From a virus, in IMG/VR virus record IMGVR_UViG_3300011113_000123, positions 1 through 64,000 of that record: 64,000 nt of DNA; one strand, given 5' to 3'. Under the pieces are notes generated by a model. The model was not told the DNA's origin. It worked only from the letters and a program-made list of their open reading frames with translations, and ran no database searches. The translations under genes and the position numbers were made by a program. Shown one piece after another: positions 1-64,000 of the stretch (positions within the stretch are counted from its first letter, which is position 1; every line of letters begins with the position of its first letter).

Positions 1-1
1 T

Positions 2-727
2 GCAGGAATGTCTGTAACAGAAAGTATCACTGCTACAGAATCGTTGATTGGAACGTTTAACGCCAATACGTCTATCAGTGAAACTGCAACTTCAACTGAA
101 ACTGCAAGCGCAACATTTAACGCCAGCGGAATTACCACTGAAGCTGCTACTTCAACAGAATCTGTTAACGCTACATTTAATGCCAATACGTCTATCATTG
201 AAGCCGCTACTTCAACGGAAATCGTTACAGGAACGTTCAACGCTAATACGGCTATCAGCGAAACCGTTACCACAGCAGCTGCTGAAAACGCAACATATGA
301 TGCCAATACAGCTATAACAGAATCTATTACGTCAACTGAAGTTCAACAGGGCCAACGTTTCGTTCTTATGTCTGGTGTGTTTGCTTCGGTTCAGTACGCA
401 AACAACGTTATTCAGACTTATGCAACCTCTCAGATCGCTCCTTATGCAGGAATCACTGTTGGATCGTTCGACGGAACTCCTCGACTGGTTACATCTGGAT
501 CGGCTGGAGCAAGATTCGCGAACGGTACGCTCAGAGCCAACACAGGAACAATCAACGTTGGTGGTCGCGGCACGAACGTTTACATCATCACAAATCCAGG
601 AACGCCAGACGCAACATCGACGATGTACAGCGTCAACGCGATCTTCTCGAACACAGCGTTCACGATTCGCACCAACTTCTTACCTACAAGCGCAAACACA
701 AGAATTTGGTACAGCACTGGTCCATAA
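2..727 (+). CDS. Repeat-rich tail fibre/structural protein, C-terminal part (5' partial)
   Basis: The reading frame is open to the left window edge. The first ATG, at position 8, falls in the middle of a repeat unit, so the true start is probably upstream of the window. About five and a half 20-residue repeats (60 bp each, roughly 8-340) carry the pattern T-x-I-x-E-x-x-T-S-T-E followed by ATFNAN. They precede a non-repetitive C-terminal region of about 120 residues rich in Gly, Thr, Asn and Ala. This composition is typical of beta-rich phage fibre or virion surface proteins. It lies just upstream of baseplate genes, which supports a virion role. I do not recognise a specific family. Confidence 0.6.
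   Translation, partial: AGMSVTESITATESLIGTFNANTSISETATSTETASATFNASGITTEAATSTESVNATFNANTSIIEAATSTEIVTGTFNANTAISETVTTAAAENATYDANTAITESITSTEVQQGQRFVLMSGVFASVQYANNVIQTYATSQIAPYAGITVGSFDGTPRLVTSGSAGARFANGTLRANTGTINVGGRGTNVYIITNPGTPDATSTMYSVNAIFSNTAFTIRTNFLPTSANTRIWYSTGP
8..340 (+). repeat. Tandem 60-bp coding repeats
   Basis: Roughly five degenerate 60-bp units encode a 20-residue motif ending in TFNAN/TFNAS/TYDAN. The period keeps the reading frame, so this is a protein repeat and not a non-coding array. Confidence 0.75.
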
Positions 728-731
728 ACAG

Positions 732-739
732 TATAAATA
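732..739 (+). promoter_or_regulatory. T4-type late promoter TATAAATA
   Basis: An exact TATAAATA octamer lies 15 bases before the ATG at 755. The phage encodes gp55 (46932-47474) and the clamp gp45 (60185-60850), the factors that read such elements in T4. The same octamer recurs before other virion genes in this window. Confidence 0.75.
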
Positions 740-754
740 CGCATAGGAATCAAT

Positions 755-1327
755 ATGTCAGAAATCATCACACCTACAGAAGCCATCGACGCTTCAGTTA
801 CTAGAGGAGCTAAGGAAGTGGAATCAGTTAACGTAACAGGTAAGTATGTTGCTCAATGCTTCGATGCGAATGGAAATCTGAAGTGGGAAGAAGAATACGA
901 TAATCTTGTAACCACTCAGGGTAAGAATCATCTACTCGATACATATCTTAGCGGATCAGCATACACAGCTAAAGTATTCCTTGGGCTTATTAGCTCGACA
1001 GGATACTCAGCGGTTGCTGCTGGCGACACTGCAAACTCGCATACTGGATGGACCGAGTTCAGTGGTTACTCACAGACCACTCGTAGACCACCCTCATTTG
1101 CTTCTGCTTCATCGGGCTCAAAGGCTACTGCTTCTTCTGTTACGTTCTCGATCACTTCAGCGAACACAGTTAAGGGTACGTTCCTAATCGCTAACAATGG
1201 AGTCGGTAGCGCTGCTACGAAGGGTGGATTCTCTGGTAGACTTTACTCAGCTGGTCTGTTCACTGGTGGTGATAAGACTGTTGGTAACGGCGACGTTGTT
1301 AGCATCACATATACTGCATCTGCATAA
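755..1327 (+). CDS. Putative virion structural protein, unknown family
   Basis: A 190-residue protein with no signal peptide or membrane segment. The N-terminal third contains a charged segment (GNLKWEEEYDNLVTTQGKNHLLD) of a kind I recall from small phage accessory structural proteins. The C-terminal two thirds are Ser/Thr/Gly/Ala-rich and probably beta-structured. It sits behind its own late promoter (732-739), and its stop overlaps the start of the gp8 gene (TAATG), so it is co-expressed with baseplate genes. The function is inferred from context only. Confidence 0.5.
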   Translation: MSEIITPTEAIDASVTRGAKEVESVNVTGKYVAQCFDANGNLKWEEEYDNLVTTQGKNHLLDTYLSGSAYTAKVFLGLISSTGYSAVAAGDTANSHTGWTEFSGYSQTTRRPPSFASASSGSKATASSVTFSITSANTVKGTFLIANNGVGSAATKGGFSGRLYSAGLFTGGDKTVGNGDVVSITYTASA

Positions 1328-3150
1328 TGCCATCACTGATCCCTCGTCGATTTAGAGTACTGAACGCTCAGCAGTTCCTTGAGGGACTGGATGAAGCTGC
1401 GCCTACTCGCTATTACTTTTTTATTGGTCGTCCGCAGCCATATGCGAACGCCATTCCTATTACGGGAACAGTGAAAACTACGGCGAGCTCTAATACGATC
1501 GTCGGACAAGGTACATACTTTACGAGTGAGCTTGCTGTTGGTGATAGGCTAGGTATTACTGGTCAAGAAACCGTAGTTCGTGTGCATTCTATTCCTACTG
1601 CACAAACGATTATTGTTACTCCTCGCCCATCTGGTGCTAATACGACTGGAGCGAACGCCTACATTCGTAAGACGTTTTCTAATATAGATCCTCCAGCCGT
1701 TACACCAAGTTATTTCAATATCAACTATGATATAGTCGATGATATCATGTCTATGAAGAAGATTCAGTCTTCTGATGCGACTCATGCTATCCCTAGAATA
1801 AACTGGGCTAACAACACTCTGTATAATGAATGGGACGATAAGTTTCCTGTTCCGCTAACAGCCGCTCCAGGCTCGCTGCGCTATTTTATGTTGACCGATG
1901 ATTTTAACGTATATAAGTGCATCGACAATAATCGTGGTGCGAACTCGACGGTAAAGCCTACTACGACTGGTACATCAATTGAGTCGACATCAGATGGTTA
2001 TCGCTGGAAGTATATGTACACGATTTCTGCAGGCGAACGACTGAAGTTTTTGACTACAGATTTCATGCCAGTTAAAACGTTGTCGGCTAACGACGGCTCT
2101 GCTCAGTGGACTGTGCAACAAACTGCTCGTGCTTCTGGTAACGGTTCTATTCATCACGTAAAAGTTATTGCTAACGGCGCTGGTTATCTTCATACGACTA
2201 ACACGTTCCAGACTGTTACTAATACTTCTTGGATGAAACTCAAATCGTCAGCTTCTGGTATTGACGGAACATATGTTGGATCTGGTTTGTTTATCAGCGA
2301 AGGTGCTGCTGCTGGTCAAATCCGTAAGATCGTAAAGTATTGGGGATCAAACAATACTCTTATCGTCAATAGTGCGTTCAGTGTTACACCTAACACATCA
2401 AGCCGTTATGTGATTTCGCCGCTCGTAACTATACGCGGAGACTCAGGCGGAACGACTACTTCGCGCGCGACTGCGTACGTGTCGAATACTTTCAGTGGTC
2501 AAGTTCGCAAGATCACTGTTATTAGTCAGGGTCGTTCGTACTCACACGCTAACGTAGCGATTTCTGCGAACTCGTCTCATGGATTTGGTGCTACGGCTCG
2601 CCCAATCATTTCGCCACTCAATGGGCATGGGTCCGACCCAGTCGACGAACTAGGTGGAACAACGATTTTCCTAAACATTCGTACGAGTGGCGCGGAATCT
2701 AATACGTTCCCAACTAATAACGATTTCCGTCTAATCGGTATTCTTCGCGATCCTATTTTGGCTAACGGTTCTTATGCTAACGCATCTGTAATCGATCAGA
2801 CAACAAGAATTGGTGTTGAACTCGTAACAGGTGATTTCATCGAAGACGAGATCGTAACAGGATCTACAAGCGGAGCTAAGGCTCGCCTCGTTTACTTTGC
2901 GAATACTAACGCTGCAAGAACAGAAGGTGTAGCTAAGGTCATTCGAGTTACTACGAACGGAATTGGTGGATCGTTTACGCCAGGTGAAACACTAGTAGGT
3001 ACAAGTTCATCAGTGACTGCTAACGTAGTTTCACTGACTCGTCCAGCGACTAAGCCACACACTGGCTACATAATCTACACTGAACAAAGAGAAGCTGTTC
3101 TTCGCGATCCTGCTCAGACAGAAGACTATAAGATAGCAATTAAATACTAA
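1327..3150 (+). CDS. 8: Baseplate wedge subunit, gp8-like
   Basis: A 607-residue protein. The N-terminal half has gp8 hallmarks: FNINYDIVDDIMSMKKI, then NEWDDK, and around residues 225-250 the run YRWKYMYTISAGERLKF followed by DFMPV. The T4 protein is about 334 residues. The longer form here matches the expanded gp8 of cyanophage-type T4-like phages, with a Gly/Thr/Asn-rich C-terminal extension. gp8 is part of the wedge of the hexagonal baseplate that triggers sheath contraction. The start overlaps the stop of the preceding gene, and the DUF4815 gene follows 12 bases after the stop. Confidence 0.8.
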   Translation: MPSLIPRRFRVLNAQQFLEGLDEAAPTRYYFFIGRPQPYANAIPITGTVKTTASSNTIVGQGTYFTSELAVGDRLGITGQETVVRVHSIPTAQTIIVTPRPSGANTTGANAYIRKTFSNIDPPAVTPSYFNINYDIVDDIMSMKKIQSSDATHAIPRINWANNTLYNEWDDKFPVPLTAAPGSLRYFMLTDDFNVYKCIDNNRGANSTVKPTTTGTSIESTSDGYRWKYMYTISAGERLKFLTTDFMPVKTLSANDGSAQWTVQQTARASGNGSIHHVKVIANGAGYLHTTNTFQTVTNTSWMKLKSSASGIDGTYVGSGLFISEGAAAGQIRKIVKYWGSNNTLIVNSAFSVTPNTSSRYVISPLVTIRGDSGGTTTSRATAYVSNTFSGQVRKITVISQGRSYSHANVAISANSSHGFGATARPIISPLNGHGSDPVDELGGTTIFLNIRTSGAESNTFPTNNDFRLIGILRDPILANGSYANASVIDQTTRIGVELVTGDFIEDEIVTGSTSGAKARLVYFANTNAARTEGVAKVIRVTTNGIGGSFTPGETLVGTSSSVTANVVSLTRPATKPHTGYIIYTEQREAVLRDPAQTEDYKIAIKY

Positions 3151-3162
3151 TTGGAAGGTATC

Positions 3163-6100
3163 ATGGCTGCAGAAGCTAATAACGTCACGCTCTCAACGAA
3201 CTTCAACGTAGCACCTTACTACGACGATTTCAATGAGTCTAAAAACTTCCATCGTATTCTGTTCCGCCCAGGATTGGCTGTTCAGGCTCGCGAACTCACG
3301 CAGATGCAAACGATCCTTCAGAATCAGATCGACCGTTTCGCTGAACATATCTTCAAAGAAGGTTCTACGGTTCGCGGAATGGAAGCGAACTATGATACCC
3401 GATACAGCTATATTAAATTGCGCAATAACACTTCTACAGGAGCAGATGTTACTGTAACGAACTTTGATAGCAAAATCGTTAAGGGTGTTACTTCTGGTGT
3501 ACTAGCTAAGGTCATCAAGGTCAACGATGGTTCAGAAGCCAACACGCCAAACTTTAAGACTTTGTTCGTTAAGTATCTTGCAGCCAATAATACGACAGGG
3601 TTTAAGTTCTTCGCGAACAACGAAATCGTAAATACGGTTGGTGGTGGAACGATCTACTCAGCAAACACAATCACGTCTGCTCAGGGTGGAGCAACTGGTT
3701 ATGGTTCAGCTGTAACTTTCAATGCTGGTGTGGTTTACGCTAAAGATCATTTCATTCGCGTTCCTGAGCAGACTGTAGTTGTAAGCAAGTATGATACTAC
3801 AACAGCTTCTGGGCGCATTGGTTTTGATGTTACAGAAACGATTGTAACAGAAACAGCCGACGAAACTCTTCTTGATCCAGCTCAGGGTGCGTATAACTAT
3901 GCAGCTCCTGGTGCAGCTCGTTTAAAACTTACGGCTGATCTCCGTAGAGTAGGTCTAAACGATACTGTGTCTAACACATTCGTTGAACTATTTCAAGTTA
4001 AGGACGGTGTTGTACAATCTATTTCAACGCGTCCACAGTATGCTAGAATCAGAGATTATATCGCTCAGCGCACGTTCGACGAGTCTGGTGACTATGTTGT
4101 AAACGGATTTGAGATTAACGTAAAAGAACATCTTAAGGTTGGAAACAATCAAGGAGTTCTGACTGCTGGCAATGGTGGTAACTCACAGCTTCTTGTTGTG
4201 TATGCTGAACCAGGTAAGGCTTATGTTAAGGGCTATGATATTGAGCGCGTTGCTTCTACGAACAGAGTTGTTCAGAAAGCTATAGACACAGAATCTATCG
4301 AATCTGCTAAAGCTCTTGCTGACTATGGTAACTATCTCATCGTTGATAACGTAGTAGGTAACTGGGATCTAAATCGTCAGAGCATTGTTTCATTGCGTTC
4401 GCAGCAAGCGAATGCTGTTAGCACGCTGAACTATTCTTCGACTAATTTCCCAGCGAGCCAAATCGGTACTGCGCGTGTGCGCGGTGTCGAGTATTACACT
4501 GGAACGCCAGGGCTACCTAGCGCTCAGTACAAATTATACATCACAGACGTTAAGATGGCAGCTGGTCAGTCATTCACTGGTGTTCAGTCAATTGGTTTTA
4601 ATGGCGGCGTAGGTACTGTTAAAGGTAAAGCAGACGTACTAGGTTCAAACGGGCTCAATGCTAACACAGTCGATCCATTGTTTGATCGTGCTGTGTTTAG
4701 ACTACCAGCACAAGCTATTAAACGCCTAAGAAATACCTCAGGTGCAGTAAACAACGACTACTCTTTCTATAAGTCGTTCGATATTACGTTTAACTCTGCG
4801 GGTCAAGCTCAAATCACAACAGGCGATACTTCTGAAACATTTGATGGTTCAGGAACGCTCAGTGATGCGGCTACTCGTACAGACTTTTATGTCGTAAGCC
4901 GTTCAAACGGTAATACGACAACGTTCAGCGAAACGCTTACGACAACAAGCGGTTCAAATACAGTAACGGCAAGCGCCACGATTGATGGAAAAGTCAATCC
5001 AGGTGATATTATCAATATCCATACAGGCGGCGGCAACTTCCTTGTCAGCGCAGTAAATGGTACAACAATCAATCTATTTGGTAATGCTTCAGCTTCTGGT
5101 GCTGGTAAAGCGTTCCATAAGAGATTCTTTGCAGGACAAGTTCTAGATCTTGCTGGTAATGGTAGAGATGGTGCTCGCTCGATCGCTGTTTCAGGAACTC
5201 CTACAACCACAGCAGATCTTGATATCAATGAAACGCTAAACTCGACTTCTCTGGATGCTACAGCTATCGTTAAGCTGAACAAGATCGATGGTCAAGAGCA
5301 GGCTAAGACTGTTCAGCGTAATCGACTGGTTCAGATTCGCGTTGGTGCTGGTGGTGGTACTTCTTACACAGCTAACACAACTGGTCCATGGCCTCTTGGT
5401 CTATCGGACGGGTTTAAGCTCGTTGAAGTTCGTAAGAAAAATGGTTCTAACTTCGCATCAACGACAGAAGGAACTGATGTAACTTCTCACTTCACTATTG
5501 ATAGTGGCATGTTTGACAGTTTCTATAGTCATGCAAGCCTGAAGAAAAAGTCATCAAGCTCTCTTTCTATCGTTTCTGGCGACAGATTGCTTGTGAAGCT
5601 AGATTACTTTACTCACGGCACGTCTAATCGTGGTTTCTTCTCAGTCGACTCTTATCCAGTCGACGATGCAACTGCTGCATCAGATTCTACGAAGATCTTC
5701 ACTTACGAAATCCCTGTGTTCGTTTCACCAACGAACGGTATCTCTTACGATCTGCGCGACTGCGTTGATTTCCGTCCGCGTATGACGGATACTGCGAACA
5801 ACGTCACGAGTGTTACGAATATCTCTATCAACCCAAAAACATCGAACACGTTCGTTCTTCCATCAGGCGGTTTGCACTTCTCACCTCCTAATGAAGATTT
5901 CACTACGGATCTAGATTACTATCTGCGCCGTATTGATATCGTAGGATTGAATACGGACGGAGAGCTGATCATAACTAGAGGCGTTCCAGCCTTGCGCCCA
6001 GCGACACCTCCTGCTCCGAATGATGTTATGGCGATGGCGTCTATCGATCTTGCACCGTATCCTTCTCTGCCGCCAGTCATCGCGCGTAGAGTAGGGCGTC

Positions 6101-9100
6101 CAGATATGGCTAACAAGTTCCGTAAGTTTAACAATCGTCGCTACACCATGCGCGACATTGGTAAAATTGCTGAGCGCATTGATCGTCTTGAATATTACAC
6201 TTCACTGACTCTTCTCGAAAAGTCAGCGCAGGATATGTTGGTTCAAGATGCTAATGGTCTAGATCGTTTCAAGAACGGTATCCTAGTCGACTCGTTCACT
6301 ACACATGCTGTAGGTAACGTGTTTGATCCAGACTATAAGATCGCGATTGATCCAGAGAGGGGCGAGATTCGTCCACGCTTCTCTATCGATGAAACTCCTC
6401 TGGTTATGACTGCGAACTCAACACACGTTGTTCGCACGAACGTGACTCCTTCTGGCGTTTCAAAAGATCAGGTTATTACTCTAACGACTGCACCCACTTC
6501 AGCGACGTTCCTTGCTGGAGCTACGGTAACATCTGGTTCTTATACAGCTACAATCAGACATAAGGTCGGAACTAAACTGTATGTTGAAAACGCAACAGGA
6601 AACTTTGCGGCTGCTGCGACTATAACAAGCAGTGATAGTGGATCAAGAACTATTTCTTCTGTAACTGCATCTATTCCTGGTAAGTTGGTTACTCTACCGT
6701 ATACACACGAAGTTCTTATCAGGCAGCCATACGCAACGACAACAAGAAACTGCGTAGGAACATTCTACAAGTATGTTGGTTTGTTGCAACTTGATCCTGA
6801 TAACGATTACTGGTGTGATACTGTTCAGGGGCCCGACACAAACATCTCGATTGATCTAAACACCGACGCATGGGAATATCTTGCGTCTACATGGCCTGCT
6901 ACATGGAACTCGCCAATCACGAGTTTCACAGGCGGTCCCGTTCTTACAGGATCTTCAACTAATGATGTTGGCGGAACATACTCAGTTCCTCAGGCTGATG
7001 GATCAACTATTATCTATCAGAATACGCAGACCGTTTCTACCTTTGCTACACCTACTGTAACAACACAAACAGGAAATCAGACTGGTGTTGGATTTGTAAC
7101 GACTACTCAGTCTTATGGAAATATCGTAAAAGATACTTCGATTATTCCGTTTATGCGTTCTCGACAGATTTTGTTTAAGATGTCAGGAATGTTGCCTTCT
7201 GTTCGCGTATATGGTTTCTTTGATGGCGTTAATGTTAACGCATACATCACACCTATTACAGAAGCAGAATATAACTCGAAGTTAAAATCGGCTACGGGTG
7301 CTCCTGTAAATCCTGCTGCTTCTGCTGGAAGCGCGCTGGTTGTAGGCACAGACGGTGTGGCATATGGTGTGTTCCGCATTCCTAACGACGCGTCGTTGAA
7401 GTTTAGAACAGGATCAAAGCGTTTGCGTTTCGTAGATAGTCCTACGAATTCGATAACATTTGGACAGTTTACGACTTCATGCGAAGCAGCATATACAGCT
7501 GAAGGATTGTTGCAGAACGTTTCTGCTTTAACAATCACAACCAAGTCTGTAGAAATCACTCAGACTTCGTTGAACTCAACGACATATGGTTCACAGACTT
7601 CGTCAACAACGGCAAGTGGTACTAGAATCGTAGGCGTAATTCCTCCTGATCCAGGCGATGATGGTACGGTTGATCCACCTCGCGACGATGGTGACGATAG
7701 TGATCCGATTGCTCAATCTATGTTCATTTCTAGCCGTCTTGTTGCTAAAACAGGATCGAGCGGTATGTACATGACTAAGATCGATCTGTTCTTTGCAACT
7801 AAGGACCCAACGCTACCTATCACAGTTCAGCTTCAAGAAATTGAACCGCTGACAGGTCACATCACACCTAGAGTTGTTCCATTCTCTAGAGTGGTTGTTC
7901 CTTCAGCTGACGTTAATATAAGCACCGACGGATCTGCACCAACACCAGTTGTATTCCCATCTCCAGTATATCTGAGCAATGAAACAGAATACGCAGTTGT
8001 TCTGATTCCAGCGGCTGTGAATCCAAACTATAATGCGTTCACAGCAGTTCTTGGTGAAAAGGATCTTGTAGCTGGTTCTGTTGTTTCTGAGCAGCCAGCA
8101 TCTGGATTCATGTTCACCTCTGCAAACCAGCGCACATGGGTTCCTGTTGAAAATGAAGATCTTAAGTTTACTGCTTACTATGCGGAGTTCGATAAGAACA
8201 CCACAGGTAATCTGATTGTTAAGAATCCTTCGCGCGAGCATCTGACGATTGCTAACACAACTGGTGCTCTATCGCGCATCGGTGAAGTTGTTCATGGTCA
8301 GACAAGAATCGTGGGTACGTTCAGCATTGCTGCTGGTAACACATCTGCAATCAATACCCACATCGCTAACAACTCAGCATACGCTCAGGGTATCACTTCA
8401 GGCGCAACTGGTAAGCTAGTAAAGCTGACACCAACAGCTCTTATCATCCGCGACGTTTCTACAACCGCCACATTTAGAGGCGGTGAAAAGATTCGTATTC
8501 GTGTGGCGAACACGGTCACACGAAATGCAACTACAGGCGAAATCAAGGGAACAGGAACAGCAACATCTGCTACGTTCCCAGCTGGTCGTGTTACATACTA
8601 TGATCCAATCAACTATGCAAACACTCGATTGATTTTGGCTAACACTTCTTATATTAACAGCGGTGCAGCATTCGCTAACGCTCGTTTGTTCACTACGAAC
8701 ACTTACATCAAAGGTCAGACGAACGGATACAGTGCTCGTATTGTAACAATCAATAACGTTACGATTGATAATCTAAACTTGATCACTAATATGATTGTTC
8801 CTTCAAATAATGAAGTTCGTGCGTTCGCTAAGATGGCTACATCTACTTCTGCGCGCGACGCTTCGTTCTTTAGAGTCAACATCAACGGTGATTTAGAACT
8901 GAAGTCTCCTCGTTATGTGTTGAGTCGCAGCATTGAAGCTAACACGTCTGCTTCTTCTGCAACTATGGTCAACGATAGATCTGTAGAAATCAAGTATGAA
9001 CTTGATGGAAGAAATATCGTAGCTTCGCCAGCTATCGATCTTGATCGTATTTCGTTGTATCATACACACAATCTAATCAGCACCGACGGTGAAATTTCTA

Positions 9101-9831
9101 ATACTGAAAATTATGTGGTTGCTGGTGGTAACTCTGAATCACGCTATATCACTCGCATTGTAACTCTAGCTGATGGTCAGGACGCTGAGGATCTTCGTGT
9201 TTATCTAACAGCGTATAAGCCAAGCGGATCAAACATTTACGTGTACTATAAAGTTCTTGCGGCTGAAGATAACAATACGATGAATGATGTTCGTTGGGTG
9301 CCAATGGAACTCAATGAGGGTCAAGGGTTTAGTTTGGCTACTCGTTATTCTTCTAGTGAAAACAAGAACGACTTCATCGAGCTGGTTTATGATGTGCCTG
9401 CATTCCCAACAAATCTTTCTGGTACTGTTTACGAACCTGTAGGCATACCTTTATCTGGAGTCGTATCTGCTGCAGGCGGTTCAAATACTGTTACAGGTAG
9501 TTCAACAGCTTTCAGCTCACAACTTGTAGCAGGAAATGTAATTCGTATTGATACTCTGAGCGGAACGTTTAGGGTTCATTCTATAGCAAACAATACAAGC
9601 ATGACTCTTACAAGTCAGCCGGCAAGCGTATCTAACAAGAGCGCGTCCCGTGTTAATCCTGTAAATCAATCTGGTGCAAACAATACAACTGGTATTATCG
9701 AGTATCGAAATACAACTCGTGCTCGTTATGTCGGATATAAGTATTTCCAGGTTAAGATCGTGTTGGTAAACAGCTCAAGCTCTAATCCTCCACGAGTTAA
9801 AGATCTAAGAGCTATCGCGTTGCAGATGTAA
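3163..9831 (+). CDS. Giant DUF4815 virion structural protein
   Basis: A 2,222-residue protein. I chose ATG 3163 over the in-frame TTG at 3151 because GGAAGG sits at a normal distance before it. The N-terminal 80 residues contain PYYDDFNESKNFHRILFRPG followed by VQARELTQMQTILQNQIDRF and HIFKEGS, the signature of the DUF4815 phage family. A region around residues 790-1040 (YDLRDCVDFRPR, then RKFNNRRYTMRDIGKI and RLEYYTSLTLLEK) is also typical of this family. The rest is a chain of Thr/Ser/Asn-rich, probably beta-sandwich modules. Homologues in T4-like marine phages are annotated as virion structural proteins near baseplate genes. A tail-fibre or baseplate-attached role is inferred. Confidence 0.75.
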   Translation: MAAEANNVTLSTNFNVAPYYDDFNESKNFHRILFRPGLAVQARELTQMQTILQNQIDRFAEHIFKEGSTVRGMEANYDTRYSYIKLRNNTSTGADVTVTNFDSKIVKGVTSGVLAKVIKVNDGSEANTPNFKTLFVKYLAANNTTGFKFFANNEIVNTVGGGTIYSANTITSAQGGATGYGSAVTFNAGVVYAKDHFIRVPEQTVVVSKYDTTTASGRIGFDVTETIVTETADETLLDPAQGAYNYAAPGAARLKLTADLRRVGLNDTVSNTFVELFQVKDGVVQSISTRPQYARIRDYIAQRTFDESGDYVVNGFEINVKEHLKVGNNQGVLTAGNGGNSQLLVVYAEPGKAYVKGYDIERVASTNRVVQKAIDTESIESAKALADYGNYLIVDNVVGNWDLNRQSIVSLRSQQANAVSTLNYSSTNFPASQIGTARVRGVEYYTGTPGLPSAQYKLYITDVKMAAGQSFTGVQSIGFNGGVGTVKGKADVLGSNGLNANTVDPLFDRAVFRLPAQAIKRLRNTSGAVNNDYSFYKSFDITFNSAGQAQITTGDTSETFDGSGTLSDAATRTDFYVVSRSNGNTTTFSETLTTTSGSNTVTASATIDGKVNPGDIINIHTGGGNFLVSAVNGTTINLFGNASASGAGKAFHKRFFAGQVLDLAGNGRDGARSIAVSGTPTTTADLDINETLNSTSLDATAIVKLNKIDGQEQAKTVQRNRLVQIRVGAGGGTSYTANTTGPWPLGLSDGFKLVEVRKKNGSNFASTTEGTDVTSHFTIDSGMFDSFYSHASLKKKSSSSLSIVSGDRLLVKLDYFTHGTSNRGFFSVDSYPVDDATAASDSTKIFTYEIPVFVSPTNGISYDLRDCVDFRPRMTDTANNVTSVTNISINPKTSNTFVLPSGGLHFSPPNEDFTTDLDYYLRRIDIVGLNTDGELIITRGVPALRPATPPAPNDVMAMASIDLAPYPSLPPVIARRVGRPDMANKFRKFNNRRYTMRDIGKIAERIDRLEYYTSLTLLEKSAQDMLVQDANGLDRFKNGILVDSFTTHAVGNVFDPDYKIAIDPERGEIRPRFSIDETPLVMTANSTHVVRTNVTPSGVSKDQVITLTTAPTSATFLAGATVTSGSYTATIRHKVGTKLYVENATGNFAAAATITSSDSGSRTISSVTASIPGKLVTLPYTHEVLIRQPYATTTRNCVGTFYKYVGLLQLDPDNDYWCDTVQGPDTNISIDLNTDAWEYLASTWPATWNSPITSFTGGPVLTGSSTNDVGGTYSVPQADGSTIIYQNTQTVSTFATPTVTTQTGNQTGVGFVTTTQSYGNIVKDTSIIPFMRSRQILFKMSGMLPSVRVYGFFDGVNVNAYITPITEAEYNSKLKSATGAPVNPAASAGSALVVGTDGVAYGVFRIPNDASLKFRTGSKRLRFVDSPTNSITFGQFTTSCEAAYTAEGLLQNVSALTITTKSVEITQTSLNSTTYGSQTSSTTASGTRIVGVIPPDPGDDGTVDPPRDDGDDSDPIAQSMFISSRLVAKTGSSGMYMTKIDLFFATKDPTLPITVQLQEIEPLTGHITPRVVPFSRVVVPSADVNISTDGSAPTPVVFPSPVYLSNETEYAVVLIPAAVNPNYNAFTAVLGEKDLVAGSVVSEQPASGFMFTSANQRTWVPVENEDLKFTAYYAEFDKNTTGNLIVKNPSREHLTIANTTGALSRIGEVVHGQTRIVGTFSIAAGNTSAINTHIANNSAYAQGITSGATGKLVKLTPTALIIRDVSTTATFRGGEKIRIRVANTVTRNATTGEIKGTGTATSATFPAGRVTYYDPINYANTRLILANTSYINSGAAFANARLFTTNTYIKGQTNGYSARIVTINNVTIDNLNLITNMIVPSNNEVRAFAKMATSTSARDASFFRVNINGDLELKSPRYVLSRSIEANTSASSATMVNDRSVEIKYELDGRNIVASPAIDLDRISLYHTHNLISTDGEISNTENYVVAGGNSESRYITRIVTLADGQDAEDLRVYLTAYKPSGSNIYVYYKVLAAEDNNTMNDVRWVPMELNEGQGFSLATRYSSSENKNDFIELVYDVPAFPTNLSGTVYEPVGIPLSGVVSAAGGSNTVTGSSTAFSSQLVAGNVIRIDTLSGTFRVHSIANNTSMTLTSQPASVSNKSASRVNPVNQSGANNTTGIIEYRNTTRARYVGYKYFQVKIVLVNSSSSNPPRVKDLRAIALQM

Positions 9832-9832
9832 G

Positions 9833-10048
9833 ATGAAGTACGCTAAGGTCAAAGATAACCCAGAGCTAATACGTGATATGCAATCCAAGGCGGTTTTGAA
9901 TACAAACTTATCCGCCTTGGAATCATACAAGAAAAAGCGTGAAAAACAGCAAGAACTGAGTTCAGCCATTGCTGATATAAATAATATGAAGCAAGACATC
10001 AATGATCTCAAGACGCTCATGCAGCGCATTCTAGACAAGATAGGATAA
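9833..10048 (+). CDS. Small coiled-coil protein
   Basis: A 71-residue, highly charged protein. Residues 28-70 form a predicted coiled coil (heptads of Leu/Ile/Met between Lys, Glu and Asp). It starts one base after the DUF4815 stop and ends three bases before the next gene, so it is clearly in the same operon. It could be a small oligomerisation or attachment partner of the adjacent fibre proteins. I know no specific family name. Confidence 0.6.
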   Translation: MKYAKVKDNPELIRDMQSKAVLNTNLSALESYKKKREKQQELSSAIADINNMKQDINDLKTLMQRILDKIG

Positions 10049-10051
10049 TCA

Positions 10052-10762
10052 ATGGCAAAGATTGCTAACGTTGCTCTTACCAACACATTCGATACGTGGA
10101 GAGTACGATCAAATGAAGCGTTTGATCGTCTAAGTCAGTTTGCTATTGACAACTCTAAGCTGTATGCTAACACGATTACAGCTAACGTTCGTTTCGTTTC
10201 TTCAGGAGCAACTAAGCTCGGAAGCAGTGGATCTACAAGAACTATCGTCAACGGGCTGCTGAGCGGCAACGGAAACATCAACGTTTCTGGTAATACAGTT
10301 CTTGGTGGTGCTAGTAAAACGCTAACTGTTGGTGGTGCTGGTGCGACTGCAAACGTTACTGGTTGGTTTGGTGTCAACGGCCGTGCGTCAGTTTCAACGA
10401 ATCTGGTCGTTGGGGGTAATACTACGCTCAATGGCACGACAATTGACAAGTCTAACGCGCTCAATCAAACTCTGACCGATGCAGCAACTATCAACTGGGA
10501 CACATCGCTTGGTCGTGTAGCCACAGTAACGCTTGGTGCATCTCGTACAATCGCCGCTCCTACTAATCAAAAGGTTGGTACATACATCCTTCGTGTTATT
10601 CAGGGTGGAACTGGCAGTTACACTTTGACTTGGAACGGTAACTATAAGTGGACTGCTCAATCTGCACCTGTTCTTTCTACAGCTGTCGGAGCAATGGATA
10701 TCTTTACGTTCTTCTCTGACGGTACAAAGATGTATGGATCTTATCTCCCAGACGTAAGGTAA
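10052..10762 (+). CDS. Tail fibre protein with shared C-terminal domain
   Basis: A 236-residue protein. The N-terminus (NTFDTWRVRSNEAFDRLSQF) is a short helical segment common at the start of T4-like marine phage fibre proteins. Then come Gly/Asn/Thr repeats of the GNTxL type. The last ~105 residues (NGTT, SNALxQTLTDAATI, then ASRT, APTN, GTYIL, VIQGGTGSY and a C-terminal YGSYLPDV) are clearly homologous to the C-terminus of the 605-residue fibre protein at 37689-39506. The shared module is probably a trimeric receptor-binding or tip domain. The family is inferred from sequence style. Confidence 0.65.
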   Translation: MAKIANVALTNTFDTWRVRSNEAFDRLSQFAIDNSKLYANTITANVRFVSSGATKLGSSGSTRTIVNGLLSGNGNINVSGNTVLGGASKTLTVGGAGATANVTGWFGVNGRASVSTNLVVGGNTTLNGTTIDKSNALNQTLTDAATINWDTSLGRVATVTLGASRTIAAPTNQKVGTYILRVIQGGTGSYTLTWNGNYKWTAQSAPVLSTAVGAMDIFTFFSDGTKMYGSYLPDVR

Positions 10763-10765
10763 GAA

Positions 10766-12292
10766 ATGTTTCTAGGATTCCTAGCAAGACCAACAAAAGT
10801 CGTTAATATCAGCAATGCTGCTAGTAACGTAAATCTCTACACTCAAGCGGGAAGTCCACCTTATCCGCTCAACTTGCTATGTTTTATCAACGCAGCCGTA
10901 TCATCTAACTCGCCCTCTACACCCGCGTTCGACGTAGGAACAGGATGGAGGGGTGGAACTTTCGTTTACGTTGATAACAACAATACGATCACTGGTCGAA
11001 TCGGAAATACAGGAAATCCAGGTAACACAGGTAATCCAGGAACTAATGCTCTACCTGGTGCACCAGGCAATCCAGGCAACACAGGAACTCCAGGCAACCC
11101 AGGATCAGCAGGGAATCCAGGAACAGCAGGCAATCCAGGCAATCCAGGAACAGCAGGTAATCCAGGTAACACAGGAACTCCAGGAAACAGCGGCGCTGGT
11201 GGAGCCGGTGCTGCTGGAAACACGACAGCCAACGGAAGTGCTGGCTCACCAGGAAACGCTGGTGGCCCAGGTGGAACTGGAAATAATGGCGGAACTGGTG
11301 GACCAGGGAATAACGGGGGAACAGGCAACTCTGGAATTCCAGGAAATCAAGGCGGTCCAGGTGGAACTGGTAATCCAGCTGGTGCAACTACTCCAGCGAA
11401 TCCAGGCGGACCAGGTAATGCTGGCGGCACAGGAGGAACAGGTGGAGCTGCGTTCGCTGTTCCTTCAGTGACTGGATTGATAACAGTTGTAGATAATGGC
11501 GGCGGTACATTCACTGGAGGAACTGGCGGTCCAGGCGGTCCAGGCGGTCCAGGAGGACCTGGTGGCGCTTTTGCTTTTGGTGCACCAGGCGGACCTGGGG
11601 GCCCAGGCGGTCCAGGAGGTCCTGGTGGCGCAGGCGGACCAGGTGGAGCCGGCGGACCAGGAGGCCCAGGTGGTGCGCGCGGACCTGGCGGACCTGGAGG
11701 TCCTGGTGGTTCTGGCGGCGGTGGCGGCGGTGGCTCAGCAGGAACGTATAGTGACGGTAAAGGCAGTAGCGATTCTGTTCGTCCTGGTGGCGGCGGTGGC
11801 GCAGGCGTACCAGGCGGCCCTGGAGGAGCTGGAGCCGGTGTTGGTGGAAACCCTGGCGCTGCAGGAACAGCTAATGCTGGTGGAGCTGGTGGCGTTCGAT
11901 CATTAGGTAATCCTGCTGAGCAGCGTTTTGGTGGCAATGGTGGAAACTTGGGTGCAGCGGGTAATCCTGGGCAAAACGCTGGTAATGGTGGTAGTGGGAG
12001 AACGCTTGGTGGTGGTGGTGGTGCTGCGGGCGCAACTGGACCAGCAGGAGCTCCAGGTAATGCGGGTGCTACTGGACCAGCAGGAACTCCAGGTAATGCG
12101 GGAACGCCTGGTTCTACAGGTCTTACAGGCGTTACAGGACCAACTGGACCTGGTGGTTTGTTTGCTCCAGCAGGATCGACAGGCCCAGCTGGCGCAACTG
12201 GTCCAACAGGATCACAAGGTAATGCTGTAACTGGCAACGCAAATATAACTAGATACATAGCAACAGGAACTAGAAACGGACCAATAGCATGA
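10766..12292 (+). CDS. Large collagen-like glycine-rich virion protein
   Basis: A 508-residue protein. The first ~70 residues are non-repetitive (head domain with [12 protein letters not shown]). From about residue 75 the chain is dominated by Gly-X-Y triplets ([28 protein letters not shown] types), interrupted by short Val/Ile-containing or poly-Gly segments, and it ends in a short non-collagenous tail. Asn and Ala are frequent in X/Y, with little Lys or Glu, unlike the second collagen-like gene at 34570. Phage collagen-like proteins are usually trimeric fibres on the virion. The stop overlaps the next start (ATGA). A long proline-rich frame on the other strand is only the mirror of the GGN/CCN codons. 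Confidence 0.7.
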
Positions 12293-12708
12293 ACCTATAT
12301 TACAAGATTGTTGAAGTTTGGCCTCAGGATCATCTTGTCGTTATCAGATACTGGACTGATGCGCTTTCAGAAGAGTTTCTAGCAAGCAATGATATTCGTA
12401 AGGAAGATGGAACACCAGAAAGATGTCGTTCTGACGTTTCTGTCACGCTTCCTATTCCAGCTCCAGAAGGCGAAGAGCTCGAAAAGCTATTAGTTTCCTA
12501 TGCTCCTCTTGGTTGGCTGAAGACTTTAGAAAGTGTGCATAATCCTGAAGTCGATACTAGTCTTACGCAAGTGCAATCATTGCTTGGTGTGGCTAAAGCA
12601 AAGCCATTGACGGAAGTTGAAGAAATAGTAAATCCTGGTGCATCAAGCCGTCAGCTGACTGATGAAGAAATTACAGCATTGATTAACAACGTCAAAACGA
12701 GCGAATGA
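12289..12708 (+). CDS. Unknown protein, possible fibre chaperone
   Basis: A 139-residue soluble protein that starts with [21 protein letters not shown] and ends in an acidic helical tail. It overlaps the collagen gene by four bases upstream and the first PP-loop gene by four bases downstream (ATGA at both junctions), so translation is likely coupled. Small proteins directly behind fibre genes are often tail-fibre assembly factors, but I see no diagnostic motif. Function unknown. Confidence 0.5.
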
Positions 12709-13724
12709 ACATATTTTACTATGACGACAGCTTCAACATTTACAGAAACCAGCTTGACGCCATAGCTTCCAAAAAGCATTGTTGGTTATATTTTCATGAC
12801 AAGGAGATGGCTCTAGTTGATTGGAAAACAGAGCCATCTCAAACATTAGAACAACTCTATAAAGCTCGTGCAGAGTATATCAGAGACAATAACAAGTACA
12901 TTATACTATGCTATTCAGGTGGGCACGATTCAACCAACATTCTAGAAACTTTTTACTATAACAACATTCATATCGATGAAATCCTTGTTGTGGGTGCATT
13001 GTCGCAAGACTCTCACGAAGGAAGCGACGAAAATCATAATGGAGAGTTGTATAAAAACGTTTTCCCTACACTGAACAAGCTCAATTTACCTAACACTAAG
13101 ATAACGATCGCTGACTATACAAAATGGTTCAACGATCCTAATAACTTTTCGACGATTCGCTTATATGGTAACGAGTGGACTAAACATGTGGGTGGATTCA
13201 AGAGCGTGCATACTTTGTTTTGGCGTGATCTTAAGAAATTCGTTGGTCACGAAAACTCAAAGCAAACAGCATACATCATGGGTACTGATAAAGTCTATCT
13301 TAAATATCAAGTCAACGAACCATCTTATGTTAGATTCACAGATCTTTCGTTCTTTGATTACGGGTCAAACTACGAAGATGAAAACTTCAAGCGCATAAAT
13401 TTCTATACGGATGCTCATTCGACAGCGACTGATATTACTCGAAAGCAAGCACATGTTGTTAATAGATATTACAAATCGGGGCTAAACTTAGCTTTGTCTC
13501 ATACCAACTTGATAAACAAACTTTTATACAGTCTGCGAAATCCGTTGGTCTATATGTCGCCTAAATCAATATACACTTCGATCAGCGCACGAGATATGTT
13601 CATGCTCAACGCAAAAAACTCTGAGATGTACAGTATGTTTGCTGAAGGTGTTAAGACTATATCTAAATATGCGTCAGTTAAAGAAAAGCATAGCTTTTGG
13701 ACTAAACCCTATTATATCGAATGA
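12705..13724 (+). CDS. PP-loop ATP pyrophosphatase family protein A
   Basis: A 339-residue protein. Residues 66-77 (IILCYSGGHDST) form a PP-loop, SGGxDS at 71-76, preceded by a beta strand and followed by a helix. This is the nucleotide-binding motif of N-type ATP pyrophosphatases (asparagine synthetase B C-domain, QueC, TilS, NAD synthetase). Such enzymes adenylate a carboxylate or carbonyl and release pyrophosphate. There is no glutaminase domain and no obvious zinc CxxC motif. It is the first of three different PP-loop genes within 5 kb and is coupled by ATGA overlaps to both neighbours. The substrate is unknown. Confidence 0.65.
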   Translation: MNIFYYDDSFNIYRNQLDAIASKKHCWLYFHDKEMALVDWKTEPSQTLEQLYKARAEYIRDNNKYIILCYSGGHDSTNILETFYYNNIHIDEILVVGALSQDSHEGSDENHNGELYKNVFPTLNKLNLPNTKITIADYTKWFNDPNNFSTIRLYGNEWTKHVGGFKSVHTLFWRDLKKFVGHENSKQTAYIMGTDKVYLKYQVNEPSYVRFTDLSFFDYGSNYEDENFKRINFYTDAHSTATDITRKQAHVVNRYYKSGLNLALSHTNLINKLLYSLRNPLVYMSPKSIYTSISARDMFMLNAKNSEMYSMFAEGVKTISKYASVKEKHSFWTKPYYIE

Positions 13725-14167
13725 GCTACATCCTAGTTTTCCTATTATGGACATTCGTCATATACTGGATGCACAGGCTCGCGCACGTGCTCCCGTACAT
13801 GCGCGCGTATCACAACGATCATCATAAGCAGGTTACTCAGCAAACTATAACTGGTCTTAACTGGAAGAACGCTTTCCTATGGTTCGATACATGGGAAAGT
13901 ACAGTAGATCAGTGGCTCACAGAAGTCATTCCTACATTCATCCTTTCTGCTGTCACTGGTCACTGGTGGTTGTTTGTTGCATACTATGTGTGGGCTGCGT
14001 TTATTCAGGAAGCTATTGAGCACAATCCAAGAATCAATCTGTATCCATTCATCACTAGCGGTAAGTGGCATCTAGTTCATCACAAAGATCCTACTAAAAA
14101 CTACGGCGTGTTCATCCCAATCTGGGATGTGTTATTCGGAACGAAGTCTGATGGCTACAAAAGATAA
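13721..14167 (+). CDS. Fatty-acid hydroxylase/sterol desaturase-like membrane protein
   Basis: A 148-residue integral membrane protein. One membrane segment lies at residues 2-20 and one or two at 66-95. Histidine clusters match the di-iron hydroxylase superfamily: HRLAH (18-22), HNDHH (31-35), EH (100-101) and HLVHH (117-121). Members use a di-iron centre to hydroxylate or desaturate lipids or carotenoids in the membrane. It is shorter than most family members (usually over 200 residues) but keeps all the His boxes. It overlaps the preceding PP-loop gene by four bases and the next by 17 bases. The substrate is unknown. Confidence 0.7.
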   Translation: MSYILVFLLWTFVIYWMHRLAHVLPYMRAYHNDHHKQVTQQTITGLNWKNAFLWFDTWESTVDQWLTEVIPTFILSAVTGHWWLFVAYYVWAAFIQEAIEHNPRINLYPFITSGKWHLVHHKDPTKNYGVFIPIWDVLFGTKSDGYKR

Positions 14168-14909
14168 CTGGCTTGTGACTAACATAAAGACGAGGCTTAC
14201 TGATCCAACTATAGATTTTAAAGTAGGTCATAGGGTCGAGAGACTTGAGCGATTGTCTTGGGAACAAGCCCTGCTCAATACGATTACAGATTTTGAGCAG
14301 ATATCTAAGAAGCTGTATATTCCACTAAGCGGTGGGATGGATTCAGAGTTTGTGTTTAATTGTCTTAGACATCTTAATCCAACTCCTATCATAGTAGACA
14401 CCCCAGCTAATAAACTAGAATCTGCTTATGCATTTCACTATTGTAGGAAACATAATCTAACGCCTGTTGTTCTAGAACGATCTGAGTATGATTTGCTTCG
14501 CGTCTATATTGAAGATATCTTTACGAAGATAAATGGTGTAGGAGCTAGCTCAGTCGCATCATTATTGGCAGCCAAGTACGCTGAACAAAATGAAGGCGTT
14601 GTTGTAATAGGTGAGCACGCATACGACGGTGTCAGTGAATGGGATTTCTATAATGATGCGCTGATTCATGAACTCAACAGCGCATACTTCTTTATGTGGA
14701 CTCCTGAATTGGTTGATGCTATGCAACGAGAATATCGTGGCGAAGATCATCAAGAGTTTAAGCATAGATTGTATGAGATTCCCTACAGACCTAAGATGAT
14801 CTATCAATACAGCGATGCGTTTGAAAATGTGCTGCGGAATTTGAACGAAGCTAGAAAATCAAGACCAAACACGAAAAGCGAAATCACATTTAATGTAGGA
14901 AACGATTAA
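14151..14909 (+). CDS. PP-loop ATP pyrophosphatase family protein B
   Basis: A 252-residue protein. ATG 14151 is chosen over ATG 14127 because GGAACGAAG lies upstream and the overlap with the hydroxylase gene is smaller. The PP-loop SGGMDS is at 60-65, inside KLYIPLSGGMDSEFVFNCL, followed by a Rossmann-like strand (PIIVDTPANK). The arrangement resembles the synthetase domain of asparagine synthetases without the amidotransferase half. It is not a close copy of the PP-loop proteins at 12705 or 15857. The stop overlaps the next ATG (TAATG). The reaction is unknown; ATP-dependent adenylation is inferred from the motif. Confidence 0.65.
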   Translation: MATKDNWLVTNIKTRLTDPTIDFKVGHRVERLERLSWEQALLNTITDFEQISKKLYIPLSGGMDSEFVFNCLRHLNPTPIIVDTPANKLESAYAFHYCRKHNLTPVVLERSEYDLLRVYIEDIFTKINGVGASSVASLLAAKYAEQNEGVVVIGEHAYDGVSEWDFYNDALIHELNSAYFFMWTPELVDAMQREYRGEDHQEFKHRLYEIPYRPKMIYQYSDAFENVLRNLNEARKSRPNTKSEITFNVGND

Positions 14910-15826
14910 TGAAGTTTATACTTTTATCATTGTTGCTGATGATAGTCAATCCTGCGTTGGCTAAAGAAACAGTAACCGTATATTCTAAGTTCAATCTTAC
15001 AGATGTTGGATCACGACAGATCGATGCGTTCGTAGATATGTTGAATCAGAATAGCAATAAGTACGAGTTCAGAATAAGATCATTGCCTGGCGCATTTGGC
15101 GAAGCATCAGTTCGTCGATCTATAGTGGATGCTAGATCAGGCGTCAAGGTTCTATTGTTCAATACGGTTGATATCGTAACGGTGCTCAAAGAGTTAGAAA
15201 ATAAGGACCCCGATTTTGTTTATGATAAAAGCGTTGATCTAATACCATTACAGGGCATTTCGTCGACGTTTCATGGATTGTTTGCGCGCCCTGAAATTGG
15301 TGACATAGATTCACTGATCGTTCAGCTCAGAAAAGAGCCGCAGTTTTTCTATGGATATACGTCAAACGCAGTAGTACCAAAGTTGTCTGCGGATTCATTT
15401 ATCAAGCATCACAAGTTGACTAACGGTAAGCTCGTTCTATACAAAAGTCAATCTGATCTTGAGCTAGCTGTTCTGAACGGAGAAATTAGGTTTGCTGTTG
15501 GGAGCGTGACACAAGCTATCAGCGATAACAATCTTAAGCTGTTGTTGAGTACAAGTAAATCTAGGAGCCAGTTCTATCCAGAAACTCCAACGGGTATCGA
15601 AAAGGGTGTACTGAACTTTAAATATAACGCGCAAACAGTTTTGTTTATTCCTAAAGAGCTTGCTGCATTTGGGCAAGAAATGTCTGCAACCCTGAAATCC
15701 GTATGCGACAGTCGTGAATATGGTAAGATACTGACTTCGCTCAGAAGAACCCAAAGCTGTTTGACTAGCGATCAGCTGAAAGAATTTATCGAAGAAGAGT
15801 ATGGTTGGTATCTAGCTAATAAATAG
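14909..15826 (+). CDS. Exported solute-binding-like protein, distant Bug/TctC type
   Basis: A 305-residue protein with a signal peptide (residues 1-18, ending NPALA before KETV). The mature part alternates strands and helices in a periplasmic-binding pattern. A Pro-Gly-x-x-Gly turn (PGAFGEASVRRS) followed by a region about phage-time values ending in residues like FIPKEL is reminiscent of Bug/TctC receptors. The resemblance is weaker than for 18314-19303. If correct, it would bind a small carboxylate in the periplasm. No transporter membrane subunits are present in the window, so it may act as a scavenger or decoy. Two cysteines near the C-terminus (CDS, SCL) could form a disulfide. Confidence 0.45.
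   Translation: MKFILLSLLLMIVNPALAKETVTVYSKFNLTDVGSRQIDAFVDMLNQNSNKYEFRIRSLPGAFGEASVRRSIVDARSGVKVLLFNTVDIVTVLKELENKDPDFVYDKSVDLIPLQGISSTFHGLFARPEIGDIDSLIVQLRKEPQFFYGYTSNAVVPKLSADSFIKHHKLTNGKLVLYKSQSDLELAVLNGEIRFAVGSVTQAISDNNLKLLLSTSKSRSQFYPETPTGIEKGVLNFKYNAQTVLFIPKELAAFGQEMSATLKSVCDSREYGKILTSLRRTQSCLTSDQLKEFIEEEYGWYLANK
15818..15825 (+). promoter_or_regulatory. Variant late promoter AATAAATA
   Basis: AATAAATA, one change from TATAAATA, ends 31 bases before the ATG at 15857. It overlaps the last codons of the preceding gene. The same variant occurs before 44025. Confidence 0.45.
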
Positions 15827-15856
15827 CAAACGTTACACCGACAACGAGGAAGTAGT

Positions 15857-17020
15857 ATGCCACTAGGATCAAAAGCCATTATGTACAATGTTACTTTCCG
15901 TAACATTATGACTAGATCTAGATGTCAAGGATATAAAAATGTTCTTGATCTTCTTATGGAAGTATGCAGAACTAGAGCCGATGGTGGCGTTATCGCTGAT
16001 CGAACTGGCACGTTTCAGGGTATGATTAAGACTGAAACGGAAACGATTCCTTCAATTCCAAACAATTTCACTAAGACCTTTGAGGATATATGTAACGAAC
16101 GAGCAGCTGAGCTCATCGCGACAAACAAAGAACTGATTGTCACGTGGTCTGGTGGCATCGACTCTACAGGCGTTTTGGTTTCACTGATCAAAGCTGCTGG
16201 TGCTAATACTGACCAGATCAAAGTTAAGTTTGAGCGTCGTTCTATTGACGAGAATCCAGACTTCTATAACAATCACATCAAAGACAAGCTGAACCATGAA
16301 ATCTTTACAGAATACTTTCCTACAAGATGTCTTCCGAGTTCTAATCAGCTTGTGATTGGTGGTGATAATACTGCACAGATCTTTGGTATGTCAAAGACAT
16401 CTTTCATGGATAATCGTTTCGATCCGTGGCAGCCATATGTTCGAAGCAAACTTTCCGATTTTGAATATAACATCTTTATGGAACAGGCGCCACTGCAATA
16501 TGCAAACGCGCCATTCCCAATTGAAACGATTTTTGATTTGCATTGGTGGACTGCGTTCAGTATGAGATGGAGCAATCCACAGATTCGTATGTGGAGAGTA
16601 TCTAACGACTACAACGAAGAGATGTTCAGAAACACGATACCATTCTATGGATCTCAAGATTTTCAGATCTGGAGTCTACTGAATCATGATAAGAAGGTTG
16701 GTAATGACCCAACATCATACAAGTCTGTTATTAAGGACATCATCTACGATTATGACGGCAACGATAATTATTATGATAATAAAGTTTCAGTAACTTCTGG
16801 AGCTGCGACTTCATCGGAAGATGCAGCATTCAATAACGCTGAAACGTATTCTGCAAGAATCATGAATAACGAGTTGCCAATTCTCGTAGACAATAACTTC
16901 AATCGCTACTATCGTAGCGATGTTGTTTCTAATCTGAATATGTTCGATCCTATTCTAGGCATCTTTAATGAGAGCGGAACGTTTAGCCCCGACTCTGAAT
17001 GGTATAAAGAACCAGAATAA
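15857..17020 (+). CDS. PP-loop ATP pyrophosphatase family protein C
   Basis: A 387-residue protein with GAGG 6-7 bases before the start. The PP-loop SGGIDS is at residues 98-103 (LIVTWSGGIDSTGVLVSLI). A second conserved-looking region (QLVIGGDNTAQIFGMSKTSF) follows at about 168-187, where N-type pyrophosphatases place substrate residues. The remaining ~190 residues are aromatic-rich and unusual. It is the longest of the three PP-loop proteins and has its own putative late promoter and ribosome site. Its stop lies five bases from the end of a convergent minus-strand gene. The substrate is unknown. Confidence 0.65.
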   Translation: MPLGSKAIMYNVTFRNIMTRSRCQGYKNVLDLLMEVCRTRADGGVIADRTGTFQGMIKTETETIPSIPNNFTKTFEDICNERAAELIATNKELIVTWSGGIDSTGVLVSLIKAAGANTDQIKVKFERRSIDENPDFYNNHIKDKLNHEIFTEYFPTRCLPSSNQLVIGGDNTAQIFGMSKTSFMDNRFDPWQPYVRSKLSDFEYNIFMEQAPLQYANAPFPIETIFDLHWWTAFSMRWSNPQIRMWRVSNDYNEEMFRNTIPFYGSQDFQIWSLLNHDKKVGNDPTSYKSVIKDIIYDYDGNDNYYDNKVSVTSGAATSSEDAAFNNAETYSARIMNNELPILVDNNFNRYYRSDVVSNLNMFDPILGIFNESGTFSPDSEWYKEPE

Positions 17021-17025
17021 TATGA

Positions 17026-17637
17026 TTAGATGAACTTGGGTCCAAGGCACCATACAACCAATGACTTACGATTACCTTTAGTTACTGGCGTCACACGATG
17101 AATCATAAAGGACGGGAAAAGAACAGCCCGTCCTTTATGCATTGGGACTATCAGCGGTGTTTCTTCCTTACCGTTATTGATTTGAAACTCACCACCCTCA
17201 AAATCATCGTTGAGCGCGAGCGAAAGTGACAGCTTACGCGGCTCTGCATCGTTACCAAACTTTTCACCAAACGTCATATCTGTGTGCCAGTCGTATCGAC
17301 CATTCGAGTCGTAGGTTGTATACTGGAACGAATCATAACCATTCAGGTGAAAGTTATAGAACTGTTCGTTTGCAGCCTGAATGATAAAGTTCAGCTTATC
17401 AAAAATCCACGCCGTATTTTCGTTTCTTTCATGAAACTTGACGTTCGACACGCGATGCTTCTCGATGTCTTCTTTTGATTGAGCACCAAACGTAACACCT
17501 TGCTCTGTACCAGATGAATCGCAATAATCAACAATAGCCTTGAGTTCTTCATCAGTAAACGCGCCGTCCCAAGTCACATAAGGGAACGTGATCTGCGAAC
17601 GCTGCCAGGGATTATTGTATATTGTCGTGTATGTCAA
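17026..17637 (-). CDS. 2OG-Fe(II) oxygenase, PKHD/prolyl-hydroxylase type
   Basis: A 203-residue soluble enzyme. The iron ligands are visible as H118 and D120 (in RYDWHTDMTFG) and H180 (in FPSFMIHRV). R190 in NRKSLVVW is the expected 2-oxoglutarate ligand, and GGEF precedes the distal strand. This is the layout of the 2OG-Fe(II) oxygenase superfamily, which couples 2-oxoglutarate decarboxylation to hydroxylation of protein or small-molecule targets. Such genes are frequent in T4-like cyanophages. It is the last gene of the minus-strand operon and overlaps 17634-18317 by four bases. Confidence 0.8.
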   Translation of the reverse strand: MTYTTIYNNPWQRSQITFPYVTWDGAFTDEELKAIVDYCDSSGTEQGVTFGAQSKEDIEKHRVSNVKFHERNENTAWIFDKLNFIIQAANEQFYNFHLNGYDSFQYTTYDSNGRYDWHTDMTFGEKFGNDAEPRKLSLSLALNDDFEGGEFQINNGKEETPLIVPMHKGRAVLFPSFMIHRVTPVTKGNRKSLVVWCLGPKFI

Positions 17638-18317
17638 AACTGTCTCCAGTTGCTTACAGGTTGAATACCAAGCGGGCTTGCTGTTTTATTTTTGTATGTG
17701 AGAACGACGTCTGCCGCAAGACATATACGATTTTCGTTTAGTTCTGCGAATGTAGGATTGCCTTTATCCTCACCATTCGTTTGACCAATCGTATCGTGTG
17801 GGAGCGTAGAAGGAAACACTAGCAGCTGCCCCTCGACTGGCTCAAACTGCCATGTGTATGCGTTGAACCAATCCCACGTATCGTTTTTATTATTCCATCT
17901 GATTGAGCCTGGATATGGCTCATGACGACGTTCATAGTTGAAGAAACGGATTGGGCGAACGAACGTCGTCGGAACATTTACGTAGTAAGTGAACGACACG
18001 TGTGCGTCCCCATGCGCGTGATACGGCGTTGAGTCGTCCTTCTTGATATTCATCCACGTCTTCACGAGATTGAACTCAAACTTATCCGTGTCGATGTGTA
18101 GTCGCCTTACGTATTGCTTCACGCAGTCGATAGCGAACGTGAAGAACGGATTGAACGACTCTTCATGATGGATATTGACGTGACCAGTGAACTCGTTAGA
18201 GTAACCTTCTGGCGTCATGTAGTTGAAGATCTTCTGATAAAATAGATCTTTGAACTGATCTTTCTTATCGTAATGGAACTCGCATACTAGGGTAGGGAAT
18301 AGAGCATGTTCAATCAT
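17634..18317 (-). CDS. Putative 2OG-Fe(II) oxygenase, second type
   Basis: A 227-residue protein. PYHAHGDAHVSFTYYVNVP at 98-116 supplies an H-x-D pair (H102, D104). EGQLLVFPSTLPHDT supplies H174, and the late Arg of NRICLAADV (R197) fits the co-substrate site. This order matches the PF13759-like oxygenase group (His-rich motif, then aromatic strand, then FPS-x-L-x-H). It is not a duplicate of the neighbouring oxygenase. It overlaps both neighbours by four bases, so three minus-strand genes appear translationally coupled. The target is unknown. Confidence 0.65.
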   Translation of the reverse strand: MIEHALFPTLVCEFHYDKKDQFKDLFYQKIFNYMTPEGYSNEFTGHVNIHHEESFNPFFTFAIDCVKQYVRRLHIDTDKFEFNLVKTWMNIKKDDSTPYHAHGDAHVSFTYYVNVPTTFVRPIRFFNYERRHEPYPGSIRWNNKNDTWDWFNAYTWQFEPVEGQLLVFPSTLPHDTIGQTNGEDKGNPTFAELNENRICLAADVVLTYKNKTASPLGIQPVSNWRQF

Positions 18318-19303
18318 TTTTCACTCTGTAGCGATCTGAGTTTATTTAATACTGATGCTGATGCGTTCGCAGAAGTAGCTATGATTTGCTCGGCTTGTTC
18401 GCCTGTGATGAGCTGAACTTCCATCCTTGATTTAGTCGCTTCTGCTATGTATGCTGGATCATTTACCGCTTTATTGAATGCTTCGCGTAACTCGCGAACT
18501 CTGGCTGCTGGAACGCCTGGAGGAGCGATGAATGGTCTCAGTAGAATGAACTGCGTTTCGAAGATATCGAGGATAGCAAGATCTTCTTCGTTCGTAATTA
18601 GCTCAGCGAATGTAGGTACATCCTTGAAGTCTGGATGGCGAATCTTAGCGTTACCAAATTGCATCAGCGCGCGGATGCCGCTGTTAGATTCTGTCCACTG
18701 TGTCTGTGTTCTGATTCCTAATAGATTGAAGATAACTGCATCAACTTCTTTGCGTTCCAGAGCTAGTCGAGCTGCACCTGGGTTAGCGTATCCCGCAATC
18801 TGTCTGAAGTTGAGCCCTAACGAGTTTCGAATGAACTTCGTCGAGTCAGCCGATACGATACTCTCAGTGCCGACGATCAGTTCTTTTGTCTTAAACTCGC
18901 TCAGAGATTCTGTCCTGTGGGTCCATACAATGACTGCATCTTTACGCCCATCAACGGTAGACCCTAGCCAGTTGAACTTGGTAGGGTCAAACATAATCGT
19001 AGGACCACCCAAGATACCTACGAGCGGAATGTTCTTATACACTGTAGCAATCGTTCCGCCGTCGCGTGGGGCTACGTTATACATGTAATTTGTAGCGACC
19101 AAGCTAGACGCTCCAGGCATAACTTGAATGACTGGAGAAGGTTTTTCGGGAAGATATTTGGCTATGTGTGGGGCTATGATTCTAGCATTGATGTTATAGC
19201 TATCTGCAGGCGAAGGGGTAATAATACGCAGTTCTTGCGCCATCGCACTCGCAGATAGCGCCAAAAACAAAACTAATGATCTAATCATATTATTATATAG
19301 CAT
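18314..19303 (-). CDS. Tripartite tricarboxylate transporter-type binding protein (Bug/TctC family)
   Basis: A 329-residue protein with a signal peptide (LVLFLALSASAMA before QELRI). Typical Bug features are present: a PGASSLVATNYMYNVAPRDGGTIATV block near the N-terminus, GYANPGAARLALERKEVDAV mid-protein and PPGVPAARVRELREAFNKA near the C-terminus. Bug proteins capture carboxylates in the periplasm for TctAB transporters and are abundant in alpha- and betaproteobacteria. An alternative start at 19288 (MIRSL) would give a tighter signal peptide; neither start has an ideally spaced ribosome site. It is the first gene of the minus-strand operon. Very unusual cargo for a T4-like phage. Confidence 0.8.
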   Translation of the reverse strand: MLYNNMIRSLVLFLALSASAMAQELRIITPSPADSYNINARIIAPHIAKYLPEKPSPVIQVMPGASSLVATNYMYNVAPRDGGTIATVYKNIPLVGILGGPTIMFDPTKFNWLGSTVDGRKDAVIVWTHRTESLSEFKTKELIVGTESIVSADSTKFIRNSLGLNFRQIAGYANPGAARLALERKEVDAVIFNLLGIRTQTQWTESNSGIRALMQFGNAKIRHPDFKDVPTFAELITNEEDLAILDIFETQFILLRPFIAPPGVPAARVRELREAFNKAVNDPAYIAEATKSRMEVQLITGEQAEQIIATSANASASVLNKLRSLQSEK

Positions 19304-19307
19304 CCTT

Positions 19308-19315
19308 ACTAAATA
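19308..19315 (+). promoter_or_regulatory. Possible degenerate late promoter ACTAAATA
   Basis: ACTAAATA lies 24 bases before the ATG at 19340, in the 36-base gap between divergent genes. The identical octamer precedes the tail tube gene (32086-32093), so it may be a weaker late element for the curli locus. Two mismatches to TATAAATA make this tentative. Confidence 0.35.
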
Positions 19316-19339
19316 GAATCGTAACCGAAAGGATCGACG

Positions 19340-19618
19340 ATGGACTTTTTCAAGCTCGTTGCCGAGGTTGGTTTTCCTATAGCATCTGCAATAGCAGGCG
19401 GATATTTTGTTTTCCTCACGCTTAAGTTTATTCTAGCTGGTGTTATGTCGAGTGTCAAGGGCCTTTCAGGAATTATCATGGCCCTGGATAATCGCGTAAA
19501 GACCATGAATCACGACGTCATTCGTATTGACACATTGGTTTCCAATGCGCTTGGTTTGAAGCCAGACACGGATCGTATAGCCCGTGCTGATGGTAAGAAC
19601 GACGCAAGGAGAGACTAA
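19340..19618 (+). CDS. Small membrane protein, holin-like, copy 1
   Basis: A 92-residue protein with one N-terminal membrane segment (about residues 9-34, GFPIASAIAGGYFVFLTLKF), then an amphipathic helix and a charged C-terminus. It shares GFPI, a Gly-Tyr/Phe-rich membrane segment and an I-x-AL-x-x-R-x-x-x-x-x-x-D-x-IR pattern with the next gene, so the two arose by tandem duplication. The architecture (one membrane helix plus amphipathic helix) resembles BhlA/UviB-like holins, but no assay-type evidence exists in the sequence. The ribosome site is AAAGGA. It overlaps the next gene by one base. Confidence 0.5.
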   Translation: MDFFKLVAEVGFPIASAIAGGYFVFLTLKFILAGVMSSVKGLSGIIMALDNRVKTMNHDVIRIDTLVSNALGLKPDTDRIARADGKNDARRD

Positions 19619-19917
19619 TGACTGGCGAAATCGTTAACCTGATTAATAAGTATGGCTTCCCTATCGTGGCTGCTGGCGGAATGGGTTATTTGATTTTCTA
19701 TGTGTGGAAATGGGCCACGCAAGAAATCAAACCAGTTCTGTCAGAAGCAAATACAGTTCTGATCGCATTGATTGATCGTATTCGTATGTTGGATAACGAT
19801 CTTATTCGCCTTAATCAAAAGGTTAATGTCGTATTAACATTACGACAGAAACAAATCGAGGAGATGAAAGATGCTCAGACTAACGACGATAGCGGTGCTG
19901 ATAAGCCTAAGCAATAG
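19618..19917 (+). CDS. Small membrane protein, holin-like, copy 2
   Basis: A 99-residue paralogue of 19340-19618. It has a membrane segment at about 12-34 (YGFPIVAAGGMGYLIFYVWKW), then a coiled-coil-like helix (ALIDRIRMLDNDLIRLNQKV) and an acidic tail. The start ATG overlaps the previous stop (TAATG). The last 47 bases overlap csgF in another frame. Being first in the curli-like operon, the pair could be lysis proteins or inner-membrane partners of the secretion apparatus. Function inferred. Confidence 0.5.
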   Translation: MTGEIVNLINKYGFPIVAAGGMGYLIFYVWKWATQEIKPVLSEANTVLIALIDRIRMLDNDLIRLNQKVNVVLTLRQKQIEEMKDAQTNDDSGADKPKQ

Positions 19918-20314
19918 TTCGTTCGCTTCTGAATTGCAATTTGGCTTTAAGAGTCCTGCGTTTAACGGCGTAGGATACTCTGCTCACGTTCTAACCATTG
20001 AGAATCTCGAACACACGCGTCGTCAGAAGATCTTTGACGATGCGAAAGCTGCTGCGGCTAAAGAAGCAGCAGATGCTAAGAATACGAACTTAGCTAAGTT
20101 TCTAAACAACTTGGAAAGTCGTATCTATGCTACGTTATCACAGAAGATAGCAGAAGAGCTTTTCAAGGATGGTGGGAACACGACAGGCACGTTTGATGTG
20201 GCGGGTAATAACATCTATTGGTCCAGCACTGGGTCAACGATTACGCTACGCATCACAGATCCTGCGGGTAAGGTAACGGAAATAGAAGTTCCATACGGGA
20301 GCTTGGCATGGTAA
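19871..20314 (+). CDS. csgF: Curli assembly factor CsgF
   Basis: A 147-residue exported protein. The signal peptide ends SSFA before SELQFGFKSPAFNG. The mature N-terminus (LQFGFKSPAFNG) matches the conserved CsgF beginning (an xFxFxNPxFGG-type sequence) that inserts into the CsgG pore. It is followed by a helical region ending in a stretch like FLNNLESRIYATLSQKI and a C-terminal strand repeat with TLRITDPAGKVTEIEVP, as in CsgF. CsgF caps the outer-membrane channel and helps nucleate curli. GAGGAG precedes the start, and the end overlaps csgG by seven bases, which supports joint function. Confidence 0.85.
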   Translation: MLRLTTIAVLISLSNSSFASELQFGFKSPAFNGVGYSAHVLTIENLEHTRRQKIFDDAKAAAAKEAADAKNTNLAKFLNNLESRIYATLSQKIAEELFKDGGNTTGTFDVAGNNIYWSSTGSTITLRITDPAGKVTEIEVPYGSLAW

Positions 20315-21114
20315 AAGCACTAAGTGTAATTGTAGCAAGTTTGTTGTTAGCTTCTTGCGCGACTCAAGAAAATACGAAAGATCGCATCGAAGCGATGTCC
20401 GAACCTGCGGAAATCATTACACGCAAACGTTCCAACGAGCTGATGAACTTACCGCCGCTCGATGGTCCAAAGATTCCGATTGCTGTGTATCGTTTTCCAG
20501 ACATGACAGGACAACGTAAGCCAGCTACGAACTTTGCAAGTTTAAGTTCTGCTGTCACGCAGGGAGCGGAAGTGTTTCTGTTCAAGGCGCTTCATGATGC
20601 AGGAAGAGGGCAGTGGTTCCAAGTCGTAGAACGTTCTGCTCTAGAAAACTTAGTTAAGGAACGACAACTGATTCGCTCGCAGCGTGAGCTGTATGAAAAG
20701 GATCAAGCCAAGCCACTGACGCCACTTATCGTGGCAGGTATCATGCTAGATGGTGGAGTCGTTGGATATGATTCTAATATAGGAACTGGAGGTATTGGCG
20801 CTCGACTACTGGGCGTTGGTGCTACACAAGAATACCGTAAGGATGAAGTCACTGTTGTATTGCGCTTGATTTCCGTAAACACAGGCGAAGTTCTGCTATC
20901 AACTGGCGCATCCAAAACGGTTTTGAGTACGGGAGCAGGGGCTAACGTATTTAAATTCATTGATGTCGGAACTAAATCCGTAGAATTTGAAGCTGGATCG
21001 ACAATCAATGAGCCAACAACTTACGCTGTACGAATCGCAATCGAGGCAGCGGTGGCCGATATGGTAAAAGAGGGAGCTAAGAAAAAGCTCTGGAGCTACA
21101 AGAAAACGAGGTAA
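20308..21114 (+). CDS. csgG: Curli secretion channel lipoprotein CsgG
   Basis: A 268-residue protein. A lipoprotein signal ends at LLLASC with the lipidation Cys at residue 17. The mature chain follows CsgG closely: IPIAVYRFPDMTGQRKPATN, a QGAE-x-x-LFKAL helix, WFQVVERSALENLVKERQLI, then AGIMLDGGVVGYDSN, GGIGARLLGVGATQEYRKDEV, VSVNTGEVL-type strands and SKTVLS. Size and order match the family (about 260-280 residues). In bacteria nine copies form a 36-strand outer-membrane pore that exports curlin. It overlaps csgF and is followed by a curlin-repeat gene. No csgE is seen nearby. Confidence 0.92.
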   Translation: MVKALSVIVASLLLASCATQENTKDRIEAMSEPAEIITRKRSNELMNLPPLDGPKIPIAVYRFPDMTGQRKPATNFASLSSAVTQGAEVFLFKALHDAGRGQWFQVVERSALENLVKERQLIRSQRELYEKDQAKPLTPLIVAGIMLDGGVVGYDSNIGTGGIGARLLGVGATQEYRKDEVTVVLRLISVNTGEVLLSTGASKTVLSTGAGANVFKFIDVGTKSVEFEAGSTINEPTTYAVRIAIEAAVADMVKEGAKKKLWSYKKTR

Positions 21115-21120
21115 CAACCA

Positions 21121-21798
21121 ATGAGAATTCCGAGTCTGACATTCTTGTCATTCTTGGTCATGGTTGGAAATGCAAACGCTCAACCCAATACTGTGTATGT
21201 GGAGCAAATAGGTTCAGGATCAACGATTAACTTTACACAAACGGGAACAGGTAACGCGATTGGAAATTCAACAGCGAAAGCTGTTGTGAATGGCAACAAC
21301 AATACGATCACTGTAGAACAGATAGGAAATACCAACGTCGCTGCTCTCAATGCAGTCGGCGCTGGTATGAACATATCTTCTATCACTAACGGAAACGGAA
21401 ACTCTGTTTCTATCGACTGTGGATCATCTGGCGATTGTACTGGATCAACGATCTCGAACACAATCACTGGTAACGGTAACTCATTAACCACAAACTCCGA
21501 CAACTTGATTGATTCTACTGTGACTATCAACTCTGATAATAACACGGTAACGATCGACAACACGTCAACAGCGGTGAGCGGTGCTAAGTCTAAGATTGAC
21601 ATTAGCGGTGGTAACGGTAACACAGTCGCGCTCACGCAAGCGGGAGCAGCTGGAACTAACGGACACGACGCTGAGGTTAATATCTCAGGTGCTACCAACA
21701 ATGTTCTAGTAAAGCAAGGTGGAAACAATGATTCCATGGTCAACGCTACAATCATTGGTTCTGGTAACACTCTGTCTATTAAGTCCAACTTACAGTAA
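21121..21798 (+). CDS. Curlin-repeat amyloid-like protein (CsgA/CsgB type)
   Basis: A 225-residue protein with a signal peptide (ending NANA before QPN). The mature part is built of Asn/Gly-rich strands with curlin-like units of the form N-x-x-x-V-x-Q-x-G-x-x-N: NTVYVEQIGSG, NNTITVEQIGNTN, NTVALTQAG and NNVLVKQGGNN. The intervening region (GNGNSLTTNSDN and similar) is a looser Asn/Ser/Thr ladder. One Cys pair lies in DCGSSGDC. Directly behind csgG, this is the expected exported subunit. It could be a curli-like fibre or a beta-solenoid adhesin. The next gene starts inside its 3' end in another frame. Confidence 0.75.
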   Translation: MRIPSLTFLSFLVMVGNANAQPNTVYVEQIGSGSTINFTQTGTGNAIGNSTAKAVVNGNNNTITVEQIGNTNVAALNAVGAGMNISSITNGNGNSVSIDCGSSGDCTGSTISNTITGNGNSLTTNSDNLIDSTVTINSDNNTVTIDNTSTAVSGAKSKIDISGGNGNTVALTQAGAAGTNGHDAEVNISGATNNVLVKQGGNNDSMVNATIIGSGNTLSIKSNLQ

Positions 21799-22828
21799 TG
21801 CTTCTGTAGGTACGGTAACAGAACAGACAGGACCGACCGAAATAAAACGTCAGACGAATGTGATTCTCAGCGCCAGGGATACTGGCGTTGAGATGCAAGA
21901 TGTTATTACGACTGCGAACGCGAAAGCGAACATCACATTCAAAGACGACACCAAGGTACAAATCACAGAACATTCTAGGCTTGTTATCGACAACTTCGTC
22001 TACGACGATAGTAAGAAAACTGGTAGGCTCGGAATGAAAATGGCGTTGGGTACTATCAAGTATGCCAGTGGTCAGATAGCGAAAGCTAATCCTCAACAAG
22101 TAACAATCGAAACTCCTACTGCGACCATCGGCGTTCGTGGTACGGACTTTTCTGGGACCGTAGATGAGATTGGGCGTTCGACTATCATTCTCCTTCCTTC
22201 ATGCCCAGTCGGATGGAGAAACATTCAGCGTGATTGTGTGGTAGGATCTATTACGGTTACAACGGATATGGGAACCGTGGTACTCACTCGTGCGTTTGAA
22301 GCGGTGAACGTACAAACGCGAATGGCCCAACCCAAATCGTCGATACTGAATCTTTCGCTGGATCAAATTAATAATCTAATCATCGTAAGTCCGCCAGCCT
22401 CTGTGCGAACAGAAACGGCTGCTGTTCGCACAAGAAACTTACTCGACGATGACCTTTTAGGTAAAGATTTTCTAAAGTACGATGAGCTCGACAAGAATCA
22501 GCTCGACGAGTATCGAAAACTAGATGAAAACTTTTTGGATAAAGACTATCTCTATAACTTTCTAGACGTAGCTGGTACGCAACTATTGACTAACGAGCTC
22601 GCTGAGTTCAATGCAATGTTACCTAAATATGACGCAAGGAGTGGGCTAAAGTATTTCGTAGAAAACGATGCAGTCACATTGTATCGTGAAACTGTGAATG
22701 CGTTCGCCAGCGTTACTGTGCCAATGTATGATAGCATGACTTTGCGATTGAGTCAAGAAGGCTTGGAAATCAAACAAATCGTTAACTCAGCCGGAACAAC
22801 AACGATCACTATTAGACAGAGTAACTAA
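21728..22828 (+). CDS. Exported FecR-domain protein
   Basis: A 366-residue protein. I chose ATG 21728 rather than the GTG at 21719 because it opens a clean signal peptide (MIPWSTLQSLVLVTLCLLSP, cleavage near YSNA). Residues 25-160 form a FecR domain (PF04773 type): GTVTEQTGPTEIKR, DVITTANAKANITFKDDT, ITEHSRLVIDNF and the hallmark TPTATIGVRGTDF. The remainder is acidic and helical with a repeated L-D-x-x-x-LD pattern (DELDKNQLDEYRKLDE). Unlike classical FecR it is exported and lacks an N-terminal anti-sigma region. Its first 71 bases overlap the curlin gene. FecR proteins often sit beside CHASE2 cyclases, as here. Confidence 0.8.
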   Translation: MIPWSTLQSLVLVTLCLLSPTYSNASVGTVTEQTGPTEIKRQTNVILSARDTGVEMQDVITTANAKANITFKDDTKVQITEHSRLVIDNFVYDDSKKTGRLGMKMALGTIKYASGQIAKANPQQVTIETPTATIGVRGTDFSGTVDEIGRSTIILLPSCPVGWRNIQRDCVVGSITVTTDMGTVVLTRAFEAVNVQTRMAQPKSSILNLSLDQINNLIIVSPPASVRTETAAVRTRNLLDDDLLGKDFLKYDELDKNQLDEYRKLDENFLDKDYLYNFLDVAGTQLLTNELAEFNAMLPKYDARSGLKYFVENDAVTLYRETVNAFASVTVPMYDSMTLRLSQEGLEIKQIVNSAGTTTITIRQSN

Positions 22829-22830
22829 TC

Positions 22831-23094
22831 ATGAAATCATTACTAGCTCTGCTTTTCTTAACGATTTCTGCTAATGCGCAGCAGATCAATAACGCAACAG
22901 TGAATGTAATCGGAAACAATCAGAATGTTATTATTAATCAATCTGGCGTTGGTCACAACGCTAATCTTAATCTTTATGGCAATGACATACCTGTTAGTGT
23001 TACTCAGTCAGGCTCTACTCCGCAGTCTTTTAATCTTAGCATTACCTGCTATAGCAATTGTTCTAACGCTCCAACTGTGGTTAATCAATACTGA
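22831..23094 (+). CDS. Short curlin-like exported protein
   Basis: An 87-residue protein with a signal peptide (MKSLLALLFLTISANA, then QQINN). The mature 71 residues contain NNQNVIINQSGVGHNANLNL and DIPVSVTQSG, two curlin-style N-V-x-Q-x-G units, and a C-terminal part with two cysteines. It may be a nucleator or minor subunit (CsgB-like role) for the larger curlin at 21121, but the role is inferred. It starts two bases after the FecR stop and ends two bases before the cyclase start. Confidence 0.6.
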   Translation: MKSLLALLFLTISANAQQINNATVNVIGNNQNVIINQSGVGHNANLNLYGNDIPVSVTQSGSTPQSFNLSITCYSNCSNAPTVVNQY

Positions 23095-23096
23095 CA

Positions 23097-25160
23097 ATGG
23101 AAAAAATTGGTCAATACCTAACAAGCACATGGTCAGCTGTTATCTCAGCGATAATCCTGCTGGGCGTATATGTGTGGAATCCCAGCGCCGTTGAGATACT
23201 AAGGCTGAAGACGTTCGACTATCTCATATCGACGTTACAGCCTAAAGAGTCAGAAGAAATCATCATCGTCGAGTTTGGTGAAAAGTCCGTAGAGCGATTT
23301 GGTCAGTGGCCATTCGATAGACGCGATATCGCTAAAACTGTTCAAGCCCTTCGTGAGAACGATGCTGGCGTTATTGTTGTTCCCATCCTTATGTCCGAGA
23401 AGGACAGAGCTGGTGGTGACGCAAAGTTAATTGAAACGATCAAAGATAATGGAGTAGTCCTTGCTCAAACCCCTACTAATCAAAACACTAAGCCTGATGC
23501 AGTACGCCGCGGAGTCGCTGCTATCGGTCCTACTGATCCTCGCAGCTATACTTTTCGCTGGAACGGTGGATTACGCCCTCTGGATGAGTTGGCAGGGTCT
23601 GCTCAAGGGGTCGGGGTTCTCGCTTCTGTCCCCGAAGTCGATGGTGTTGTTCGTCGTCTCCCTCTACTTGTTACTATTGCAGGCAATCTGTATCCATCTC
23701 TACCTATTGAAGCGATTAGAGTTTGGTCCGATGATAAAAGCTATCAAGTCAAAACTAGCGAAGCGGGAATAGAGTTCGTACGCATTCCAGCAGTTCCACC
23801 TATCGCTACAGACGAGCGCGGTAGAGTATGGCTATCATGGAATAACAAGTTTACTAGAATCGACGCAACAGAAATAGATCAGAGAGTTCAAGGAAAGCTA
23901 GTCATCCTTGGCGTCTCGATTGAAGGTGTCGGCGGGATTATCGGCACCCCAGCGGGCGAAAAGTGGAGTCATGAAGTTCAAGCATCTGCGTTGCAAACTT
24001 TGATAGATGGATCGTCGATAACACGAGTGTCTTTTGCGACGATAGTCGAGCTGCTCGTTCTATCTGGTATGCTAGGATTATTGCTTGTTCTTGTGCCAAG
24101 AACGTCTGTTTTATGGACTGCGCCATTATATCTAGCATTTATTGGGATCTCCGCATATGGTTCGTACTACATGTTCAAAGAACATATGCAGCTCTGGGAT
24201 GCCAGTTATTTATTGTTAGCAGGCACAGCGAGCTTTGGTCACTTAGTATATAACAACTTCGCTCGCGAGAACAGACTGAAACTACAAATCAAAAAGCAGT
24301 TCGGAACGTATCTGTCACCAGCGATGGTCGAAAAGCTGCAACAGAATCCTGACCTACTCAAGTTAGGTGGAGAGACTCGCGAGCTTTCAATTATGTTCAC
24401 TGACGTTCGCGGCTTCACTGCTATCAGCGAGCATTACGGAAGCGACGTTCAGGGATTGACGCGCATCATGAATCGTTATATGACAGCGATGACTCAAAAG
24501 ATCCTTGAGAATAACGGAACGTTGGATAAGTACATTGGCGATGCGCAGATGGCATTTTGGAACGCACCCCTAGACGATCGCGATCACGCTAAGAACGCAG
24601 TCAAAACTGCATTGGAGATGTTAGATGACTTGGATAGATTCAATAATGAGATCTCTGTGGAAGGAGTTCCCCCGTTTGGTATGGGTCTCGGTATTAACTC
24701 TGGTTCTGTGGTCGTTGGTAACATGGGCAGCTCTCAGCGTTTTGATTATACATGCCTTGGTGACTCTGTAAATCTAGCTTCACGTCTCGAAGGTCAGTCT
24801 AAGCCCTATCACGTCAAGATGATCATTGGCGAACGTACCGCTGAGCTTCTGAACGGCGACTATCCGCTCGCAGAGCTAGATTGCATCGCGGTCAAAGGTA
24901 AAACTAAAGGCGTCAAGATATACACGATCGTTCCAGGAACAGGCATACAGCGCGAGCATCTCAAGAATCACAACAAGTTCATAAAGGCTTATCGATATCA
25001 GGACTGGGAGAACGCTCTATTCTATTTGAAGATTCTTAGAGGCGCGTTCAACAAAGAACTCGACGAGTACTATGCTATGATGGAGGAGCGTATCGCAGAA
25101 CTACGCGTCGCTGATTTGCCTAAAGATTGGGATGGCGTATACAGGGCTACATCGAAATGA
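23097..25160 (+). CDS. CHASE2-domain class III adenylate cyclase
   Basis: A 687-residue inner-membrane protein. An N-terminal membrane helix (about 11-28) is followed by an extracytoplasmic CHASE2 domain (about 35-305, with FGQWPFDRRDIAKTV and GGIIGTPAGEKWSHEVQASAL), three membrane helices (about 310-385) and a cytoplasmic class III cyclase domain (about 400-610). Catalytic residues are intact: metal ligands D436 (FTDVRGFT) and D482 (YIGDA), adenine-site K478 and T552, and N559 and R563 (VNLASRLE). The K/T pair favours ATP, so the product should be cAMP. CHASE2 senses an unknown periplasmic signal. It is the last gene before the late promoter of gp13. Confidence 0.9.
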   Translation: MEKIGQYLTSTWSAVISAIILLGVYVWNPSAVEILRLKTFDYLISTLQPKESEEIIIVEFGEKSVERFGQWPFDRRDIAKTVQALRENDAGVIVVPILMSEKDRAGGDAKLIETIKDNGVVLAQTPTNQNTKPDAVRRGVAAIGPTDPRSYTFRWNGGLRPLDELAGSAQGVGVLASVPEVDGVVRRLPLLVTIAGNLYPSLPIEAIRVWSDDKSYQVKTSEAGIEFVRIPAVPPIATDERGRVWLSWNNKFTRIDATEIDQRVQGKLVILGVSIEGVGGIIGTPAGEKWSHEVQASALQTLIDGSSITRVSFATIVELLVLSGMLGLLLVLVPRTSVLWTAPLYLAFIGISAYGSYYMFKEHMQLWDASYLLLAGTASFGHLVYNNFARENRLKLQIKKQFGTYLSPAMVEKLQQNPDLLKLGGETRELSIMFTDVRGFTAISEHYGSDVQGLTRIMNRYMTAMTQKILENNGTLDKYIGDAQMAFWNAPLDDRDHAKNAVKTALEMLDDLDRFNNEISVEGVPPFGMGLGINSGSVVVGNMGSSQRFDYTCLGDSVNLASRLEGQSKPYHVKMIIGERTAELLNGDYPLAELDCIAVKGKTKGVKIYTIVPGTGIQREHLKNHNKFIKAYRYQDWENALFYLKILRGAFNKELDEYYAMMEERIAELRVADLPKDWDGVYRATSK

Positions 25161-25168
25161 TATAAATA
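25161..25168 (+). promoter_or_regulatory. T4-type late promoter TATAAATA
   Basis: An exact octamer immediately after the cyclase stop, 26 bases before the gp13 ATG at 25195. It separates the curli-like locus from the conserved structural operon. Confidence 0.8.
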
Positions 25169-25194
25169 GGGGAGCACAACTATGGAGCTCCCTG

Positions 25195-25938
25195 ATGGCA
25201 ACAATATCATCAAGACAAGCATTTAAGGACTATGTTCTGCGCCGTCTTGGCTATCCAGTAATCGACATTAACGTAGACGACGAGCAGGTAGAAGATCGTA
25301 TCGACGATGCCCTGCTCAAGTTCCGCGACTATCACTACGACGGATCAGAGCACGTTTACCTGCCGTATCAGGTTACAGCTCAAGATAGAGTTAACAAGTA
25401 CATCACGCTACCTGAAGAAATCATTGGCGTGACTCGTATTTTTGATATCAACGATTCATACAATGCGATGAATCTGTTCAATATCCGTTATCAGCTTCAC
25501 CTTAACGAACTGTTTAACATTTCCAGCGTATCGGTTACACCATACGTTGTTGCGATGCGTCACATCGAGTTTCTCGAGGAAGTGTTCGTAGGTAAGAAAC
25601 CTATCCGTTTCAATCGTCACATCGACAGGCTCTATATCGACATGAAATGGGACGAAGACGTACAGGTTGGTCAGTTCATTATCATCGACTGTTATCGCGG
25701 CGTTGATCCAGAAGTTTACACTGACGTCTGGAATGATAGGTGGCTGAAGCAATATGCGACTGCGCTTGTTAAACGTCAGTGGGGTGAGAACCTTAAGAAG
25801 TTCGAGGGTATGAATCTTCCAGGCGGCATCACGTTCAATGGTCAAAAGATCTGGGAAGAAGCGACTGCAGAAATCGAAAAGATGGATTCAGAAGTTATCA
25901 ACAACTACTCGCTACCAGTCACTGATATGATCGGATAA
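25195..25938 (+). CDS. 13: Neck protein gp13 (head completion)
   Basis: A 247-residue protein. ATG 25195 is chosen because it follows the late promoter and GGAG, and the N-terminus (ATISSRQAFKDYVLRRLGYPV then INVDDEQVEDRIDDAL) matches T4-like gp13. An upstream in-frame extension would cross the promoter. gp13 with gp14 closes the portal after packaging and forms the tail attachment site. gp14 begins two bases downstream. Confidence 0.88.
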   Translation: MATISSRQAFKDYVLRRLGYPVIDINVDDEQVEDRIDDALLKFRDYHYDGSEHVYLPYQVTAQDRVNKYITLPEEIIGVTRIFDINDSYNAMNLFNIRYQLHLNELFNISSVSVTPYVVAMRHIEFLEEVFVGKKPIRFNRHIDRLYIDMKWDEDVQVGQFIIIDCYRGVDPEVYTDVWNDRWLKQYATALVKRQWGENLKKFEGMNLPGGITFNGQKIWEEATAEIEKMDSEVINNYSLPVTDMIG

Positions 25939-25940
25939 CG

Positions 25941-26777
25941 ATGACAACGAACAAATACTTCCGTCCCTTCACGTATGCGCGCGAGCAAGACGTAGCTGAA
26001 GACTTGATCATCGAGTCAATTAAGATTCATGGCATTGACGTGAAGTATTTGCCAAGAACGCTGGGTGACGTAGATGCGCTTCTAGGCGAAGCTCCTAACT
26101 CGTCGTTCAGCAATGCTGTCGATATTGAAATGTATATTAAGAACACACAGCAGTTCGAAGGTGAAGGTGATTTCCTTTCCAAGTTCAATCTGGAAATCCG
26201 CGATCAAATCACTTTCGTTATGGCTCGTAAACGCTGGGAACAAGTATCCAACGAAAAGGTTCTGACTGAAGTTGGTTACAACATTCAGATGGAAGACGCT
26301 GATACAGGGCGTTGGGCTAACTCAGTCGCGCTCCGTCTAGAAGCTGGATCAGCTAACGGCTATGTTCTTACATCACCGCGCCCGTTCGAAGGCGACTTTA
26401 TCTATTTTCCGCTGAACAAGAAGCTGTATGAAATTAAGTTTGTCGAGCACGAAAACATCTTCTATCAGCACGGCAAGCTCTACACATATGAGCTGACCTG
26501 CGAACTCGTAGATCGTATTGGCGACCTGCAGCTCAATACAGGCAACACAGAAATCGATGCTATCGAAGATCGTTACAGCATGGATATTCTGAACTATCAG
26601 ATCACTCTCGAAAGCGCAGACGGATCTGTTCTAAACGAAGATGGTGAGTCGATTCTGTGGGAATACAGAGTCGAGACACAATCAGTTACAGCCAACAACG
26701 AATACTTCACGCAGCAGTCGTTCGATTATATCGACTTCAGCGAACGTAACCCATTCTCTGAAGTGGATCGCTACTAA
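25941..26777 (+). CDS. 14: Neck protein gp14
   Basis: A 278-residue protein with gp14 features: DLIIESIKIHGIDVKYLPR, then SSFSNAVDIEMYIKN, and FLSKFNLEIRDQITFVMARKRWEQ. In T4, gp14 forms the neck ring with gp13 and binds the completed tail. The order gp13-gp14-gp15 is canonical. The stop overlaps the gp15 start by one base. Confidence 0.9.
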   Translation: MTTNKYFRPFTYAREQDVAEDLIIESIKIHGIDVKYLPRTLGDVDALLGEAPNSSFSNAVDIEMYIKNTQQFEGEGDFLSKFNLEIRDQITFVMARKRWEQVSNEKVLTEVGYNIQMEDADTGRWANSVALRLEAGSANGYVLTSPRPFEGDFIYFPLNKKLYEIKFVEHENIFYQHGKLYTYELTCELVDRIGDLQLNTGNTEIDAIEDRYSMDILNYQITLESADGSVLNEDGESILWEYRVETQSVTANNEYFTQQSFDYIDFSERNPFSEVDRY

Positions 26778-27652
26778 TGTTTGGATCACAGTTTTATCAC
26801 AACACACTTCGAAGATACGTTATCATGTTTGGCAACATGTTCAACGATATCGTCGTTCGTCGCTATGACTCTACTGGTAAGAATACGAAAGCGATTGCTG
26901 TTCCTTTGTCATACAGCCCAAAGGAAAAGTTCCTCGTTCGTATTACACAGGATCCTAACCTAGATCAACAGGTAGCTATTCAGCTTCCTAGACTAGGGTT
27001 TGAGATTACCGCTATCAACTACGACTCGACGCGCAGACTGAATGCACACAATCGCAACGTTAAAATCGTCAGCGATAAGAACAAGTTAGACTATAACTAC
27101 GCGCCAGTTCCGTATGATATCAACTTCAATCTGTATTCGTATGTTCGTAACGCCGATGACTCAGCGCAGATCATGGAACAGATTGTGCCATATTTTGGCC
27201 CTGAGTGGACAAACAGCGTTCGTATCATTCCGCAAACTGACGTGACGCTAGACATTCCAACAGTGCTAAACAACGTCACGATTGAGGACACATACGAAGG
27301 TGATTTCAATACTCGTCGTGCATTGATCTATACGTTTGACTTCACAGTCAAAGGTTACTTCTACGGACCAGTGCGTCGCCAGGGAGTTATCAAACGCTCT
27401 CAAATCGACTTTGGTATCGTATCTGGAAACGCTGGCAACAAGATCACGCTGGAAGACGTATCCAACACTGGACGCAGTTCTCGTATTGTTGTTCGTCCTG
27501 GTCTACTGGCTAATGGCAGCCCAACAACTAACAGCGCAGCATCGATTCCTTATACACAGATTGACGCAGACGACGATTACGGTTTCTGCTCAAACACATT
27601 TTTCTATTTGGACGGATTGAAGTATAATCCATCAACGGGGCAAGATCAATGA
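26777..27652 (+). CDS. 15: Tail completion/sheath stabiliser gp15
   Basis: A 291-residue protein. The N-terminus (FYHNTLRRYVIMFGNMFNDIVVRR) and the central stretch KEKFLVRITQDPNLDQQVAIQLPRLGFE are characteristic of gp15, the hexamer that terminates the tail and contacts gp3 and the neck. Its end overlaps the gp16 start by four bases (ATGA). Confidence 0.9.
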   Translation: MFGSQFYHNTLRRYVIMFGNMFNDIVVRRYDSTGKNTKAIAVPLSYSPKEKFLVRITQDPNLDQQVAIQLPRLGFEITAINYDSTRRLNAHNRNVKIVSDKNKLDYNYAPVPYDINFNLYSYVRNADDSAQIMEQIVPYFGPEWTNSVRIIPQTDVTLDIPTVLNNVTIEDTYEGDFNTRRALIYTFDFTVKGYFYGPVRRQGVIKRSQIDFGIVSGNAGNKITLEDVSNTGRSSRIVVRPGLLANGSPTTNSAASIPYTQIDADDDYGFCSNTFFYLDGLKYNPSTGQDQ

Positions 27653-28062
27653 GCGAAAAAACGAACTTTGAAATGAGCGTTGAGCAAGCTCTAGGATTAC
27701 CCGACTCTCCACCGATGGCTCAAGCTGTTGCACCTATCGAGGTGAACCAAAATGCTGACATCGATGACGACTTTGCTACGGCGCGCAATAACTTGCATCA
27801 AATCATTCATAAGGGTAATGATGCACTGGAAGAAGCGCTCATCGTCGCAAAAACATCAGAGCATCCTAGAGCATTCGAAGTCGTGGGACAGCTTATCAAG
27901 ACGCTCGTTGACGCTAATAAGGATCTACTTGACATCCAGAAAAAGCTGAAGGATCTTAAGAAGACTGAGGATGAGAAAGCTCCTCAGTCGGTACAAGCAC
28001 AGAATGCAATCTTTGTAGGTAGCGCCGCTGAGCTTCAGCAGCTGATTAATGGTAGGAAATGA
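27649..28062 (+). CDS. 16: Terminase small subunit gp16
   Basis: A 137-residue protein with an acidic N-terminal part, a central helical pair (ARNNLHQIIHKGNDALEEALIVAK and AFEVVGQLIKTLVDANKDLLDIQKKL) and a flexible tail with SAAELQQLIN. This is the layout of T4-like small terminases, whose central helices oligomerise and regulate the gp17 motor. It overlaps gp15 and gp17 by four bases each. Confidence 0.88.
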   Translation: MSEKTNFEMSVEQALGLPDSPPMAQAVAPIEVNQNADIDDDFATARNNLHQIIHKGNDALEEALIVAKTSEHPRAFEVVGQLIKTLVDANKDLLDIQKKLKDLKKTEDEKAPQSVQAQNAIFVGSAAELQQLINGRK

Positions 28063-29672
28063 TGGGCGTTAAAACGTATCTTGGTAACCCTAATCTAAAA
28101 GCTGCTGGAGTTGTACACCAATACACGAAGGAAGAAGTGGAAGAGTACATCAAGTGCTCTAAGGACATAGAATACTTCGCGCGCAAGTACATCAAGATCG
28201 TCAACGTTGACCGCGGTCTCATTCCATTTGAGATGTGGGATTTCCAGGCGGAAATGTTGCATACGTTTGCCAACAATCGCTTTTCTATATGCAAGCTCCC
28301 TCGTCAGGTTGGTAAGTCAACTACTTCTATCGCATACATCCTGCATCTAGTTTTGTTCACTGACATGCAGAACGTTGCTATCCTCGCGAACAAGGGCGCG
28401 CTCGCGCGAGATTTGTTAGCCAAGTTGCAGCTCGCGTACGAGTATCTTCCCAAGTTCCTTCAACAGGGTGTTGTTACGTGGAACAAGGGTAACATTGAAC
28501 TTGAGAACGGCTCTAAGATCGTAGCGGCCGCGACTTCTTCTAGCGCCATCCGCGGTGGATCGTACAATCTGATTTTCCTTGACGAGTTCGCGTTCGTTCA
28601 ACGTAACCTAGCTGACCAGTTCTTTGCTTCTACGTATCCTACGATTTCTTCTGGTAAGACGACCAAGATCATTATCGTATCTACGCCGAACGGCATGAAT
28701 CACTTCTTCAAGATGTGGGTTGATGCCACTGAGGGTCGTAGTGAGTATAAGCCAATCGAGATCCACTGGTCAGACGTTCCTGGTCGCGACGAGGAGTGGA
28801 AGAAGCAAACCATCGCGAACACCAGCGAAGAGCAGTTCCGCCAAGAGTTCGAGTGTGAGTTCATTGGTTCGTCCCATACGCTGATCCATCCGATGAAACT
28901 ACGTGAGCTGACTTGGAATCAGCCGTCTAAGGATAGATTTGGTTTGGACATATATGAAGCACCAGATCCTCGAAAGTTATACATAGCCGTATTTGACGTT
29001 TCGGAAGGTGTAGGCGGAGACTACTCTGCTCTATCCATATTCGATGTGACGCAGTATCCGTATAAACAAGTGGCTAAGTATCGAAGCAAAGAAATATCAC
29101 CACTCATGTTCCCAGACGTGATCTGTCGTTTTGGTAAAATGTATAACAATGCATGGGTCTTAGGCGAAACTAACAACATCGGTCAACAGGTCGTGCAATC
29201 GTTGTTTATGGACCTTGAGTACGAAAACGTGGTAGCGACGTTCACTAAGAACAAGAACATCAAAGTAGGTGGCGGTTTTAGTACTCGTTCTGCGTTCGGT
29301 GTTCGTACCACGAAAGCGGTCAAGAAGATTGGTTGTTCGAATCTGAAAACTATCGTAGAGAGCAACAAACTTCTCATAACCGATTTTGACACGATTGAAG
29401 AGTTGACGACTTTCGTAGAAACTAAAGATACGTATAAAGCTGAAGAAGGGTGTCACGACGATCTAGCTATGACTCTGGTGTTGTTTGGTTGGCTTATTAC
29501 ACAGCCGTATTTCAAAGATTTGACCAACAGCGATATCCGCAGAAGTCTAGCTCAAGAAACTATGAAAGAAGTTCACGACGACCTACTCCCAGTAGGTTTC
29601 ATTGATGATGGAGGTGTTTCACAATCTATGGAAGACCCATTTGGTGGCGATAACGACTTCAGACTATCATAA
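28059..29672 (+). CDS. 17: Terminase large subunit gp17
   Basis: A 537-residue packaging motor with ATPase and nuclease domains. The Walker A-like motif is LPRQVGKST with K86, and Walker B with catalytic Glu is LIFLDEFAFV. The nuclease domain shows the three acidic positions of T4 gp17: FDVSEG, GETNN and CHDDLAMTL. It cuts concatemeric DNA and pumps it through gp20. There is no sign of an inserted intron or intein. ATG 28059 gives the ATGA overlap with gp16; a second ATG follows directly. Confidence 0.95.
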   Translation: MMGVKTYLGNPNLKAAGVVHQYTKEEVEEYIKCSKDIEYFARKYIKIVNVDRGLIPFEMWDFQAEMLHTFANNRFSICKLPRQVGKSTTSIAYILHLVLFTDMQNVAILANKGALARDLLAKLQLAYEYLPKFLQQGVVTWNKGNIELENGSKIVAAATSSSAIRGGSYNLIFLDEFAFVQRNLADQFFASTYPTISSGKTTKIIIVSTPNGMNHFFKMWVDATEGRSEYKPIEIHWSDVPGRDEEWKKQTIANTSEEQFRQEFECEFIGSSHTLIHPMKLRELTWNQPSKDRFGLDIYEAPDPRKLYIAVFDVSEGVGGDYSALSIFDVTQYPYKQVAKYRSKEISPLMFPDVICRFGKMYNNAWVLGETNNIGQQVVQSLFMDLEYENVVATFTKNKNIKVGGGFSTRSAFGVRTTKAVKKIGCSNLKTIVESNKLLITDFDTIEELTTFVETKDTYKAEEGCHDDLAMTLVLFGWLITQPYFKDLTNSDIRRSLAQETMKEVHDDLLPVGFIDDGGVSQSMEDPFGGDNDFRLS

Positions 29673-29683
29673 AGCCTTCTTTT

Positions 29684-29691
29684 TATAAATA
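29684..29691 (+). promoter_or_regulatory. T4-type late promoter TATAAATA
   Basis: An exact octamer 12 bases after the gp17 stop and 62 bases before the gp18 ATG. The leader holds a short CGAAG/CTTCG hairpin followed by a T run (about 29712-29736) and then AAAGGAG as ribosome site. Confidence 0.8.
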
Positions 29692-29753
29692 AAACGAGTA
29701 GGATTTAGGCGCGAAGAATCTATACCTTCGTTTTTACAAAGGAGATAAGTCCG

Positions 29754-32078
29754 ATGGGTTTCCAAATTTCTCCAGGCGTTAATGTAAGTGAGATCGATCT
29801 CACAACAATTATCCCTGCCGTTTCAACCACGACTGGAGCGTTCGCAGGACATTTCAAGTGGGGTCCTGTTGGACAGCGCGTTTTGCTGGATTCAGAAGAT
29901 TCTCTAGTAAGAAACTTTAACATCCCAAACAGCAACGTTGCTTCAGACTTTTTTACAGCTGCAAACTTTCTTGCATATGGTAACTCTCTATATGTCGTTC
30001 GTGTTATTAACGAAAGCGGTGTAGCATCTTCGAACACTTCGCGTGGTAGAAACGCTACAACTGCTATCGGTAATACTAAAAACACGATCATTAAGAATGA
30101 AGACGATTATGAAAATAACTATTCGTCAGGTATTAGCAGTGTTGGTAGCTGGGTAGCGAAGTATCCTGGTCAACTAGGTAACAATCTTCGTATTTCAGTT
30201 TGCTTGACTGCAAACGCATACGAAAGTACCCTAAGCGGAACAGCTACTCGTGGTTATGCTCTTGGTGGAACATTCCTTTCTGCTGCTAACAGTGCACCAC
30301 TTGCAATTTCTGTATTCACAGTAACAACCAACTCAACAGGATTCCTTACAAGCCTTACAGCTAACACTAAGACTGTAGCGGTTTCTGCTAATCTTGTGAG
30401 CCAAATTAACACTGGTGATTATCTAATCTTTAGTACTCGCGGTGGAACAACACAAAGACAGGTTACAGCTCGTTCTTATTCAGGCGCTAACTCTACTACA
30501 CAGGCTGTATCTCTTACGCTTGCAGCAGGAGCTTCAAGAGCTGGATTTACAAACGGTACGATTGCTGTTACAGCAGTTAAGTATGGTTGGTATTCTCCTG
30601 GTGCTTATGGAACAGGAACGATCACGTTCTCGAACAATAGCACGACTGTAACATCAACAGCCAATATCGCAAGTAAACTTACAGTTGGCGATATTATTGT
30701 TGCTGGTCCAGATAGAACAATCGTAAAGGTTGGTTCTATTGCAGCTAACGGTCGTACTATTACTCTTCAGTCAAAGTATGTTGGTAATACAGCAACTCAG
30801 TCATTAACGAGCACAACTCGTCGCTGGGAATTCTTTGATTATGTTCCATCTGCTCCAGGAACTTCTGCAGAAGCCGCACGTTATGGCGGTTCTGGCGATG
30901 AAATGCATATCATCGTCGCAGACGAAGATGGTGGAATCACAGGAGTTGCTAATACAATTCTTGAAGTGTTCCCTAATCTTTCTAAGGCTTCGGGTGCTAG
31001 AGGTGAAGATGGCACAAATATTCACTACTACAGATATGTAAACAAAAACTCTCGTTGGGTATGGTGGGCTGCTCATATCTCTGGTATCGATGGTTCAAAG
31101 AACATCAATTCTGGATTCAACTGGGGTTCAGGTGCACAGTCTCGACCAGTTAACGCGAGCTTTGTACACGGTCGTGACGGCGCAGCACCCAGAGCAGCAG
31201 ATTATATCAACGGATACAACATGTTTAGATCAGCTGAATCTGTTGATGTGTCGTTGATTCTAGGTGGTGCTTCTGATACTACACGTGCTGTTCATATCAT
31301 CAATAACATCACCGAGTATCGTAAAGATTGTATTGCAGTCTTTTCACCACGTCAGGCAGACGTTGTAAATAACAGTGGATATGCTGGATCAGAAGTAGAA
31401 GATATCGTAGCGTTCCGTAATACGCTTCCTTCATCTTCATATGCTGTGTTGGATACAGGTTGGAAGTATCAGTACGATAAGTACAACGATATCTTCCGTT
31501 ATGTGCCTGCAAACGGCGATACGGCTGGTACAATGGTTCGTACAGATATCGAGCGCGATCCATGGTTCTCACCTGCTGGATATAATCGTGGTCAGATCAA
31601 GAACGTGATCAAGCTGGCCTTCAATCCAAACAAGAGCGAGCGTGATCAGCTTTACAAGAACGGCATCAATCCAATCACCACATTCCCAGGTGAAGGAACG
31701 ATTCTGTTCGGTGACAAGACGCTGCTGACTAAGCCATCAGCTTTCGACCGCATCAACGTTCGCCGTCTGTTTATCGTTCTTGAGAAGGCGATTGCAACTG
31801 CTGCTAAGTATACGCTGTTTGAGTTCAACGATGCGTTTACTCGTGCTCAGTTCAAGGCTCTCGTAGAACCATTCCTACGTGACGTTCAGGGTCGTCGTGG
31901 TATCACGGACTTCCGTGTAGTTTGCGACGAAACAAATAACACAGCAGAAGTCATTGACCGTAACGAGTTCATTGGTGACATTTACATCAAGCCAGCTCGC
32001 TCGATCAACTTCATCCAGCTGAACTTCGTAGCAGTTCGCACAGGTGTCGACTTCACTGAAATCGTAGGAAAGTTCTAA
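29754..32078 (+). CDS. 18: Tail sheath protein gp18
   Basis: A 774-residue protein. The N-terminus (SPGVNVSEIDLTTIIPAVSTTTGAFAGHFKWGP) and C-terminal domain (KSERDQLYKNGINPITTFPGEGTILFGDKTL, RINVRRLFIVLEKAI) are diagnostic of T4-like tail sheath subunits. The middle (about 150-360) is a Thr/Ser/Asn-rich variable insertion, longer than in T4 (659 residues), probably displayed on the outside of the tail. It has its own late promoter and a strong ribosome site, as expected for an abundant protein. Confidence 0.95.
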   Translation: MGFQISPGVNVSEIDLTTIIPAVSTTTGAFAGHFKWGPVGQRVLLDSEDSLVRNFNIPNSNVASDFFTAANFLAYGNSLYVVRVINESGVASSNTSRGRNATTAIGNTKNTIIKNEDDYENNYSSGISSVGSWVAKYPGQLGNNLRISVCLTANAYESTLSGTATRGYALGGTFLSAANSAPLAISVFTVTTNSTGFLTSLTANTKTVAVSANLVSQINTGDYLIFSTRGGTTQRQVTARSYSGANSTTQAVSLTLAAGASRAGFTNGTIAVTAVKYGWYSPGAYGTGTITFSNNSTTVTSTANIASKLTVGDIIVAGPDRTIVKVGSIAANGRTITLQSKYVGNTATQSLTSTTRRWEFFDYVPSAPGTSAEAARYGGSGDEMHIIVADEDGGITGVANTILEVFPNLSKASGARGEDGTNIHYYRYVNKNSRWVWWAAHISGIDGSKNINSGFNWGSGAQSRPVNASFVHGRDGAAPRAADYINGYNMFRSAESVDVSLILGGASDTTRAVHIINNITEYRKDCIAVFSPRQADVVNNSGYAGSEVEDIVAFRNTLPSSSYAVLDTGWKYQYDKYNDIFRYVPANGDTAGTMVRTDIERDPWFSPAGYNRGQIKNVIKLAFNPNKSERDQLYKNGINPITTFPGEGTILFGDKTLLTKPSAFDRINVRRLFIVLEKAIATAAKYTLFEFNDAFTRAQFKALVEPFLRDVQGRRGITDFRVVCDETNNTAEVIDRNEFIGDIYIKPARSINFIQLNFVAVRTGVDFTEIVGKF

Positions 32079-32085
32079 TAGGCGA

Positions 32086-32093
32086 ACTAAATA
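32086..32093 (+). promoter_or_regulatory. Variant late promoter ACTAAATA
   Basis: ACTAAATA lies 24 bases before the gp19 start, in the 39-base gap after gp18. It is a two-mismatch version of TATAAATA. Confidence 0.4.
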
Positions 32094-32117
32094 CTAGAAA
32101 GGATAGGGAGAAAACAT

Positions 32118-32726
32118 ATGCCCTTTAATGTGTCAACATTCGCCGCAAGAGGACTACCATACGGAGGCGCAAGACCATCTCTTTTCGAGGTGTTCTTGAC
32201 GCTTCCGCCAGGAATTGCTGAACCTGCAGCTGAAGCGCAATTTACCTTCGTTTGTAAGGCTACATCACTTCCAACATCTACTGTAGGCGAAATTCAAGTA
32301 CCTTACTTTGGTCGTAAGGTAAAGATGGCTGGTAACCGCACGTTTGAAAACTGGCAGGTTACAGTAATGAACGACGAAGACTTCCTGGTTCGAAACGCTT
32401 TCGAACTGTGGAGCTCTTACATTAACTCTCACGAAAACAACCTTCGTGATCCATCAGTAATTACAGAGCAGGGTCTAGCATCTTATCGCACAACTGCTAC
32501 AGTACGTCACTATGCTAAGACGGGCGTCTTTGCTGGTGGCACTTCATCAGGCGATGCTGCTATTCCAACTCGTCAGTATACATTCGTGAACATTTTCCCA
32601 CTCAACGTTGGTAACATCGAACTGAACTGGGAAACAACTGATGCTATCGAAGAATTCACTGTAGAGTTTGCCTACGATTACTGGACTGTTGACGCCGACG
32701 TTAACGGTAGGGTGATCGATACCTAA
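32118..32726 (+). CDS. 19: Tail tube protein gp19
   Basis: A 202-residue protein with T4-like tail tube features: GLPYGGARPSLFEV, FVCKATSLPTSTVGEIQVPYFGRKVKMAG and FENWQVTVMNDEDFLVRNAFELWS. It polymerises on the baseplate to form the inner DNA conduit. It is followed by a TATAAATT element and gp20. A distant paralogue lies at 44025-44573. Confidence 0.92.
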   Translation: MPFNVSTFAARGLPYGGARPSLFEVFLTLPPGIAEPAAEAQFTFVCKATSLPTSTVGEIQVPYFGRKVKMAGNRTFENWQVTVMNDEDFLVRNAFELWSSYINSHENNLRDPSVITEQGLASYRTTATVRHYAKTGVFAGGTSSGDAAIPTRQYTFVNIFPLNVGNIELNWETTDAIEEFTVEFAYDYWTVDADVNGRVIDT

Positions 32727-32742
32727 TTGGTCGCCGATTCGT

Positions 32743-32750
32743 TATAAATT
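32743..32750 (+). promoter_or_regulatory. Late promoter variant TATAAATT
   Basis: TATAAATT, one mismatch from the consensus, 17 bases before the gp20 start. GAAGG follows as ribosome site. Confidence 0.6.
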
Positions 32751-32767
32751 AAATTGAAGGAACATAA

Positions 32768-34567
32768 ATGGCGATCGAATTATTTGGCTTCCGCATTGGA
32801 GGGAACGATGACGCTGCTGAAAAGCAAGCGATTCAAGTCCCTTCATTTGCTCCACCTCCTAATACAGACGGCGCGATGGAAGTCGCGCCTGGTGGCGCAT
32901 ACGGCACATACGTTGATCTAGAAGGCACAGCTAAGAACGAAGCAGAACTCGTAACTCGATACAGAGAAATGTCAATGTATCCTGAGTGCGAGTCTGCGAT
33001 CGATGACGTCGTGAACGAAGCTATCATTTCGAACGAACATGATGATCCAGTTTCACTCAATCTTGATAAGTTAGAACAACCTGAGAGCGTAAAGAAACGC
33101 ATTCAGGAAGAGTTCAAAGAAGTGCTAACGCTTCTTGATTTCAATAACATGGCTTATGAAATCTTCCGTCGTTGGTATATCGACGGGCGTTTGTTCTATC
33201 ATATCATGATCGACACGAAGCAGCCACGCAAGGGCATTCAGGAGCTTCGTTACATCGATCCTCGCCGTATCCGTAAGATTCGTCAGCCGCTTAAGAGAAC
33301 ACCAGTTGTTGGTCAAAACTCTAAGTTGATTGCTCCTGCATACGAAGAGTATTTCCTATTCAATCCAGCAGGTCTTTCATCTGGTACGCTTACACAGGGC
33401 GTAAAGATTTCGAAGGACGCTATCTGTTATACTCACAGCGGTTTGCTCGACGCTCGTAACCGCATGGTTCTGTCGCATCTTCACAAAGCGATCAAGCCAC
33501 TTAACCAGTTGCGTATGCTCGAAGACGCGGTAGTTATCTATCGTCTCGCGCGCGCACCCGAGCGTCGTATCTTCTACATTGACGTTGGTAATCTTCCCAA
33601 AGCAAAAGCTGAACAGTATGTTCGAGACATGATGGTTCGTCATAAGAATCGTCTGGTCTACGATGCGAACAACGGCGAAATCAAAGACGCTCGTAAGTTC
33701 ATGACTATGCTTGAGGATTATTGGCTCCCACGCCGCGAGGGTGGACGTGGTACGGAAATTACCACGCTGCCTGGCGGTGAGAATCTTGGGCAGATGGATG
33801 ACGTAGATTACTTCCGTAAGAAGCTCTACAAGTCTCTGTCCGTTCCTATATCGCGCCTTGAACCAGATGGTCAGTTTTCGCTTGGTCGTCAAGGTGAAAT
33901 CACGCGCGACGAAGTAAAGTATGCTAAGTTCATCGAGCGCCTGCGCGATCGTTTTACACATCTGTTCGACAATCTACTTGAGATTCAGCTTCTACTCAAG
34001 GGTGTAATGACCCGTGAAGAGTGGAAGCAAATGAAGAATGATATCAAGTATGATTTCCAGCGTGATAACTACTATGCTGAAATCAAAGAACAGGACATGT
34101 TGAACAATCGACTTGCTGTTCTTGGTATTGTTGACGCATACGTTGGTAAATATTACTCAGTCGAGTGGATCCGCAAGAACGTTCTTCGTCAGACAGAAGA
34201 CGAGATGAAAGAGATGGATCAGCAGATGGCTGCGGAAGGTGAGGTACAAGCCGCAGCCGATGAAGAGCAAGCACAAACTCAAATGCAGCAACAACAGATG
34301 CAGCAAGACGCTGAAATGAATTCTGCTAACAATCAGGCTAAGCAAGCTCAAAAAGAAAAGTCTACTCCGCAGAAACTTGAAATCAAAGTCAAGCACGAAG
34401 TTCCTGGCGCAAAGAAAGTAGCAACGAAGGAAGAAACTGTTCCATTCGTACCAAAGGCGCTTACGGAAGATGACAAGAAACTCATTGAAAGCATCACTCG
34501 TGCTATCGAGAAAGTTTCTAAAGAAGACATTAACGATGCTGAAGAAGAGATCAAGGATGCTATCTAA
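32768..34567 (+). CDS. 20: Portal vertex protein gp20
   Basis: A 599-residue protein matching T4-like portals: [26 protein letters not shown], then [27 protein letters not shown], and [31 protein letters not shown]. Twelve copies form the DNA entry ring and the prohead assembly initiator. The C-terminal ~90 residues are Gln/Lys/Glu-rich and low complexity, probably disordered. Two bases separate it from the next gene. Confidence 0.95.
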
Positions 34568-34569
34568 CA

Positions 34570-35415
34570 ATGAAGGAACTAGAAAAGGCGCAGATTCTAT
34601 CCATAGCCGCTAAGTTCGCTAAGGCGGAAGCGGATGAACTGCGTCGTTCGTTCCTTGAGAATAGTTTCTCTGAAGTAGATAAAGCTAAACTCCTTTCTAT
34701 CGCGTCAAAGTTCGCCAAGCAAGAAGCGAACGAAATCAAGCGCGAAATCCTAGAACAGATCAAAACTCTCTCAGAGTCTAACGGTGTGTTAGAGCTGAAA
34801 GAAGTTCGTTTGCGTGGACCAGCAGGAAAGCAAGGTCTACGTGGCGAAATTGGTCCTCAGGGTCTCACAGGTCTTAAAGGTGACAAGGGTGATCTTGGTG
34901 AACAAGGTCCAGCTGGTCTTATGGGTCTGCGTGGTCCAAAGGGTGAAAAAGGAGATAAGGGTCAACCAGGTGAACGTGGGCCGATGGGCCCTGCTGGTCC
35001 AGCAGCAGATATCAGCCCGCTAGAAAAGAAACTAGATCAGTTCATCGAAGCAGCAGAAAAGCGTATCTCACGTATCGCGTTCTCAGCAGCTATGGGTATG
35101 GGTCGCAGCCCAGGATCTGGTGAAGTCAATCTTAAGAAACTCGATGACGTTGATTACAGCAGCTTGAGATCAGCGGCTAATGGTCAGGTGCTGATCTATA
35201 ACTCGTCAACAGGTAAGTGGCAAGCTGGAAATGCCAGCGGAACTTCGTCTAATACAATCGCCACAGTTTCTACTGCGCAGTTTGGTAGTCTCGACGAAAA
35301 CGATACAGTCGTTATTGGTGTAACTGGTGGAGTCATTACATCTAACACTGTAGGAACGTTGCTTACGCTTATCAGTGATCTCCAAGCTCGCGTAGCCGCG
35401 CTGGAAAATCCATGA
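34570..35415 (+). CDS. Collagen-like fibre protein with N-terminal coiled coil
   Basis: A 281-residue protein. Residues 1-75 contain two copies of an [16 protein letters not shown] helical repeat, a likely trimerising coiled coil. Residues ~82-147 hold about 21 classical Gly-X-Y triplets rich in Pro, Lys, Glu and Asp ([19 protein letters not shown]). The rest is a beta-rich domain with [17 protein letters not shown] and [12 protein letters not shown], a short motif common in phage fibres. It lies in a fibre block inserted after the portal gene, so a head- or neck-attached fibre is plausible. The end overlaps the next gene by four bases. Confidence 0.65.
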
Positions 35416-36329
35416 CGATAACGGTTACAGTTTCCAACACAACATTCACACAGCTAAGAAGCAAAGTCAATGAAGTCATTGGCGTTGTGAATACGCTTGG
35501 GACTGGAAACGTTTCCAACACATATTTGCAAGCAACATTTGCGACTAAGGCTTATGCAGCTTCTAATACAGCTGTAAGATTGTTAATCAGTGATCGTGTG
35601 CAGGTATCTAACGCGGCAGCAACATATCAAACAAAAGCCGTCGAACGCGCAGCGTTAGCTAACACAAACTCTTTTATCGCAACTCGTGCGACATGGAGTG
35701 CTGTTACTGGTACTAATACAGCTCTTCGTATACTTATCAGCGATAGAATTCAAGTAGCCAACGTCGCAGCTAGATACGCTACGAAAGCATATGCAGCTTC
35801 TAACGCATACGTCAAATTAGTATTAGCTAACACTAACGCATATATTGCTGCTGTAGCCGCGTCATCTGGTGGAGGCAATGGGGTAATACTGACTAGTCTT
35901 TCATCTAGTCTTATTCCATCATCTAATGTTAACTTTGACCTTGGTAGCCCTACTAAGAGATGGCGTTCGCTTTATCTGTCTAACAACACGATCTATCTTG
36001 GTACAGCAAGAATCACGGTTGGTACTAACAACAACATCGTATTCATTGCAAACAATCAACCCGCTAGAATTGAAGCTGCTCAGCTCGTTGTTACAGCAAA
36101 TACGCCTAGCTCGTTTGAAAGCCTTACGATCACGAATCTCGTATTGAACAACGTTCTCGGAACTCAGTACGGTGGCACGGGTAAGTCTTCATTGACACAG
36201 AACGGTGTGATGTACGCTTCTAACAGTACAGCATTCGCTTTTGCAACAGGATCTAATGGTAAGATTATGCAGATTGGTTCTAATGGCGTTCCTAAGTTTG
36301 ACGATGTGGATGGAGGTTCATTTCCGTAA
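35412..36329 (+). CDS. Fibre protein with Asn/Thr/Ala repeats
   Basis: A 305-residue virion fibre-like protein. Residues ~40-150 repeat units such as [32 protein letters not shown], and [18 protein letters not shown], which recur in the fibre genes at 36585 and 37689. The C-terminal part has [23 protein letters not shown], a segment widely shared by phage tail-fibre proteins just before the tip, and ends with [20 protein letters not shown]. The start overlaps the collagen gene, and the stop overlaps the next start by one base. Confidence 0.65.
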
Positions 36330-36601
36330 TGTCAGACGGTTATGTTTATGATAAATCTGTAGAAATGGTTGCGCTGAATCAGTATATGGAACAGCAGCAA
36401 GAACAAATCAACGTGTTACAGCAAGAGCTACTATTACTGAAGACCAAGAACGCCATGCTAGAAAAAGAGCTAGCCGAAGTCAAAAGTATAAATAGCGATT
36501 ATAAAGACCAAATAAGAAACCTGACCGCTGTAAAACAAAGGAAAACTTTAAGCAGCAATTTGTCAGCCAACAGAGGTATAAGAAATGCCATCGGTAATTA
36601 A
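36329..36601 (+). CDS. Small coiled-coil protein in the fibre block
   Basis: A 90-residue protein. Residues 15-60 are a strong coiled coil (LNQYMEQQQEQINVLQQELLLLK and on to the EKELAEV segment). The basic C-terminus follows. It overlaps both neighbours and carries a late promoter for the next gene inside its coding sequence. It may be an attachment or trimerisation partner of the adjacent fibres. No family recognised. Confidence 0.55.
   Translation: MSDGYVYDKSVEMVALNQYMEQQQEQINVLQQELLLLKTKNAMLEKELAEVKSINSDYKDQIRNLTAVKQRKTLSSNLSANRGIRNAIGN
36487..36494 (+). promoter_or_regulatory. Late promoter TATAAATA inside a coding sequence
   Basis: An exact octamer within 36329-36601, 90 bases before the fibre gene at 36585. 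Because it lies in a coding region it could be chance, but placement before a fibre gene fits the other late promoters. Confidence 0.5.
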
Positions 36602-37628
36602 AATCAAAAGAAGCACGACGCCTGGATCTGCGCCGTCATCTCTGGCCGCTGGTGAAATCGCCGTCAACATTCCCGATCGTTTGCTGTTCGTAGGCGATGG
36701 TTCTTCGATCTATCGTATTGGCGCTCAGTATCTTTCAGTTGCTAACGCAGCTTCTATCTATCAAACCAAAACGGTTGAGCGTGCTGCTCTCGCTAATACC
36801 AATGCCTTCATTGCAACGAAACTTAATACGACTACGTTCAATTCTGCATTGGCGAATACGAACTCATACATTGCTACTCAAGCAAGTCGTATTACGCTTG
36901 TTAACACCAATCTTACAGGAACAAACACTGCGCTTCGTACGCTTATCAGCGATCGTCTGCAAGTTGCCAACGCAGCCACTCTGTATGCTACGAAAGTAAG
37001 CCCAACGACTTCAGGTGTTCTTGCTCATACAGGTCGTGCTACAATCAGCACCAATCTAACTGTATCTGGTAATACAACAGTTGTAGGTCTTAGAGCTAAC
37101 AACTCTCTTGGTACAGCAGGTCAAGTTCTTAAAACTAACGGAACCTCTGCATATTGGGATGCTATTGGTTCGCAAACTCAGTATCTGCAAGTTTCTAACG
37201 CTAACGCAACATTCGCTACAAAATCTAATCCATCGACTTCAGGTTTCTTCAACCACACCGGCCGTTTATCTATTGGCACAAACCTTGCTGTTTCTGGTAA
37301 CACTCGAATCAGCGGTTCAACAATCATCGATGGCGATCTAACAGTTGAAGGTGGTGTAACATACATTTCATCTTCGACACTGAACGTAGATGACTCGCTG
37401 ATCAAACTTTCTTCTAACAACGCAGCTGACATTGTAGATACAGGTTTCTATAGTAAGTATGTCGCTTCAGCTACAACTAAGTATGCTGGTGTATTTCGTG
37501 ATGCTACAGATGGTATCTTTAAGGTGTTCTCTGAATCACAAGCTGAACCAACAACGACCGTTAACGTAGCAGCCACAGGATATGCTCTAGCGCAACTTGA
37601 TGCTATTATTGACGGCGGAACTTACTAA
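36585..37628 (+). CDS. Modular tail fibre protein
   Basis: A 347-residue protein. The N-terminus (PSVIKIKRSTTPGSAPSSLAAGEIAVN) is the classic attachment-type start of many phage fibre proteins. Central units ([58 protein letters not shown]) are shared with 37689. A C-terminal region with STLNVDDSLIKLSSNNAADIVDTGFYSKY and KYAGVFRDATDGIFKVF is typical of fibre distal domains. Stretches of DNA are nearly identical to the next gene, which suggests recombination between fibre genes. Confidence 0.72.
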   Translation: MPSVIKIKRSTTPGSAPSSLAAGEIAVNIPDRLLFVGDGSSIYRIGAQYLSVANAASIYQTKTVERAALANTNAFIATKLNTTTFNSALANTNSYIATQASRITLVNTNLTGTNTALRTLISDRLQVANAATLYATKVSPTTSGVLAHTGRATISTNLTVSGNTTVVGLRANNSLGTAGQVLKTNGTSAYWDAIGSQTQYLQVSNANATFATKSNPSTSGFFNHTGRLSIGTNLAVSGNTRISGSTIIDGDLTVEGGVTYISSSTLNVDDSLIKLSSNNAADIVDTGFYSKYVASATTKYAGVFRDATDGIFKVFSESQAEPTTTVNVAATGYALAQLDAIIDGGTY

Positions 37629-37688
37629 CTAATTATTGCACAGATGAGCGACAAGGTTTCGCTCATCTTTCCTTTCTAGGAGTTTATT

Positions 37689-39506
37689 GTGCCATCTACT
37701 ATTCGAATCAAGCGCAGCTCTGTCGCTGGTAAGAAACCAACGACATCTGACATTTCTACTGGCGAGCTTGCTCTAAACACAAAAGACTTCAAGCTCTTTT
37801 CTTCCAACGGTACTGCAATATTTGAGCTTGCTAATGCTAGTGCGTTAGCGAATACGAACAGTCGCATTGGTTTGCTCAATACGAATCTAACGGGCACAAA
37901 CACTGCTCTTCGTACGCTCATCAATGCTCGTTTGCAAGTATCTAACGCAACAACATTGCTTGCTGCGAAAGCATCATGGGCTGGATTAACTTCTACCAAT
38001 ACTGCGCTTCGTACGCTCATCAGCGATCGACTTCAAGTCGCAAACGCTGCAGCGACCTATCAAACAAGAGCCATTGAACGTGCAGCTCTAGCTAATACCA
38101 ACTCTTCGATTGCTACTCAAGCAACTCGCGTAACTTTGGTCAACACCAATCTTACTGGTACGAACACTGCGCTGCGTACTCTAATTAATGCTCGTCTGCA
38201 AGTATCTAACGCTACCACGTTACTTGCATCAAAAGCATCATGGGCTGGATTAACAGCTACTAATACAGCACTAAGAACTCTTATCAGTGATCGTTTGCAA
38301 GTTGCGAATGCTTCTGCCATATATGCACCAAAAGCGAGCCCGACGTTTACTGGTACAGTAAGCGCGCCTGTTATTTCAGTAACACAATCATCTGGTGATG
38401 AAGGTGGACAAATCGATTTGGCTATTGCTGCTACTAACACCACATTAACAGGTGGGGTTGCGATCGACATATATCAAAATAGACTTAGGATTTTTGAGAA
38501 AGGTGGCACTAATCGTGGTGCATACATTGATCTCACTGCTGCAACCGCAGGTGTAGGATCTAATCTTTTGTCTGGCGGTGGTGGTGGTGGTACAATCACA
38601 CTAACGAAAACTGCAATCAAAGATCTAACTCAAAACGATCAAGTTGTTACTAACGTTAGTTCAGGCGTTTATGCAAACACTGTAGTTGATAATTCGTTAT
38701 TGAATTTAAGAGCAACGTGGGCTGGATTAACAGCTACTAATACAGCACTAAGAACTCTTATCAGTGATCGTTTGCAAGTTTCTAACGCAGCAACATTGTA
38801 TGCTACGAAATCAAATCCTGCCACATCTGGAGTATTAGCGCATACAGGTCGTGCTACAATCAGCACCAATCTAACTGTGTCTGGCAACACTACTTCGGGT
38901 CGTTATATTTTACCAAGTACAGGGGTTTCGGCTCGTAACAACGGAGCTGACGGATGGATGTTTGAAGGCACTGGATATGTCTATCACAACCAATCTGGAC
39001 CAACATATTCTCAAACAAGAATCATCGCGCGTGCTGGTATCAGCGATGATACTAACCAAACTCTAACTTTATTTGGCGGAGTCAACGGTTCTACGACAAT
39101 CAACGGTCTTCTTGCAGCCGCAGGTAGAGCTACGATTGGTACGAATCTAACTGTATCAGGAAATACAACGCTTAATGGTACGACCACAGATAACTCCAAT
39201 GCGCTATCTCAAACGCTGACAGATGCAGCAACCATCGCTTGGAACACGGCTTCAGGACGCGTCGCTAGCGTAACTCTGACTGCTTCTCGTACCATGGGTG
39301 CTCCTACTAATTTAAAGATAGGAACTTACATTCTGAACGTAATTCAAGGTGGCACAGGGAGTTATGGTATCACATGGAACTCTGTGTTCAAGTGGCCTGC
39401 TGGTGTAGCTCCCTCACTCAGCACAGCAGTAGGTGCTAGAGATTTGTTCACATTTTATTCTGACGGAACGAACCTTTACGGATCTTATCTGCCAGACGTT
39501 AAGTGA
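37689..39506 (+). CDS. Long modular tail fibre protein (GTG start)
   Basis: A 605-residue protein starting at GTG, preceded by AGGAG. The start is supported by the N-terminus PSTIRIKRSSVAGKKPTTSDISTGELALN, which aligns with that of the 36585 fibre. There are at least four copies of a GTNTALRTLI-x-x-RLQV unit, a poly-Gly linker (SGGGGGGT, about 298-305) and NLTVSGNTT units. The C-terminal domain (about 490-605) ends in YGSYLPDVK and is homologous to that of the 10052 protein. It is probably a receptor-binding fibre. A 63-base perfect internal repeat is present. Confidence 0.72.
   Translation: MPSTIRIKRSSVAGKKPTTSDISTGELALNTKDFKLFSSNGTAIFELANASALANTNSRIGLLNTNLTGTNTALRTLINARLQVSNATTLLAAKASWAGLTSTNTALRTLISDRLQVANAAATYQTRAIERAALANTNSSIATQATRVTLVNTNLTGTNTALRTLINARLQVSNATTLLASKASWAGLTATNTALRTLISDRLQVANASAIYAPKASPTFTGTVSAPVISVTQSSGDEGGQIDLAIAATNTTLTGGVAIDIYQNRLRIFEKGGTNRGAYIDLTAATAGVGSNLLSGGGGGGTITLTKTAIKDLTQNDQVVTNVSSGVYANTVVDNSLLNLRATWAGLTATNTALRTLISDRLQVSNAATLYATKSNPATSGVLAHTGRATISTNLTVSGNTTSGRYILPSTGVSARNNGADGWMFEGTGYVYHNQSGPTYSQTRIIARAGISDDTNQTLTLFGGVNGSTTINGLLAAAGRATIGTNLTVSGNTTLNGTTTDNSNALSQTLTDAATIAWNTASGRVASVTLTASRTMGAPTNLKIGTYILNVIQGGTGSYGITWNSVFKWPAGVAPSLSTAVGARDLFTFYSDGTNLYGSYLPDVK
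38241..38303 (+). repeat. 63-bp perfect direct repeat, copy 1
   Basis: Identical base for base to 38718-38780 inside the same fibre gene. It encodes part of the TNTALRTLISDRLQV unit. Identity at silent sites points to recent duplication or gene conversion. Confidence 0.8.
38718..38780 (+). repeat. 63-bp perfect direct repeat, copy 2
   Basis: Second copy of the 63-bp sequence at 38241-38303, in the same reading frame. Confidence 0.8.
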
Positions 39507-39509
39507 TTT

Positions 39510-39517
39510 TATAAATA
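39510..39517 (+). promoter_or_regulatory. T4-type late promoter TATAAATA
   Basis: An exact octamer four bases after the fibre gene stop and 26 bases before the ATG at 39543. It restarts transcription for the prohead genes. Confidence 0.8.
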
Positions 39518-39542
39518 GATTCACAAGATTAAGGACTTCACT

Positions 39543-39740
39543 ATGGAACAGATTTACACAGCAATTCACTCAGCAGCCGAACAAGACGCGAACAGATTCC
39601 GCGACGCTATTGGTGCTGCTCTGAGTGCTAAGATTGCAGATGCCCTTGAGCTAAAGAAAATAGAAATCGCAGCTAGTATGTTAGCTCCACAAGAAGAGCA
39701 CTCAGCAGATCAGGAGATCGATACAGATGAAGACGTTTAA
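39543..39740 (+). CDS. Small protein at the prohead-core gp67 position
   Basis: A 65-residue helical protein with an acidic tail (EEHSADQEIDTDEDV). In T4 the order is 20-67-68-21-22-23, and gp67 is a small acidic prohead core protein, so position, size and charge fit. The sequence itself is too short for a firm match. It overlaps the next gene by 14 bases. Confidence 0.5.
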   Translation: MEQIYTAIHSAAEQDANRFRDAIGAALSAKIADALELKKIEIAASMLAPQEEHSADQEIDTDEDV

Positions 39741-40305
39741 ACAACTGCGAGAAGCCTTCAAGAAGGAAGAAAACCCAGAAGCTAAGGCTCTTCGTCCACG
39801 TGCACAAGGCGAAAAAGATTTCTATGACTCGCACACGCGTGAGGTAACAGACTATCCAGTAAAGAGCGCTGGTAGGGAAATGAAGCAAGGCGACCATCAT
39901 CCAGAAAATGGTGATCGTTCTCCCATTCAGCAGGGTACATCAAAGCTAGCCGATAAGTCAGGATTCAAGGGAAGCAAGACGCCACTCACTCGCGCTGACA
40001 AAACTCAGGGTGATTTCAAGCCACTCAAGATTTCTCCTTCTGCTGTTAAAGTTCCTGGATTCGCAGAATCAGTTTTCGTTAGTCGCCCTATCATCAACGA
40101 ATCAGATGAAGACGTTATGGAGTTCGAACTTCTTAACGGCGACGTAATTGAAATCAACGCTGACATCTATAACGCAGTGCACGAAGTGTATCATAATCTG
40201 AGCACAGGTAATCAAGTCGTATTCAGATCTGCTGTTAACGAGAGCGCCGATTCATTTGAGCGCATCCTCGATTTCGTTGCTGAAGTAATGAGCGAGGATC
40301 AATAA
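39727..40305 (+). CDS. Putative prohead core protein at the gp68 position
   Basis: A 192-residue protein starting MKTFKQLREAFKKEE. The N-terminal half is basic and Pro/Gly-rich (probably disordered). The C-terminal half is folded and acidic (MEFELLNGDVIEINADIYNAVHEVYHNL). It occupies the place of T4 gp68, a prohead core component. The assignment rests on synteny. The stop overlaps the next start by one base. Confidence 0.45.
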   Translation: MKTFKQLREAFKKEENPEAKALRPRAQGEKDFYDSHTREVTDYPVKSAGREMKQGDHHPENGDRSPIQQGTSKLADKSGFKGSKTPLTRADKTQGDFKPLKISPSAVKVPGFAESVFVSRPIINESDEDVMEFELLNGDVIEINADIYNAVHEVYHNLSTGNQVVFRSAVNESADSFERILDFVAEVMSEDQ

Positions 40306-40691
40306 TGGCTGACGGCGTAGTAAACAAACACGTTAAGGGCGGATGGGTCATTGTTAAGTTTAGTAACGGTGGCGGCTTCGTAAACCTTAATCACGTAAAT
40401 CCGCTCATCGGTGCTAACTCCGCTGGCGAAACTGTAACTCGTATGAATATCATTTCAGCAGAGTGGTCAATTGGTAACAACGCATACTGGGTTGTTAAGC
40501 GCGGCGCAAACACTGTTCTCAATCTTACAGATGGTCAGCACGTATTTGATTTCTCAGATTCACGCCTTGTAGATAACTACGGCGGTGAACCACAGGCTAA
40601 CGTTGTTGTGACTAAAGTTGGTTCTGGTCCAGGAACTATCACTCTAAAGCTACATAAGGTAGCTACAATCGCAGGAGGCTCGCAATACTAA
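40305..40691 (+). CDS. Conserved-looking small virion-region protein
   Basis: A 128-residue soluble, probably beta-rich protein (GGWVIVKFSNGGGFVNLNHVN, then EWSIGNNAYWVVKRGANTVLNL). It lies between the gp68 position and the gp21 protease and overlaps both neighbours by one base. I recall similar small proteins at this locus in cyanophage-type genomes, but the function is unknown. A head-associated role is inferred. Confidence 0.5.
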   Translation: MADGVVNKHVKGGWVIVKFSNGGGFVNLNHVNPLIGANSAGETVTRMNIISAEWSIGNNAYWVVKRGANTVLNLTDGQHVFDFSDSRLVDNYGGEPQANVVVTKVGSGPGTITLKLHKVATIAGGSQY

Positions 40692-41347
40692 TGAAACTCA
40701 TCTGCGAAGTTAACGAAAATCTACAGATCATCACAGAGGCCAATGAAGCAGGTGAGAAGCAGTATTTCCTCGAAGGCATTCTTATGCAGGGAAACATTGG
40801 AAACAAAAACGGCCGTGTGTATCCAACAGGAACTCTAGCTAACGAAGTCGCTCGCTACAATCGTGAGTTCGTTCAGCAAAATCGCGCATATGGTGAGCTT
40901 GGACACCCACAGGGTCCAACCATCAATCTCGAGCGCGTATCTCATATGATTAAAGATCTACGACAGGAAGGCGATAACTTCGTCGGCCGCGTTAAGATCA
41001 TGGACACTCCTTACGGTAACATCGTAAAGAATCTCATGAAGGAAGGCGCAAAGCTAGGCTTTTCTTCACGTGGTATGGGTTCGCTGGTTAAGCGTAAAGA
41101 TGGTCTTATGGAAGTTCAGAAAGACTTCTATCTTGCAACAGCAGCTGATATCGTAGCAGATCCTTCAGCCCCACACGCGCTCGCGAACGGGATCATGGAA
41201 GGCAAGGAATGGGTCTGGGACAACGGCATCCTTGTAGAAAAGGAAGTTGCAGCAATTAAGCATGGAATCAATGAGGGATACGGAAGCAAGCAAGATCGCG
41301 AAGCAGTTCTGCTCAATGCTTTCAATAAGTTCCTCAAAAAGTTTTAA
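40691..41347 (+). CDS. 21: Prohead core scaffold protease gp21
   Basis: A 218-residue serine protease of the herpesvirus-assemblin-like fold. Key motifs: GNKNGRVYP, GELGHPQG with the catalytic His and GFSSRGMGSL with the catalytic Ser. It matures the prohead by cutting scaffold and capsid proteins after Glu in L/I-x-E sites; such a site (LGE/A) is visible in gp23. Its start overlaps the previous stop by one base. Confidence 0.92.
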   Translation: MKLICEVNENLQIITEANEAGEKQYFLEGILMQGNIGNKNGRVYPTGTLANEVARYNREFVQQNRAYGELGHPQGPTINLERVSHMIKDLRQEGDNFVGRVKIMDTPYGNIVKNLMKEGAKLGFSSRGMGSLVKRKDGLMEVQKDFYLATAADIVADPSAPHALANGIMEGKEWVWDNGILVEKEVAAIKHGINEGYGSKQDREAVLLNAFNKFLKKF

Positions 41348-41360
41348 ATGGCATCGTTTT

Positions 41361-41368
41361 TATAAATA
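41361..41368 (+). promoter_or_regulatory. T4-type late promoter TATAAATA
   Basis: An exact octamer 14 bases after the gp21 stop and 40 bases before the gp22 ATG. It would drive high expression of scaffold and capsid genes. Confidence 0.82.
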
Positions 41369-41408
41369 AACTATAATAGATTTCTATAACCCTGAGGAGA
41401 ATATCAAT

Positions 41409-42506
41409 ATGTCAGGTCAGGAAAATAACGTCGGGAAGCTCGACGTGCAAGAAGCAAAAAAGGCGAGCTACGGCGTTGAAGCTGAGGTCGCTGATCCTAC
41501 TGGAGTTCAGGCCGCAGTTCCTGGTGGTGTAGCCCAGCAGGGTGAGAAGTCTGGTCCTATGACACAGGGCTCGGGCATCAAACCTTATACCAAAGTAGGT
41601 ATGATTAATTCTATGGTGCAAGCCCTAGGCGGTATGAAGAAAGCAGAGGTATCTGCCATGTACGACAAGTTCAAGGGTGACAAAACAAACCCACAGCAGG
41701 GTAACTCTGTTAATCCAAAGGAACGTTCAATCGGCGAAGAAAAGATTGCTCGTTTGACCGCAGAAGATATTGATGTTTCAGAAGACATCATGGCCATCTT
41801 TGCTGGTATGGAAGTTTCTGAAGAGTTCATTTCAAAGGCTTCAGAAGTTTACACAGCCGCTGTTCTTTCAAAGGTAAACGAGCAGCTCGAAGTTGTTGAA
41901 TCTCAGTTTGACGATTCTCTGACAGAAGAAGTTTCAACTGTTAGCGAAGAACTTGTTGAGCGCGTAGATTCATATCTCGACTATGTTGTTGAGCAGTGGA
42001 TGGAACAGAACTCAGTAGCCATTGAGCGCGGTCTCAAGGCTGAAATCGTTGAGTCCTTCATGAATGGTCTCAAGGGTCTGTTCGAAGAGCACTATATTGA
42101 TATTCCAGATGATGCAGTTGACGTTGCAGAAGAGCTTGCTACTCGCGTAGAAGTTCTTGAGTCAGCAATCAACGAAGAAATCGAAAAGAATGTTGAACTC
42201 ACAGCACAAATTCACGAATTCGAACGCGCTCTAGCGTTCGCAGAAGTTTCAGAAGGCCTGACAGACACGCAAGTTGCTAAACTGCAGTCACTTTCTGAAG
42301 CAGTCGACTTCGAAGACGTTGATACGTACTCAAAGAAGATTGCTACCCTTCGTGAGAGCTACTTCCCATCAAAGGCGTCTGCAGCACCTTTGTCCGAATC
42401 AGTAACTCTCGATGAGGAACCAGTGGGCGACGACGTCGCTGAAAAGCAGGTTCCAGTTGAAATGGCTGCTTATATGAACGCGATCACTCGCGGCATCAAA
42501 AAGTAA
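41409..42506 (+). CDS. 22: Prohead scaffold protein gp22
   Basis: A 365-residue acidic, helical protein. It has a disordered N-terminal region (about 1-100), long coiled-coil segments (about 120-320, with VEVLESAINEEIEKNVELTAQIHEFERAL) and a C-terminus ending PVEMAAYMNAITRGIKK. That C-terminal motif and the place between gp21 and gp23 are typical of T4-like gp22. It forms the internal core for capsid assembly and is later degraded by gp21. Confidence 0.9.
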   Translation: MSGQENNVGKLDVQEAKKASYGVEAEVADPTGVQAAVPGGVAQQGEKSGPMTQGSGIKPYTKVGMINSMVQALGGMKKAEVSAMYDKFKGDKTNPQQGNSVNPKERSIGEEKIARLTAEDIDVSEDIMAIFAGMEVSEEFISKASEVYTAAVLSKVNEQLEVVESQFDDSLTEEVSTVSEELVERVDSYLDYVVEQWMEQNSVAIERGLKAEIVESFMNGLKGLFEEHYIDIPDDAVDVAEELATRVEVLESAINEEIEKNVELTAQIHEFERALAFAEVSEGLTDTQVAKLQSLSEAVDFEDVDTYSKKIATLRESYFPSKASAAPLSESVTLDEEPVGDDVAEKQVPVEMAAYMNAITRGIKK

Positions 42507-42529
42507 AAGAAAATTAGGAGAATAAGAAA

Positions 42530-43930
42530 ATGCAATCTCTGAACGAATCAATTCAGAAGAAGTGGCAGCCAGTCCTGGAACATCCTGATCTGGCTCCCAT
42601 TAAGGACGTTCACCGTCGTACCGTAGTAGCTCAGCTTCTTGAGAACCAGGAAAGAGCTGCTCGTGAAGATGGCTTCGGTTCTGGCGGTTATCGCGCTCCA
42701 GGTCTCCTGGGCGAAGCTGCTCCAACCAACGCTATGGGCAATTCATCTTCAACAGCTGGCGACGGCTCGATCGACACATTCGATCCAGTGCTCATCTCAC
42801 TGGTACGTCGTTCTATGCCAAACCTGATCGCATACGATATCTGCGGCGTTCAGCCAATGACAGGTCCAACAGGCCTGATCTTCGCAATGCGTTCACGTTT
42901 CACTAACCAGTCAACGACTCCAGAAGCTCTCTTCAACGAAGCTAACACAACGTTCTCTGGTTCAGCCGCTGGCAACACTGCTTCACGCAAGGTTGTTGGT
43001 AACACATCAACAGGCCGCTTCCAGCAGTCAAACGATCCAACGGATCGTGCATCAGCCGCTACAACTGGTTCATACACTGTTTCAACAGGTATGTCACGTT
43101 CAGCAGCTGAAGCTCTTGGCGACGGTTCTGCTAATGCGTTCCAGGAAATGGCATTCAGCATTGAGAAGGTAGCGGTTACAGCAGTATCACGCGCTCTCAA
43201 GGCAGAATACACAATGGAACTTGCTCAGGATCTTAAGGCCATTCACGGTCTTGATGCTGAGACAGAACTCTCGAACATCCTTGCTGCTGAAATCCTTTCG
43301 GAAATCAACCGCGAAGTTGTTCGTACAATCAACTACACCGCTTCTATCGGTGCTCAGGAAAACGTAACCACAGCCGGTACGTTCAACCTGGACGTTGACT
43401 CAAACGGACGTTGGATGGTTGAAAAGTTCAAGGGTCTTCTCTTCCAGATCGAGCGTGAGTCTAACCAGATCGCTAAGGCAACTCGTAGAGGCAAGGGTAA
43501 CGTTATGATCTGCGGATCTGACGTAGCTTCTGCTCTTCAGATGGCTGGCGTTCTTGATTACACCCCAGCTCTTGCTAACAACCTGAACGTAGACGACACA
43601 GGCAACACGTTTGCTGGTGTTCTGAACGGACGTATCAAGGTCTATATCGACCCATACTTCGCTTCAACTTCAGGCAAGCAGTATTTCACACTCGGGTACA
43701 AGGGCTCCTCAGCTTTCGACGCCGGTCTGTTCTACTGCCCATACGTTCCTCTCCAGATGGTTCGCGCCGTTGGTCAGGACACATTCCAGCCAAAGATTGG
43801 CTTCAAGACACGTTACGGAATGGTTGCAAACCCATTCGCAACGTCTTCAGCCGACGGCGTTATTGGTGCACCAAACACCAAGGGCTACAACGTCTACTAT
43901 CGCTTCGTGCAGGTTACAAACCTCATGTAA
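42530..43930 (+). CDS. 23: Major capsid protein gp23
   Basis: A 466-residue protein. T4-like gp23 landmarks: NESIQKKWQPVLEHP, RRTVVAQLLENQE, SMPNLIAYDICGVQPMTGPTGLIFAMRSRF, YTMELAQDLKAIHGLDAE and YVPLQMVRAVGQDTFQPKIGFKTRYGM. A gp21 cleavage site (LGE before AAPTN) puts the mature N-terminus after E62. AGGAG lies upstream. No second capsid paralogue (gp24) follows directly. Confidence 0.96.
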   Translation: MQSLNESIQKKWQPVLEHPDLAPIKDVHRRTVVAQLLENQERAAREDGFGSGGYRAPGLLGEAAPTNAMGNSSSTAGDGSIDTFDPVLISLVRRSMPNLIAYDICGVQPMTGPTGLIFAMRSRFTNQSTTPEALFNEANTTFSGSAAGNTASRKVVGNTSTGRFQQSNDPTDRASAATTGSYTVSTGMSRSAAEALGDGSANAFQEMAFSIEKVAVTAVSRALKAEYTMELAQDLKAIHGLDAETELSNILAAEILSEINREVVRTINYTASIGAQENVTTAGTFNLDVDSNGRWMVEKFKGLLFQIERESNQIAKATRRGKGNVMICGSDVASALQMAGVLDYTPALANNLNVDDTGNTFAGVLNGRIKVYIDPYFASTSGKQYFTLGYKGSSAFDAGLFYCPYVPLQMVRAVGQDTFQPKIGFKTRYGMVANPFATSSADGVIGAPNTKGYNVYYRFVQVTNLM

Positions 43931-43936
43931 GAATAA

Positions 43937-43953
43937 CCCTCCATGTAGGAGGG
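43937..43953 (+). other. Small perfect hairpin after gp23
   Basis: CCCTCC and GGAGGG flank a five-base loop (ATGTA), seven bases after the capsid stop. No T run follows, so it is not a standard terminator. It could protect the 3' end of the capsid mRNA. Confidence 0.5.
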
Positions 43954-43981
43954 ATAATAAGACGGGTTCAAACCGCAAACT

Positions 43982-44006
43982 GGGGAGCAGAAATGCTCCC
44001 CTTTTT
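43982..44006 (+). terminator. Rho-independent terminator after the capsid gene
   Basis: GGGGAGC (43982-43988) pairs with GCTCCCC (43995-44001) around a six-base loop and is followed directly by TTTTT. It ends the gp22-gp23 transcript. Confidence 0.85.
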
Positions 44007-44011
44007 CATTG

Positions 44012-44019
44012 AATAAATA
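44012..44019 (+). promoter_or_regulatory. Variant late promoter AATAAATA
   Basis: AATAAATA immediately after the capsid terminator, but only five bases before the ATG at 44025. The transcript would start at or inside the gene start, so it may be weak or chance. Confidence 0.3.
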
Positions 44020-44024
44020 GTGAT

Positions 44025-44573
44025 ATGAGCGCACTCGAAAACCAACCATCGAACATCAACTTCCTCGGGCAAAACGGATTTCGATTTGCTATCAAGAGGC
44101 TTCCTGGTGTAAACTATTTCTGTCAGGCTGCTACGATTCCCGCAGTTTCTATGACGCCTGTGCAAAGCCCTACTCCATTCGCGTCTGTTCCGCGCCCTGG
44201 CGATCGTATCACGTACGAGCCACTGACGGTTATCTTTAAAGTAGACGAGGATCTAAAGAACTACTTCGAGATCCAGAAGTGGCTTGAGGGGCTAGGGCAT
44301 CCTGATAGCTTGGATCAAACTCGCCAACTATCTAAGAACATCAATAACAATCTGATCGCTGGTACTCGTCCAGTTGGCTATTACACAACGTTCATGTCTG
44401 ATGCTGTTCTTTCTATCCTTACCAGTGCCAAGAACTTGAACAAGAATATCATGTTCTTTGATCTGTTCCCACTCAGTCTTTCGGAACTGAGCTTTGAAAC
44501 GACCAACAGAACGATTGACTATCTTGAGGCAACAGCTACGTTCAGCTATCGTAAGTATGAGTTAGAAGAGTAA
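44025..44573 (+). CDS. Tail-tube-fold protein, gp19 paralogue
   Basis: A 182-residue protein. NGFRFAIKRLPGVNYFCQAATIPAVSM followed by a Pro-rich loop, RITYEPLTVIFKVDEDLKNYFEIQKWLEGLGHP, parallels the tail tube protein at 32118 (CKATSLPT then VPYFGRKV, then FENWQVTVMNDEDFLVRNAFELW). In T4, gp54 (tube initiator) shares the gp19 fold, and some T4-like genomes carry a tail completion protein here. I cannot choose between these roles from sequence alone. Located between gp23 and uvsY. Confidence 0.6.
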   Translation: MSALENQPSNINFLGQNGFRFAIKRLPGVNYFCQAATIPAVSMTPVQSPTPFASVPRPGDRITYEPLTVIFKVDEDLKNYFEIQKWLEGLGHPDSLDQTRQLSKNINNNLIAGTRPVGYYTTFMSDAVLSILTSAKNLNKNIMFFDLFPLSLSELSFETTNRTIDYLEATATFSYRKYELEE

Positions 44574-44580
44574 TCTAACC

Positions 44581-44593
44581 CTGTGTAACACAG
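44581..44593. promoter_or_regulatory. 13-bp palindrome at the leftward start site
   Basis: CTGTG-TAA-CACAG is a perfect inverted repeat. It covers the predicted start point of the leftward promoter at 44597-44625, the usual place for an operator. No repressor is identified. Confidence 0.4.
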
Positions 44594-44596
44594 ATC

Positions 44597-44625
44597 ATTA
44601 TAATGGCATAAGTTCCAGTTGTCAA
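44597..44625 (-). promoter_or_regulatory. Perfect-consensus sigma-70 promoter, leftward
   Basis: Read on the minus strand: TTGACA (44625-44620), a 17-base spacer and TATAAT (44602-44597), all twelve consensus bases matching. It points away from uvsY into the 3' ends of the tail-tube paralogue and capsid genes. No minus-strand gene lies downstream for 25 kb, so its product would be an antisense or small RNA. Confidence 0.65.
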
Positions 44626-44648
44626 GAACTACTTTACTCTTGACAACT
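44617..44648. repeat. Inverted repeat joining divergent -35 boxes
   Basis: AGTTGTCAAG (44617-44626) is the exact reverse complement of CTTGACAACT (44639-44648), with a 12-base gap. Each arm contains one -35 hexamer, one for the leftward and one for the rightward promoter. It may be a shared operator. Confidence 0.6.
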
Positions 44649-44668
44649 AATGATACAAGTGGTAAACT
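44640..44668 (+). promoter_or_regulatory. Sigma-70-type promoter for uvsY
   Basis: TTGACA (44640-44645), 17-base spacer, TAAACT (44663-44668; four of six matches). It ends seven bases before the uvsY ATG, so the leader would be almost absent. The -35 belongs to the same extended TTGACAAC family as the other early promoters here. Confidence 0.55.
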
Positions 44669-44674
44669 TATCAT

Positions 44675-45112
44675 ATGAAGCTAGAAAATATTTACGCCAT
44701 GTGGGAAGCCGATAGCAAGTATGATGATCTCAACTTGGATAAGGACTCTCTCAACATCTCATCCCTCCACGCCAAGTACAATCGGCTACTGAGTGAAACT
44801 CGTAGCCAATTGCGTTCAGCTGTCATCAAGAAGAAAGCTCATTATAGCACGCTCCGCGATTACTATTTGGGTCATTTGAATAATCCACAGGACCTAGAAC
44901 GTATTGGTCGCGAGCCCTTCCTTAACAAGGTTCTAAAGAACGAAGTTCAGGGCTACATAGATTCTGATGGTGATCTTATTCGTATCGACGAGCGTATTGC
45001 TCTTCTCGAAGAAAAGGTCGAAGTCATTGTTGAAATCATGAAGTGTATCCACAAGCGCGGATACGATATCAAGTCCGCGATTGAGTGGAGAAAGTTTACT
45101 AATGGATTCTGA
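44675..45112 (+). CDS. uvsY: Recombination mediator UvsY
   Basis: A 145-residue protein. MKLENIYAMWEADSKYDDLNLDKDSLNISSLHAKYNRLL followed by a helical middle and IDSDGDLIRIDERIALLEEKVEVI are typical of UvsY. It loads the recombinase UvsX onto gp32-covered single-stranded DNA. It is the first gene of the recombination operon and overlaps uvsW by 11 bases. Confidence 0.9.
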   Translation: MKLENIYAMWEADSKYDDLNLDKDSLNISSLHAKYNRLLSETRSQLRSAVIKKKAHYSTLRDYYLGHLNNPQDLERIGREPFLNKVLKNEVQGYIDSDGDLIRIDERIALLEEKVEVIVEIMKCIHKRGYDIKSAIEWRKFTNGF

Positions 45113-46595
45113 CGTAACTCTGACTAAGGTAAATGAAGCATTCATGCGCGTGGACGGGAACGCGGGTATCGTGCGTGAAGTTGCTGACTATCTTACGTTT
45201 GAAGTTCCTGGTGCTAAGTTTTCGCCGAAGTATAAATCAAGAGTCTGGGACGGTAAGATTCGCTTGCTTAACTCACGCAACATGCAATGTTACGCTGGTC
45301 TTGCTCACAACGTAAAGTCATTCTGTGAAGAGAATGGGTTCAGCGTTTCTATTGATCATGAACTCATTATGACTGAGGAGTTTTCACTTGAAGAAGCTAA
45401 AGATTTCGCTGCCACCTTGGGATTACCTTTTCAGCCTAATCCTCATCAGCTTCGCGCTTTTGCACTTGCTGTTCGCAATAGTCGTGGGATCCTTGTTAGT
45501 CCTACCGCTTCTGGTAAATCCCTAATAGTATATCTCATCACGAGGTATTACAATGCTCGTACTCTTATTATTGTTCCAAATATTTCTTTGGTTAATCAGC
45601 TTGCCTCTGACTTTGCTGACTATGGTTTTCTTTCCGATACTCATGTCCATCGAATCTACTCAGGGCAAGATAAACAAACGGATAGACAGGTTACCATCTC
45701 AACCTGGCAATCGATTTACGAACTTCCTAAAGCGTATTTCGAACAGTTTGAGGTGGTCATAGGCGACGAGGTACATCTGTTCAAAGCGCAGTCGCTGACT
45801 AAGATCATGACAAACTGCACGGATGTTAAGTATCGCTTTGGTGTCACCGGAACGCTCGACGACTCGCAAGTCAACGAGCTGATACTGAACGGTCTCTTTG
45901 GTCCTACACATAAGATCATCACCACGAAAGAACTGATTGATAGTGGTACGCTCGCTGAAATCAAAATCAAAGTTCTTGTTCTCAGTCATCCTCTCGAAGA
46001 ACGTAAAAAGTTAATCGACAAGACGTATCAAGATGAAATAGAACACATCATCAGCTATAGCCCGCGCAACAAGTTCATTCGCAATCTTGCTCTGTCGCTC
46101 AAGGGTAATACGTTGATTCTCTATTCATACGTTGAGAAGCATGGTGACGTTCTGCAACAGATGATCAAGGAGAAAGCGAACGGACGCAAAGTGTTCTACG
46201 TTCATGGTGGAGTTGATGGTCAAGAACGTGAAGAGATTCGACACATCGTAGAAAAGGAAACGGATGCTATCATCGTAGCTTCTTATGGAACGTTCTCTAC
46301 TGGAATCAACATCAAGAATCTACACAACGTCATCTTCAGTAGCCCCACTAAGAGTCGAATCAGAACGATGCAGTCTGTTGGTCGTGGATTGCGCGTTTCT
46401 GACACAAAAACTTCTATGACCCTATTTGACATTGCAGACGACTTGACGCATAATAAGAAGAAGAACTATACGTTGAACCATCTTATCGAACGTGTCAAGA
46501 TGTATAGCAGTGAAGAGTTCCCCTACGAACTCCACAATATCAAACTCAGGAGCGATAATGCAACAGGGCGAAGTTTATTTTCTGAAGCTGAATAA
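45102..46595 (+). CDS. uvsW: DNA helicase UvsW
   Basis: A 497-residue SF2 helicase. ATG 45102 is chosen over the TTG at 45081 because a Shine-Dalgarno-like GGAGAAAG precedes it. Motifs: Walker A PTASGKS (K139), DEVH box (GDEVHLF), TGTLDD and the C-terminal VASYGTFSTGINIKNLHNVIF with QSVGRGLR. UvsW unwinds branched recombination intermediates and R-loops, switching the phage from origin- to recombination-dependent replication. Confidence 0.92.
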   Translation: MDSDVTLTKVNEAFMRVDGNAGIVREVADYLTFEVPGAKFSPKYKSRVWDGKIRLLNSRNMQCYAGLAHNVKSFCEENGFSVSIDHELIMTEEFSLEEAKDFAATLGLPFQPNPHQLRAFALAVRNSRGILVSPTASGKSLIVYLITRYYNARTLIIVPNISLVNQLASDFADYGFLSDTHVHRIYSGQDKQTDRQVTISTWQSIYELPKAYFEQFEVVIGDEVHLFKAQSLTKIMTNCTDVKYRFGVTGTLDDSQVNELILNGLFGPTHKIITTKELIDSGTLAEIKIKVLVLSHPLEERKKLIDKTYQDEIEHIISYSPRNKFIRNLALSLKGNTLILYSYVEKHGDVLQQMIKEKANGRKVFYVHGGVDGQEREEIRHIVEKETDAIIVASYGTFSTGINIKNLHNVIFSSPTKSRIRTMQSVGRGLRVSDTKTSMTLFDIADDLTHNKKKNYTLNHLIERVKMYSSEEFPYELHNIKLRSDNATGRSLFSEAE

Positions 46596-46935
46596 CGGAG
46601 AAGATATTCTCTGCCAGCTCATCGGAGACGACGAAGACTATCTGTTCATCACTCAGCCATATCGCGTTGAACTCATGCAGTCTCCAACCACGATGACTGT
46701 AGCCACTACAATCATGCGTTGGCTACCATTTGACAGTTTAATGGATGAGCACGTATGTCTAGATAAGAAAAACGTCTTGACATATATGATAGTTGATGAT
46801 ACAGTAGCTACTAAGTACATGAATACTATCAGTGACGAATCACGTAAAGAACGCGAACAAGTCATGGATCGACTGAGACAAGCTACACATGCAGTTCAAC
46901 GTTCTATGGCTAACACACATGGATCACTACATTGA
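46558..46935 (+). CDS. Unknown protein between uvsW and gp55, possibly LSm-like
   Basis: A 125-residue protein. ATG 46558 is preceded by AGGAG and overlaps the uvsW end by 38 bases. The N-terminal part (GEVYFLKLNNGEDILCQLIGDDEDYLFITQPYRVEL) has the strand order of small LSm-like beta barrels. The C-terminus is helical and charged. A gene of this size often sits here in T4-like marine phages. No function is assigned. The stop overlaps the gp55 start. Confidence 0.55.
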   Translation: MQQGEVYFLKLNNGEDILCQLIGDDEDYLFITQPYRVELMQSPTTMTVATTIMRWLPFDSLMDEHVCLDKKNVLTYMIVDDTVATKYMNTISDESRKEREQVMDRLRQATHAVQRSMANTHGSLH

Positions 46936-47474
46936 TTAACAAACCTAAAGCCAAGAAGCACTACGTAAACAACAAGGATCTGTATGATGCTATGGTTGCG
47001 TATAAGGCTCAAGTGAACGAGAACAAAGAAGCTGGAAAGCAAGCACCACGTATTCCTCACTACATCGGTGAGTCGATTATGAAGATTGCAACACATCTTG
47101 CCTATCGTCCAAACTTTGCAAACTATACGTTTCGCGAAGAGATGATCTCTGACGGTATCGAGAACTGTTTGCTATACATCAATAACTTTGATCCAGCTAA
47201 GTCGCAGAATCCTTTCGCATACTTTACGCAGATCATCTACTTCGCTTTCATTCGACGTATTCAGAAAGAAAAGAAGCATCTCTATACGAAGTATGCAGCC
47301 ATCGAGTACGCTAACATCATGGGAGAAACGTCCGAGTCTCAGGGAGGTGATAGCGGATCATACGATACTGATATCAAGTATGGTGAATGGTCCAAGGAAC
47401 AGATGGAGAAGTTCATGGCTGACTTTGAGACTAGTAAGGGTATCAAGCGCGGAAGTAAGAAAGCTGCATCATGA
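46932..47474 (+). CDS. 55: Late-transcription sigma factor gp55
   Basis: A 180-residue protein starting at TTG overlapping the previous stop (TTGA); the next ATG would delete the conserved N-terminus. It contains the sigma region 2-like core: IMKIATHLAYRPNFANYTFREEMISDGIENCLLYINNFDP followed by NPFAYFTQIIYFAFIRRIQKEKK. T4 gp55 is 185 residues and binds host polymerase core to recognise TATAAATA elements, many of which are visible in this window. The C-terminal tail should bind the gp45 clamp or co-activator. Confidence 0.92.
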   Translation: MINKPKAKKHYVNNKDLYDAMVAYKAQVNENKEAGKQAPRIPHYIGESIMKIATHLAYRPNFANYTFREEMISDGIENCLLYINNFDPAKSQNPFAYFTQIIYFAFIRRIQKEKKHLYTKYAAIEYANIMGETSESQGGDSGSYDTDIKYGEWSKEQMEKFMADFETSKGIKRGSKKAAS

Positions 47475-48532
47475 AGATTGCTTTGATTACTGATACGCAC
47501 TGGGGAGTGCGCAACGACCAGCTCGCATTCCTTGACAACAACAAGAGGTTTCTTGATGACGTTTTCTTCCCGTATCTTGATCTTCATGGCATTAGCACCG
47601 TTATCCACCTCGGTGATTTGGTTGATCGCCGTAAATACCTCAACATCAACACGGCTAAACGAATGCGCGATGATTTTATATCACCTCTACGCGCAAGAAA
47701 CATTACGACCCATCTCATCATCGGCAACCACGACACATATTTCAAGAATACGAATTCAGTCAACTCCATTCGAGAGTTTTACAGCGATGACTTCAACATC
47801 TACGAGCGAGCCACAGAAGTAGAGTTTGATGACGTTCCTATCCTATTCATCCCGTGGATCTGTGATGACAACCGTGATGAAACTATCGAGCTCATAGGAA
47901 AGACCAATGCACAGATCGCTCTGGGACACTTGGAAATCGCGGGCTTCGAGATGTATAGAGGAAGCCCCGTCAGTCATGGTGACGACCGCAGTCTTTTTAG
48001 TAGGTTCGATCTTGTATGCAGCGGTCACTATCATCATAAGTCTACTCATGGGAACATTAATTATCTTGGGTCTCATGCTGAGTTTACTTGGAGTGATTAC
48101 GACGACCCTAAGGGATTTCATATCCTCGACACTGAGACGCGTGAGCTCACTTTTGTAGTCAATCCTTACAAGATGTTCCGCAAGATCTGGTATAACGATA
48201 AGGACAAGACTTCAGAAGAAGTTATGGAGCGCGACTTCAGTCTGTATGCTGGAGCCTATGTCAAGCTGATCGTATCCAACAAAGACAATCCATTTCTGTT
48301 CGATCTGTTTACCACGAAACTGTATGAAGCTGCGCCGCTAGAAGTTACCATCGTTGAAGACCATCGCAACATGGATACCATCAGCGAAGATGATCTACTA
48401 GACGAGGCTGAAGATACGCTTACTATCTTGTCTAAGTATATTGGCACGATTGAATCTAACGTTGATAACAAAGATCTTGACAATCTGATGCGTTCACTAT
48501 ATCATGAAGCTCTTCAGATGGAGACTACGTAA
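47471..48532 (+). CDS. 47: Recombination endonuclease subunit gp47 (Mre11/SbcD-like)
   Basis: A 353-residue metallophosphoesterase. Motifs: DTHWGVRND, VIHLGDLVDRRK, LIIGNHDTYF and CSGHYHHKS. With gp46 it forms the Mre11/Rad50-type complex that resects double-strand ends for recombination-dependent replication and host DNA breakdown. It overlaps gp55 by four bases and the next small gene by one base. Confidence 0.95.
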   Translation: MKIALITDTHWGVRNDQLAFLDNNKRFLDDVFFPYLDLHGISTVIHLGDLVDRRKYLNINTAKRMRDDFISPLRARNITTHLIIGNHDTYFKNTNSVNSIREFYSDDFNIYERATEVEFDDVPILFIPWICDDNRDETIELIGKTNAQIALGHLEIAGFEMYRGSPVSHGDDRSLFSRFDLVCSGHYHHKSTHGNINYLGSHAEFTWSDYDDPKGFHILDTETRELTFVVNPYKMFRKIWYNDKDKTSEEVMERDFSLYAGAYVKLIVSNKDNPFLFDLFTTKLYEAAPLEVTIVEDHRNMDTISEDDLLDEAEDTLTILSKYIGTIESNVDNKDLDNLMRSLYHEALQMETT

Positions 48533-48717
48533 TGGAATTTGTAGCCAACGAAATCTACGTTGATCGCGAAGGCAATGAGTATAGATACCTTGAGCGTCGT
48601 AGTGGCGTCCAGGTATTTGAGTCTGTTGAAACTGGTACTCGTCTTGTATTGAATCCTGTTGGGCGTTATAGATGGGATGACCAGGATCATCCTCGTGACA
48701 TTATCGGAAAGAAATGA
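48532..48717 (+). CDS. Small unknown protein between gp47 and gp46
   Basis: A 61-residue protein, probably beta-rich (EIYVDREGNEYRYLERRSGVQVF). It overlaps gp47 by one base and gp46 by four bases, so it is translated as part of the nuclease operon. I do not recognise it. A regulatory or accessory role with gp46/47 is possible but unsupported. Confidence 0.6.
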   Translation: MEFVANEIYVDREGNEYRYLERRSGVQVFESVETGTRLVLNPVGRYRWDDQDHPRDIIGKK

Positions 48718-50420
48718 TTCACTTCACAAAGGTACGCTGGAAGAACTTCATTTCGACCGGCAACGCCTTCACAGAAATCCATCTCGATAAGAACGACTCT
48801 ACTCTCATCGTTGGCGAAAACGGCGCGGGCAAGTCTACAATGCTTGACGCGCTGTGCTTTGGTCTTTACGGTAAGCCGTTCCGTAAGATCAAGAAGGATC
48901 AGCTGATCAACTCTGTGAACGGTCGTGATACTGTTGTCGAAGTTGAGTTCACATCAAAAGAACATCAGTACGTCGTAAGACGCGGAATCAAGCCAAGTCT
49001 ATTTGAGATTATAGAAGACGGCGTGCTGATTGACCAGGATGCAGCTGCGCGTGACTATCAAGACATGCTTGAGAAGCATATTCTTAAGTTGAGCATGAAG
49101 TCATTCACGCAGATTGTTATTCTTGGTTCGTCGTCGTTCGTTCCGTTCATGCAACTGACTACGAGCGTTCGGCGTGAAGTCATCGAGGATCTGTTAGATA
49201 TCCGCGTCTTTTCCTCGATGGCTCTCCTTCTTAAAGATCGTGTCGCGACTAATCGTGAAGAGTATAAGCTCAACGATCGTGACATTACATACACGAACGA
49301 TAGCATCAGAGCTCAGGAAAAGATCCGCGTAGAGCTAGATGAAAAGCGTCTGGAAAAGATTGAAGAGTATAAGAAGCGTATCGAGCAAGCTCAGAGTAAC
49401 ATCGCGCGCGAGCACGCGAGCGCGTCAGAAATAAATGCTGAGATTGAAGAGCTGATGGAAAAGTGTTCTAACCATCAAACTCTCAGCTCGCGCGTTCAGA
49501 AGATTTTGAGCTTGGAAAAGAGCTTGGAAACAAAGAAAACTAACGCTCGTAAGACTATCAAGTTCTATGCTGACAACGACGAGTGTCCTACATGCACGCA
49601 AACTATCGACATACACGTTCGAGCGGAGAAGATTGGTGAGAAGGAAAAAGTCATCCATGAAATCGAGGACGGTCTCAAGAAGCTCGCGACCGAGTTGGCT
49701 ACGACAGAAGAAAGCCTCGCCAGAGTTCAAGAAATCCAGCGCGACGTATCAGTACGCCAGCGTGATTATGCTGCTTGCCAGACTGCAATTGCAGCCTATC
49801 AGAAAGAAATCTCTGTTTACAACAAAGAAATCGGGAATCTTAACAAAACCGAAGACGCCACGTCGGCGACCGGTGCACTGATTGGGCTTCGTGATGATCT
49901 AGCGAAGTTCCTTGAAGTGAAGGAACGTATCCTACGTGAGAAGGAGATGTATGAACTTGCTACTGTTATCCTGCGTGATAGTGGAATCAAGTCGCGTATC
50001 ATTAAGCAGTACATACCAGTCATCAACAAACTGGTGAATAAATACCTCGCCGCCATGGACTTCTTTGTGAAGTTCGAACTGAACGAGTCGTTTGAAGAAA
50101 AGATCCTATCGCGCCATCGCGATGACTTTACATATGACTCGTTCAGTGAAGGTGAGAAGATGCGTATTGATCTTGCGCTTCTGTTCACATGGCGTTCTAT
50201 CGCACGTATGAAAAACAGTGCCAGCACCAACCTGTTGATCCTCGACGAAGTGTTCGACGCATCACTAGACTCTAATGGCTGCGACGAGTTCCTAAAGATC
50301 ATCCACGACATGGAAGGATCTAACATATTCGTCATATCGCATAAGGGCGATGTGCTGCATGATAAGTTCGCTAACACAATACGCTTTACAAAACACAAAA
50401 ACTTTAGTAGGATAGTATGA
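48714..50420 (+). CDS. 46: Recombination endonuclease subunit gp46 (Rad50/SbcC-like)
   Basis: A 568-residue SMC-like ATPase. Walker A GENGAGKST near the N-terminus, long coiled coils in the middle, a zinc hook CPTC (in NDECPTCTQTI), and the C-terminal signature/Walker B DSFSEGEKMRIDLALLFTW and NLLILDEVFDASLD. It partners gp47. It overlaps the deformylase gene by four bases. Confidence 0.95.
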   Translation: MIHFTKVRWKNFISTGNAFTEIHLDKNDSTLIVGENGAGKSTMLDALCFGLYGKPFRKIKKDQLINSVNGRDTVVEVEFTSKEHQYVVRRGIKPSLFEIIEDGVLIDQDAAARDYQDMLEKHILKLSMKSFTQIVILGSSSFVPFMQLTTSVRREVIEDLLDIRVFSSMALLLKDRVATNREEYKLNDRDITYTNDSIRAQEKIRVELDEKRLEKIEEYKKRIEQAQSNIAREHASASEINAEIEELMEKCSNHQTLSSRVQKILSLEKSLETKKTNARKTIKFYADNDECPTCTQTIDIHVRAEKIGEKEKVIHEIEDGLKKLATELATTEESLARVQEIQRDVSVRQRDYAACQTAIAAYQKEISVYNKEIGNLNKTEDATSATGALIGLRDDLAKFLEVKERILREKEMYELATVILRDSGIKSRIIKQYIPVINKLVNKYLAAMDFFVKFELNESFEEKILSRHRDDFTYDSFSEGEKMRIDLALLFTWRSIARMKNSASTNLLILDEVFDASLDSNGCDEFLKIIHDMEGSNIFVISHKGDVLHDKFANTIRFTKHKNFSRIV

Positions 50421-50953
50421 TGTATGATTTGCTAAAAGGTAACGATCCGCTCCTGAAGAGCGTGTGCCCAGAGTTCGATTTTGAACGTGGATATTTCGAT
50501 GAACAAAGTCTTGCCTTTAACGGAGAAGAGTTATACAATTATCTTCGTGATAAGATGATCGAGCATAAGGGCGTAGGTCTTTCTGCCCCTCAGCTTGGTA
50601 TCATGACTCGCGCGTTCGTGATTGGTAATCCGTCAGACCCAGACAACATCATTGGTATCTTTAATCCTATGATCGTTGACTATAGCGAAGAAACTGTAGT
50701 GTACGAAGAAGGATGTGTCAGCTATCCTGGTATGTTCATCAAGATCAAGCGCCCGCGTTCGATTCGCGTTCGCTATCGTAACTTCAACGGAGAAACTGTA
50801 ACTATTAAGTTCGATGGTTACACAGCGCGAGTGTTTCAGCACGAGTACGATCACCTAAATGGTATTACGTTCCAGCAACGAGCCAATCGTTATCATCTAG
50901 AGCAGGCTCAACGATTCAAAGACAGAGCAGACAGGAAGCTGAAAAGCGCATGA
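50417..50953 (+). CDS. def: Peptide deformylase
   Basis: A 178-residue metalloenzyme with all three family motifs: GVGLSAPQLG, EGCVSYPG with metal ligand C100, and QHEYDHLNG with H142, E143 and H146. It removes the formyl group from nascent proteins. Phage deformylases occur in cyanophages and other T4-like phages and probably support rapid synthesis of phage proteins. It is coupled to gp46 and to the methyltransferase gene by four-base overlaps. Confidence 0.93.
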   Translation: MMYDLLKGNDPLLKSVCPEFDFERGYFDEQSLAFNGEELYNYLRDKMIEHKGVGLSAPQLGIMTRAFVIGNPSDPDNIIGIFNPMIVDYSEETVVYEEGCVSYPGMFIKIKRPRSIRVRYRNFNGETVTIKFDGYTARVFQHEYDHLNGITFQQRANRYHLEQAQRFKDRADRKLKSA

Positions 50954-52089
50954 GTAACTATCAGCCGTATACCGTAGAAGACGTGCGACGTTCATCGTCT
51001 CGCGAACTGTTCACTGTAATTTCAACGTTCGCTGGAGGCGGAGGATCTTCGACTGGGTATCGGCTTGCAGGCGGGAAAGTTGTCGCGATCAACGAGTTCG
51101 TTGAGGAAGCAGTAGCTACCTATTCGCGCAACTTTCCCGATACGAAAGTGATTCTTGGGGATATTAAGAACATCACCGGAACAGATCTACTCGCTGCAGG
51201 AAATTTGCATCCAGGCGATCTTGATATCCTTGACGGCTCTCCTCCTTGTTCCGCGTTTTCTTCGTCTGGTAAAGGTAAGAAGGGATGGAACAAGGAGAAG
51301 AAATACTCTGACGGAAAGGTCGTAAAGAACATTGAAGATCTATTCCTTGAATATATAAGGATAGCTGAAGATATCAGCCCTAAGGTAATCGTAGCAGAAA
51401 ACGTCGAGGGTATCACCGCTCGCGCTGCGATTGAAAAACTCAGAGAATTCGTAACAGGCTTCGAGCACGTTTCGCCCGGCTACCAAGTAGTCTATCAGGT
51501 GATGGATGCGTCGAAGTTTGGGGTGCCCCAGAGTCGTATGAGAACCTTCTTCGTGGGAGTTAGGAACGATGTGTTCGCGACTCTGGGGCTGGAGGAGTAT
51601 GAGCTCGCTAGACGAGTTTTTCCAGTACCCACTACGAGTGATGGCGTGTCGATTGGTAGCGCGATCGAAGGGATCGAGAACGATCCAGCAGAAGTTCAAA
51701 TGCTCCTGGACTTCTGCGAAACAAGTTTCCAAAAGAAGTTCGTGGAAACTATGCCATTCAATCCTCATAAGGTGTTGAAGCCAGGTCCTGTTAACGGCAA
51801 GACTTCTTGCTTTAACATGAAACGCCCCGCACCCAATCTTCCTTCTCCTACTCTCACACAGATGGGTCAGCAGCGTAGTGCCAGTGGCGTTATGCACTAT
51901 GCTGCGAATAGGAAGTTGACAATCAAAGAAATGAAGCGTATTATGAGTCTTCCTGATGACTACGAGCTGACTGGCACGTTCGATCAGCAGGCTGAACGTA
52001 TTGGTCGAATGGTTGCGCCGAAGATGATGTGCGCTCTAGCCACATCAATCTATGAAAACATCTTGAAACCATATGAGGAATTGCAATGA
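50950..52089 (+). CDS. DNA cytosine-5 methyltransferase
   Basis: A 379-residue enzyme. Motif I TFAGGGGSSTGYRLAG (SAM binding), motif IV GSPPCSAFS with catalytic C100, motif VI VVAENVEGI, motif VIII QSRMRTFFVGV, and a C-terminal motif X-like region (RMVAPKMMCALATSI). No restriction endonuclease gene is adjacent, so it is probably an orphan enzyme protecting phage DNA or altering regulation. The target sequence cannot be read from the gene. It overlaps both neighbours by four bases. Confidence 0.92.
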   Translation: MSNYQPYTVEDVRRSSSRELFTVISTFAGGGGSSTGYRLAGGKVVAINEFVEEAVATYSRNFPDTKVILGDIKNITGTDLLAAGNLHPGDLDILDGSPPCSAFSSSGKGKKGWNKEKKYSDGKVVKNIEDLFLEYIRIAEDISPKVIVAENVEGITARAAIEKLREFVTGFEHVSPGYQVVYQVMDASKFGVPQSRMRTFFVGVRNDVFATLGLEEYELARRVFPVPTTSDGVSIGSAIEGIENDPAEVQMLLDFCETSFQKKFVETMPFNPHKVLKPGPVNGKTSCFNMKRPAPNLPSPTLTQMGQQRSASGVMHYAANRKLTIKEMKRIMSLPDDYELTGTFDQQAERIGRMVAPKMMCALATSIYENILKPYEELQ

Positions 52090-52769
52090 CAGGTAAGTTC
52101 ACGTTCGCTACGCGCGAGGAAGGCTTCGACGAGCATATCGACACCTCGATTCGTGGATATGGTGATCTGTGGCGAGACGTAGTTGATATCTCGCAGTATT
52201 TCGTCGAAGATCAGACCATGGTCGTTGACATCGGTTGCTCGACTGGTAAGATGCTAAAGCATATGATCGCGCAGAACAAGTTCGCTCCCCTGGCTATGTA
52301 CGAAGGCGTTGAGATCGAACCTGAGTTCTGGAAGGATTACGACGAAGACGAACGCAACTGGAGTCAGCTCCAGTATCATAAGGGTAGCGTCCTTGACTAC
52401 GACTTCTACAACTGCTCGTACGTGACTAGCATTTTCACGTTGCAGTTCATGTCGTTCAAGGATAGGAAGCAAGTGTTCGAGCAGGTCCATAGAGGACTGT
52501 TGCCAGGCGGAGCGTTTGTGTTCGCAGAAAAAACTATGCCTGAGAGCGTTCGTATCCACGAGATTCGTACGTTCACCTACTACGACTTTAAGCGCAAAAC
52601 GTTTGCGTCTGACGATATCATGGATAAGGAACGTCAGCTTAGGCATATGACCAAGCCCAGCACTCGGCAGGAAATCGTCGATATGTGTCGGAACGCGGGC
52701 TTCACCGTAGTCGACTCGTTCTGGCAGAACCACGCTTTTACCGGCTTTATCGCTCTTAAGAATCCATAA
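52086..52769 (+). CDS. SAM-dependent methyltransferase (class I)
   Basis: A 227-residue protein. Motif I VVDIGCSTGKMLKHM, an acidic loop GVEIEPEF, motif IV-like YVTSIFTLQFMSFKDRKQVFEQVHRGLLPGGAFVFAEK, as in small-molecule and tRNA methyltransferases of the UbiE/CmoA type. The substrate is not evident. It is coupled to the cytosine methyltransferase by a four-base overlap and is the last gene of the recombination operon. Confidence 0.8.
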   Translation: MTGKFTFATREEGFDEHIDTSIRGYGDLWRDVVDISQYFVEDQTMVVDIGCSTGKMLKHMIAQNKFAPLAMYEGVEIEPEFWKDYDEDERNWSQLQYHKGSVLDYDFYNCSYVTSIFTLQFMSFKDRKQVFEQVHRGLLPGGAFVFAEKTMPESVRIHEIRTFTYYDFKRKTFASDDIMDKERQLRHMTKPSTRQEIVDMCRNAGFTVVDSFWQNHAFTGFIALKNP

Positions 52770-52774
52770 AAGCC

Positions 52775-52803
52775 TTGACAATCGACCCCTAAGCGCGTAC
52801 AAT
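52775..52803 (+). promoter_or_regulatory. Early sigma-70-type promoter
   Basis: TTGACA (52775-52780), 17-base spacer, TACAAT (52798-52803). It is six bases after the preceding stop and starts the small early-gene cluster. Confidence 0.85.
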
Positions 52804-52829
52804 GAAAATTGTCAATGATGGAGTCGAAA

Positions 52830-53042
52830 ATGTTTAACGCTATAAAAATCGCTAAGTATAACTTCGTAGAAAACGCGCTTTTCTACTTTCATAATAAAGT
52901 AATCGACTATACGCTTACTACTAATAACGTAACTATACTTAAAATCCTTCTTAAGCTTCAGCGTTATATACTTGCTAAGGGGGTTTGTTACGAAAACTTT
53001 TACGAAACTTTCTACGATCATTACGAAGCTATCGAATACTGA
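52830..53042 (+). CDS. Small AT-rich early protein, unknown
   Basis: A 70-residue protein starting at ATG 52830, six bases after GGAG; upstream in-frame ATGs (52815, 52818) have no ribosome site. It is basic, aromatic-rich and helical (KYNFVENALFYFHNKVIDY, TILKILLKLQRYIL). The coding region is visibly AT-rich: 39 G+C in 120 bases at 52861-52980. Expressed from the early promoter at 52775 and followed by a terminator. Possibly a host-takeover protein. No family recognised. Confidence 0.6.
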   Translation: MFNAIKIAKYNFVENALFYFHNKVIDYTLTTNNVTILKILLKLQRYILAKGVCYENFYETFYDHYEAIEY

Positions 53043-53082
53043 TACAAAAAAGTTTCGCTAACGAAATCAGTGACTTAGCACT

Positions 53083-53115
53083 AACCCTCTGTTTTTACAG
53101 GGGGTTTATTTTTGG
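53083..53115 (+). terminator. Rho-independent terminator
   Basis: AACCCTCTG (53083-53091) pairs with CAGGGGGTT (53098-53106) around a TTTTTA loop with one G-T wobble, followed by a T-rich stretch (TATTTTT). Confidence 0.75.
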
Positions 53116-53124
53116 AAGGTGCCA

Positions 53125-53153
53125 TTGACAATCAGCCAGAAACCCCGTAGAAT
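53125..53153 (+). promoter_or_regulatory. Early sigma-70-type promoter, cassette copy 1
   Basis: TTGACA (53125-53130), 17-base spacer, TAGAAT (53148-53153). It is part of a 49-bp block (53122-53170) repeated at 53376-53424 with two mismatches. Confidence 0.85.
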
Positions 53154-53176
53154 CAATATAGTGAATGGAGGCTGAT

Positions 53177-53239
53177 ATGGATAACTCGACCCAAGCTGAT
53201 TCGGCTGACTACGAAATCCCCTACGTCTCCCGCCGCTAA
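53177..53239 (+). CDS. 20-residue leader-size peptide
   Basis: ATG 53177 follows a GGAGG ribosome site and encodes 20 residues (MDNSTQADSADYEIP, then YVSRR) before TAA. It is the first open frame after the promoter cassette at 53125. It may be a true micro-protein or a remnant of a larger early gene. Confidence 0.4.
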   Translation: MDNSTQADSADYEIPYVSRR

Positions 53240-53253
53240 TCTGGAGCTTGACT

Positions 53254-53382
53254 ATGCACACTGAGGCTTTGCTTTACGCTTTCGCTCCCCTTATCGCCTA
53301 TGCTCTAGGCTCAGTTCTGACCCTCATCTGCTACAGCTACGCTATAAGAAAAAAGACCAAAAACGCCAAAAAGGGCCATTGA
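53254..53382 (+). CDS. Small single-span membrane protein
   Basis: A 42-residue protein. GGAG lies eight bases before the ATG. A hydrophobic segment (about residues 5-30, LLYAFAPLIAYALGSVLTLI) is followed by a very basic tail (RKKTKNAKKGH), the expected topology with the tail in the cytoplasm. Its stop lies within the -35 box of the next promoter (TTGACA). A role in early membrane takeover or superinfection exclusion is possible. Confidence 0.5.
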   Translation: MHTEALLYAFAPLIAYALGSVLTLICYSYAIRKKTKNAKKGH

Positions 53383-53407
53383 CAATCAACCAGGAACCCC
53401 GTAGAAT
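53379..53407 (+). promoter_or_regulatory. Early sigma-70-type promoter, cassette copy 2
   Basis: TTGACA (53379-53384), 17-base spacer, TAGAAT (53402-53407), identical in core boxes to the copy at 53125. Confidence 0.85.
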
Positions 53408-53429
53408 CAATATAGTGAATGGAGCCAAC

Positions 53430-53636
53430 ATGAAACTGATTCTTTCTTATGGGGAAATCCCTGATGTGGAAATCGAAGGAAACTTCGACTTCGACTCTGC
53501 GCTTGCATACATCGAAATGCTTGAGAATCAGGAAAATCCTGAAATCGAAGGAGCTGAAGTGCTTCTCAGAGATGGAGTCGACGAATGGTTCCTTGACTCT
53601 GACGAAAACTCGCTCTACTGGTCTAAGATTGTCTAA
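53430..53636 (+). CDS. Small acidic early protein, unknown
   Basis: A 68-residue acidic protein. ATG 53430 is supported by GGAG; an in-frame TTG upstream lies in the promoter itself. Sequence such as DVEIEGNFDFDSALAYIEMLENQENPEIEGAEVLL suggests a compact alpha/beta fold. First gene after promoter copy 2, probably early. No family recognised. Confidence 0.6.
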   Translation: MKLILSYGEIPDVEIEGNFDFDSALAYIEMLENQENPEIEGAEVLLRDGVDEWFLDSDENSLYWSKIV

Positions 53637-53649
53637 CAGGAGCTGACCG

Positions 53650-53859
53650 ATGGTAAACGTGGAAAAGGTGTCCAAGTTCTTAAAAGAATGGTTCGACGAT
53701 GCCGACAAGGTTGAGTATCACAATGTTGCTGGCGGCTATTGGGACGTGATATACTATGATGGCGACGACGTTCGCGTCGAGGCGTACAAGTTCGTGGATG
53801 GGAAGTTGAAAAACTTTTCTTCCATGGTGTACGGGGAAGACATGTACGAAGAAGAATGA
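53650..53859 (+). CDS. Small acidic early protein, unknown
   Basis: A 69-residue protein preceded by CAGGAG. It has an N-terminal amphipathic helix (VEKVSKFLKEWFDDADKV) and a beta region ending in an acidic EDMYEEE tail. It lies in the early small-gene operon, 13 bases after the preceding stop. Function unknown. Confidence 0.6.
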   Translation: MVNVEKVSKFLKEWFDDADKVEYHNVAGGYWDVIYYDGDDVRVEAYKFVDGKLKNFSSMVYGEDMYEEE

Positions 53860-53874
53860 GACTGGAGATGTGCT

Positions 53875-54084
53875 ATGGTTGAACAGATTACCCACGTTGT
53901 CGAATTCAGCTATTGGTATCGCTGCAACTACGGAATGGAGCTAGGTTCCAACGAAAGGAATTTCGTCAGTGAGTCTGCGGCCGATGAGTACGCGGATTAT
54001 CTGATGAAGAACCACGAAGTGGTATCAGTTCGTGTCGTCAAGCTCGATAAGCCGTTCATGGCTGGCTCTCAGTTCGAGGAGTAA
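53875..54084 (+). CDS. Small early protein, unknown
   Basis: A 69-residue protein (HVVEFSYWYRCNYGMELGSNERNF, then SESAADEYADYLMKNHEVVSVRVVKLDKP). It has a strand-helix-strand pattern, and a ribosome site GGAG lies upstream. The stop is followed after four bases by the next ATG. No known family. Confidence 0.6.
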   Translation: MVEQITHVVEFSYWYRCNYGMELGSNERNFVSESAADEYADYLMKNHEVVSVRVVKLDKPFMAGSQFEE

Positions 54085-54088
54085 TGCG

Positions 54089-54262
54089 ATGATTAAGCTC
54101 AACGATCGCGTTCAATATATCAAAAGCATCGAGTGGGGCCCAGCGACTGGCGATACTGGCGTTGTGATACACGTCTTCAGCGACGGAACGTTTCTGGTTC
54201 GTGTTGACGGTGCGCCTGGCGCCTACTGCACTCATCGTCGTGAAGTTGCTGTTATTAAGTGA
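54089..54262 (+). CDS. Small KOW/SH3-like protein
   Basis: A 57-residue protein. ATG 54089 is used; the longer in-frame extension overlaps the previous gene without a ribosome site. LNDRVQYIKSIEWGPATGDTGVVIHVFSDGTFLVRVDG reads as a small barrel of the kind found in KOW/SH3-like domains. The role is unknown; nucleic-acid binding is possible. Confidence 0.5.
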   Translation: MIKLNDRVQYIKSIEWGPATGDTGVVIHVFSDGTFLVRVDGAPGAYCTHRREVAVIK

Positions 54263-54274
54263 AGGACAGTAGCG

Positions 54275-54301
54275 ATGACTGAATTCTTTCAAGACGCATA
54301 A
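54275..54301 (+). other. Seven-codon open frame with ribosome site
   Basis: GAAGGA precedes ATG 54275, which encodes seven residues and a TAA. The spacing is like that of the neighbouring real genes. It may be a decayed gene start or a leader peptide for 54361. Confidence 0.2.
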
Positions 54302-54360
54302 GTTCATGACTGGTCCTATGTTCGGTTGTGTTAAGTTTCAATCTAGGGGATGAAGTGACA

Positions 54361-54597
54361 ATGTTCGTATTCGTGTTTGAGGATGTACTGATCGACTACT
54401 CTGCTGGTATGGCAGTGATTGTTGCTAATGATCTTCAGCGCGCTCAGAAAATGGCTTATGAAAAGTTTGGTGTTCGTGAGTCGTATGAACAGTTCATGGC
54501 TTCCGAAGATGGGGCGGGTTTTGCAAAGCCTACTGCTGAGTTCCGCACTGATGACTTCGAAGAAGAGCAGATTAAGTATGTGTATGGTGGAGGTTGA
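54361..54597 (+). CDS. Small early protein, unknown
   Basis: A 78-residue protein. ATG 54361 is chosen over an upstream in-frame GTG (54328) because AGGGGATGAAG precedes it. MFVFVFEDVLIDYSAGMAVIVAND then DLQRAQKMAYEKFGVRESYEQFM suggest a strand followed by a helix. Acidic C-terminus. One base separates it from the next gene. Function unknown. Confidence 0.55.
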   Translation: MFVFVFEDVLIDYSAGMAVIVANDLQRAQKMAYEKFGVRESYEQFMASEDGAGFAKPTAEFRTDDFEEEQIKYVYGGG

Positions 54598-54598
54598 T

Positions 54599-54796
54599 AT
54601 GACTGTGAAGTATCGTATTCAACTTGTAGAATCCGAGCGTGGATGGGGTCAGGAATACTGGTCTGAAGAGTATGACACGTTCGAAGAAGCGAAGGAACGT
54701 ATCAAAGACGTCAATTCTAAGAACATCGGCGCAACCGTTCCTGGTTGGTATATGCAAGCCGAAGAAACGATTGAAGCCGTCGAGGCTGAAAGATAA
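54599..54796 (+). CDS. Small acidic early protein, unknown
   Basis: A 65-residue protein, acidic (YDTFEEAKERIKDVNSKNI, then EETIEAVEAER). GGAGG lies seven bases before the ATG at 54599. Last gene of the cluster that begins at the 53379 promoter. No family recognised. Confidence 0.58.
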   Translation: MTVKYRIQLVESERGWGQEYWSEEYDTFEEAKERIKDVNSKNIGATVPGWYMQAEETIEAVEAER

Positions 54797-54799
54797 CCC

Positions 54800-54828
54800 T
54801 TGACAACTATCCGCCAGCGTAGTACAAT
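54800..54828 (+). promoter_or_regulatory. Early sigma-70-type promoter
   Basis: TTGACA (54800-54805), 17-base spacer, TACAAT (54823-54828), located 25 bases before the CobT-like start. Confidence 0.88.
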
Positions 54829-54852
54829 TATTAAATGATGAAGGAGAGAACT

Positions 54853-57156
54853 ATGGCTGAACAGAAAACTGTAACTCCTGGCGGATCGCTCGATAAGCTC
54901 GCGAAGCTCCTCGCGGCTGAGAACATTATGGTTGAGCATAAGCCCATCAAGACGGCTTACTTCGACGTGAAGAATCGCGTTCTAGCCCTTCCTATGTGGA
55001 AGGAGATGACTGAGTCGCTCTATCACATGCTCGTCCTCCACGAGGTCGGTCATGCGCTGGATACGCCCGCTGACGGCTGGAAGGGTGCAATCGACAAGGT
55101 CAAGGAAGAAGAGAAATCTTCGTTCGTGGCTCAGACGTTTCAGGGCTACCTCAACGTCGTCGAAGACGCGCGCATTGAGCGTAAAATCAAAGCCAAGTTT
55201 CCTGGCTCGCGTAAGGATTTCGTCGACGGCTACAACTGGCTGCACGACCAAGACTTCTTCTCGATCAAGAACGAGAACATCGACAATCTGTCGCTGATTG
55301 ATCGTATCAATCTCTATTTCAAGCTCGGTACGCGCCTTCGTCTCAAGTTCACTGACGAAGAGCGAGTGTTCGTTCGTCGCGCTGAGCAGACTATCACGTT
55401 CGACGACGTGATCAAGTTGGCTGAGGATATCTTGGCTTACGCTAAGAAGAAGCGCGAAGAAGAGAACGAGCAGGAAGAGAATAGCTTCACTATCGCTATG
55501 GAAGGCGAAGACGGCGAAGAGTCTGACGACTTCGACGATTTTGACGAAGACGAGGCTGACGACTCTGACGACGAGAGCGGCAACCAGCGTTCGTCGAAGG
55601 GTGAAGGTGATATCCAGGACGACTCTGGCGGTGGTCGTAAGGGTGGGAGTTCTTCGAAGCCTGTTGATGAGGCTAAGACTGACTCTGCGATGAACGATCG
55701 TATGGAAGAGCTGCTCGACGAGAAAGTGTCGGGGCGTTCTTTCACCTACATCATGTACCCTAAGGATATCACGCACGAGGAGTTCGTCGTTCCTTACAAG
55801 ACCGTTCTTCAGCTCGTCGAGGGTGATTTCAATAAATGCTCCGACAAGGCTAAGGTTGTCGAGTATCGTAACTGGCTGGCCAATCGTTTCCGTGCGGAAA
55901 ACAACACGGCTATCAACTATATGGTCAAAGAGTTCGAGATGAAGAAGGCTGCTGTCGCATACTCGCGCAGCAAGCAGGCTAAGACTGGCGTCATCGATAC
56001 GAACAAGCTGCACGGCTATAAGTTCAATGATGATATCTTTAAGCGCCTGACGATTGAGCCGACTGGCAAGAACCATGGCGTCGTTGTTATCCTCGACATG
56101 TCTGGTTCTATGACTACCAACTACAAGGGCGCGATGGATCAGTTGATTTGTCTGGCTATGTTCTGTCGTCGTGTTGGTATTCCTCATCGTATCTATGGGT
56201 TTACCCAGGTTACGGATGACTTCAATAAGTTCGACAAGACGAGACGTCTTAAGAAGACGGAGATGTTTGCGCGTATCTCGCGTCGTGTTGGTGATAAGAG
56301 CTTCATATTCCCTGACATGGACTTTGATCTCGTAGAGTTCTTCCACGAGTCGATGTCGCTCAAGGAATTCAACACCATGGTTGGTACCTTGCTGCTTTCA
56401 GCCAAGATGCAGCATAGGCACCTTAGTGATGATTTCCTTGGAAAAACGCCACTCTCTGAGTTCCTTTCTCGCAACGTGAAAGATTATCATTACGGCTTCC
56501 TGCATTTCCTTCAGCTGGGTGGTACTCCGCTGAACGATGCGATCCTTGTATCTCGTGATCTGTTGGCTAAGTTCCGCAAGGAAAAGAACATTCAGATCAT
56601 GAACTTCGTGTGCATCACTGACGGCGAAAGTAATGGCTCGTCCTACTACAGACCGAGCCGGCATCCTGATTCTCTCCATAAGGAAGAGAATCTTGCATGT
56701 CGCTCTAACAAGTATGACAAGAATACGAATATCTTCATTGACGAAGAGAGCCGTATTCAAACCATGATCCAGTTCCAAGAGAACTACCAGATCACGGCTA
56801 TGTTTGCTCGTACCGTGAGCAAGTCGCAGAACACGACGTTCGTTGGCTTCTATATCGTCAATGGTACCTATGATGTTCGTGGTGTCGCCTATCGATATGC
56901 TCTTAATAACATGATTGAAGAGTTCATGGCTAAGTGGAAGAAGAGCAAGGGCGAGATCGCTGTCGATGGCATGCTCAACTTCGATGTGTTCTACATCATC
57001 TTGGGCGGAAGGAATCTCGAAGCCCAGCAGACTACGTTCGAAGAAGCCAAAGACTTGAAGAAGGGTCAGTTAGCCAGAGCTTTCATCACAGCTCAGACCA
57101 AACGCGGCGCTTCCCGCACTGTTCTTGGCAAATTCATCGAGAAGATCGCGGCTTGA
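54853..57156 (+). CDS. CobT-like von Willebrand A protein with HExxH motif
   Basis: A 767-residue protein. ATG 54853 is chosen because AAGGAGAG precedes it; the ATG at 54835 has no ribosome site. A zinc-protease-like HEVGH (63-67) is followed by NVVEDARIE, a pair seen in metallopeptidase-like proteins. An acidic stretch (about 217-245) precedes a C-terminal VWA domain with MIDAS DMSGS (D415) and TDGES (D590). The layout resembles CobT/CoxE-type partners of MoxR/CobS AAA ATPases, and such an ATPase lies 0.3 kb downstream. The two may remodel or metallate a target complex; cobalt chelation is not demonstrated. Confidence 0.75.
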   Translation: MAEQKTVTPGGSLDKLAKLLAAENIMVEHKPIKTAYFDVKNRVLALPMWKEMTESLYHMLVLHEVGHALDTPADGWKGAIDKVKEEEKSSFVAQTFQGYLNVVEDARIERKIKAKFPGSRKDFVDGYNWLHDQDFFSIKNENIDNLSLIDRINLYFKLGTRLRLKFTDEERVFVRRAEQTITFDDVIKLAEDILAYAKKKREEENEQEENSFTIAMEGEDGEESDDFDDFDEDEADDSDDESGNQRSSKGEGDIQDDSGGGRKGGSSSKPVDEAKTDSAMNDRMEELLDEKVSGRSFTYIMYPKDITHEEFVVPYKTVLQLVEGDFNKCSDKAKVVEYRNWLANRFRAENNTAINYMVKEFEMKKAAVAYSRSKQAKTGVIDTNKLHGYKFNDDIFKRLTIEPTGKNHGVVVILDMSGSMTTNYKGAMDQLICLAMFCRRVGIPHRIYGFTQVTDDFNKFDKTRRLKKTEMFARISRRVGDKSFIFPDMDFDLVEFFHESMSLKEFNTMVGTLLLSAKMQHRHLSDDFLGKTPLSEFLSRNVKDYHYGFLHFLQLGGTPLNDAILVSRDLLAKFRKEKNIQIMNFVCITDGESNGSSYYRPSRHPDSLHKEENLACRSNKYDKNTNIFIDEESRIQTMIQFQENYQITAMFARTVSKSQNTTFVGFYIVNGTYDVRGVAYRYALNNMIEEFMAKWKKSKGEIAVDGMLNFDVFYIILGGRNLEAQQTTFEEAKDLKKGQLARAFITAQTKRGASRTVLGKFIEKIAA

Positions 57157-57181
57157 CAACGAGCCGCGACCCCTATATACT
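57153..57181 (+). promoter_or_regulatory. Early sigma-70-type promoter
   Basis: TTGACA (57153-57158) overlaps the stop codon of the CobT-like gene, then a 17-base spacer and TATACT (57176-57181). It serves the small gene at 57210. Confidence 0.82.
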
Positions 57182-57209
57182 AAGTCTAATGGTTAGAGGA
57201 GATGGGCTA

Positions 57210-57389
57210 ATGCGTCGCATGCGTTTCAAGGTATCATATACCCTCAAGAACGAAAACAAGCTGCTGGAAGACTATTCCCTCGGGTTTAACGAATTGCGTC
57301 TTGCCATTGTCTTCATGAAGCAGCTCGCGAATGTTGATGGCTTTCTTGGCGGAAAGCTGGTTGGCAAACCGACCATCGAAAGAATGTGA
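57210..57389 (+). CDS. Small basic early protein, unknown
   Basis: A 59-residue basic protein. AGAGGAG precedes ATG 57210. MRRMRFKVSYTLKNENKLLEDYSLG then ELRLAIVFMKQLANV gives a strand-then-helix pattern. It has its own promoter and sits between the CobT-like and CobS-like genes. Unknown function. Confidence 0.6.
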   Translation: MRRMRFKVSYTLKNENKLLEDYSLGFNELRLAIVFMKQLANVDGFLGGKLVGKPTIERM

Positions 57390-57390
57390 C

Positions 57391-57419
57391 TTGACAACCA
57401 CGCGCCAACGTGATACAAT
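57391..57419 (+). promoter_or_regulatory. Early sigma-70-type promoter
   Basis: TTGACA (57391-57396), 17-base spacer, TACAAT (57414-57419), 30 bases before the CobS-like start. Confidence 0.88.
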
Positions 57420-57448
57420 ATGTTATATGATGAAGAAAGGTGAATGTG

Positions 57449-57469
57449 ATGCTCAAGGCTAATCAACTC
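57449..57469 (+). other. Start region of the CobS-like gene
   Basis: An in-frame GTG at 57440 and the ATG at 57449 compete. AAAGG lies eight bases before the ATG, which I use as the start. Confidence 0.4.
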
Positions 57470-58636
57470 AAGTTCCTCGAACTCGCTACTGAAAAGTTTG
57501 GCGTAGAAGCTGTTGTTCCTGTCTCAGAGCTCGTTGCTCTGGCAGAATCTAACGGTATGGCAAACGCTGATCATCATTGGCTTTATAAGTCAACGTATCG
57601 CGCTGGGCGTGCTCAGTATCGTTTGCCGCGCCATGAAGCTGATACTACTTCGCTGGCGGCTATGGCTGCTGACATTGTTCCTATTCGTCGTGAGTCGCCT
57701 GTGGCTAAGAAGTTCGATCCGAACGTTGTTTCCGAGCACGAGTATGCGCAGATTCCTGCTAAGGATAAGCACTACGTTGCGTTTGGCGAATTCAAGATGA
57801 TCGAGAAGATCATCAGCTCTGCCAAGTTTTTCCCTGTGTTCATTTCTGGTCATTCCGGCAACGGTAAGACCTTCATGGTCGAGCAGGTTTGCGCCAAGGT
57901 CAAGCGCCCGATGATTCGCGTACAGATGTCGCGCGAGACTGACGAAGACGATCTCATTGGCGGCTTCCGTCTCATCGAAGGTGAGACTAAGTTCATGAAG
58001 GGCCCAGTGCTTCGTGCTATGGAGCTTGGTGCGATTCTGCTCATCGACGAGGCTGACCGTGCTGATCCTGGTAAGGCTATGTGCTTGCAGGGTATCCTCG
58101 AAGGTAAGCCGTACTACATGAAGAAGACTGGCGAGATCGTTACCGCGGCTCCTGGCTTCAACGTGATTGTTACTGCGAACACCAAGGGTCGTGGCTCTGA
58201 CGATGGTCGCTATGTTGCGGCTACCATGCTCGACGATGCGTGGCTTGAGCGTTTCCCGATCACCATTGAGCAGGAGTATCCTGCGCCTTCGATTGAGAAA
58301 AAGATCTTGACAAACTATCTGTCCGATGATACAATGACTGATGATGATAAGTCATTCGTTGAACATCTTGTTGTCTGGTCCGAGATTATCCGCAAGACTT
58401 TCACTGAAGGTGCGATTGACGAGCTCATTTCTACTCGTCGCCTTGTTCACATCGCACAGACTTATCGTATGCTTGGCGATCGCATGAAGGCTATTCGCCT
58501 GTGCATTAACCGTTTCGACGAAGAGACGAAGACTGCGTTCCTCGATCTCTATTCTAAGGTTGATCCTACCATCAACCCCGTCCCCGAGACTCCTGCTGTA
58601 GTTGCAGCGGAGAACAGTCAGGAAATTGCTTTCTGA
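57449..58636 (+). CDS. cobS: CobS-like MoxR-family AAA+ ATPase
   Basis: A 395-residue protein. Walker A GHSGNGKT (K140), Walker B LLIDEADR (D200, E201), sensor region FNVIVTANTKGRGSDDGRYVAATMLDDAWLERF, and helical lid residues with ISTRRLVHI. This is the pattern of CobS, the AAA+ component of cobaltochelatase, which is common in T4-like cyanophages. No CobN or other cobalamin gene is in the window, so the pair with the CobT-like protein may have another chaperone or metal-insertion task. Confidence 0.85.
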   Translation: MLKANQLKFLELATEKFGVEAVVPVSELVALAESNGMANADHHWLYKSTYRAGRAQYRLPRHEADTTSLAAMAADIVPIRRESPVAKKFDPNVVSEHEYAQIPAKDKHYVAFGEFKMIEKIISSAKFFPVFISGHSGNGKTFMVEQVCAKVKRPMIRVQMSRETDEDDLIGGFRLIEGETKFMKGPVLRAMELGAILLIDEADRADPGKAMCLQGILEGKPYYMKKTGEIVTAAPGFNVIVTANTKGRGSDDGRYVAATMLDDAWLERFPITIEQEYPAPSIEKKILTNYLSDDTMTDDDKSFVEHLVVWSEIIRKTFTEGAIDELISTRRLVHIAQTYRMLGDRMKAIRLCINRFDEETKTAFLDLYSKVDPTINPVPETPAVVAAENSQEIAF

Positions 58637-58668
58637 CTGTAATCTAAACCAAACTGGAGTATGACTAT

Positions 58669-58935
58669 ATGACTAAGACTGATTCTGTTCTCACTGCCCT
58701 CAAGAACGGTGAAGAGCTGACAGCCGCACAGATCAAGGCTCGCTTCTCTGTCGGCAATCCGCATGAGGTGATTCGTACGCTGCGCGAGCGTGGCTATGCA
58801 GTCTATCTCAACGAGCGCACCAACTCGAAGGGTGAGGTCACTCATAAGTACCGCCTCGGTACGCCTTCTCGTCAGATGGTTGCTCTGGCGTATGCTGTTA
58901 TGGGTAACGAAGTCTTCGTTCGCGAAGCTGCGTGA
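58669..58935 (+). CDS. Small winged-helix-like DNA-binding protein
   Basis: An 88-residue protein. VLTALKNGEELTAAQIKARFSVGNPHEVIRTLRERGYAVYLNE has the helix-turn-helix plus wing pattern (helix 2 LTAAQIKARF, recognition helix PHEVIRTLRERG), followed by a beta hairpin. It is likely a transcription regulator or DNA-binding accessory, transcribed with the CobS-like gene. A hairpin terminator follows. Confidence 0.65.
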   Translation: MTKTDSVLTALKNGEELTAAQIKARFSVGNPHEVIRTLRERGYAVYLNERTNSKGEVTHKYRLGTPSRQMVALAYAVMGNEVFVREAA

Positions 58936-58944
58936 TGCTATATA

Positions 58945-58970
58945 AGGGAGGGGGAGCAATTCCCCTCCCT
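58945..58970 (+). terminator. Probable terminator hairpin
   Basis: AGGGAGGGG (58945-58953) pairs with CCCCTCCCT (58962-58970), nine base pairs with an eight-base loop. The following sequence (ACATTTC) is only weakly T-rich. Confidence 0.6.
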
Positions 58971-58991
58971 ACATTTCTATGGAGCATTTAA

Positions 58992-59231
58992 TTGGCAACT
59001 GATACCCGTGAACCTTGGGAACACCTCAAGGGAGTTTCTGTCACTGTTCGCAATAACGATGTGAACGGTGCTCTTCGTGTTTTGAAGAAGAAGATTCAGC
59101 GCGAGAACCTACTGCGTGATCTTGCTGAACATGAACACTATACACAGCCCTCAGTTAAGCGTCGCATGAAGAAGCAAGCTGCTGTTGTTCGTTGGAGGAA
59201 AAAGCAAGCAGAAATTGCTGAATCTCTCTAA
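58992..59231 (+). CDS. rpsU: Ribosomal protein bS21 homologue (TTG start)
   Basis: A 79-residue basic protein. The start is TTG 58992, with GGAG seven bases upstream and no suitable ATG. VSVTVRNNDVNGALRVLKKKIQRENLLRDLAEHEHYTQPSVKRRMKKQAAVVRWRKK aligns with bS21 (an N-terminal strand, a helix with ALRxxKKxxxRxxxL, then a ExYxxPSxxRxxK basic helix). bS21 sits near the anti-Shine-Dalgarno site on the small ribosomal subunit. Phage bS21 proteins are known from some aquatic phages and may redirect initiation to phage mRNA. Confidence 0.85.
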   Translation: MATDTREPWEHLKGVSVTVRNNDVNGALRVLKKKIQRENLLRDLAEHEHYTQPSVKRRMKKQAAVVRWRKKQAEIAESL

Positions 59232-59267
59232 TCCGAGCATACATAATAACATTACATTGGAGTAATC

Positions 59268-60131
59268 ATGGCAGCTATTGAAATTTCAGTATCCATCGAA
59301 GAACTACGCAAGAAGAAGATCTTCGTCGCGACACCTATGTACGGTGGTATGTGCGGCGGGCAGTATACCAAGTCCACAGCCGACCTTGCGTCGATGGCCG
59401 CACAGTATGGCATGGACGTTCGCTTTTTCTATCTGTTCAACGAGTCGCTGATTCCGCGAGCACGAAACTACCTTGTGGACGAGTTCCTTCGTTCCGACTG
59501 CACCCATCTTATGTTCATTGACGCTGACATTGGCTTTGATCCCAATGACGTCATCGCTCTTGCTGTCATTGCAGAAGAGGGAACCGATAAGTATATCGTA
59601 TGCGCGCCGTATCCTAAGAAGTGTATCGCTTGGGAAAAGATCAAGCGCGCAGTCGATAAGGGTGTAGCCGACCGCGATCCTAACATCCTCGAGAACTACG
59701 TAGGCGACTACGTGTTCAATCCTAAGTCTGGCGCTTCTTCGATTCCGCTCGATGAGCCAGTCGAGGTGCTGGAAAGCGGCACGGGCTTTATGATGATCCA
59801 GCGATCTGCGTTGGAAAAGTTCCGCGAAGCGTATCCTCAGTACATGTATCTCCCCGATCATGTTCGCACAGAACACTTCGATGGTACGCGCGAAATCCTT
59901 ATGGCTTTCCAAGCTGAGATTGATCCTGCTTCTAAGCGATATCTGTCGGAAGACTATTGGTTCTGTCAGAAGTCCGCAGATGCTGGCATTAAGACTTGGC
60001 TGTGCCCGTGGATGAAGCTCCAGCACATGGGCTCCTATGTGTTCGCTGGTTCGTTGATTGATTTGGCTACGATTGGCGCGTCGGCTACAGCCGATGAAAG
60101 CTCCATGACCAAGCCGAAGAAAAAGAAGTGA
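59268..60131 (+). CDS. Putative GT-A glycosyltransferase
   Basis: A 287-residue soluble protein. KIFVATPMYGGMCGGQYTKSTADL, FNESLIPRARNYLVDEFL and THLMFIDADIGFDP (a DxD-type metal/nucleotide-sugar motif at about 84-86) match a phage glycosyltransferase-like group. A second region has ESGTGFMMIQRSALEKF and YWFCQKSADAGIKTWL. It could glycosylate DNA, virion proteins or host components. Similar genes lie close to replication genes in T4-like marine phages. The sugar and acceptor are unknown. The lysine-rich C-terminus is probably disordered. Confidence 0.7.
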   Translation: MAAIEISVSIEELRKKKIFVATPMYGGMCGGQYTKSTADLASMAAQYGMDVRFFYLFNESLIPRARNYLVDEFLRSDCTHLMFIDADIGFDPNDVIALAVIAEEGTDKYIVCAPYPKKCIAWEKIKRAVDKGVADRDPNILENYVGDYVFNPKSGASSIPLDEPVEVLESGTGFMMIQRSALEKFREAYPQYMYLPDHVRTEHFDGTREILMAFQAEIDPASKRYLSEDYWFCQKSADAGIKTWLCPWMKLQHMGSYVFAGSLIDLATIGASATADESSMTKPKKKK

Positions 60132-60137
60132 AAAGTC

Positions 60138-60166
60138 TTGACAACCCCACACAATGATGATACAAT
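60138..60166 (+). promoter_or_regulatory. Early sigma-70-type promoter for gp45
   Basis: TTGACA (60138-60143), 17-base spacer, TACAAT (60161-60166). AGGAG and the clamp ATG follow within 20 bases. Confidence 0.88.
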
Positions 60167-60184
60167 CAACAGATAGGAGTTTAC

Positions 60185-60850
60185 ATGATGAAGCTATCTA
60201 AAGAAACCACAGAAATCCTCAAGAACTTCGCGGCTATCAATCCTTCTCTCATCTTCGTTCCTGGAACTGTACAGAAGACGATGAGTCCACAGAAGACTGT
60301 GATGGCTAAGGCTAACGTCGCTGAGTCATTCAGTAAGGAGTTTGCTATCTACGATCTTACCCAGTTCATCTCGACTGTTTCTTCGTTCGAAGATCCAGAT
60401 CTCAAGTTGGGTGATGATCGAGTGACGATCACTAATGGTAAGGGGTCGGCTGACATTCGCTATGCTAAGTCTGACCTCATCAAGTCGCCCACGAAGGAAG
60501 TGAATCTTTCTTCTGTCGATATCAGCTATACGATTGAAGCTTCTGCGTTGCAGAGCGCTCTCCGCATGGCTGGCGTGCTTTCTCTTCCTGAGATTGCGCT
60601 CATTGGTCGTGATGGTGTAGCGTATCTCGCTGCTATCGATTCTCGTAACGAAGGATCTAATACCTTCATGTACGAAGTTGGTACGGCTGAAGCCAACTAT
60701 CGTATGATCTTCAAGTCTGAGAATCTCAAGCTCTTGAATCGTGATTACGAAGTTCGTGTTTCTGCTAAGGGTATCTCGCATTTCAAGTCGAAGACTGGAG
60801 ATGTTGAATACTGGATTGTTGCTGAGCAGGGTAGCAAGTACGGCGAGTGA
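60185..60850 (+). CDS. 45: Sliding clamp gp45
   Basis: A 221-residue protein (T4 gp45 is 228). KLSKETTEILKNFAAINPSLIFVPG, FAIYDLTQFISTVSSFEDPDLKLGDDRVTI and the C-terminal SAKGISHFKSKTGDVEYWIVAEQGS are typical of T4-like clamps. It encircles DNA as a trimer, tethers the polymerase and activates gp55-dependent late transcription. ATG 60185 or the next ATG at 60188 may be used; both follow AGGAG. Expressed from its own strong promoter and closed by a terminator. Confidence 0.94.
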   Translation: MMKLSKETTEILKNFAAINPSLIFVPGTVQKTMSPQKTVMAKANVAESFSKEFAIYDLTQFISTVSSFEDPDLKLGDDRVTITNGKGSADIRYAKSDLIKSPTKEVNLSSVDISYTIEASALQSALRMAGVLSLPEIALIGRDGVAYLAAIDSRNEGSNTFMYEVGTAEANYRMIFKSENLKLLNRDYEVRVSAKGISHFKSKTGDVEYWIVAEQGSKYGE

Positions 60851-60854
60851 TATT

Positions 60855-60880
60855 GGGGAGCTACGGCTCCCCTTCCTTTG
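60855..60880 (+). terminator. Terminator with TACG tetraloop after gp45
   Basis: GGGGAGC (60855-60861), TACG loop, GCTCCCC (60866-60872), then TTCCTTTG. The closing C-G with a UACG loop is an exceptionally stable tetraloop in RNA. The stem is the same as in the capsid terminator at 43982. Confidence 0.72.
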
Positions 60881-60898
60881 TTATGTCGGAGATGTGAT

Positions 60899-61438
60899 AT
60901 GTACATCAGTGATGAGAAACGACTTTTGATATCCGAGATTTTAAAGATTGGTGTCACTAAACCCTTCCATCGAGTTACGCTTCGTATAGTCGTAGATCGA
61001 GAATTTCGATTTGGCCTGAGTATGACCTTTAGGGAAGGAGGTGTTCCTACTTATTCTACGGGTCTGTACGCTATCTATGCGGAGGGTCCTGAATTTGATG
61101 AATGTCTATATGTTGGTGAATCTAGACATTGTGTGAGTCAAAGGATTAGAAAGTTTTTCAAAGAACTAGCAGACTGCAGTCATGAAGATGAAGATCATGC
61201 GGGAGCTAGGAGAGCGAGTGATAATGGCGGATATACTATCGACTCGCACGAGTACAAAGTGAAGTGGGTTTCATGGGAAGAAATTTTTCGCATAGCGAGA
61301 GAAAAGAACATCAACACAGACTTTAGATATCTAGATGAGTTCGTTGCTCATCATCTGAAATCAAAGTACAATTCATCAACGTTTCTACAGTATGGATACA
61401 ATGGTCGTACTCTTGAAGAGTTTCTGGAGATTGCATAA
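60899..61438 (+). CDS. GIY-YIG-like endonuclease
   Basis: A 179-residue protein starting at ATG 60899 (CGGAG upstream). GLYAIYAEG then CLYVGES reproduces the GLY...YVG core strands. SQRIRKFF supplies the conserved Arg. LDEFVAHHLKSKYN supplies the conserved Glu and Asn of the GIY-YIG nuclease fold. A central acidic/His stretch (CSHEDEDHAGARR) is unusual. It lies between the clamp terminator and gp44, whose ATG overlaps its stop (TAATG). It may be a free-standing homing endonuclease or a repair-type nuclease. Confidence 0.65.
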   Translation: MYISDEKRLLISEILKIGVTKPFHRVTLRIVVDREFRFGLSMTFREGGVPTYSTGLYAIYAEGPEFDECLYVGESRHCVSQRIRKFFKELADCSHEDEDHAGARRASDNGGYTIDSHEYKVKWVSWEEIFRIAREKNINTDFRYLDEFVAHHLKSKYNSSTFLQYGYNGRTLEEFLEIA

Positions 61439-62376
61439 TGCGTGAAGAATTTCTGTGGGTTGAAAAGTATCGTCCTCGTAAGATTGCAGATTGTATCCTG
61501 CCTGAAGATCTTAAGGCTACGTTCCAGCAGTTTGTGAACAACGGTAACATCCCTAATCTTCTTTTGAGCGGTACGGCTGGCGTTGGCAAGACTACAGTTG
61601 CTCGTGCCATGCTGGAAGAAATCAACGCGGACTACATCGTTATCAACGGATCGATGAATGGTAACATTGACACACTCAGAACGGATATACGTAACTTCGC
61701 TGCGACGGTATCTTTTACTGGAGGTCGTAAGTACGTTATCCTTGACGAGGCAGATTACCTTAACGCAAACTCAACTCAACCAGCTCTACGAAACTTTATG
61801 GAGGAATTCTCATCTAATTGTGGGTTCATCCTCACCTGTAACTTTGTCAATAGGATCATCGACCCACTTCATTCGCGTTGTTCCGTTGTAGAGTTCAAGA
61901 TTGGCGTCAAGGAGAAGGCTGAGCTAGCCAAGCAGTTCCTCGTGCGCGCGTGCGGGATCCTGGATCAGGAGAGCGTTGGCTATGACAAGAAAGTCCTAGC
62001 CGAAGTGATTATGAAGCACTTCCCAGATTGGCGTCGTGTGCTGAATGAGTTGCAGCGATATTCAGTCCGCGGTACTATTGACTCGGGTATCCTTGCGTCG
62101 GTTGACAACGTAGAGATCAAGGAGCTTGTAAAGTATCTGAAGGCTAAAGAGTTTGAGGCTATGCGAAAGTGGGTCAGCCAAAACTCTAGCATGGACGTTA
62201 ATGTGCTGTTCCGTAAGTTGTACGATGCAGCCAGCACGATCATGAAGCCAGAGTCTATTCCGCCGCTCGTTCTTACCCTAGCCGACTATCAGTACAAGGC
62301 TGCGTTCGTGACTGACCAGGAGATCAATTTGGCTGCTTGCATGACCAACATTATGATCGACTGTGAGTTCAAATGA
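61438..62376 (+). CDS. 44: Clamp loader large subunit gp44
   Basis: A 312-residue AAA+ ATPase. The N-terminus is WVEKYRPRKIADCILPEDLK. Walker A is GTAGVGKTT (K51) and Walker B is VILDEADYL. The SRC motif is present in DPLHSRCSVVEF. Four gp44 and one gp62 load the gp45 clamp. It overlaps gp62 by four bases. T4 gp44 is 319 residues. Confidence 0.95.
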   Translation: MREEFLWVEKYRPRKIADCILPEDLKATFQQFVNNGNIPNLLLSGTAGVGKTTVARAMLEEINADYIVINGSMNGNIDTLRTDIRNFAATVSFTGGRKYVILDEADYLNANSTQPALRNFMEEFSSNCGFILTCNFVNRIIDPLHSRCSVVEFKIGVKEKAELAKQFLVRACGILDQESVGYDKKVLAEVIMKHFPDWRRVLNELQRYSVRGTIDSGILASVDNVEIKELVKYLKAKEFEAMRKWVSQNSSMDVNVLFRKLYDAASTIMKPESIPPLVLTLADYQYKAAFVTDQEINLAACMTNIMIDCEFK

Positions 62377-62765
62377 GCAACCCCTTTGTCTATGTTGATA
62401 GTGTATGTTCCACCAAAAAGAACCTCATGCGAGGGACTGCGAACGACGAGCTCGCTGAAAAGGAGTACAAGGCGTATCTAACGAATCGTTCGCTGTCATA
62501 CCACCAGGACGCTATATTCTACGCCAACGAAATGAATAGGCGTCCTCAGCTCGACAATAAGCTGCAATACGAGTTTTTACTAAATAGCCTGCGGAAGCGG
62601 AAAAGATACGCTAAGTGGCAAAAGCAAAAAGCTGATGCTTCCGTTGATATGATCATGGAGTATTTCGGCTACGGTCGCGCAAAGGCAGAACAAGCATTGC
62701 AAGTTTTGACTGATGACCAGTTGACCATGATCGAGAAGGCTCTCGATAAAGGTGGAAAGGTATGA
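62373..62765 (+). CDS. 62: Clamp loader small subunit gp62
   Basis: A 130-residue protein. NPFVYVDSVCSTKKNLMRG, YLTNRSLSYHQDAIFYANEMNRRPQLDNKLQYEFL and a basic helix (RKRKRYAKWQKQK) fit the short gp62 of T4-like marine phages (T4: 187). It directly follows and overlaps gp44 and precedes regA, the canonical order. Confidence 0.88.
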   Translation: MSNPFVYVDSVCSTKKNLMRGTANDELAEKEYKAYLTNRSLSYHQDAIFYANEMNRRPQLDNKLQYEFLLNSLRKRKRYAKWQKQKADASVDMIMEYFGYGRAKAEQALQVLTDDQLTMIEKALDKGGKV

Positions 62766-63169
62766 ACACATCAGTCGAAAATATGATCGAGGTAAAGCTC
62801 CGATCAGCTGAAGACTTTCTAAAGATCCGTGAAACGCTCACTCGTATTGGCGTAGCATCGCGTCGTGATAAGGTATTGTTCCAGTCATGTCACATCCTGC
62901 ATAAGCAGGGTCGATACTACATCGTTCACTTCAAAGAACTCTTTGCCCTCGATGGCAAGCCCACGAACTTCTCTGACGAAGATAAGGGTCGTCGCAATAC
63001 GATCGCTAATCTGCTCGCCGAATGGGAGCTGATCGATATTGTTGACGCCGAACGCACTAAGGATCCTGTGGCTCCGCTGAATCAAATCAAGATTCTAGCG
63101 CACAAGGAGAAGCACGAATGGAAACTCGAAGCCAAGTACAATATCGGCAAAAAGAAGTCAGGCGACTAA
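62762..63169 (+). CDS. regA: Translational repressor RegA
   Basis: A 135-residue RNA-binding protein. MIEVKLRSAEDFLKIRETLTRIGVASRRDKVLFQSCHILHKQGRYYIVHFKELFALDGK and FSDEDKGRRNTIANLLAEWELIDIV match RegA, which blocks ribosome binding on early phage mRNAs, including the clamp loader messages. It overlaps gp62 by four bases and contains the start of a small gene in another frame near its end. Confidence 0.92.
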   Translation: MNTSVENMIEVKLRSAEDFLKIRETLTRIGVASRRDKVLFQSCHILHKQGRYYIVHFKELFALDGKPTNFSDEDKGRRNTIANLLAEWELIDIVDAERTKDPVAPLNQIKILAHKEKHEWKLEAKYNIGKKKSGD

Positions 63170-63273
63170 GACGTAAGTTCTTCGTCGAATATTCCTGCAA
63201 CTTCCTGAACGCTGTCGCGTTCTTGTCGGTATTGTGCGTTTGGTGCTTCGGTTTGTACCATCAATCATTATAG
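63118..63273 (+). CDS. Small membrane protein overlapping regA
   Basis: A 51-residue protein. AAGGAGA lies eight bases before ATG 63118. A very basic N-terminus (YRQKEVRRLRRKFF) precedes a hydrophobic segment (FLNAVAFLSVLCVWCFGLY, about 29-47), so it should span the membrane once with the N-terminus inside. It overlaps the last 52 bases of regA. It is shorter than most gene-finder cut-offs. Function unknown. Confidence 0.5.
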   Translation: METRSQVQYRQKEVRRLRRKFFVEYSCNFLNAVAFLSVLCVWCFGLYHQSL

Positions 63274-63293
63274 AGATTTATACGGCACCACCG

Positions 63294-63301
63294 TATAAAT
63301 A
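63294..63301 (+). promoter_or_regulatory. T4-type late promoter TATAAATA
   Basis: An exact octamer 53 bases before the Hsp20 start. The predicted transcript would begin at about 63307, exactly at the base of the hairpin at 63306-63324. Confidence 0.78.
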
Positions 63302-63305
63302 ACCC

Positions 63306-63324
63306 GTGACGCCTTCGGGGTCAC
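63306..63324 (+). other. 5'-terminal mRNA hairpin with TTCG loop
   Basis: GTGAC (63306-63310) pairs with GTCAC (63320-63324), CC pairs with GG around a TTCG tetraloop, and G63311 is bulged. Located at the very 5' end of the predicted hsp20 mRNA, so it probably acts as a stabiliser rather than a terminator; no T run follows. Confidence 0.55.
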
Positions 63325-63354
63325 ATTACTAACCTTGCTTAACAGGAGGTCTAA

Positions 63355-63819
63355 ATGACTAAGAATGATTATACCCAAAACACCAATCCTTGGGGTCAGT
63401 TCGATCCATTTTCTGTAGGATTCGACAAGACTTTCAAGCTGCTATCTGCTCATCTCGATGGGATTGGAAAGTCGCTTCCAGGCTACCCGCCATACAATAT
63501 TAAGAAAGTCGACGATAACAAGTATGTCATCGAACTAGCTGTCGCTGGTTTCGCAAAGACTGACCTTGAAGTCGTTCTTGACGGCGGTAAGCTGACAGTC
63601 GCTGGTAAGACTAAAGAAGCCAACGACCTGGATAACGCAAACGCCTATTATTTCTACAAGGGTATCGCAGAGCGCGCATTCACTCGCACGTTCACTCTCG
63701 CCGACTCTGTAGAAATCAAGAACGCCGAAATGATTAACGGTATTCTTAAGATCTGGCTCGAGAACTTGATTCCTGAGCACAAGAAGCCTAAGAAGATCGA
63801 CATCAAGGACGCGGAGTAA
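63355..63819 (+). CDS. Small heat shock protein Hsp20
   Basis: A 154-residue chaperone. The alpha-crystallin domain is clear: PYNIKKVDDNKYVIELAVAGFAKTDLEVVLDGGKLTVAGK, then YYFYKGIAERAFTRTFTLADSVEIKNAEMINGILKIWLEN, with the usual L/I-x-I/V-type tail replaced by IDIKDAE. AGGAGG precedes the start. Hsp20 genes are common in T4-like cyanophages, where they are thought to help capsid assembly. Late promoter upstream, terminator downstream: a single-gene transcript. Confidence 0.93.
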   Translation: MTKNDYTQNTNPWGQFDPFSVGFDKTFKLLSAHLDGIGKSLPGYPPYNIKKVDDNKYVIELAVAGFAKTDLEVVLDGGKLTVAGKTKEANDLDNANAYYFYKGIAERAFTRTFTLADSVEIKNAEMINGILKIWLENLIPEHKKPKKIDIKDAE

Positions 63820-63845
63820 GTCCCCCGTGAGTTCTTGACTATGAC

Positions 63846-63881
63846 GCTGGGTAGCAACCGCTGCCCAGCATTTATCTTTTT
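63846..63881 (+). terminator. Rho-independent terminator after hsp20
   Basis: A ten-base-pair stem (GCTGGGTAGC with GCTGCCCAGC, one T-G wobble; 63846-63855 and 63860-63869), loop AACC, followed by a T-rich run ending in TTTTT. Confidence 0.82.
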
Positions 63882-63891
63882 AGGAGCAACC

Positions 63892-64000
63892 ATGTTAGAA
63901 CGAGTGTCACAAGCATATCAATACTACAAAACAATCTTCGAACTCGCTCGCTTATCCGACCAGGATCTGGAGCAGTTAGGTTTGTCGAGATCTGAAATCG
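63892..64000 (+). CDS. DUF1127-like protein (3' partial)
   Basis: A frame open to the right window edge with AGGAG before ATG 63892. The visible 36 residues end in FELARLSDQDLEQLGLSRSEI, the hallmark of DUF1127 (a LSDxxLxxLGLSRxxI helix pair). DUF1127 proteins are small (often 40-70 residues), abundant in Alphaproteobacteria, and some bind RNA or regulate metabolism. Unexpected in a phage and a clue to the host. Full length is unknown because the window ends. Confidence 0.65.
   Translation, partial: MLERVSQAYQYYKTIFELARLSDQDLEQLGLSRSEI

Follow-up and report, generated by a model that had tools for sequence, protein, structure and literature searches.

The stretch analysed here (the window) covers positions 1-64000 of a virus record, 157,580 bp long, that belongs to a T4-like phage. 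Three PP-loop genes (products P1, P2 and P3) lie in it among genes for fibre-type proteins, a membrane hydroxylase, oxygenases and solute receptors. Their coordinates in the window, strands and supporting matches are as follows:

10052..10762, + strand: tail-fibre-type gene tf236, left edge of the cassette; kept in 26 loci, no Pfam match
10766..12292, + strand: collagen-like Gly-rich fibre or adhesin; PF01391 at 2e-7, kept in 16 loci
12289..12708, + strand: small conserved protein directly before PPa; no Pfam match
12705..13724, + strand: P1 (PPa), PP-loop protein with a predicted asparagine-synthetase-type fold and no glutaminase domain; alignment A1, AF2 model, VIA
13721..14167, + strand: membrane di-iron enzyme of the fatty-acid-hydroxylase superfamily; PF04116 at 6e-17, His boxes conserved (alignment A8)
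14151..14909, + strand: P2 (PPb), PP-loop protein of a second family; alignment A2, TtuA/NadE profile matches at 2e-5
14909..15826, + strand: TctC1, TctC-type periplasmic carboxylate receptor; PF03401 at 1.4e-6, above cut-off, with a hydrophobic N-terminal signal
15857..17020, + strand: P3 (PP3), PP-loop protein of a third family with a predicted beta-lactam/asparagine-synthetase-type fold; alignments A4/A7, AF2, VIA
17026..17637, - strand: 2OG61, 2OG-Fe(II) oxygenase; PF13640, phrog_61
17634..18317, - strand: 2OG81, 2OG-Fe(II) oxygenase; PF13759, phrog_81
18314..19303, - strand: TctC2, second TctC-type periplasmic receptor; PF03401 at 5e-10, kept in 24 loci

From 12289 to 15826, each gene start overlaps or abuts the end of the preceding gene, as in a single translation-coupled unit. 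P1 consists of 339 aa with the motif CYSGGHDS and P3 of 387 aa with the motif WSGGIDS. For P2 (PLSGGMDS), the first ATG is at 14127 (260 aa), and the start conserved across its relatives is at 14151 (252 aa). Small proteins of the type encoded at 12289..12708 stand immediately upstream of 32 PPa/c members; the idea that they are small carrier proteins was rejected, as those before PPa and PPc have no evident conserved C-terminal attachment residue.

The earlier note had placed three distinct PP-loop genes at 12705, 14151 and 15857, and this was confirmed by the open reading frames, the family alignments, the predicted folds of P1 and P3 and the profile of P2. Within SGGxDS, the residues S, G, G, D and S are invariant in the alignments of P1 (A1, 33 members) and P2 (A2, 30 members), and the motif is nearly invariant in that of P3 (A7, 37 members). 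The note was also right that the three proteins are not copies of each other: BLASTP aligned only a 36-residue motif region of P1 and P3 (E 7e-5) and found nothing significant between P2 and either of them. Profile comparisons revealed a remote kinship (PP3 to P1 at 3e-9, PPa/c to P3 at 1e-7 and PPb to P1 at 1e-7). As judged by sequence, the three thus represent different families of one superfamily, with recent copying excluded, and P1 forms a single family with the longer PPc proteins of related phages (hhalign probability 100, E 1e-52). Searches of Pfam, PHROGs and NCBIfam with P1, P2 and P3 gave weak motif-level matches only, and tblastn with P1, P2, a PPc and a distant PPa against 50,697 phage records gave no match. 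In scans of an 84,980-species genome set, which rely on short conserved patterns, no relative was detected with the P1 profile and a single one with the P2 profile (22%, on a Bdellovibrionaceae contig). A fourth PP-loop gene (PF00733, 2e-14) was found beyond the window at 68321-69130 of the record (L050:4321-5130), shortly downstream of a family-B DNA polymerase gene.

The earlier note had proposed structure-based comparison of the proteins. Run on the AF2 models of P1 (pLDDT 93) and P3 (pLDDT 84), it pointed to enzymes of the asparagine/beta-lactam-synthetase type rather than of the TilS type. The best VIA-align match of the P1 model was human ASNS (Z 11.5, rmsd 6.3, 272 aligned); the rmsd is high, and function does not follow from a common fold. 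Beta-lactam synthetase came next (10.7), ahead of carbapenam synthetase (9.4) and the hydroxyamidotransferase TsnB9 (8.7), and TilS, LarE and NadE had Z values of 7.8 or lower. For P3, the best match was beta-lactam synthetase 1mc1 (Z 14.1, rmsd 4.5, 232 aligned), with ASNS and TsnB9 both at 13.4, GMPS at 9.7 and LarE at 9.0. QueC was absent among the 50 matches listed for the P1 model and likewise among those for the P3 model. The predicted models of P1 and P3 thus resemble the asparagine/beta-lactam/carbapenam synthetase domain more than they do TilS or LarE. P2 is classed by its profile as a PP-loop enzyme: it matches TtuA and NAD synthetases (NadE) about equally (2e-5) in a PDB profile search, and 14 of the 30 members of its family match PF00733 (Asn_synthase) weakly, at best at 1e-4.

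None of the three proteins passed the curated PF00733 cut-off (P2, 14.7 bits against 21; P1 and P3, no match) and little beyond the P-loop region was aligned in a profile comparison with E. coli AsnB; therefore, the synthetase class rests on the predicted folds. The cut-off of PF06508 (QueC) was missed as well (P3, 11.5 bits against 22). By Pfam, no amidotransferase/glutaminase (GATase II) domain is present in P1, P2 or P3, and neither GATase_7 nor a class-I GATase was found in the whole 157.6-kb record, so that the nitrogen donor would be free ammonia, an amine, hydroxylamine or a host-supplied source. The best reading of the P1 and P3 models is that of glutaminase-less synthetases of the asparagine/beta-lactam-synthetase type, and P2 is probably of the same type.

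The product of the gene at 13721 scored 62.7 bits with PF04116, against a cut-off of 31, and nine histidines (H18, H22, H31, H34, H35, H101, H117, H120 and H121) are invariant in its family (alignment A8). A PF04116, Rieske or FA-desaturase protein is encoded within two genes of 59 of the 79 PPb genes; a Rieske protein replaces the hydroxylase beside PPb in L132-L134 and in several of the contigs L153-L163. As the catch of the PP-loop query itself should not be counted, viral contigs were searched with the hydroxylase family alone. This reciprocal test yielded 40 new contigs, 36 of which have a PP-loop gene within 3 kb of the hydroxylase gene, directly adjacent in 18; after clustering at 70% hydroxylase identity, a nearby PP-loop gene was present in 14 of 15 clusters. 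With an unrelated gene of the same phage, Tet_JBP, as the control anchor, 0 of 36 loci, all of a single lineage, had a PP-loop gene nearby. The hydroxylase occurs in the same gene order and without a nearby PP-loop gene in L198, L200 and L205; its neighbours in L198 are an acyl carrier protein, a thioesterase and a TauD-type oxygenase. In L225, it accompanies two desaturase-family proteins and a relative of P2.

Relatives of P1 are encoded in 40 viral loci, those of P2 in 71 and those of P3 in 43, and many of the P2- and P3-relative loci have surroundings other than the T4-like cassette. All contigs come from metagenomes and share ancestry, so that they do not count as independent, and the genes were clustered automatically. 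The cassette itself was found in about 35 contigs, between tail-fibre and neck genes. Its recurring order is tail fibre, collagen-like fibre, small protein, PPa, PF04116 hydroxylase, PPb, optional genes, PPc and TctC1, followed by 2OG61, 2OG81 and TctC2 on the opposite strand and then by neck or curli-type genes. PPc is a relative of PPa, and in the window P3 occupies its usual place; PPa, PPb, PPc and a P3 relative are all present in contig L035. The third ligase place is thus taken by PPc, by PP3 or apparently by Amidoligase_2, which from gene order seems to stand there in L023, L027 and L028. Among the 27 loci with both edges visible, three PP-loop genes were counted in 16, four in 4 and one or two in 6; the zero count in the remaining locus is an artefact of edge placement. 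PPa is alone in a complete interval in L007/L008 and stands by itself at a different place of the genome in L017-L019. Partners occurring in single loci include radical SAM, carbamoyltransferase, PurT-like ATP-grasp, AMP-binding and PTPS proteins. A radical SAM gene of the same family as the cassette-borne one of L020, L033 and L040 is located outside the cassette at 107529-109097 of the record (L052:3529-5097), with another 2OG oxygenase gene one gene later.

Both putative receptors passed the PF03401 cut-off of 27 (28.5 bits for the gene at 14909 and 39.7 bits for that at 18314). TctC or TctA genes adjoin 42 of 53 PPc genes; L029, L048 and L121 each have a duplicated PPc-TctC pair, and a second, inverted pair is present in L012/L013. 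Of 44 contigs with relatives of P3, 23 have a TctC, DctP or TctA gene at that locus. Phage-encoded TRAP-type DctP receptors are next to or near P3 relatives in L064, L082, L089, L090 and L092. The number of TctC genes did not significantly track that of PPc genes (rho 0.31, p 0.12). No match to TctC2 was detected in the 50,697 phage records, and a single-protein query with TctC1 returned no viral relative. The two receptors are encoded on opposite strands and fall into separate clusters at a stricter setting. On a counter-reading, the receptor genes could serve nutrient uptake independently and have just the insertion region in common with the other genes.

The PP-loop SGGxDS motif and the synthetase fold are common to P1, P3 and a set of known enzymes (ASNS B, beta-lactam synthetase, carbapenam synthetase and TsnB9), from which P1-P3 differ in having no glutaminase, in falling below the PF00733 cut-off and in showing little similarity outside the P-loop. 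Several proteins of uncultured Caudovirales, annotated as 'Asparagine synthase' or uncharacterized, match P3 over most of its length by fold, and one (A0A6J5LA19) is 58% identical to P1; unlike the cassette genes described here, these are annotated singly. Two tandem 'MnmA' genes near baseplate genes of Pseudomonas phage Cygsa01 are also distant relatives of P3 (23% for the one detected by tblastn); the annotated neighbours include no hydroxylase and no receptor, and the MnmA label is the depositor's, whereas the predicted fold of P3 points elsewhere. In the open-access literature searched, 'asparagine synthase' is mentioned in general terms as an auxiliary gene of viruses, and no published description of the cassette or of the hydroxylase link was found.

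We interpret the island as the core of a phage tailoring cassette in which glutaminase-less acyl-adenylating synthetases act together with oxygenases, and assign to this a probability of roughly 0.55. As the same genes are found again next to tail-fibre genes in dozens of uncultured viruses, the cassette probably makes or modifies some molecule. The computed part comprises the three genes, the fold predictions for P1 and P3, the absence of two glutaminase families and the hydroxylase linkage; to this we add, by inference, an amide-forming chemistry, a role for the receptors and a single shared pathway. Each synthetase would adenylate a carboxylate with ATP, and the resulting acyl-adenylate would be attacked by a nitrogen nucleophile (ammonia, an amine or hydroxylamine) to give an amide, lactam or hydroxamate. 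The same substrate would be oxidised by the membrane di-iron hydroxylase, or by the Rieske oxygenase in other phages, and probably by the 2OG-Fe oxygenases as well. The TctC-type receptors may import the carboxylate precursor via a host permease; some relatives carry TctA. The product could be a small metabolite or an acyl derivative, or else a cell-surface or virion glycan that has been amidated; the desaturase and acyl-carrier contexts favour the acyl reading.

The earlier note had proposed a new biosynthetic or modification pathway. Such a pathway is the best reading in view of the recurrent cassette and of the pairing in 36 of 40 contigs; that it is new is our presumption. The suggestion that all three enzymes adenylate one substrate in sequence is unsupported in its obligatory form, because the number of PP-loop genes in related phages ranges from one to four. 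We propose more tentatively, and would not be surprised to be wrong, that these genes represent an undescribed and widespread class of viral cassettes, producing an oxidised amide-containing molecule with their own synthetases and oxygenases from a precursor imported through their own periplasmic receptors. Small-molecule biosynthesis is generally considered rare in lytic phages. Two to four amide-synthetase-type enzymes, with oxygenases and receptors, are kept across dozens of uncultured phages, and in the pattern-dependent scans of the cellular genome set the P1 family was not found and that of P2 was nearly absent; such a set would point to a compound that the virus makes or modifies and that has a role in infection.

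Amidation of uronic acids has been ascribed to AsnB-like proteins encoded in O-antigen clusters, and the cassette might similarly produce uronamides in a glycan carried by the host surface, the virion or the phage DNA. PPb genes do occur with UDP-glucose dehydrogenase, epimerase, cytidylyltransferase or glycosyltransferase-like genes (L212, L155, L158 and L162), and an NTP-transferase, a DAHP/KDO-8P-synthase-type gene and a cupin are encoded elsewhere in the record, beyond the window. However, no sugar gene was recognised inside the cassette of the T4-like contigs, and lipid-type hydroxylases and desaturases are unusual in such pathways; we consider uronamide formation rather unlikely. A direct role in modifying the neighbouring tail fibres, with the PP-loop enzymes and 2OG oxygenases acting on the collagen-like fibre (e.g. 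by amidation or prolyl hydroxylation), is suggested by the position of the cassette directly after that fibre and its small neighbour, with overlapping starts, and by the assignment of 2OG61 to PF13640, a group to which prolyl hydroxylases belong. It has a low probability: the hydroxylase, P2 and P3 families are present in many phages with other surroundings, PPa stands alone at another place in L017-L019, and neither a membrane hydroxylase nor periplasmic receptors would be expected for such a role.

Variation in the number and order of the genes, and the occurrence of PPa without the others in L007/L008 and L017-L019, would be expected if unrelated accessory genes for nutrient uptake, asparagine supply and oxygenases had gathered in one insertion hotspot. 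Against this, the PP-loop/hydroxylase pairing persists in different surroundings (36/40 contigs, 14/15 clusters), a Rieske protein replaces the hydroxylase next to PPb and PPc-TctC is duplicated as a unit, which makes a mere hotspot unlikely. Little probability is also left for modification of DNA or tRNA bases (7-deazaguanine or hypermodified pyrimidines). Phage 7-deazaguanine (dpd/QueC) pathways use a PP-loop enzyme on a carboxylate, but their PTPS and FolE partners are missing here and P3 is under the PF06508 cut-off. The earlier note had seen no QueD, which holds for the whole 157.6-kb record; with neither PTPS (PF01242) nor FolE (PF01227) found in this possibly incomplete record, the 7-deazaguanine route is unlikely for this phage. 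PTPS (QueD-type) genes follow PPb in four other contigs (L153, L154, L155 and L165), and base or pterin chemistry may therefore operate there. A Tet_JBP oxygenase gene elsewhere in the record would also agree with base modification; yet Tet_JBP was found in only 5 of 30 related records and the predicted P1 and P3 folds are farther from TilS and LarE than from asparagine synthetase. The 149-168-kb cassette contigs L013, L029 and L135 yielded no Tet_JBP, and a coupling of the cassette to Tet_JBP DNA modification was dropped for that reason.

In the record, the Tet_JBP oxygenase gene is followed by one for a fused NTP-transferase/APH-type protein (116545-119532; L052), a pair that suggests a modification of DNA bases or of sugars independent of the cassette. 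Curli-type genes for CsgF (PF10614), CsgG (PF03783), a curlin-repeat protein and a FecR-domain protein are located in the window at 19871-22828 and are present in 7 to 10 related loci. Shortly after the FecR-domain gene, a protein with CHASE2 and adenylate/guanylate-cyclase domains (PF05226, PF00211) is encoded at 23097-25160 of the window; it occurs in 7 loci.

Follow-up and report, generated by a model that had tools for sequence, protein, structure and literature searches.

A curli secretion gene module with late promoter motifs and a curlin-like FecR tail in T4-like phages

The window analysed here is a stretch of 64,000 nucleotides, positions 1 to 64,000 of the IMG/VR virus record IMGVR_UViG_3300011113_000123, which has 157,580 bases and belongs to a T4-like phage. 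At positions 19340-25160 of the window, we found eight co-directional genes, all on the plus strand and overlapping or nearly touching, in the order s1, s2, csgF, csgG, cur1, fecR, cur2, and CHASE2 cyclase. Such a block had been described in an earlier note on this DNA, and all eight open reading frames were confirmed at their coordinates. The module is directly followed by gp13, the start of the structural genes. The late promoter motif of gp13, TATAAATA, lies on the plus strand at 25161..25168 and bounds the module, and gp13 probably starts downstream of this motif, near 25197. In addition, two TctC-type periplasmic binding proteins are encoded near the module.

The gene names in the earlier note were borne out by the Pfam search it had suggested: the models of CsgF (PF10614, 2.7e-16), CsgG (PF03783, 7.5e-54), FecR (PF04773, 5.2e-12), CHASE2 (1.2e-35), and Guanylate_cyc (2e-22) all matched over the gathering cut-off. 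CsgF (19871..20314) has a signal peptide and, in the alignment, a conserved F-x-[NS]-P-x-F-x-G N-terminus; the PDB sequence search returned chance-like matches only, and the Pfam match identifies the protein as the CsgF of a type VIII (curli) secretion system. CsgG (20308..21114) carries a lipobox with Cys17 and matches the solved CsgG 3x2r in PDB (4e-66), which together with the Pfam match identifies it as the lipoprotein pore of this system. CsgG is an outer-membrane pore that is capped by CsgF. Meanwhile, CsgE was not found: PF10627 matched nothing in the 157,580-base record, and the E. coli control was detected. Previous work noted that CsgE raises release, yet is not essential (PMC7029224). 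In the alignment, none of the 84 parsed phage CsgGs has the Tyr found at the constriction in E. coli CsgG. However, this Tyr is also absent from the CsgG of a Polaromonas bin; thus, its loss is not phage specific and alone is no sign of a new pore function.

Two genes encode exported curlin-repeat proteins, cur1 (21121..21798) and cur2 (22831..23094). The single-sequence Pfam matches of the curlin repeats (0.0014 and 0.064) were below the cut-off. However, the profile of cur1 and its homologues matches a solved curlin-repeat protein (8c50, 7e-12) and a major curlin subunit (8enq, 4e-5), and the AlphaFold model of cur1 is a confident all-beta repeat (pLDDT 86.5), for which Foldseek returned no significant solved relative. 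The alignments used for the structure models left out the cultured-phage rows. The curlin identity given in the earlier note is thus carried by the family profile and the predicted beta-repeat fold, and not by the single-sequence scores; on the same grounds, a gene for a secretion substrate lies alongside csgG. The window copy of cur2 is a mini-curlin of 87 aa with a Cys pair, and many relatives have longer copies, for example 341-441 aa for the second curlin in the HTVC008M and Melnitz loci. In addition, the conserved Cys pairs of cur1 (Cys100/Cys106) and of the FecR protein (Cys159/Cys170) would fit export into an oxidising compartment.

The exported FecR-domain protein (21728..22828) probably starts at the ATG at 21728. 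In its structure model, a signal-type N-terminal helix is followed by the FecR domain and then, at the C-terminus, by a beta domain; the final 65 aa or so contain a curlin-like repeat. A similar ending (x-hydrophobic-x-Q-x ... V-N-x-G-G-x-x-I-x-I-x-Q) is shared by nearly all phage FecRs. When the phage FecR tail was aligned with the terminal curlin repeat in hhalign, P was 5e-5, against 0.15-0.56 for reversed and other-region controls. The match of the curlin model to the FecR tails was modest (median 5.1 bits vs 0.3 for shuffles). The tail was absent from the bacterial FecR relatives sampled; two of the eight scanned were RTX-repeat proteins, one of them with cadherin-like domains. Since the tail aligns to a curlin repeat and the bacterial relatives lack it, we propose that it may act as a CsgB-like fibre anchor or nucleator.

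The best Foldseek matches of the FecR model were anti-sigma FecR domains (E about 1e-4). A weaker match was a "cell surface anchoring domain" (5ix9, E 0.036), with a TM-score on the target of 0.74 over 62 columns. In FecI/FecR pairs, an N-terminal cytoplasmic anti-sigma part and a transmembrane segment precede the FecR domain, and there is a cognate ECF sigma factor. However, in the phage protein the FecR domain comes directly after a short N-terminal hydrophobic helix. Furthermore, the record has no sigma-type match besides gp55, and no further sigma-70-type match. A role as anti-sigma regulator is thus disfavoured by the architecture and by the lack of a partner sigma in the record, and the FecR protein here is probably not an anti-sigma factor.

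The last gene of the module encodes a CHASE2 - class III adenylate cyclase (23097..25160). In the window copy, the class III motif set is intact, including the metal-binding Asp pair, the substrate Lys, and the Asn/Arg. The transition-state Asn is replaced by Ser in the cyclases of many relatives, Melnitz included. No cNMP-binding protein, and hence no phage-encoded cAMP receptor, was found in the phage record; thus, any cAMP effector must be that of the host. The "cAMP-linked sensing" suggested in the earlier note is plausible as far as the cyclase motifs go, but the phage itself supplies no cNMP-binding partner for it. Meanwhile, FecR lies close to a gene matching the CHASE2-cyclase model in four alphaproteobacterial loci sampled (L243, L248, L249, and L252). 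In Burkholderia, biofilm is controlled by the BiofilmReg operon, in which the gene of an exported FecR-domain protein neighbours that of a CHASE2 membrane sensor (PMC5192318). This operon differs from the phage module in that its sensor is a histidine kinase, LysM is part of its FecR protein, and curli genes are absent.

The first two genes, s1 (19340..19618) and s2 (19618..19917), encode paralogous small membrane proteins of 92 and 99 aa; s1 has one hydrophobic segment and an amphipathic tail. Both have their best match in the same PHROG family, phrog_18771, whose function is unassigned. The earlier note had called them holin-like. Two small membrane proteins they are, but the holin likeness comes down to matches of 10 of the 18 s1/s2-family members to phrog_4898 (E 1e-4 at best), with no holin family matched in Pfam, and this is too weak for us to accept them as proven holins. 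In addition, the PDB sequence search with s1 and s2 gave chance-like matches only. A published pelagiphage gene list places one or two "histidine kinase" genes before the curli genes (PMC9599517), and from this position we infer that these are s1 and s2. However, HisKA and HATPase domains were found in none of the 18 family members, and a kinase identity was rejected. The position of the pair varies among loci: it may lie upstream, behind the cyclase in convergent orientation, with fecR on one side and the cyclase on the other, or split around csgF. The two genes s1 and s2 go with the curli module, and neither a holin nor a kinase identity is established.

Late expression was approached through the promoter motifs. 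The late promoter motif published for the marine T4-like phage S-PM2 is NATAAATA, close to the T4 motif TATAAATA (PMC2984593). In the window, a T4-type late-promoter-like motif, ACTAAATAG, lies at 19308..19316 on the plus strand, about 24 nt before s1, and by its sequence and place it may be a working promoter. In the related loci, the motif was scored as [ACT]TAAATA within 80 nt upstream of a gene, with shuffled sequence as background; identical upstream stretches were counted once, but sequences that share ancestry lack independence, and the counts should not be read as strict probabilities. The motif was found before the leader of the s1/s2 pair in 100 of 136 cases and before csgF, when csgF leads, in 47 of 67, against about 12% in shuffles. 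Leaders of transcription units thus carry it in 70-74%, compared with 0-7% for most internal genes (csgG 0/129, the second gene of the s1/s2 pair 0/136, fecR 3/121, curlins 14/211). Behind s1/s2, csgF had the motif in 8 of 61 cases, and gp13 had it in 12 of 14. The count before the cyclase (30/122) is consistent with a separate transcription unit in loci where the cyclase stands apart. When the module was scanned for sigma-70 promoters, they were no more frequent than in shuffled sequence. Furthermore, the phage encodes a gp55-like late sigma factor (46941..47318, plus strand), which is 60% identical to that of Melnitz (E 8.5e-49) and would recognise the late promoters. Given the motifs before the leaders and gp55 in the record, the module is probably expressed late, and the motifs are in keeping with a function towards the end of infection.

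The results of the distribution analysis showed that over 100 viral contigs carry the module, and those among the matches listed reach 338-364 kb. The CsgG search and the s1 search each gave more than 500 confirmed stretches, which are lower bounds. Among the loci retrieved, the order csgF-csgG-curlin-fecR hardly varies, and the second curlin and the cyclase usually come next. Gene order is conserved across many IMG/VR contigs as well as in HTVC008M and Melnitz, which answers the concern of the earlier note that the locus might be an assembly chimera; we rejected this, as cultured phages and numerous independent contigs carry the same block. All csgG loci with enough flank had a curlin and fecR (105/105), and 103 of the 105 had csgF; with 8 kb flanks, the cyclase was present in 28 of 29 and s1/s2 in 25 of 29, and s1 accompanies the module where contigs are long enough. 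In the six records of at least 38 kb that have s1/s2 and the cyclase but no csgG in the flank retrieved, csgG was always found elsewhere. Conversely, six records longer than 40 kb were checked for the s1/s2 pair, and four had it; the two without it may be fragments. In addition, dN/dS against three relatives was 0.02-0.17 for all eight genes where computable, which indicates purifying selection that extends even to the 87-aa cur2.

These data bear on the reading of CsgG/CsgF as a gated outer-membrane pore for lysis timing, in which s1/s2 would be holins and the curlins and FecR would gate the pore; a pinholin/secretin system of this kind was proposed for Melnitz (PMC9004378). The late motifs, the short membrane proteins with their phrog_4898 match, and the missing constriction Tyr would all suit such a pore. 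However, the holin match is weak and the Tyr is not phage specific, and a bare pore needs neither the curlin nor the fecR gene that every csgG locus with enough flank retains under purifying selection. We therefore regard lysis timing as rather unlikely. Still less probable, in our view, is uptake, as suggested in PMC7029224 and PMC9599517, where a CsgG pore left open without CsgE would admit larger molecules to the periplasm and CHASE2 and FecR would serve as sensors. This would agree with the lack of CsgE and with the TctC-type genes nearby. However, many relatives lack these genes beside the module, late promoters leave little time for a nutrient benefit, and the conserved curlins stay without explanation.

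The curli module in phages is already known in kind. The genes csgF and csgG were reported in pelagimyophages in 2020, with "sibling capture" proposed (PMC7029224), and in 2022 in the OM43 phage Melnitz, where a lysis-timing pore was argued (PMC9004378). The impression given by the earlier note, that their joint occurrence with curlins, FecR, and a cyclase was unnoted, is outdated: the whole set csgF-csgG-csgA/B-FecR-csgA/B-cyclase was described in pelagiphages in 2022, without promoter or nucleator analysis (PMC9599517). Our locus belongs to this pelagiphage type: it has the order csgF-csgG-curlin-fecR-(curlin)-cyclase with small genes nearby, and HTVC008M and Melnitz match it gene by gene. 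However, the G+C content is 45% in the window, compared with 33.5% in the HTVC008M locus and 36.9% in the Melnitz locus; the short cur2 and the position immediately ahead of gp13 also set our locus apart. What is added here to the published gene list is the probable late timing, a curlin-like tail on FecR, and a closely linked s1/s2 pair. Of these, the curli-like FecR tail, the late-gene promoters, and the two dedicated small membrane proteins appear to be previously undescribed.

The enterobacterial csgBAC/csgDEFG system (type VIII secretion) shares CsgG, CsgF, and curlin repeats with the phage module. However, the phage record lacks CsgE, the module adds FecR, the CHASE2 cyclase, and s1/s2, and the FecR tail is proposed in place of CsgB. 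Among 337 alphaproteobacterial genomes, a CsgF match was found in five, one of them below the cut-off. The four loci above the cut-off (L236-L239) have csgF, csgG, and neighbouring curlins like the phages, but no fecR, CHASE2 cyclase, or s1/s2 within about 7 kb on each side. Copying of the whole module from bacteria is thus not supported, a provisional result in view of the small bacterial sample. Since FecR/CHASE2 pairs exist in bacteria and the sampled csgF loci lack these genes, the phage module resembles the product of a merger between a curli operon and a FecR/CHASE2 signalling pair, with the phage-specific s1/s2 added.

Taken together, we somewhat favour the reading that the locus is a self-contained phage curli (type VIII) secretion and display module that is transcribed late. 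The idea of the earlier note that the phage encodes an amyloid or an outer-membrane pore is supported along with the gene identities, the fibres themselves being predicted. CsgG would form the outer-membrane pore and CsgF its cap. Judging from the repeat family and the predicted fold, cur1 and cur2 would be exported and form amyloid-type fibres; the FecR tail may dock into or seed the fibre and hold it at the envelope, like CsgB in E. coli. The CHASE2 cyclase would face the same periplasm from the inner membrane. In view of the constant linkage and the FecR/CHASE2-sensor pairs of bacteria, the cyclase with s1/s2 probably couples the state of the fibre and FecR, or of the envelope, to cAMP in the infected cell. 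With late promoters, the output would come at about the time when virions are assembled and released, and sticky cells or debris may then keep neighbours close to the burst, or prevent superinfection. An amyloid coat serving superinfection exclusion or receptor masking instead of sibling capture, as proposed in PMC9599517, would have the same anatomy as the display module. However, late expression comes late for excluding superinfecting phages, even if the yield of progeny could still be protected by it, and we consider this reading improbable.

Several observations count against the display reading. There is no CsgE, the curlins are singly sub-threshold, and no clumping was seen in Melnitz cultures (PMC9004378), despite Melnitz having both curlins, FecR, and the cyclase. 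In addition, the match of the FecR tail is modest, the best structure match of FecR is to anti-sigma domains, and the cyclase Asn is changed to Ser in many relatives.

A broader and more tentative possibility is that tailed phages of many lineages, including those of jumbo-sized contigs, share a late operon that would display amyloid on the dying cell, with the phage-specific FecR-curlin fusion nucleating the fibre and the s1/s2 and CHASE2 cyclase circuit tuning it; such an operon would be a rewired curli system assembled by viruses, and not borrowed from a host. With the late promoters, the curlin-like tail of FecR, and the s1/s2 pair, a gene list that had been published without explanation now has defined parts that can be tested. 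If the fibres are real, viruses would use extracellular amyloid to shape the landing of their progeny or co-infection, and this would have consequences for very abundant aquatic phages.

Two TctC-type periplasmic binding protein genes are located close to the curli module in the window, one on the minus strand at 18314-19303 (Pfam, 5e-10) and the other on the plus strand at 14909-15826 (Pfam, 1.4e-6), and several relatives also have one or two copies. In addition, two neighbouring 2OG-Fe(II) oxygenase genes on the minus strand (17026-18317) are located beside the module, and these genes are present in many close relatives too. Furthermore, the window encodes a fatty-acid hydroxylase family protein (13721-14167) and a collagen-repeat protein (10766-12292), the gene of the latter sitting at a local G+C peak of 53%.

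In the compared locus L030, an apparent tRNA 3' end (GGGTTCGACTCCTTCCACTGGTGCCA) lies immediately upstream of csgF, and this sequence suggests that a tRNA gene adjoins the module there.

Meanwhile, some module-carrying contigs (L185-L191 and L196) were binned into bacterial MAGs of Rhodobacteraceae, Flavobacteriaceae, Pelagibacter, and Pirellulales. They look like misbinned phage contigs, which could misdirect searches for bacterial curli.

Follow-up and report, generated by a model that had tools for sequence, protein, structure and literature searches.

The window, which is the whole 64,000-nucleotide stretch of viral DNA analysed here, is part of a 157,580-bp virus record that carries 27 tRNA genes and in which no tyrosine integrase was found. 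One of its genes appears to encode a membrane-bound sensor adenylate cyclase. This raises the questions of whether the enzyme would be active and what it would report to the infected cell. A lytic phage that makes a second messenger would be able to act directly on host physiology, and cyclase genes of this family are abundant in aquatic phages. On balance, we lean towards a working CHASE2/class IIIb adenylate cyclase that would report the state of a periplasmic FecR protein or of the curli pore to the host cytoplasm, a reading drawn from sequence and a predicted structure.

Domain architecture and active site of the cyclase

The cyclase gene (23097–25160, + strand) runs from ATG to TGA and encodes 687 residues. 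It had been claimed as a CHASE2 cyclase in an earlier note made from the letters of the sequence, and Pfam confirmed this assignment, with CHASE2 (PF05226) on residues 24–323 (E 1.2e-35) and Guanylate_cyc on residues 428–611 (E 2e-22). PHROG 35576 was matched over the full length (E 5.8e-215). This value, the hundreds of viral relatives and a median dN/dS of 0.07 for the catalytic domain exclude a chance match. The Pfam and PHROG matches, the catalytic residues and the model all point to a CHASE2 class III (IIIb-type) adenylate cyclase.

The protein was modelled with AlphaFold2 as a monomer using 100 homologues, and its homodimeric active site is an assumption. The model had a pLDDT of 92.9 and a pTM of 0.72; an earlier one based on nine sequences was poorer (pLDDT 73.3). 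One predicted transmembrane helix at the N-terminus (residues 11–27) precedes the CHASE2 domain (residues about 28–310), and three come after it (residues 314–332, 338–363, and 370–403), the last of which extends into the linker. They are followed by the catalytic domain (residues 424–615) and C-terminal helices (residues 618–671). Helices 3 and 4 are weakly hydrophobic on the Kyte-Doolittle scale. This predicted arrangement is the topology of CHASE2 sensor proteins, and it fits the four membrane helices and extracytoplasmic CHASE2 domain described previously.

Asp436, Lys478, Asp482, Thr552, Asn559, and Arg563, the six catalytic residues named in the earlier note, are all at the claimed positions and align with those of CyaC, CyaB, and Cya2, as in class III (IIIb) cyclases. 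Structure prediction of the cyclase domain, which that note had proposed as a check, gave the class III catalytic fold. The modelled domain superimposed on Pseudomonas aeruginosa CyaB (3r5g_A) with a Z score of 23.7 and a deviation of 1.4 Å over 188 residues, and on CyaC complexes with ATP analogues with Z scores of 22.8–23.3. A sequence search of the CHASE2 part against the PDB gave no match. A Lys/Thr pair marks the adenine-type site of class IIIb cyclases. The window cyclase has this pair, and ATP is therefore its predicted substrate.

Homologues were collected by four viral scans and one bacterial scan, with the best 80 loci taken per scan; the counts per clade are therefore not abundances. 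The four viral scans gave at least 287 near-full-length viral cyclase sequences, including that of the window. A single-sequence query found no matches in bacterial genome contigs, and an alignment query gave the best 80 alphaproteobacterial homologues. In the resulting phylogeny, the viral cyclases form their own clade against the bacterial ones (support 1.0), on a stem of 1.2 substitutions per site. Catalytic signatures were read at positions 436/478/482/552/559/563. Among the 287 viral and 80 alphaproteobacterial sequences sampled, the signature of the window, DKDTNR, occurs in 129 viral and 5 bacterial sequences, and DKDSNR occurs in 79 viral and 75 bacterial ones. DKDDSR was read in 78 of the 287 viral sequences, and one further viral sequence is incomplete at the site. 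All of the 80 alphaproteobacterial homologues listed have a canonical catalytic site.

The DKDDSR sequences constitute the Melnitz clade, which is monophyletic (support 1.0). In all 78 sampled members, Ser replaces the transition-state Asn559 and Asp replaces Thr552. The Melnitz-clade segment SYDVLGDSVSTAAR aligned with DYTCLGDSVNLASR without gaps; therefore, the replacement of Asn559 by Ser is real. In class III cyclases, this Asn acts with the Arg to stabilise the transition state, and its mutation strongly impairs the enzyme; the cyclase of the Melnitz clade may therefore be slow or altered.

The changed residues of this sister clade favour a reading of the protein as a pseudo-enzyme, a membrane scaffold or a CHASE2 decoy with a catalytic domain that no longer works. 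We regard this as improbable for the window protein. It keeps the six residues, as does every complete sequence of its clade, and the loss of Asn559 to Ser is confined to the Melnitz clade; the phylogeny thus speaks against the inactive pseudo-cyclase clade that the earlier note had envisaged as a refutation. The near-perfect match of the predicted fold to CyaB also argues against a pseudo-enzyme, as does selection. By domain, the median dN/dS was 0.069 for the cyclase and 0.147 for CHASE2. For the catalytic domain it was 0.069 in the DKDTNR group, 0.052 in the Melnitz clade and 0.061 in the HTVC008M clade; these values are descriptive because the sequence pairs are not independent. Within the protein, constraint is strongest on the catalytic domain in all three. 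Constraint is equally strong in the Melnitz clade, which lacks the transition-state Asn, and some of the function may therefore be independent of full catalysis. The constraint on the catalytic domain in each clade and the change from Asn to Ser in the Melnitz clade, against a canonical site in the window clade and in bacteria, are new sequence-based observations. The active site, strong purifying selection and non-degenerate clade support the reading of the window protein as a canonical ATP-type sensor cyclase. DKDTNR, DKDSNR, and DKDDSR are natural variants for a clean assay of activity, which would show whether phage cAMP is important.

The curli operon and its surroundings

The cyclase gene is the last of a tight same-strand set that starts with two phrog_18771 genes. 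The first (19340–19618, +) encodes a small membrane and coiled-coil protein of 92 residues, and the second (19618–19917, +) encodes a paralogue of 99 residues with a weak holin-like N-terminus; neither has a kinase domain. One or two histidine kinases have been reported in front of podophage T8SS modules (PMC9599517), and the phrog_18771 pair may be what that study calls "histidine kinase, sometimes two". A tandem phrog_18771 pair also precedes csgF in HTVC008M (L003:4926–5207 and 5204–5488).

The pair is followed by csgF, encoding the T8SS chaperone (19871–20314, +; Pfam CsgF, E 2.7e-16), and csgG, encoding the outer-membrane curli pore (20308–21114, +; Pfam CsgG, E 7.5e-54). The next gene (21121–21798, +) encodes a CsgA/B-like curlin-repeat protein, for which the Pfam Curlin_rpt match (E 0.0014) is below the curated cut-off. 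In Melnitz and HTVC008M, the gene in this position is annotated as a curlin. The FecR-domain protein (21719–22828, +; Pfam FecR, E 5e-12; phrog_37870) has a signal peptide, and its gene likely starts at the ATG at 21728. Between this gene and the cyclase gene, with gaps of 2 bp on both sides, lies a gene for a small secreted N/Q-rich protein (22831–23094, +). It is a candidate second curlin-like subunit by position and composition, and Pfam gave no curlin match for it at E 0.01. The order csgF-csgG-curlin-FecR-curlin-cyclase is thus present at 19871–25160, the second curlin being assigned by position and composition only.

The same company is kept elsewhere. Of 158 viral loci for which 5.5 kb or more of upstream sequence is available, 146 encode CsgF, CsgG, and FecR beside the cyclase; at most of the other 12, the flank seems to end too early or inserted genes seem to intervene. 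This retention argues against an active cyclase that answers to a general cue, such as envelope stress, bicarbonate, or redox state, and raises cAMP to steer host carbon metabolism, with the operon providing only co-expression. We consider such a role possible though unlikely; it is in keeping with the class IIIb Lys/Thr site, which is also that of CyaC, an enzyme with some structures solved in complex with bicarbonate.

T4-type neck, terminase, and portal genes lie directly downstream of the cyclase. A T4-type late-promoter-like motif, TATAAATA (25161–25168, +), begins at the first base after the cyclase stop codon. The window has eight motifs of this type, all on the + strand, where 2.1 would be expected. 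Of the 27 loci that share the downstream neck gene, 11 carry the motif no more than 100 nt past the cyclase stop, and in 10 of these it is at the immediate post-stop position. No late-promoter motif was found within 900 nt upstream of csgF in any of nine loci, and we infer that the curli-cyclase operon has no late promoter of its own at its head. The head-tail adaptor (neck) gene probably starts at 25195, behind the motif, and not at 25132; the overlap of the cyclase and adaptor genes is therefore likely an annotation effect.

Some other features were also noted. Just upstream of the curli module, an inverted three-gene cassette (17026–19303, −) runs against the local direction of transcription and comprises two 2OG-Fe(II) oxygenase-like genes and a gene for a TctC-type periplasmic binding protein. 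At L398:11124–11951, a protein encoded by the phage has an N-terminus that by eye resembles KDO-8-phosphate synthase of LPS synthesis. A SeC tRNA (tca) called by ARAGORN at L397:335–412 was considered as a possible stop suppressor and rejected, as its anticodon loop better fits tRNA-Glu (TTC).

FecR-CHASE2 linkage and the proposed route to the host

To ask which partner CHASE2 might have, we turned to bacteria. A set of 76 evenly drawn alphaproteobacterial genomes contains 69 CHASE2 domains, of which 21 lie within 8 kb of a FecR domain; random placement of FecR in these genomes would give 0.73. In 12 of the 21 cases, FecR is upstream on the same strand. Among the bacterial loci of cyclase homologues, a gene for a FecR-domain protein immediately precedes the cyclase, in the same orientation, at 25 of 65. 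Two of four upstream bacterial FecR proteins examined have RTX repeats, and one of the two also has cadherin/Ig repeats. The enrichment makes FecR the best candidate partner, although this linkage is gene-neighbourhood evidence and not proof of contact. The tie of the cyclase to FecR in bacteria is new; it lends independent support to the link between the two that the earlier note had guessed, and gives a sensor domain with few known ligands a specific candidate partner. Specific FecR-cyclase co-evolution was considered and rejected, since the mirror-tree correlation (0.69) lies among those of other operon pairs (0.63–0.82).

The bacterial FecR-CHASE2 link is present away from curli genes, which also argues against a general cue; 48 of the 69 sampled CHASE2 domains, without FecR within 8 kb, favour one. 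Neither csgF nor csgG was found in the bacterial FecR-cyclase homologue loci. Conversely, neither FecR nor a cyclase was found within about 9 kb of csgFG at the five above-cut-off loci from 385 alphaproteobacterial genomes searched, a weak negative because the loci are few. With FecR-CHASE2 pairs lacking csgFG, and csgFG lacking FecR or cyclase, the phage module seems to combine two bacterial modules, one for curli export and the other a FecR-CHASE2 sensor pair.

In the favoured reading, of a cyclase that reports on FecR or the curli pore, CHASE2 would be anchored in the inner membrane during infection, face the periplasm and read the state of FecR or of the curli pore or subunits. This would alter how the cytoplasmic catalytic domains are arranged in the dimer and, in turn, the rate at which host ATP is converted to cAMP, which would act through CRP-type regulators or other cAMP-binding proteins of the host. 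In Sinorhizobium meliloti, CHASE2 cyclases answer to an extracellular protein in a pathway that includes a barrel in the outer membrane and Clr, a regulator of the CRP family (PMC13001267); removal of CHASE2 there leads to constitutive cAMP (PMC5498481).

A phage-encoded cAMP receptor that would close the loop was sought and rejected: no cNMP-binding domain was found in the genome of the window or in 20 other cyclase-bearing phage records, which can be incomplete. Any effect of cAMP must therefore go through the host. SAR11 genomes are low in GC, and the GC content of the window phage (about 45%) argues against a SAR11 host.

The closest view to the published one (PMC9599517) is a feed-forward loop in which cAMP turns on the phage's own curli operon via host CRP. 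The cyclase is a member of that operon, and cAMP-CRP acts on csgD and curli in E. coli, as cited in the same study. However, a CsgD-like gene has not been reported for the phage modules (PMC9599517), the 21 records have no cNMP-binding protein, and the cyclase would be made from the very operon that it switches on. We give this loop little credence.

More specifically than the favoured reading, FecR and the CHASE2 cyclase might constitute a two-part inside-out sensor of the CsgG pore or of amyloid assembly, with cAMP serving to time envelope remodelling or lysis or to act as a checkpoint on them, and the change from Asn to Ser in the Melnitz clade might retune the output. This proposal is tentative and rather unlikely. 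If true, it would be a phage-borne second-messenger checkpoint on the phage's own secretion system.

Comparison with known systems

The earlier note had called a membrane sensor cyclase highly unusual in a lytic phage. This is not supported; the gene has been published (PMC9599517) and is widespread in marine T4-like phages and podophages. A T8SS module including FecR and an adenylate cyclase was described in podo- and myo-pelagiphages in 2022, in a study that reports its origin in Alphaproteobacteria, its exchange between phage families and T8SS expression in ocean metatranscriptomes (PMC9599517). According to that study, canonical bacterial curli operons lack FecR and the cyclase. Annotated cyclases stand in the same operon of Pelagibacter phage HTVC008M (AGE60353.1) and Methylophilales phage Melnitz (QZI95054.1), and the finding of a phage cyclase is therefore not new as stated. 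Two other papers describe phage curli genes and do not mention the cyclase (PMC7029224, PMC9004378), and the word CHASE2 is absent from all three.

A CHASE2 cyclase is also carried by virus records of 236–338 kb with a terminase (L331, L347, L356, L379, L381, and L063), which are beyond the phages described in those papers; in L379 and L063, CsgG and FecR are beside it. One record, L380 (IMGVR_UViG_3300025120_009955), is the only sampled viral-clade cyclase locus with neither FecR nor CsgG within 7 kb. Its neighbours by eye are sulfur-oxidation and molybdopterin oxidoreductase-like genes, and the record may come from a phage that carries further metabolic genes, or may be a cellular contig that was sorted incorrectly.

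Compared with HTVC008M and Melnitz, the window has the same gene order and full-length domain architecture, with a cyclase identity of 41–43%. The active sites differ (DKDTNR in the window, DKDSNR in HTVC008M, and DKDDSR in Melnitz). The window phage has about 45% GC, and its operon abuts the neck and terminase genes and not the tail tape-measure side.

The comparison with host-type CHASE2 cyclases suggested in the earlier note gave 32–39% identity over nearly the full length. Alphaproteobacterial cyclases of the S. meliloti CyaD1/CyaD2/CyaK type share the TM-CHASE2-3TM-cyclase order, the C-terminal motif, and the canonical residues. However, their FecR partner occurs in other contexts, for example in RTX-repeat proteins, and not with curli as in the phages. 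CyaB of P. aeruginosa (3r5g) and CyaC of Spirulina platensis (1wc1) have the fold (1.4–1.8 Å over 187–188 residues) and the catalytic residues in common with the window cyclase, but their sensor domains differ. In a biofilm-controlling operon of Burkholderia, FecR/LysM is paired with a CHASE2 histidine kinase (PMC5192318). As in the phage, a periplasmic FecR is encoded beside a CHASE2 membrane sensor, there with a link to biofilm; unlike in the phage, the output is a histidine kinase and the operon has no curli genes.

Follow-up and report, generated by a model that had tools for sequence, protein, structure and literature searches.

Backward copies of a promoter element upstream of uvsY and at two further loci of a T4-like phage as candidate transcript-primed replication origins

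The leftward promoter that faces away from uvsY in the uncultured virus record IMGVR_UViG_3300011113_000123 (157,580 bases) was found to be one copy of a multi-copy element that points against the direction of the genes at three loci. The element consists of a sigma70 promoter, a TGT start and a GG[G]GTCA box. The window analyzed here comprises bases 1 to 64000 of this record, a stretch of 64,000 nucleotides, and the remainder of the genome and related phages were compared with it. Judged from the sequences, what is conserved extends beyond the one site noted in a preliminary description of the window and occurs more widely; the sister copies elsewhere in the genome were overlooked there. We tentatively propose, as a possible reading, that the leftward promoters are transcript-primed replication origins that would work like oriE of phage T4, one of them at the uvsY locus of T4 oriF.

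By its gene content the virus is a T4-like phage, because it has the gene order gp21-gp22-gp23-tail tube-uvsY-uvsW-gp55-gp47-gp46 together with a T4-type polymerase, clamp, clamp loader, helicase and UvsX; the replication genes found also include uvsY, uvsW and RNase H. Its uvsY was less than 40% identical to that of every phage in the annotated collection. T4-type RNase H was detected in genomes G000 and G002, and a search of the relative G001 gave no match. A gp59-like protein scored above the cut-off in G001 and weakly, below the cut-off, in G000. Searches of G000, G001 and G002 detected no MotA, while the T4 positive control did match. A rough gene call across the whole genome gave 137 genes on the plus strand versus 8 on the minus strand, and early promoters with no more than one mismatch numbered 34 and 4, respectively.

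The divergent promoters upstream of uvsY and the features around them are listed in Table 1. Several elements of the preliminary description were confirmed exactly: the leftward promoter matching consensus at every position, the plus-strand promoter of uvsY, the perfect inverted repeat that holds both -35 boxes, the 13-bp palindrome over the leftward start, and the absence of any minus-strand gene 3' of the leftward promoter. In 300 first-order Markov copies, a 12/12 match at spacing 17 occurred a mean of 0.01 times per window. The promoter had also been described as antisense to capsid genes. This was partly right, as gp23 does lie in its path, but behind the tail tube gene, which is the first to be met. 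A switch controlled by one operator had been suggested as well, and it is not needed. Across the genome, TTGACA promoters with at most one -10 mismatch had a C before the hexamer in 29 of 37 cases and an A after it in 32 of 37, and for the most part the inverted repeat reflects this common (C)TTGACAA(C/T), which both -35 boxes carry. Two copies of the usual context suffice, which makes the repeat weak evidence for an operator, and the operator reading was dropped.

Table 1. Promoter node and neighboring genes in the 64,000-nucleotide window
Feature	Position	Strand	Basis	Detail
Leftward sigma70 promoter TTGACA-17-TATAAT, element copy 1	44597..44625	-	12/12 consensus	TTGACA 44625-44620, TATAAT 44602-44597, spacer 17 bp
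Rightward sigma70 promoter of uvsY, TTGACA-17-TAAACT	44640..44668	+	10/12	TTGACA 44640-44645, spacer 17, TAAACT 44663-44668
Perfect 10-bp inverted repeat, both divergent -35 regions	44617..44648	both	sequence	arms AGTTGTCAAG 44617-44626 and CTTGACAACT 44639-44648, no mismatch
Start-site box: palindrome, predicted start, then GGGTTA (GGGGTCA in relatives)	44574..44596	-	start from -10 spacing	13-bp palindrome CTGTGTTACACAG, 44593-44581; predicted start about 44589-44591
uvsY	44675..45112	+	phrog_231, 2e-36	ATG at 44675
uvsW helicase	45108..46595	+	phrog_16, 9e-104	
Tail tube protein gene	44025..44573	+	phrog_45, 3.5e-38	nearest gene antisense to the leftward transcript
Major capsid protein gp23	42530..43930	+	phrog_138, 7e-165	second antisense gene if the leftward transcript is longer

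The start of the rightward promoter would fall on or beside the uvsY ATG, the -10 hexamer being separated from the ATG by exactly 6 bases in 33 of 40 unique relatives, and no Shine-Dalgarno-like sequence was present before uvsY in any of the 40. Given this short distance and the absence of a Shine-Dalgarno-like sequence, the uvsY mRNA seems to be leaderless. The layout at gp43, whose promoter is at 65568, is the same as at uvsY.

Among the four minus-strand promoters of the genome with at most one mismatch, three were perfect and had in common CTTGACAACT-N11-CCATTATAAT, followed by TGT and a GG[G]GTCA-like start region. A hidden Markov model (HMM) of the element, built from relatives only, was run against the whole genome and against the reversed genome. 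It matched exactly four copies, at 44625-, 78856-, 152917- and 110160+, with E values from 9e-10 to 9e-7 (3.6e-7 for copy 1 at uvsY); the next E value was 0.66, and the reversed genome gave zero matches. The copies at 44.6, 78.8 and 152.9 kb face leftward from gaps between plus-strand genes and oppose all of their neighbors. The plus-strand copy at 110.2 kb serves as the ordinary promoter of gene X (genome 110214-110606; L011:6214-6606), a small gene that encodes a 130-residue basic protein (MAILPIYYTTTNMRKRKTRKPTQ...) with a phrog_4593 C-terminal part, and there the GGGGTCA box occupies the Shine-Dalgarno position before the start codon. On a circular map the four copies are separated by gaps of 34, 31, 43 and 49 kb, an even spread with a P of about 0.008 versus random points on a circle, this value being post hoc and assuming a near-complete record. 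At the 78.8-kb and 152.9-kb (gp25) loci, a T4-type late promoter (TATAAATA or AATAAATA; genome 78865 and 152931, or L009:14865 and L013:8931) lies 6 to 13 bp from the leftward -35 box. This late promoter was present in every relative examined, at a nearly constant distance, one too short for the early and the late polymerase to be bound at once.

Two genes near these loci have unusual structures. The gene 3' of the 78.8-kb copy encodes a 1337-residue protein (genome 78948-82961; L009:14948-18961) with a cytidylyltransferase-like N terminus and phrog_455-like and DUF5824 parts, and it is split or shuffled in related phages. The baseplate hub gp5 is apparently split into an N-terminal domain gene and a C-terminal needle gene (genome 149315-149704 and 150505-151236; L013:5315-5704 and 6505-7236), between which lies a 262-residue gene without a match.

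Approximately 55 IMG/VR contigs encode close relatives of this uvsY, and the node was found in nearly all of those that reach the region. The preliminary description had named conservation of the hexamers in relatives as a test, and this was strongly borne out by 38 of 39 unique uvsY nodes, in which the leftward promoter scored 12/12 (27 nodes) or 11/12 (11 nodes); the remaining node scored 10/12, and the spacing was 17 in all 39. The rightward uvsY promoter scored 9 to 11 of 12 in the unique relatives. Across all loci, hexamer identity was 0.92 to 1.00 versus a spacer identity of 0.40 to 0.49 (40% at uvsY), and the leftward promoter was perfect in 18 of 20 sequences at the 78.8-kb locus and 10 of 11 at the gp25 locus. 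The relative G001 had exactly three copies, which occupied these same loci and without exception opposed the genes, and G002, G003, G004 and G005 had the element at two or more of the three. In a second T4-like lineage (lineage B, G016) the backward element occurred at uvsY and also in the gap that separates gp16 from gp17. This terminase position was also seen in the lineage B contigs L259, L217, L276 and L333, and no TATAAATA-type late promoter was found in lineage B in the gap from the element to the gp17 start. Lineage B (L283) further contained a gene X-like gene (MGMMPVYFTTTSFRKRKKQ...) with its promoter and box arranged as at gene X. Gene X was not detected in G001, although three leftward copies are present there, and the idea of gene X as a universal regulator was dropped.

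The node was absent at uvsY from six cultured or annotated records (HTVC008M, Cr30, S-CRM01, P-HM2, Melnitz and C48C1). When the element was used as a nucleotide query against the phage collection, the matches were due to chance only, an exact-pattern scan of IMG/VR gave a single, unrelated match inside a coding region, and no published reports of such promoters were found in the literature searched. A similar divergent node occurs in HMO-2011-related phages (L206, L225, L235, L238, L265 and L268) upstream of a small-terminase-like gene. Its leftward stretch of approximately 0.8 to 1 kb lacks long reading frames, has common blocks such as GTTAACTAGTTCTGGTTAA, and is a candidate non-coding RNA or origin region.

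The leftward start is predicted to lie 7 to 8 bases past the -10 hexamer and thus inside the palindrome, so that the full hairpin would be missing from the leftward RNA. For the other two leftward copies the starts are predicted at about 78820-78821 and 152881-152882. In every copy of the element, the G of TGT sits 6 to 8 bases past the -10, which fits a transcription start. Boxes at different loci of one genome were more similar than boxes of different genomes (0.735 versus 0.576; exact permutation p of 0.004, six genomes). Imperfect palindromes centered on the start exceeded column-permuted controls at uvsY (p <0.001) and gp25 (p of 0.007), with no excess at the 78.8-kb locus (p of 0.11). 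The palindrome arms differ between sites of a single genome, as with GGATGTTATCC and GAATTGTATTC in G002, which makes a classical operator doubtful. The similarity within genomes may reflect recombination among the copies, or else recognition of the structure or the TGT...GGTCA frame by some factor, and judging from the boxes it still leaves room for a trans-acting factor. A hairpin at the 5' end of the RNA was rejected because the palindrome is centered on the predicted start, its arms vary, and the 78.8-kb locus shows no excess. A T7-type primase site (GGGTC) was rejected because the replisome is T4-type.

At the 78.8-kb and gp25 loci the upstream gene, which lies antisense to the leftward transcript, is swapped from one relative to another, with at least seven kinds at the 78.8-kb locus, whereas the element and the gene downstream of it are retained. 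No reduced synonymous variation was detected in the tail tube gene near the antisense start, and by neither measure was conserved pairing with an overlapping gene found. The leftward RNA of the window alone folded better than its shuffles (z of -3.3) but those of the relatives did not (mean z of -0.56, -0.04 and -0.42), and an Rfam search gave no match, and so a structured antisense or non-coding RNA was rejected. An early antisense RNA that keeps late structural mRNA silent, as suggested in the preliminary description, is consistent with the orientation of the promoter but is weakened by these properties, and target-specific silencing appears unlikely because the antisense gene is exchanged and neither synonymous constraint nor a conserved fold was seen. 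What selection preserves is thus the promoter together with approximately the first 15 transcribed bases.

These features are as expected if the leftward promoters prime replication, since the content of the RNA would then be irrelevant: a transcription start at the locus would matter, and the identity of the gene crossed would not. In the mechanism that we propose, each leftward copy would fire against the gene direction at its locus, unmodified host RNA polymerase would make a short leftward RNA early in infection, and this RNA would prime leading-strand DNA synthesis in the leftward direction. We infer transcription from these promoters, priming, R-loop formation and a role for the box. Origins are likelier than capsid silencing because two of the three leftward copies match T4 origin neighborhoods and the antisense targets keep changing. 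Copy 1 lies upstream of uvsY, in the gap to which oriF is assigned in the annotated T4 genome. The 152.9-kb copy follows the gp5 fragments and the PAAR gene (5.4) and precedes gp25 and gp6, and its predicted RNA would therefore run antisense to PAAR and gp5, which is also the arrangement in T4; no T4 origin counterpart of the 78.8-kb locus is known. By sequence, a promoter whose RNA could act as a primer is present, with 11 to 12 of 12 consensus positions, in 38 of 39 unique relatives. It is of the early type, as at oriE, and a leftward TTGATG-17-TATAAT is located at the annotated oriE position of T4. With MotA not detected, early promoters would remain for origin transcripts.

Other observations argue against the origin reading. 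The uvsY copy points away from uvsY, while in T4 the uvsY transcript itself is the primer at oriF; the correspondence of the 152.9-kb copy to oriE is one of gene neighborhood, at a different nucleotide position; and the element was missing at uvsY from the cultured T4-like phages that were checked. An A+T-rich unwinding element, which T4 oriF and oriG need downstream of their promoters, was not found downstream of the starts, where the A+T content from +1 to +100 was 0.59, 0.57 and 0.51 versus a background of 0.56 (0.58 to 0.59 versus 0.57 to 0.59 in relatives). Because this A+T-rich element was not found, we say of the promoters only that they may work like T4 oriE and do not assign them to the T4-type origins. 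No strand-composition switch was seen at the element sites, and this was discarded as origin evidence. Since one copy is the sense promoter of gene X, the element is no dedicated origin signal. It is doubtful that the copies constitute a sequence-defined origin family, in which identical modules of promoter and start box at three to four spaced loci would be read at the box by a phage or host factor and would be portable between uvsY, gp25, the 78.9-kb gene and, in lineage B, gp16/gp17.

As a generalized form of the antisense idea in the preliminary description, strong leftward transcription early in infection might instead oppose rightward late transcription until gp55 displaces the host sigma70, whether through antisense pairing, through polymerases colliding head-on or by occluding the rightward promoter next to it. 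All three leftward copies do oppose late or structural genes, a perfect consensus would give immediate activity, and at the 78.8-kb and gp25 loci, where the -35 box is 6 to 13 bp from the late promoter, the polymerases would overlap. However, such a neighbor exists at only 2 of approximately 14 late promoters, the neighbor at uvsY is an early promoter, and the lineage B element between gp16 and gp17 has no TATAAATA-type late promoter between it and gp17. The antisense gene is replaced from one relative to another without loss of the element, the antisense body is without constraint, and the conserved start-site box is unnecessary for silencing, so that we regard interference as rather unlikely. 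A phage-encoded regulator might recognize the box and control the three leftward promoters jointly with that of gene X, much as lambda CII acts on pRE, pI and paQ, with no particular role implied for the leftward RNAs. The greater likeness of boxes within genomes, the start-centered imperfect palindromes at uvsY and gp25, and the promoter and box common to gene X and the gene X-like gene of lineage B are consistent with this. The within-genome likeness could also result from recombination among copies, however, and the arms vary within G002, unlike those of a protein operator; the 78.8-kb locus lacks a palindrome excess, and G001 has three leftward copies without a detected gene X. Such a regulon is unlikely.

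The copies could also be promoters of very short or unrecognized leftward genes, or relic cassettes of promoter and ribosome site in which GGGGTCA is a former Shine-Dalgarno sequence. An identical box occupies the Shine-Dalgarno position at gene X, and in T4 two tiny antisense genes, repEA and repEB, are encoded on the oriE transcripts. Nearly all leftward copies nevertheless lack a start codon at a usable distance, the sequences that follow the copies show no relation between relatives, since the gene beneath them differs, and relics would not hold their hexamers at 92 to 100% identity, making this explanation highly improbable.

T4 origins have been described as sharing few obvious sequence characteristics. 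Since they are known in one phage and have little sequence in common, origins have been unpredictable in the T4-like phages, which are very abundant in lakes and seas. An origin family of the kind outlined above, if true, would be the first T4-like origin class recognizable from sequence alone. The T4 literature poses the questions of whether R-loops also serve at the other T4 origins and by which rules they form (PMC3016281), and if the modules are origins, they could be read from sequence and their natural variants would make such R-loop questions testable. If they are antisense or interference devices instead, they would form a set of backward promoters that spans the genome of a lytic phage and is conserved to an unusual degree.

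The stoperators of L5-type mycobacteriophages contain TGTCAAG, which also occurs here on the plus strand, and like the element they are multiple dispersed intergenic sites in one orientation. Stoperators, however, are short asymmetric repressor sites found genome-wide, whereas only four copies were found here, each a complete promoter. Lambda CII activates an antisense promoter set comprising pRE, pI and paQ. This set and the T4 gene 32 antisense RNA resemble the present element in that several coordinated promoters oppose genes needed later. The studied phage differs from these antisense early promoters in its unconserved target gene, its complete host sigma70 consensus and the lack of a known activator.

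The T4 origins offer closer comparisons. They make RNA primers, oriE needs an early promoter, and UvsW removes or unwinds origin R-loops (Kreuzer and Brister, PMC3016281). In the annotated T4 genome the oriG primer RNA opposes a late gene and the oriA primer RNA is sense. The leftward copies are similar to oriG, or ori(34), in that the primer RNA would oppose an adjacent late gene, but in T4 this origin is at the gene 34 locus and has a MotA-dependent promoter. The resemblance to oriF, or ori(uvsY), lies in a promoter node immediately 5' of uvsY with uvsW close by. T4 uses a MotA-dependent middle promoter there, with the uvsY mRNA as the transcript and an A+T-rich unwinding element downstream, whereas here the conserved extra promoter faces away from uvsY, MotA was undetected and no A+T-rich element was found. 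T4 oriE is annotated in the gene 5 / 5.4 / 6 region, where the "primer RNA is complement of gene 5 transcript." In T4 this origin is contained in gene 5 and carries repEA and repEB, whereas the studied phage has an intergenic element with sister copies, at which no repE genes were recognized. Both have an early-type sigma70 promoter, an RNA antisense to late baseplate genes (predicted in the present case) and a T4-type replisome, and the 152.9-kb copy lies in the same gene neighborhood as oriE, in the order gp5, PAAR, element, gp25 and gp6.
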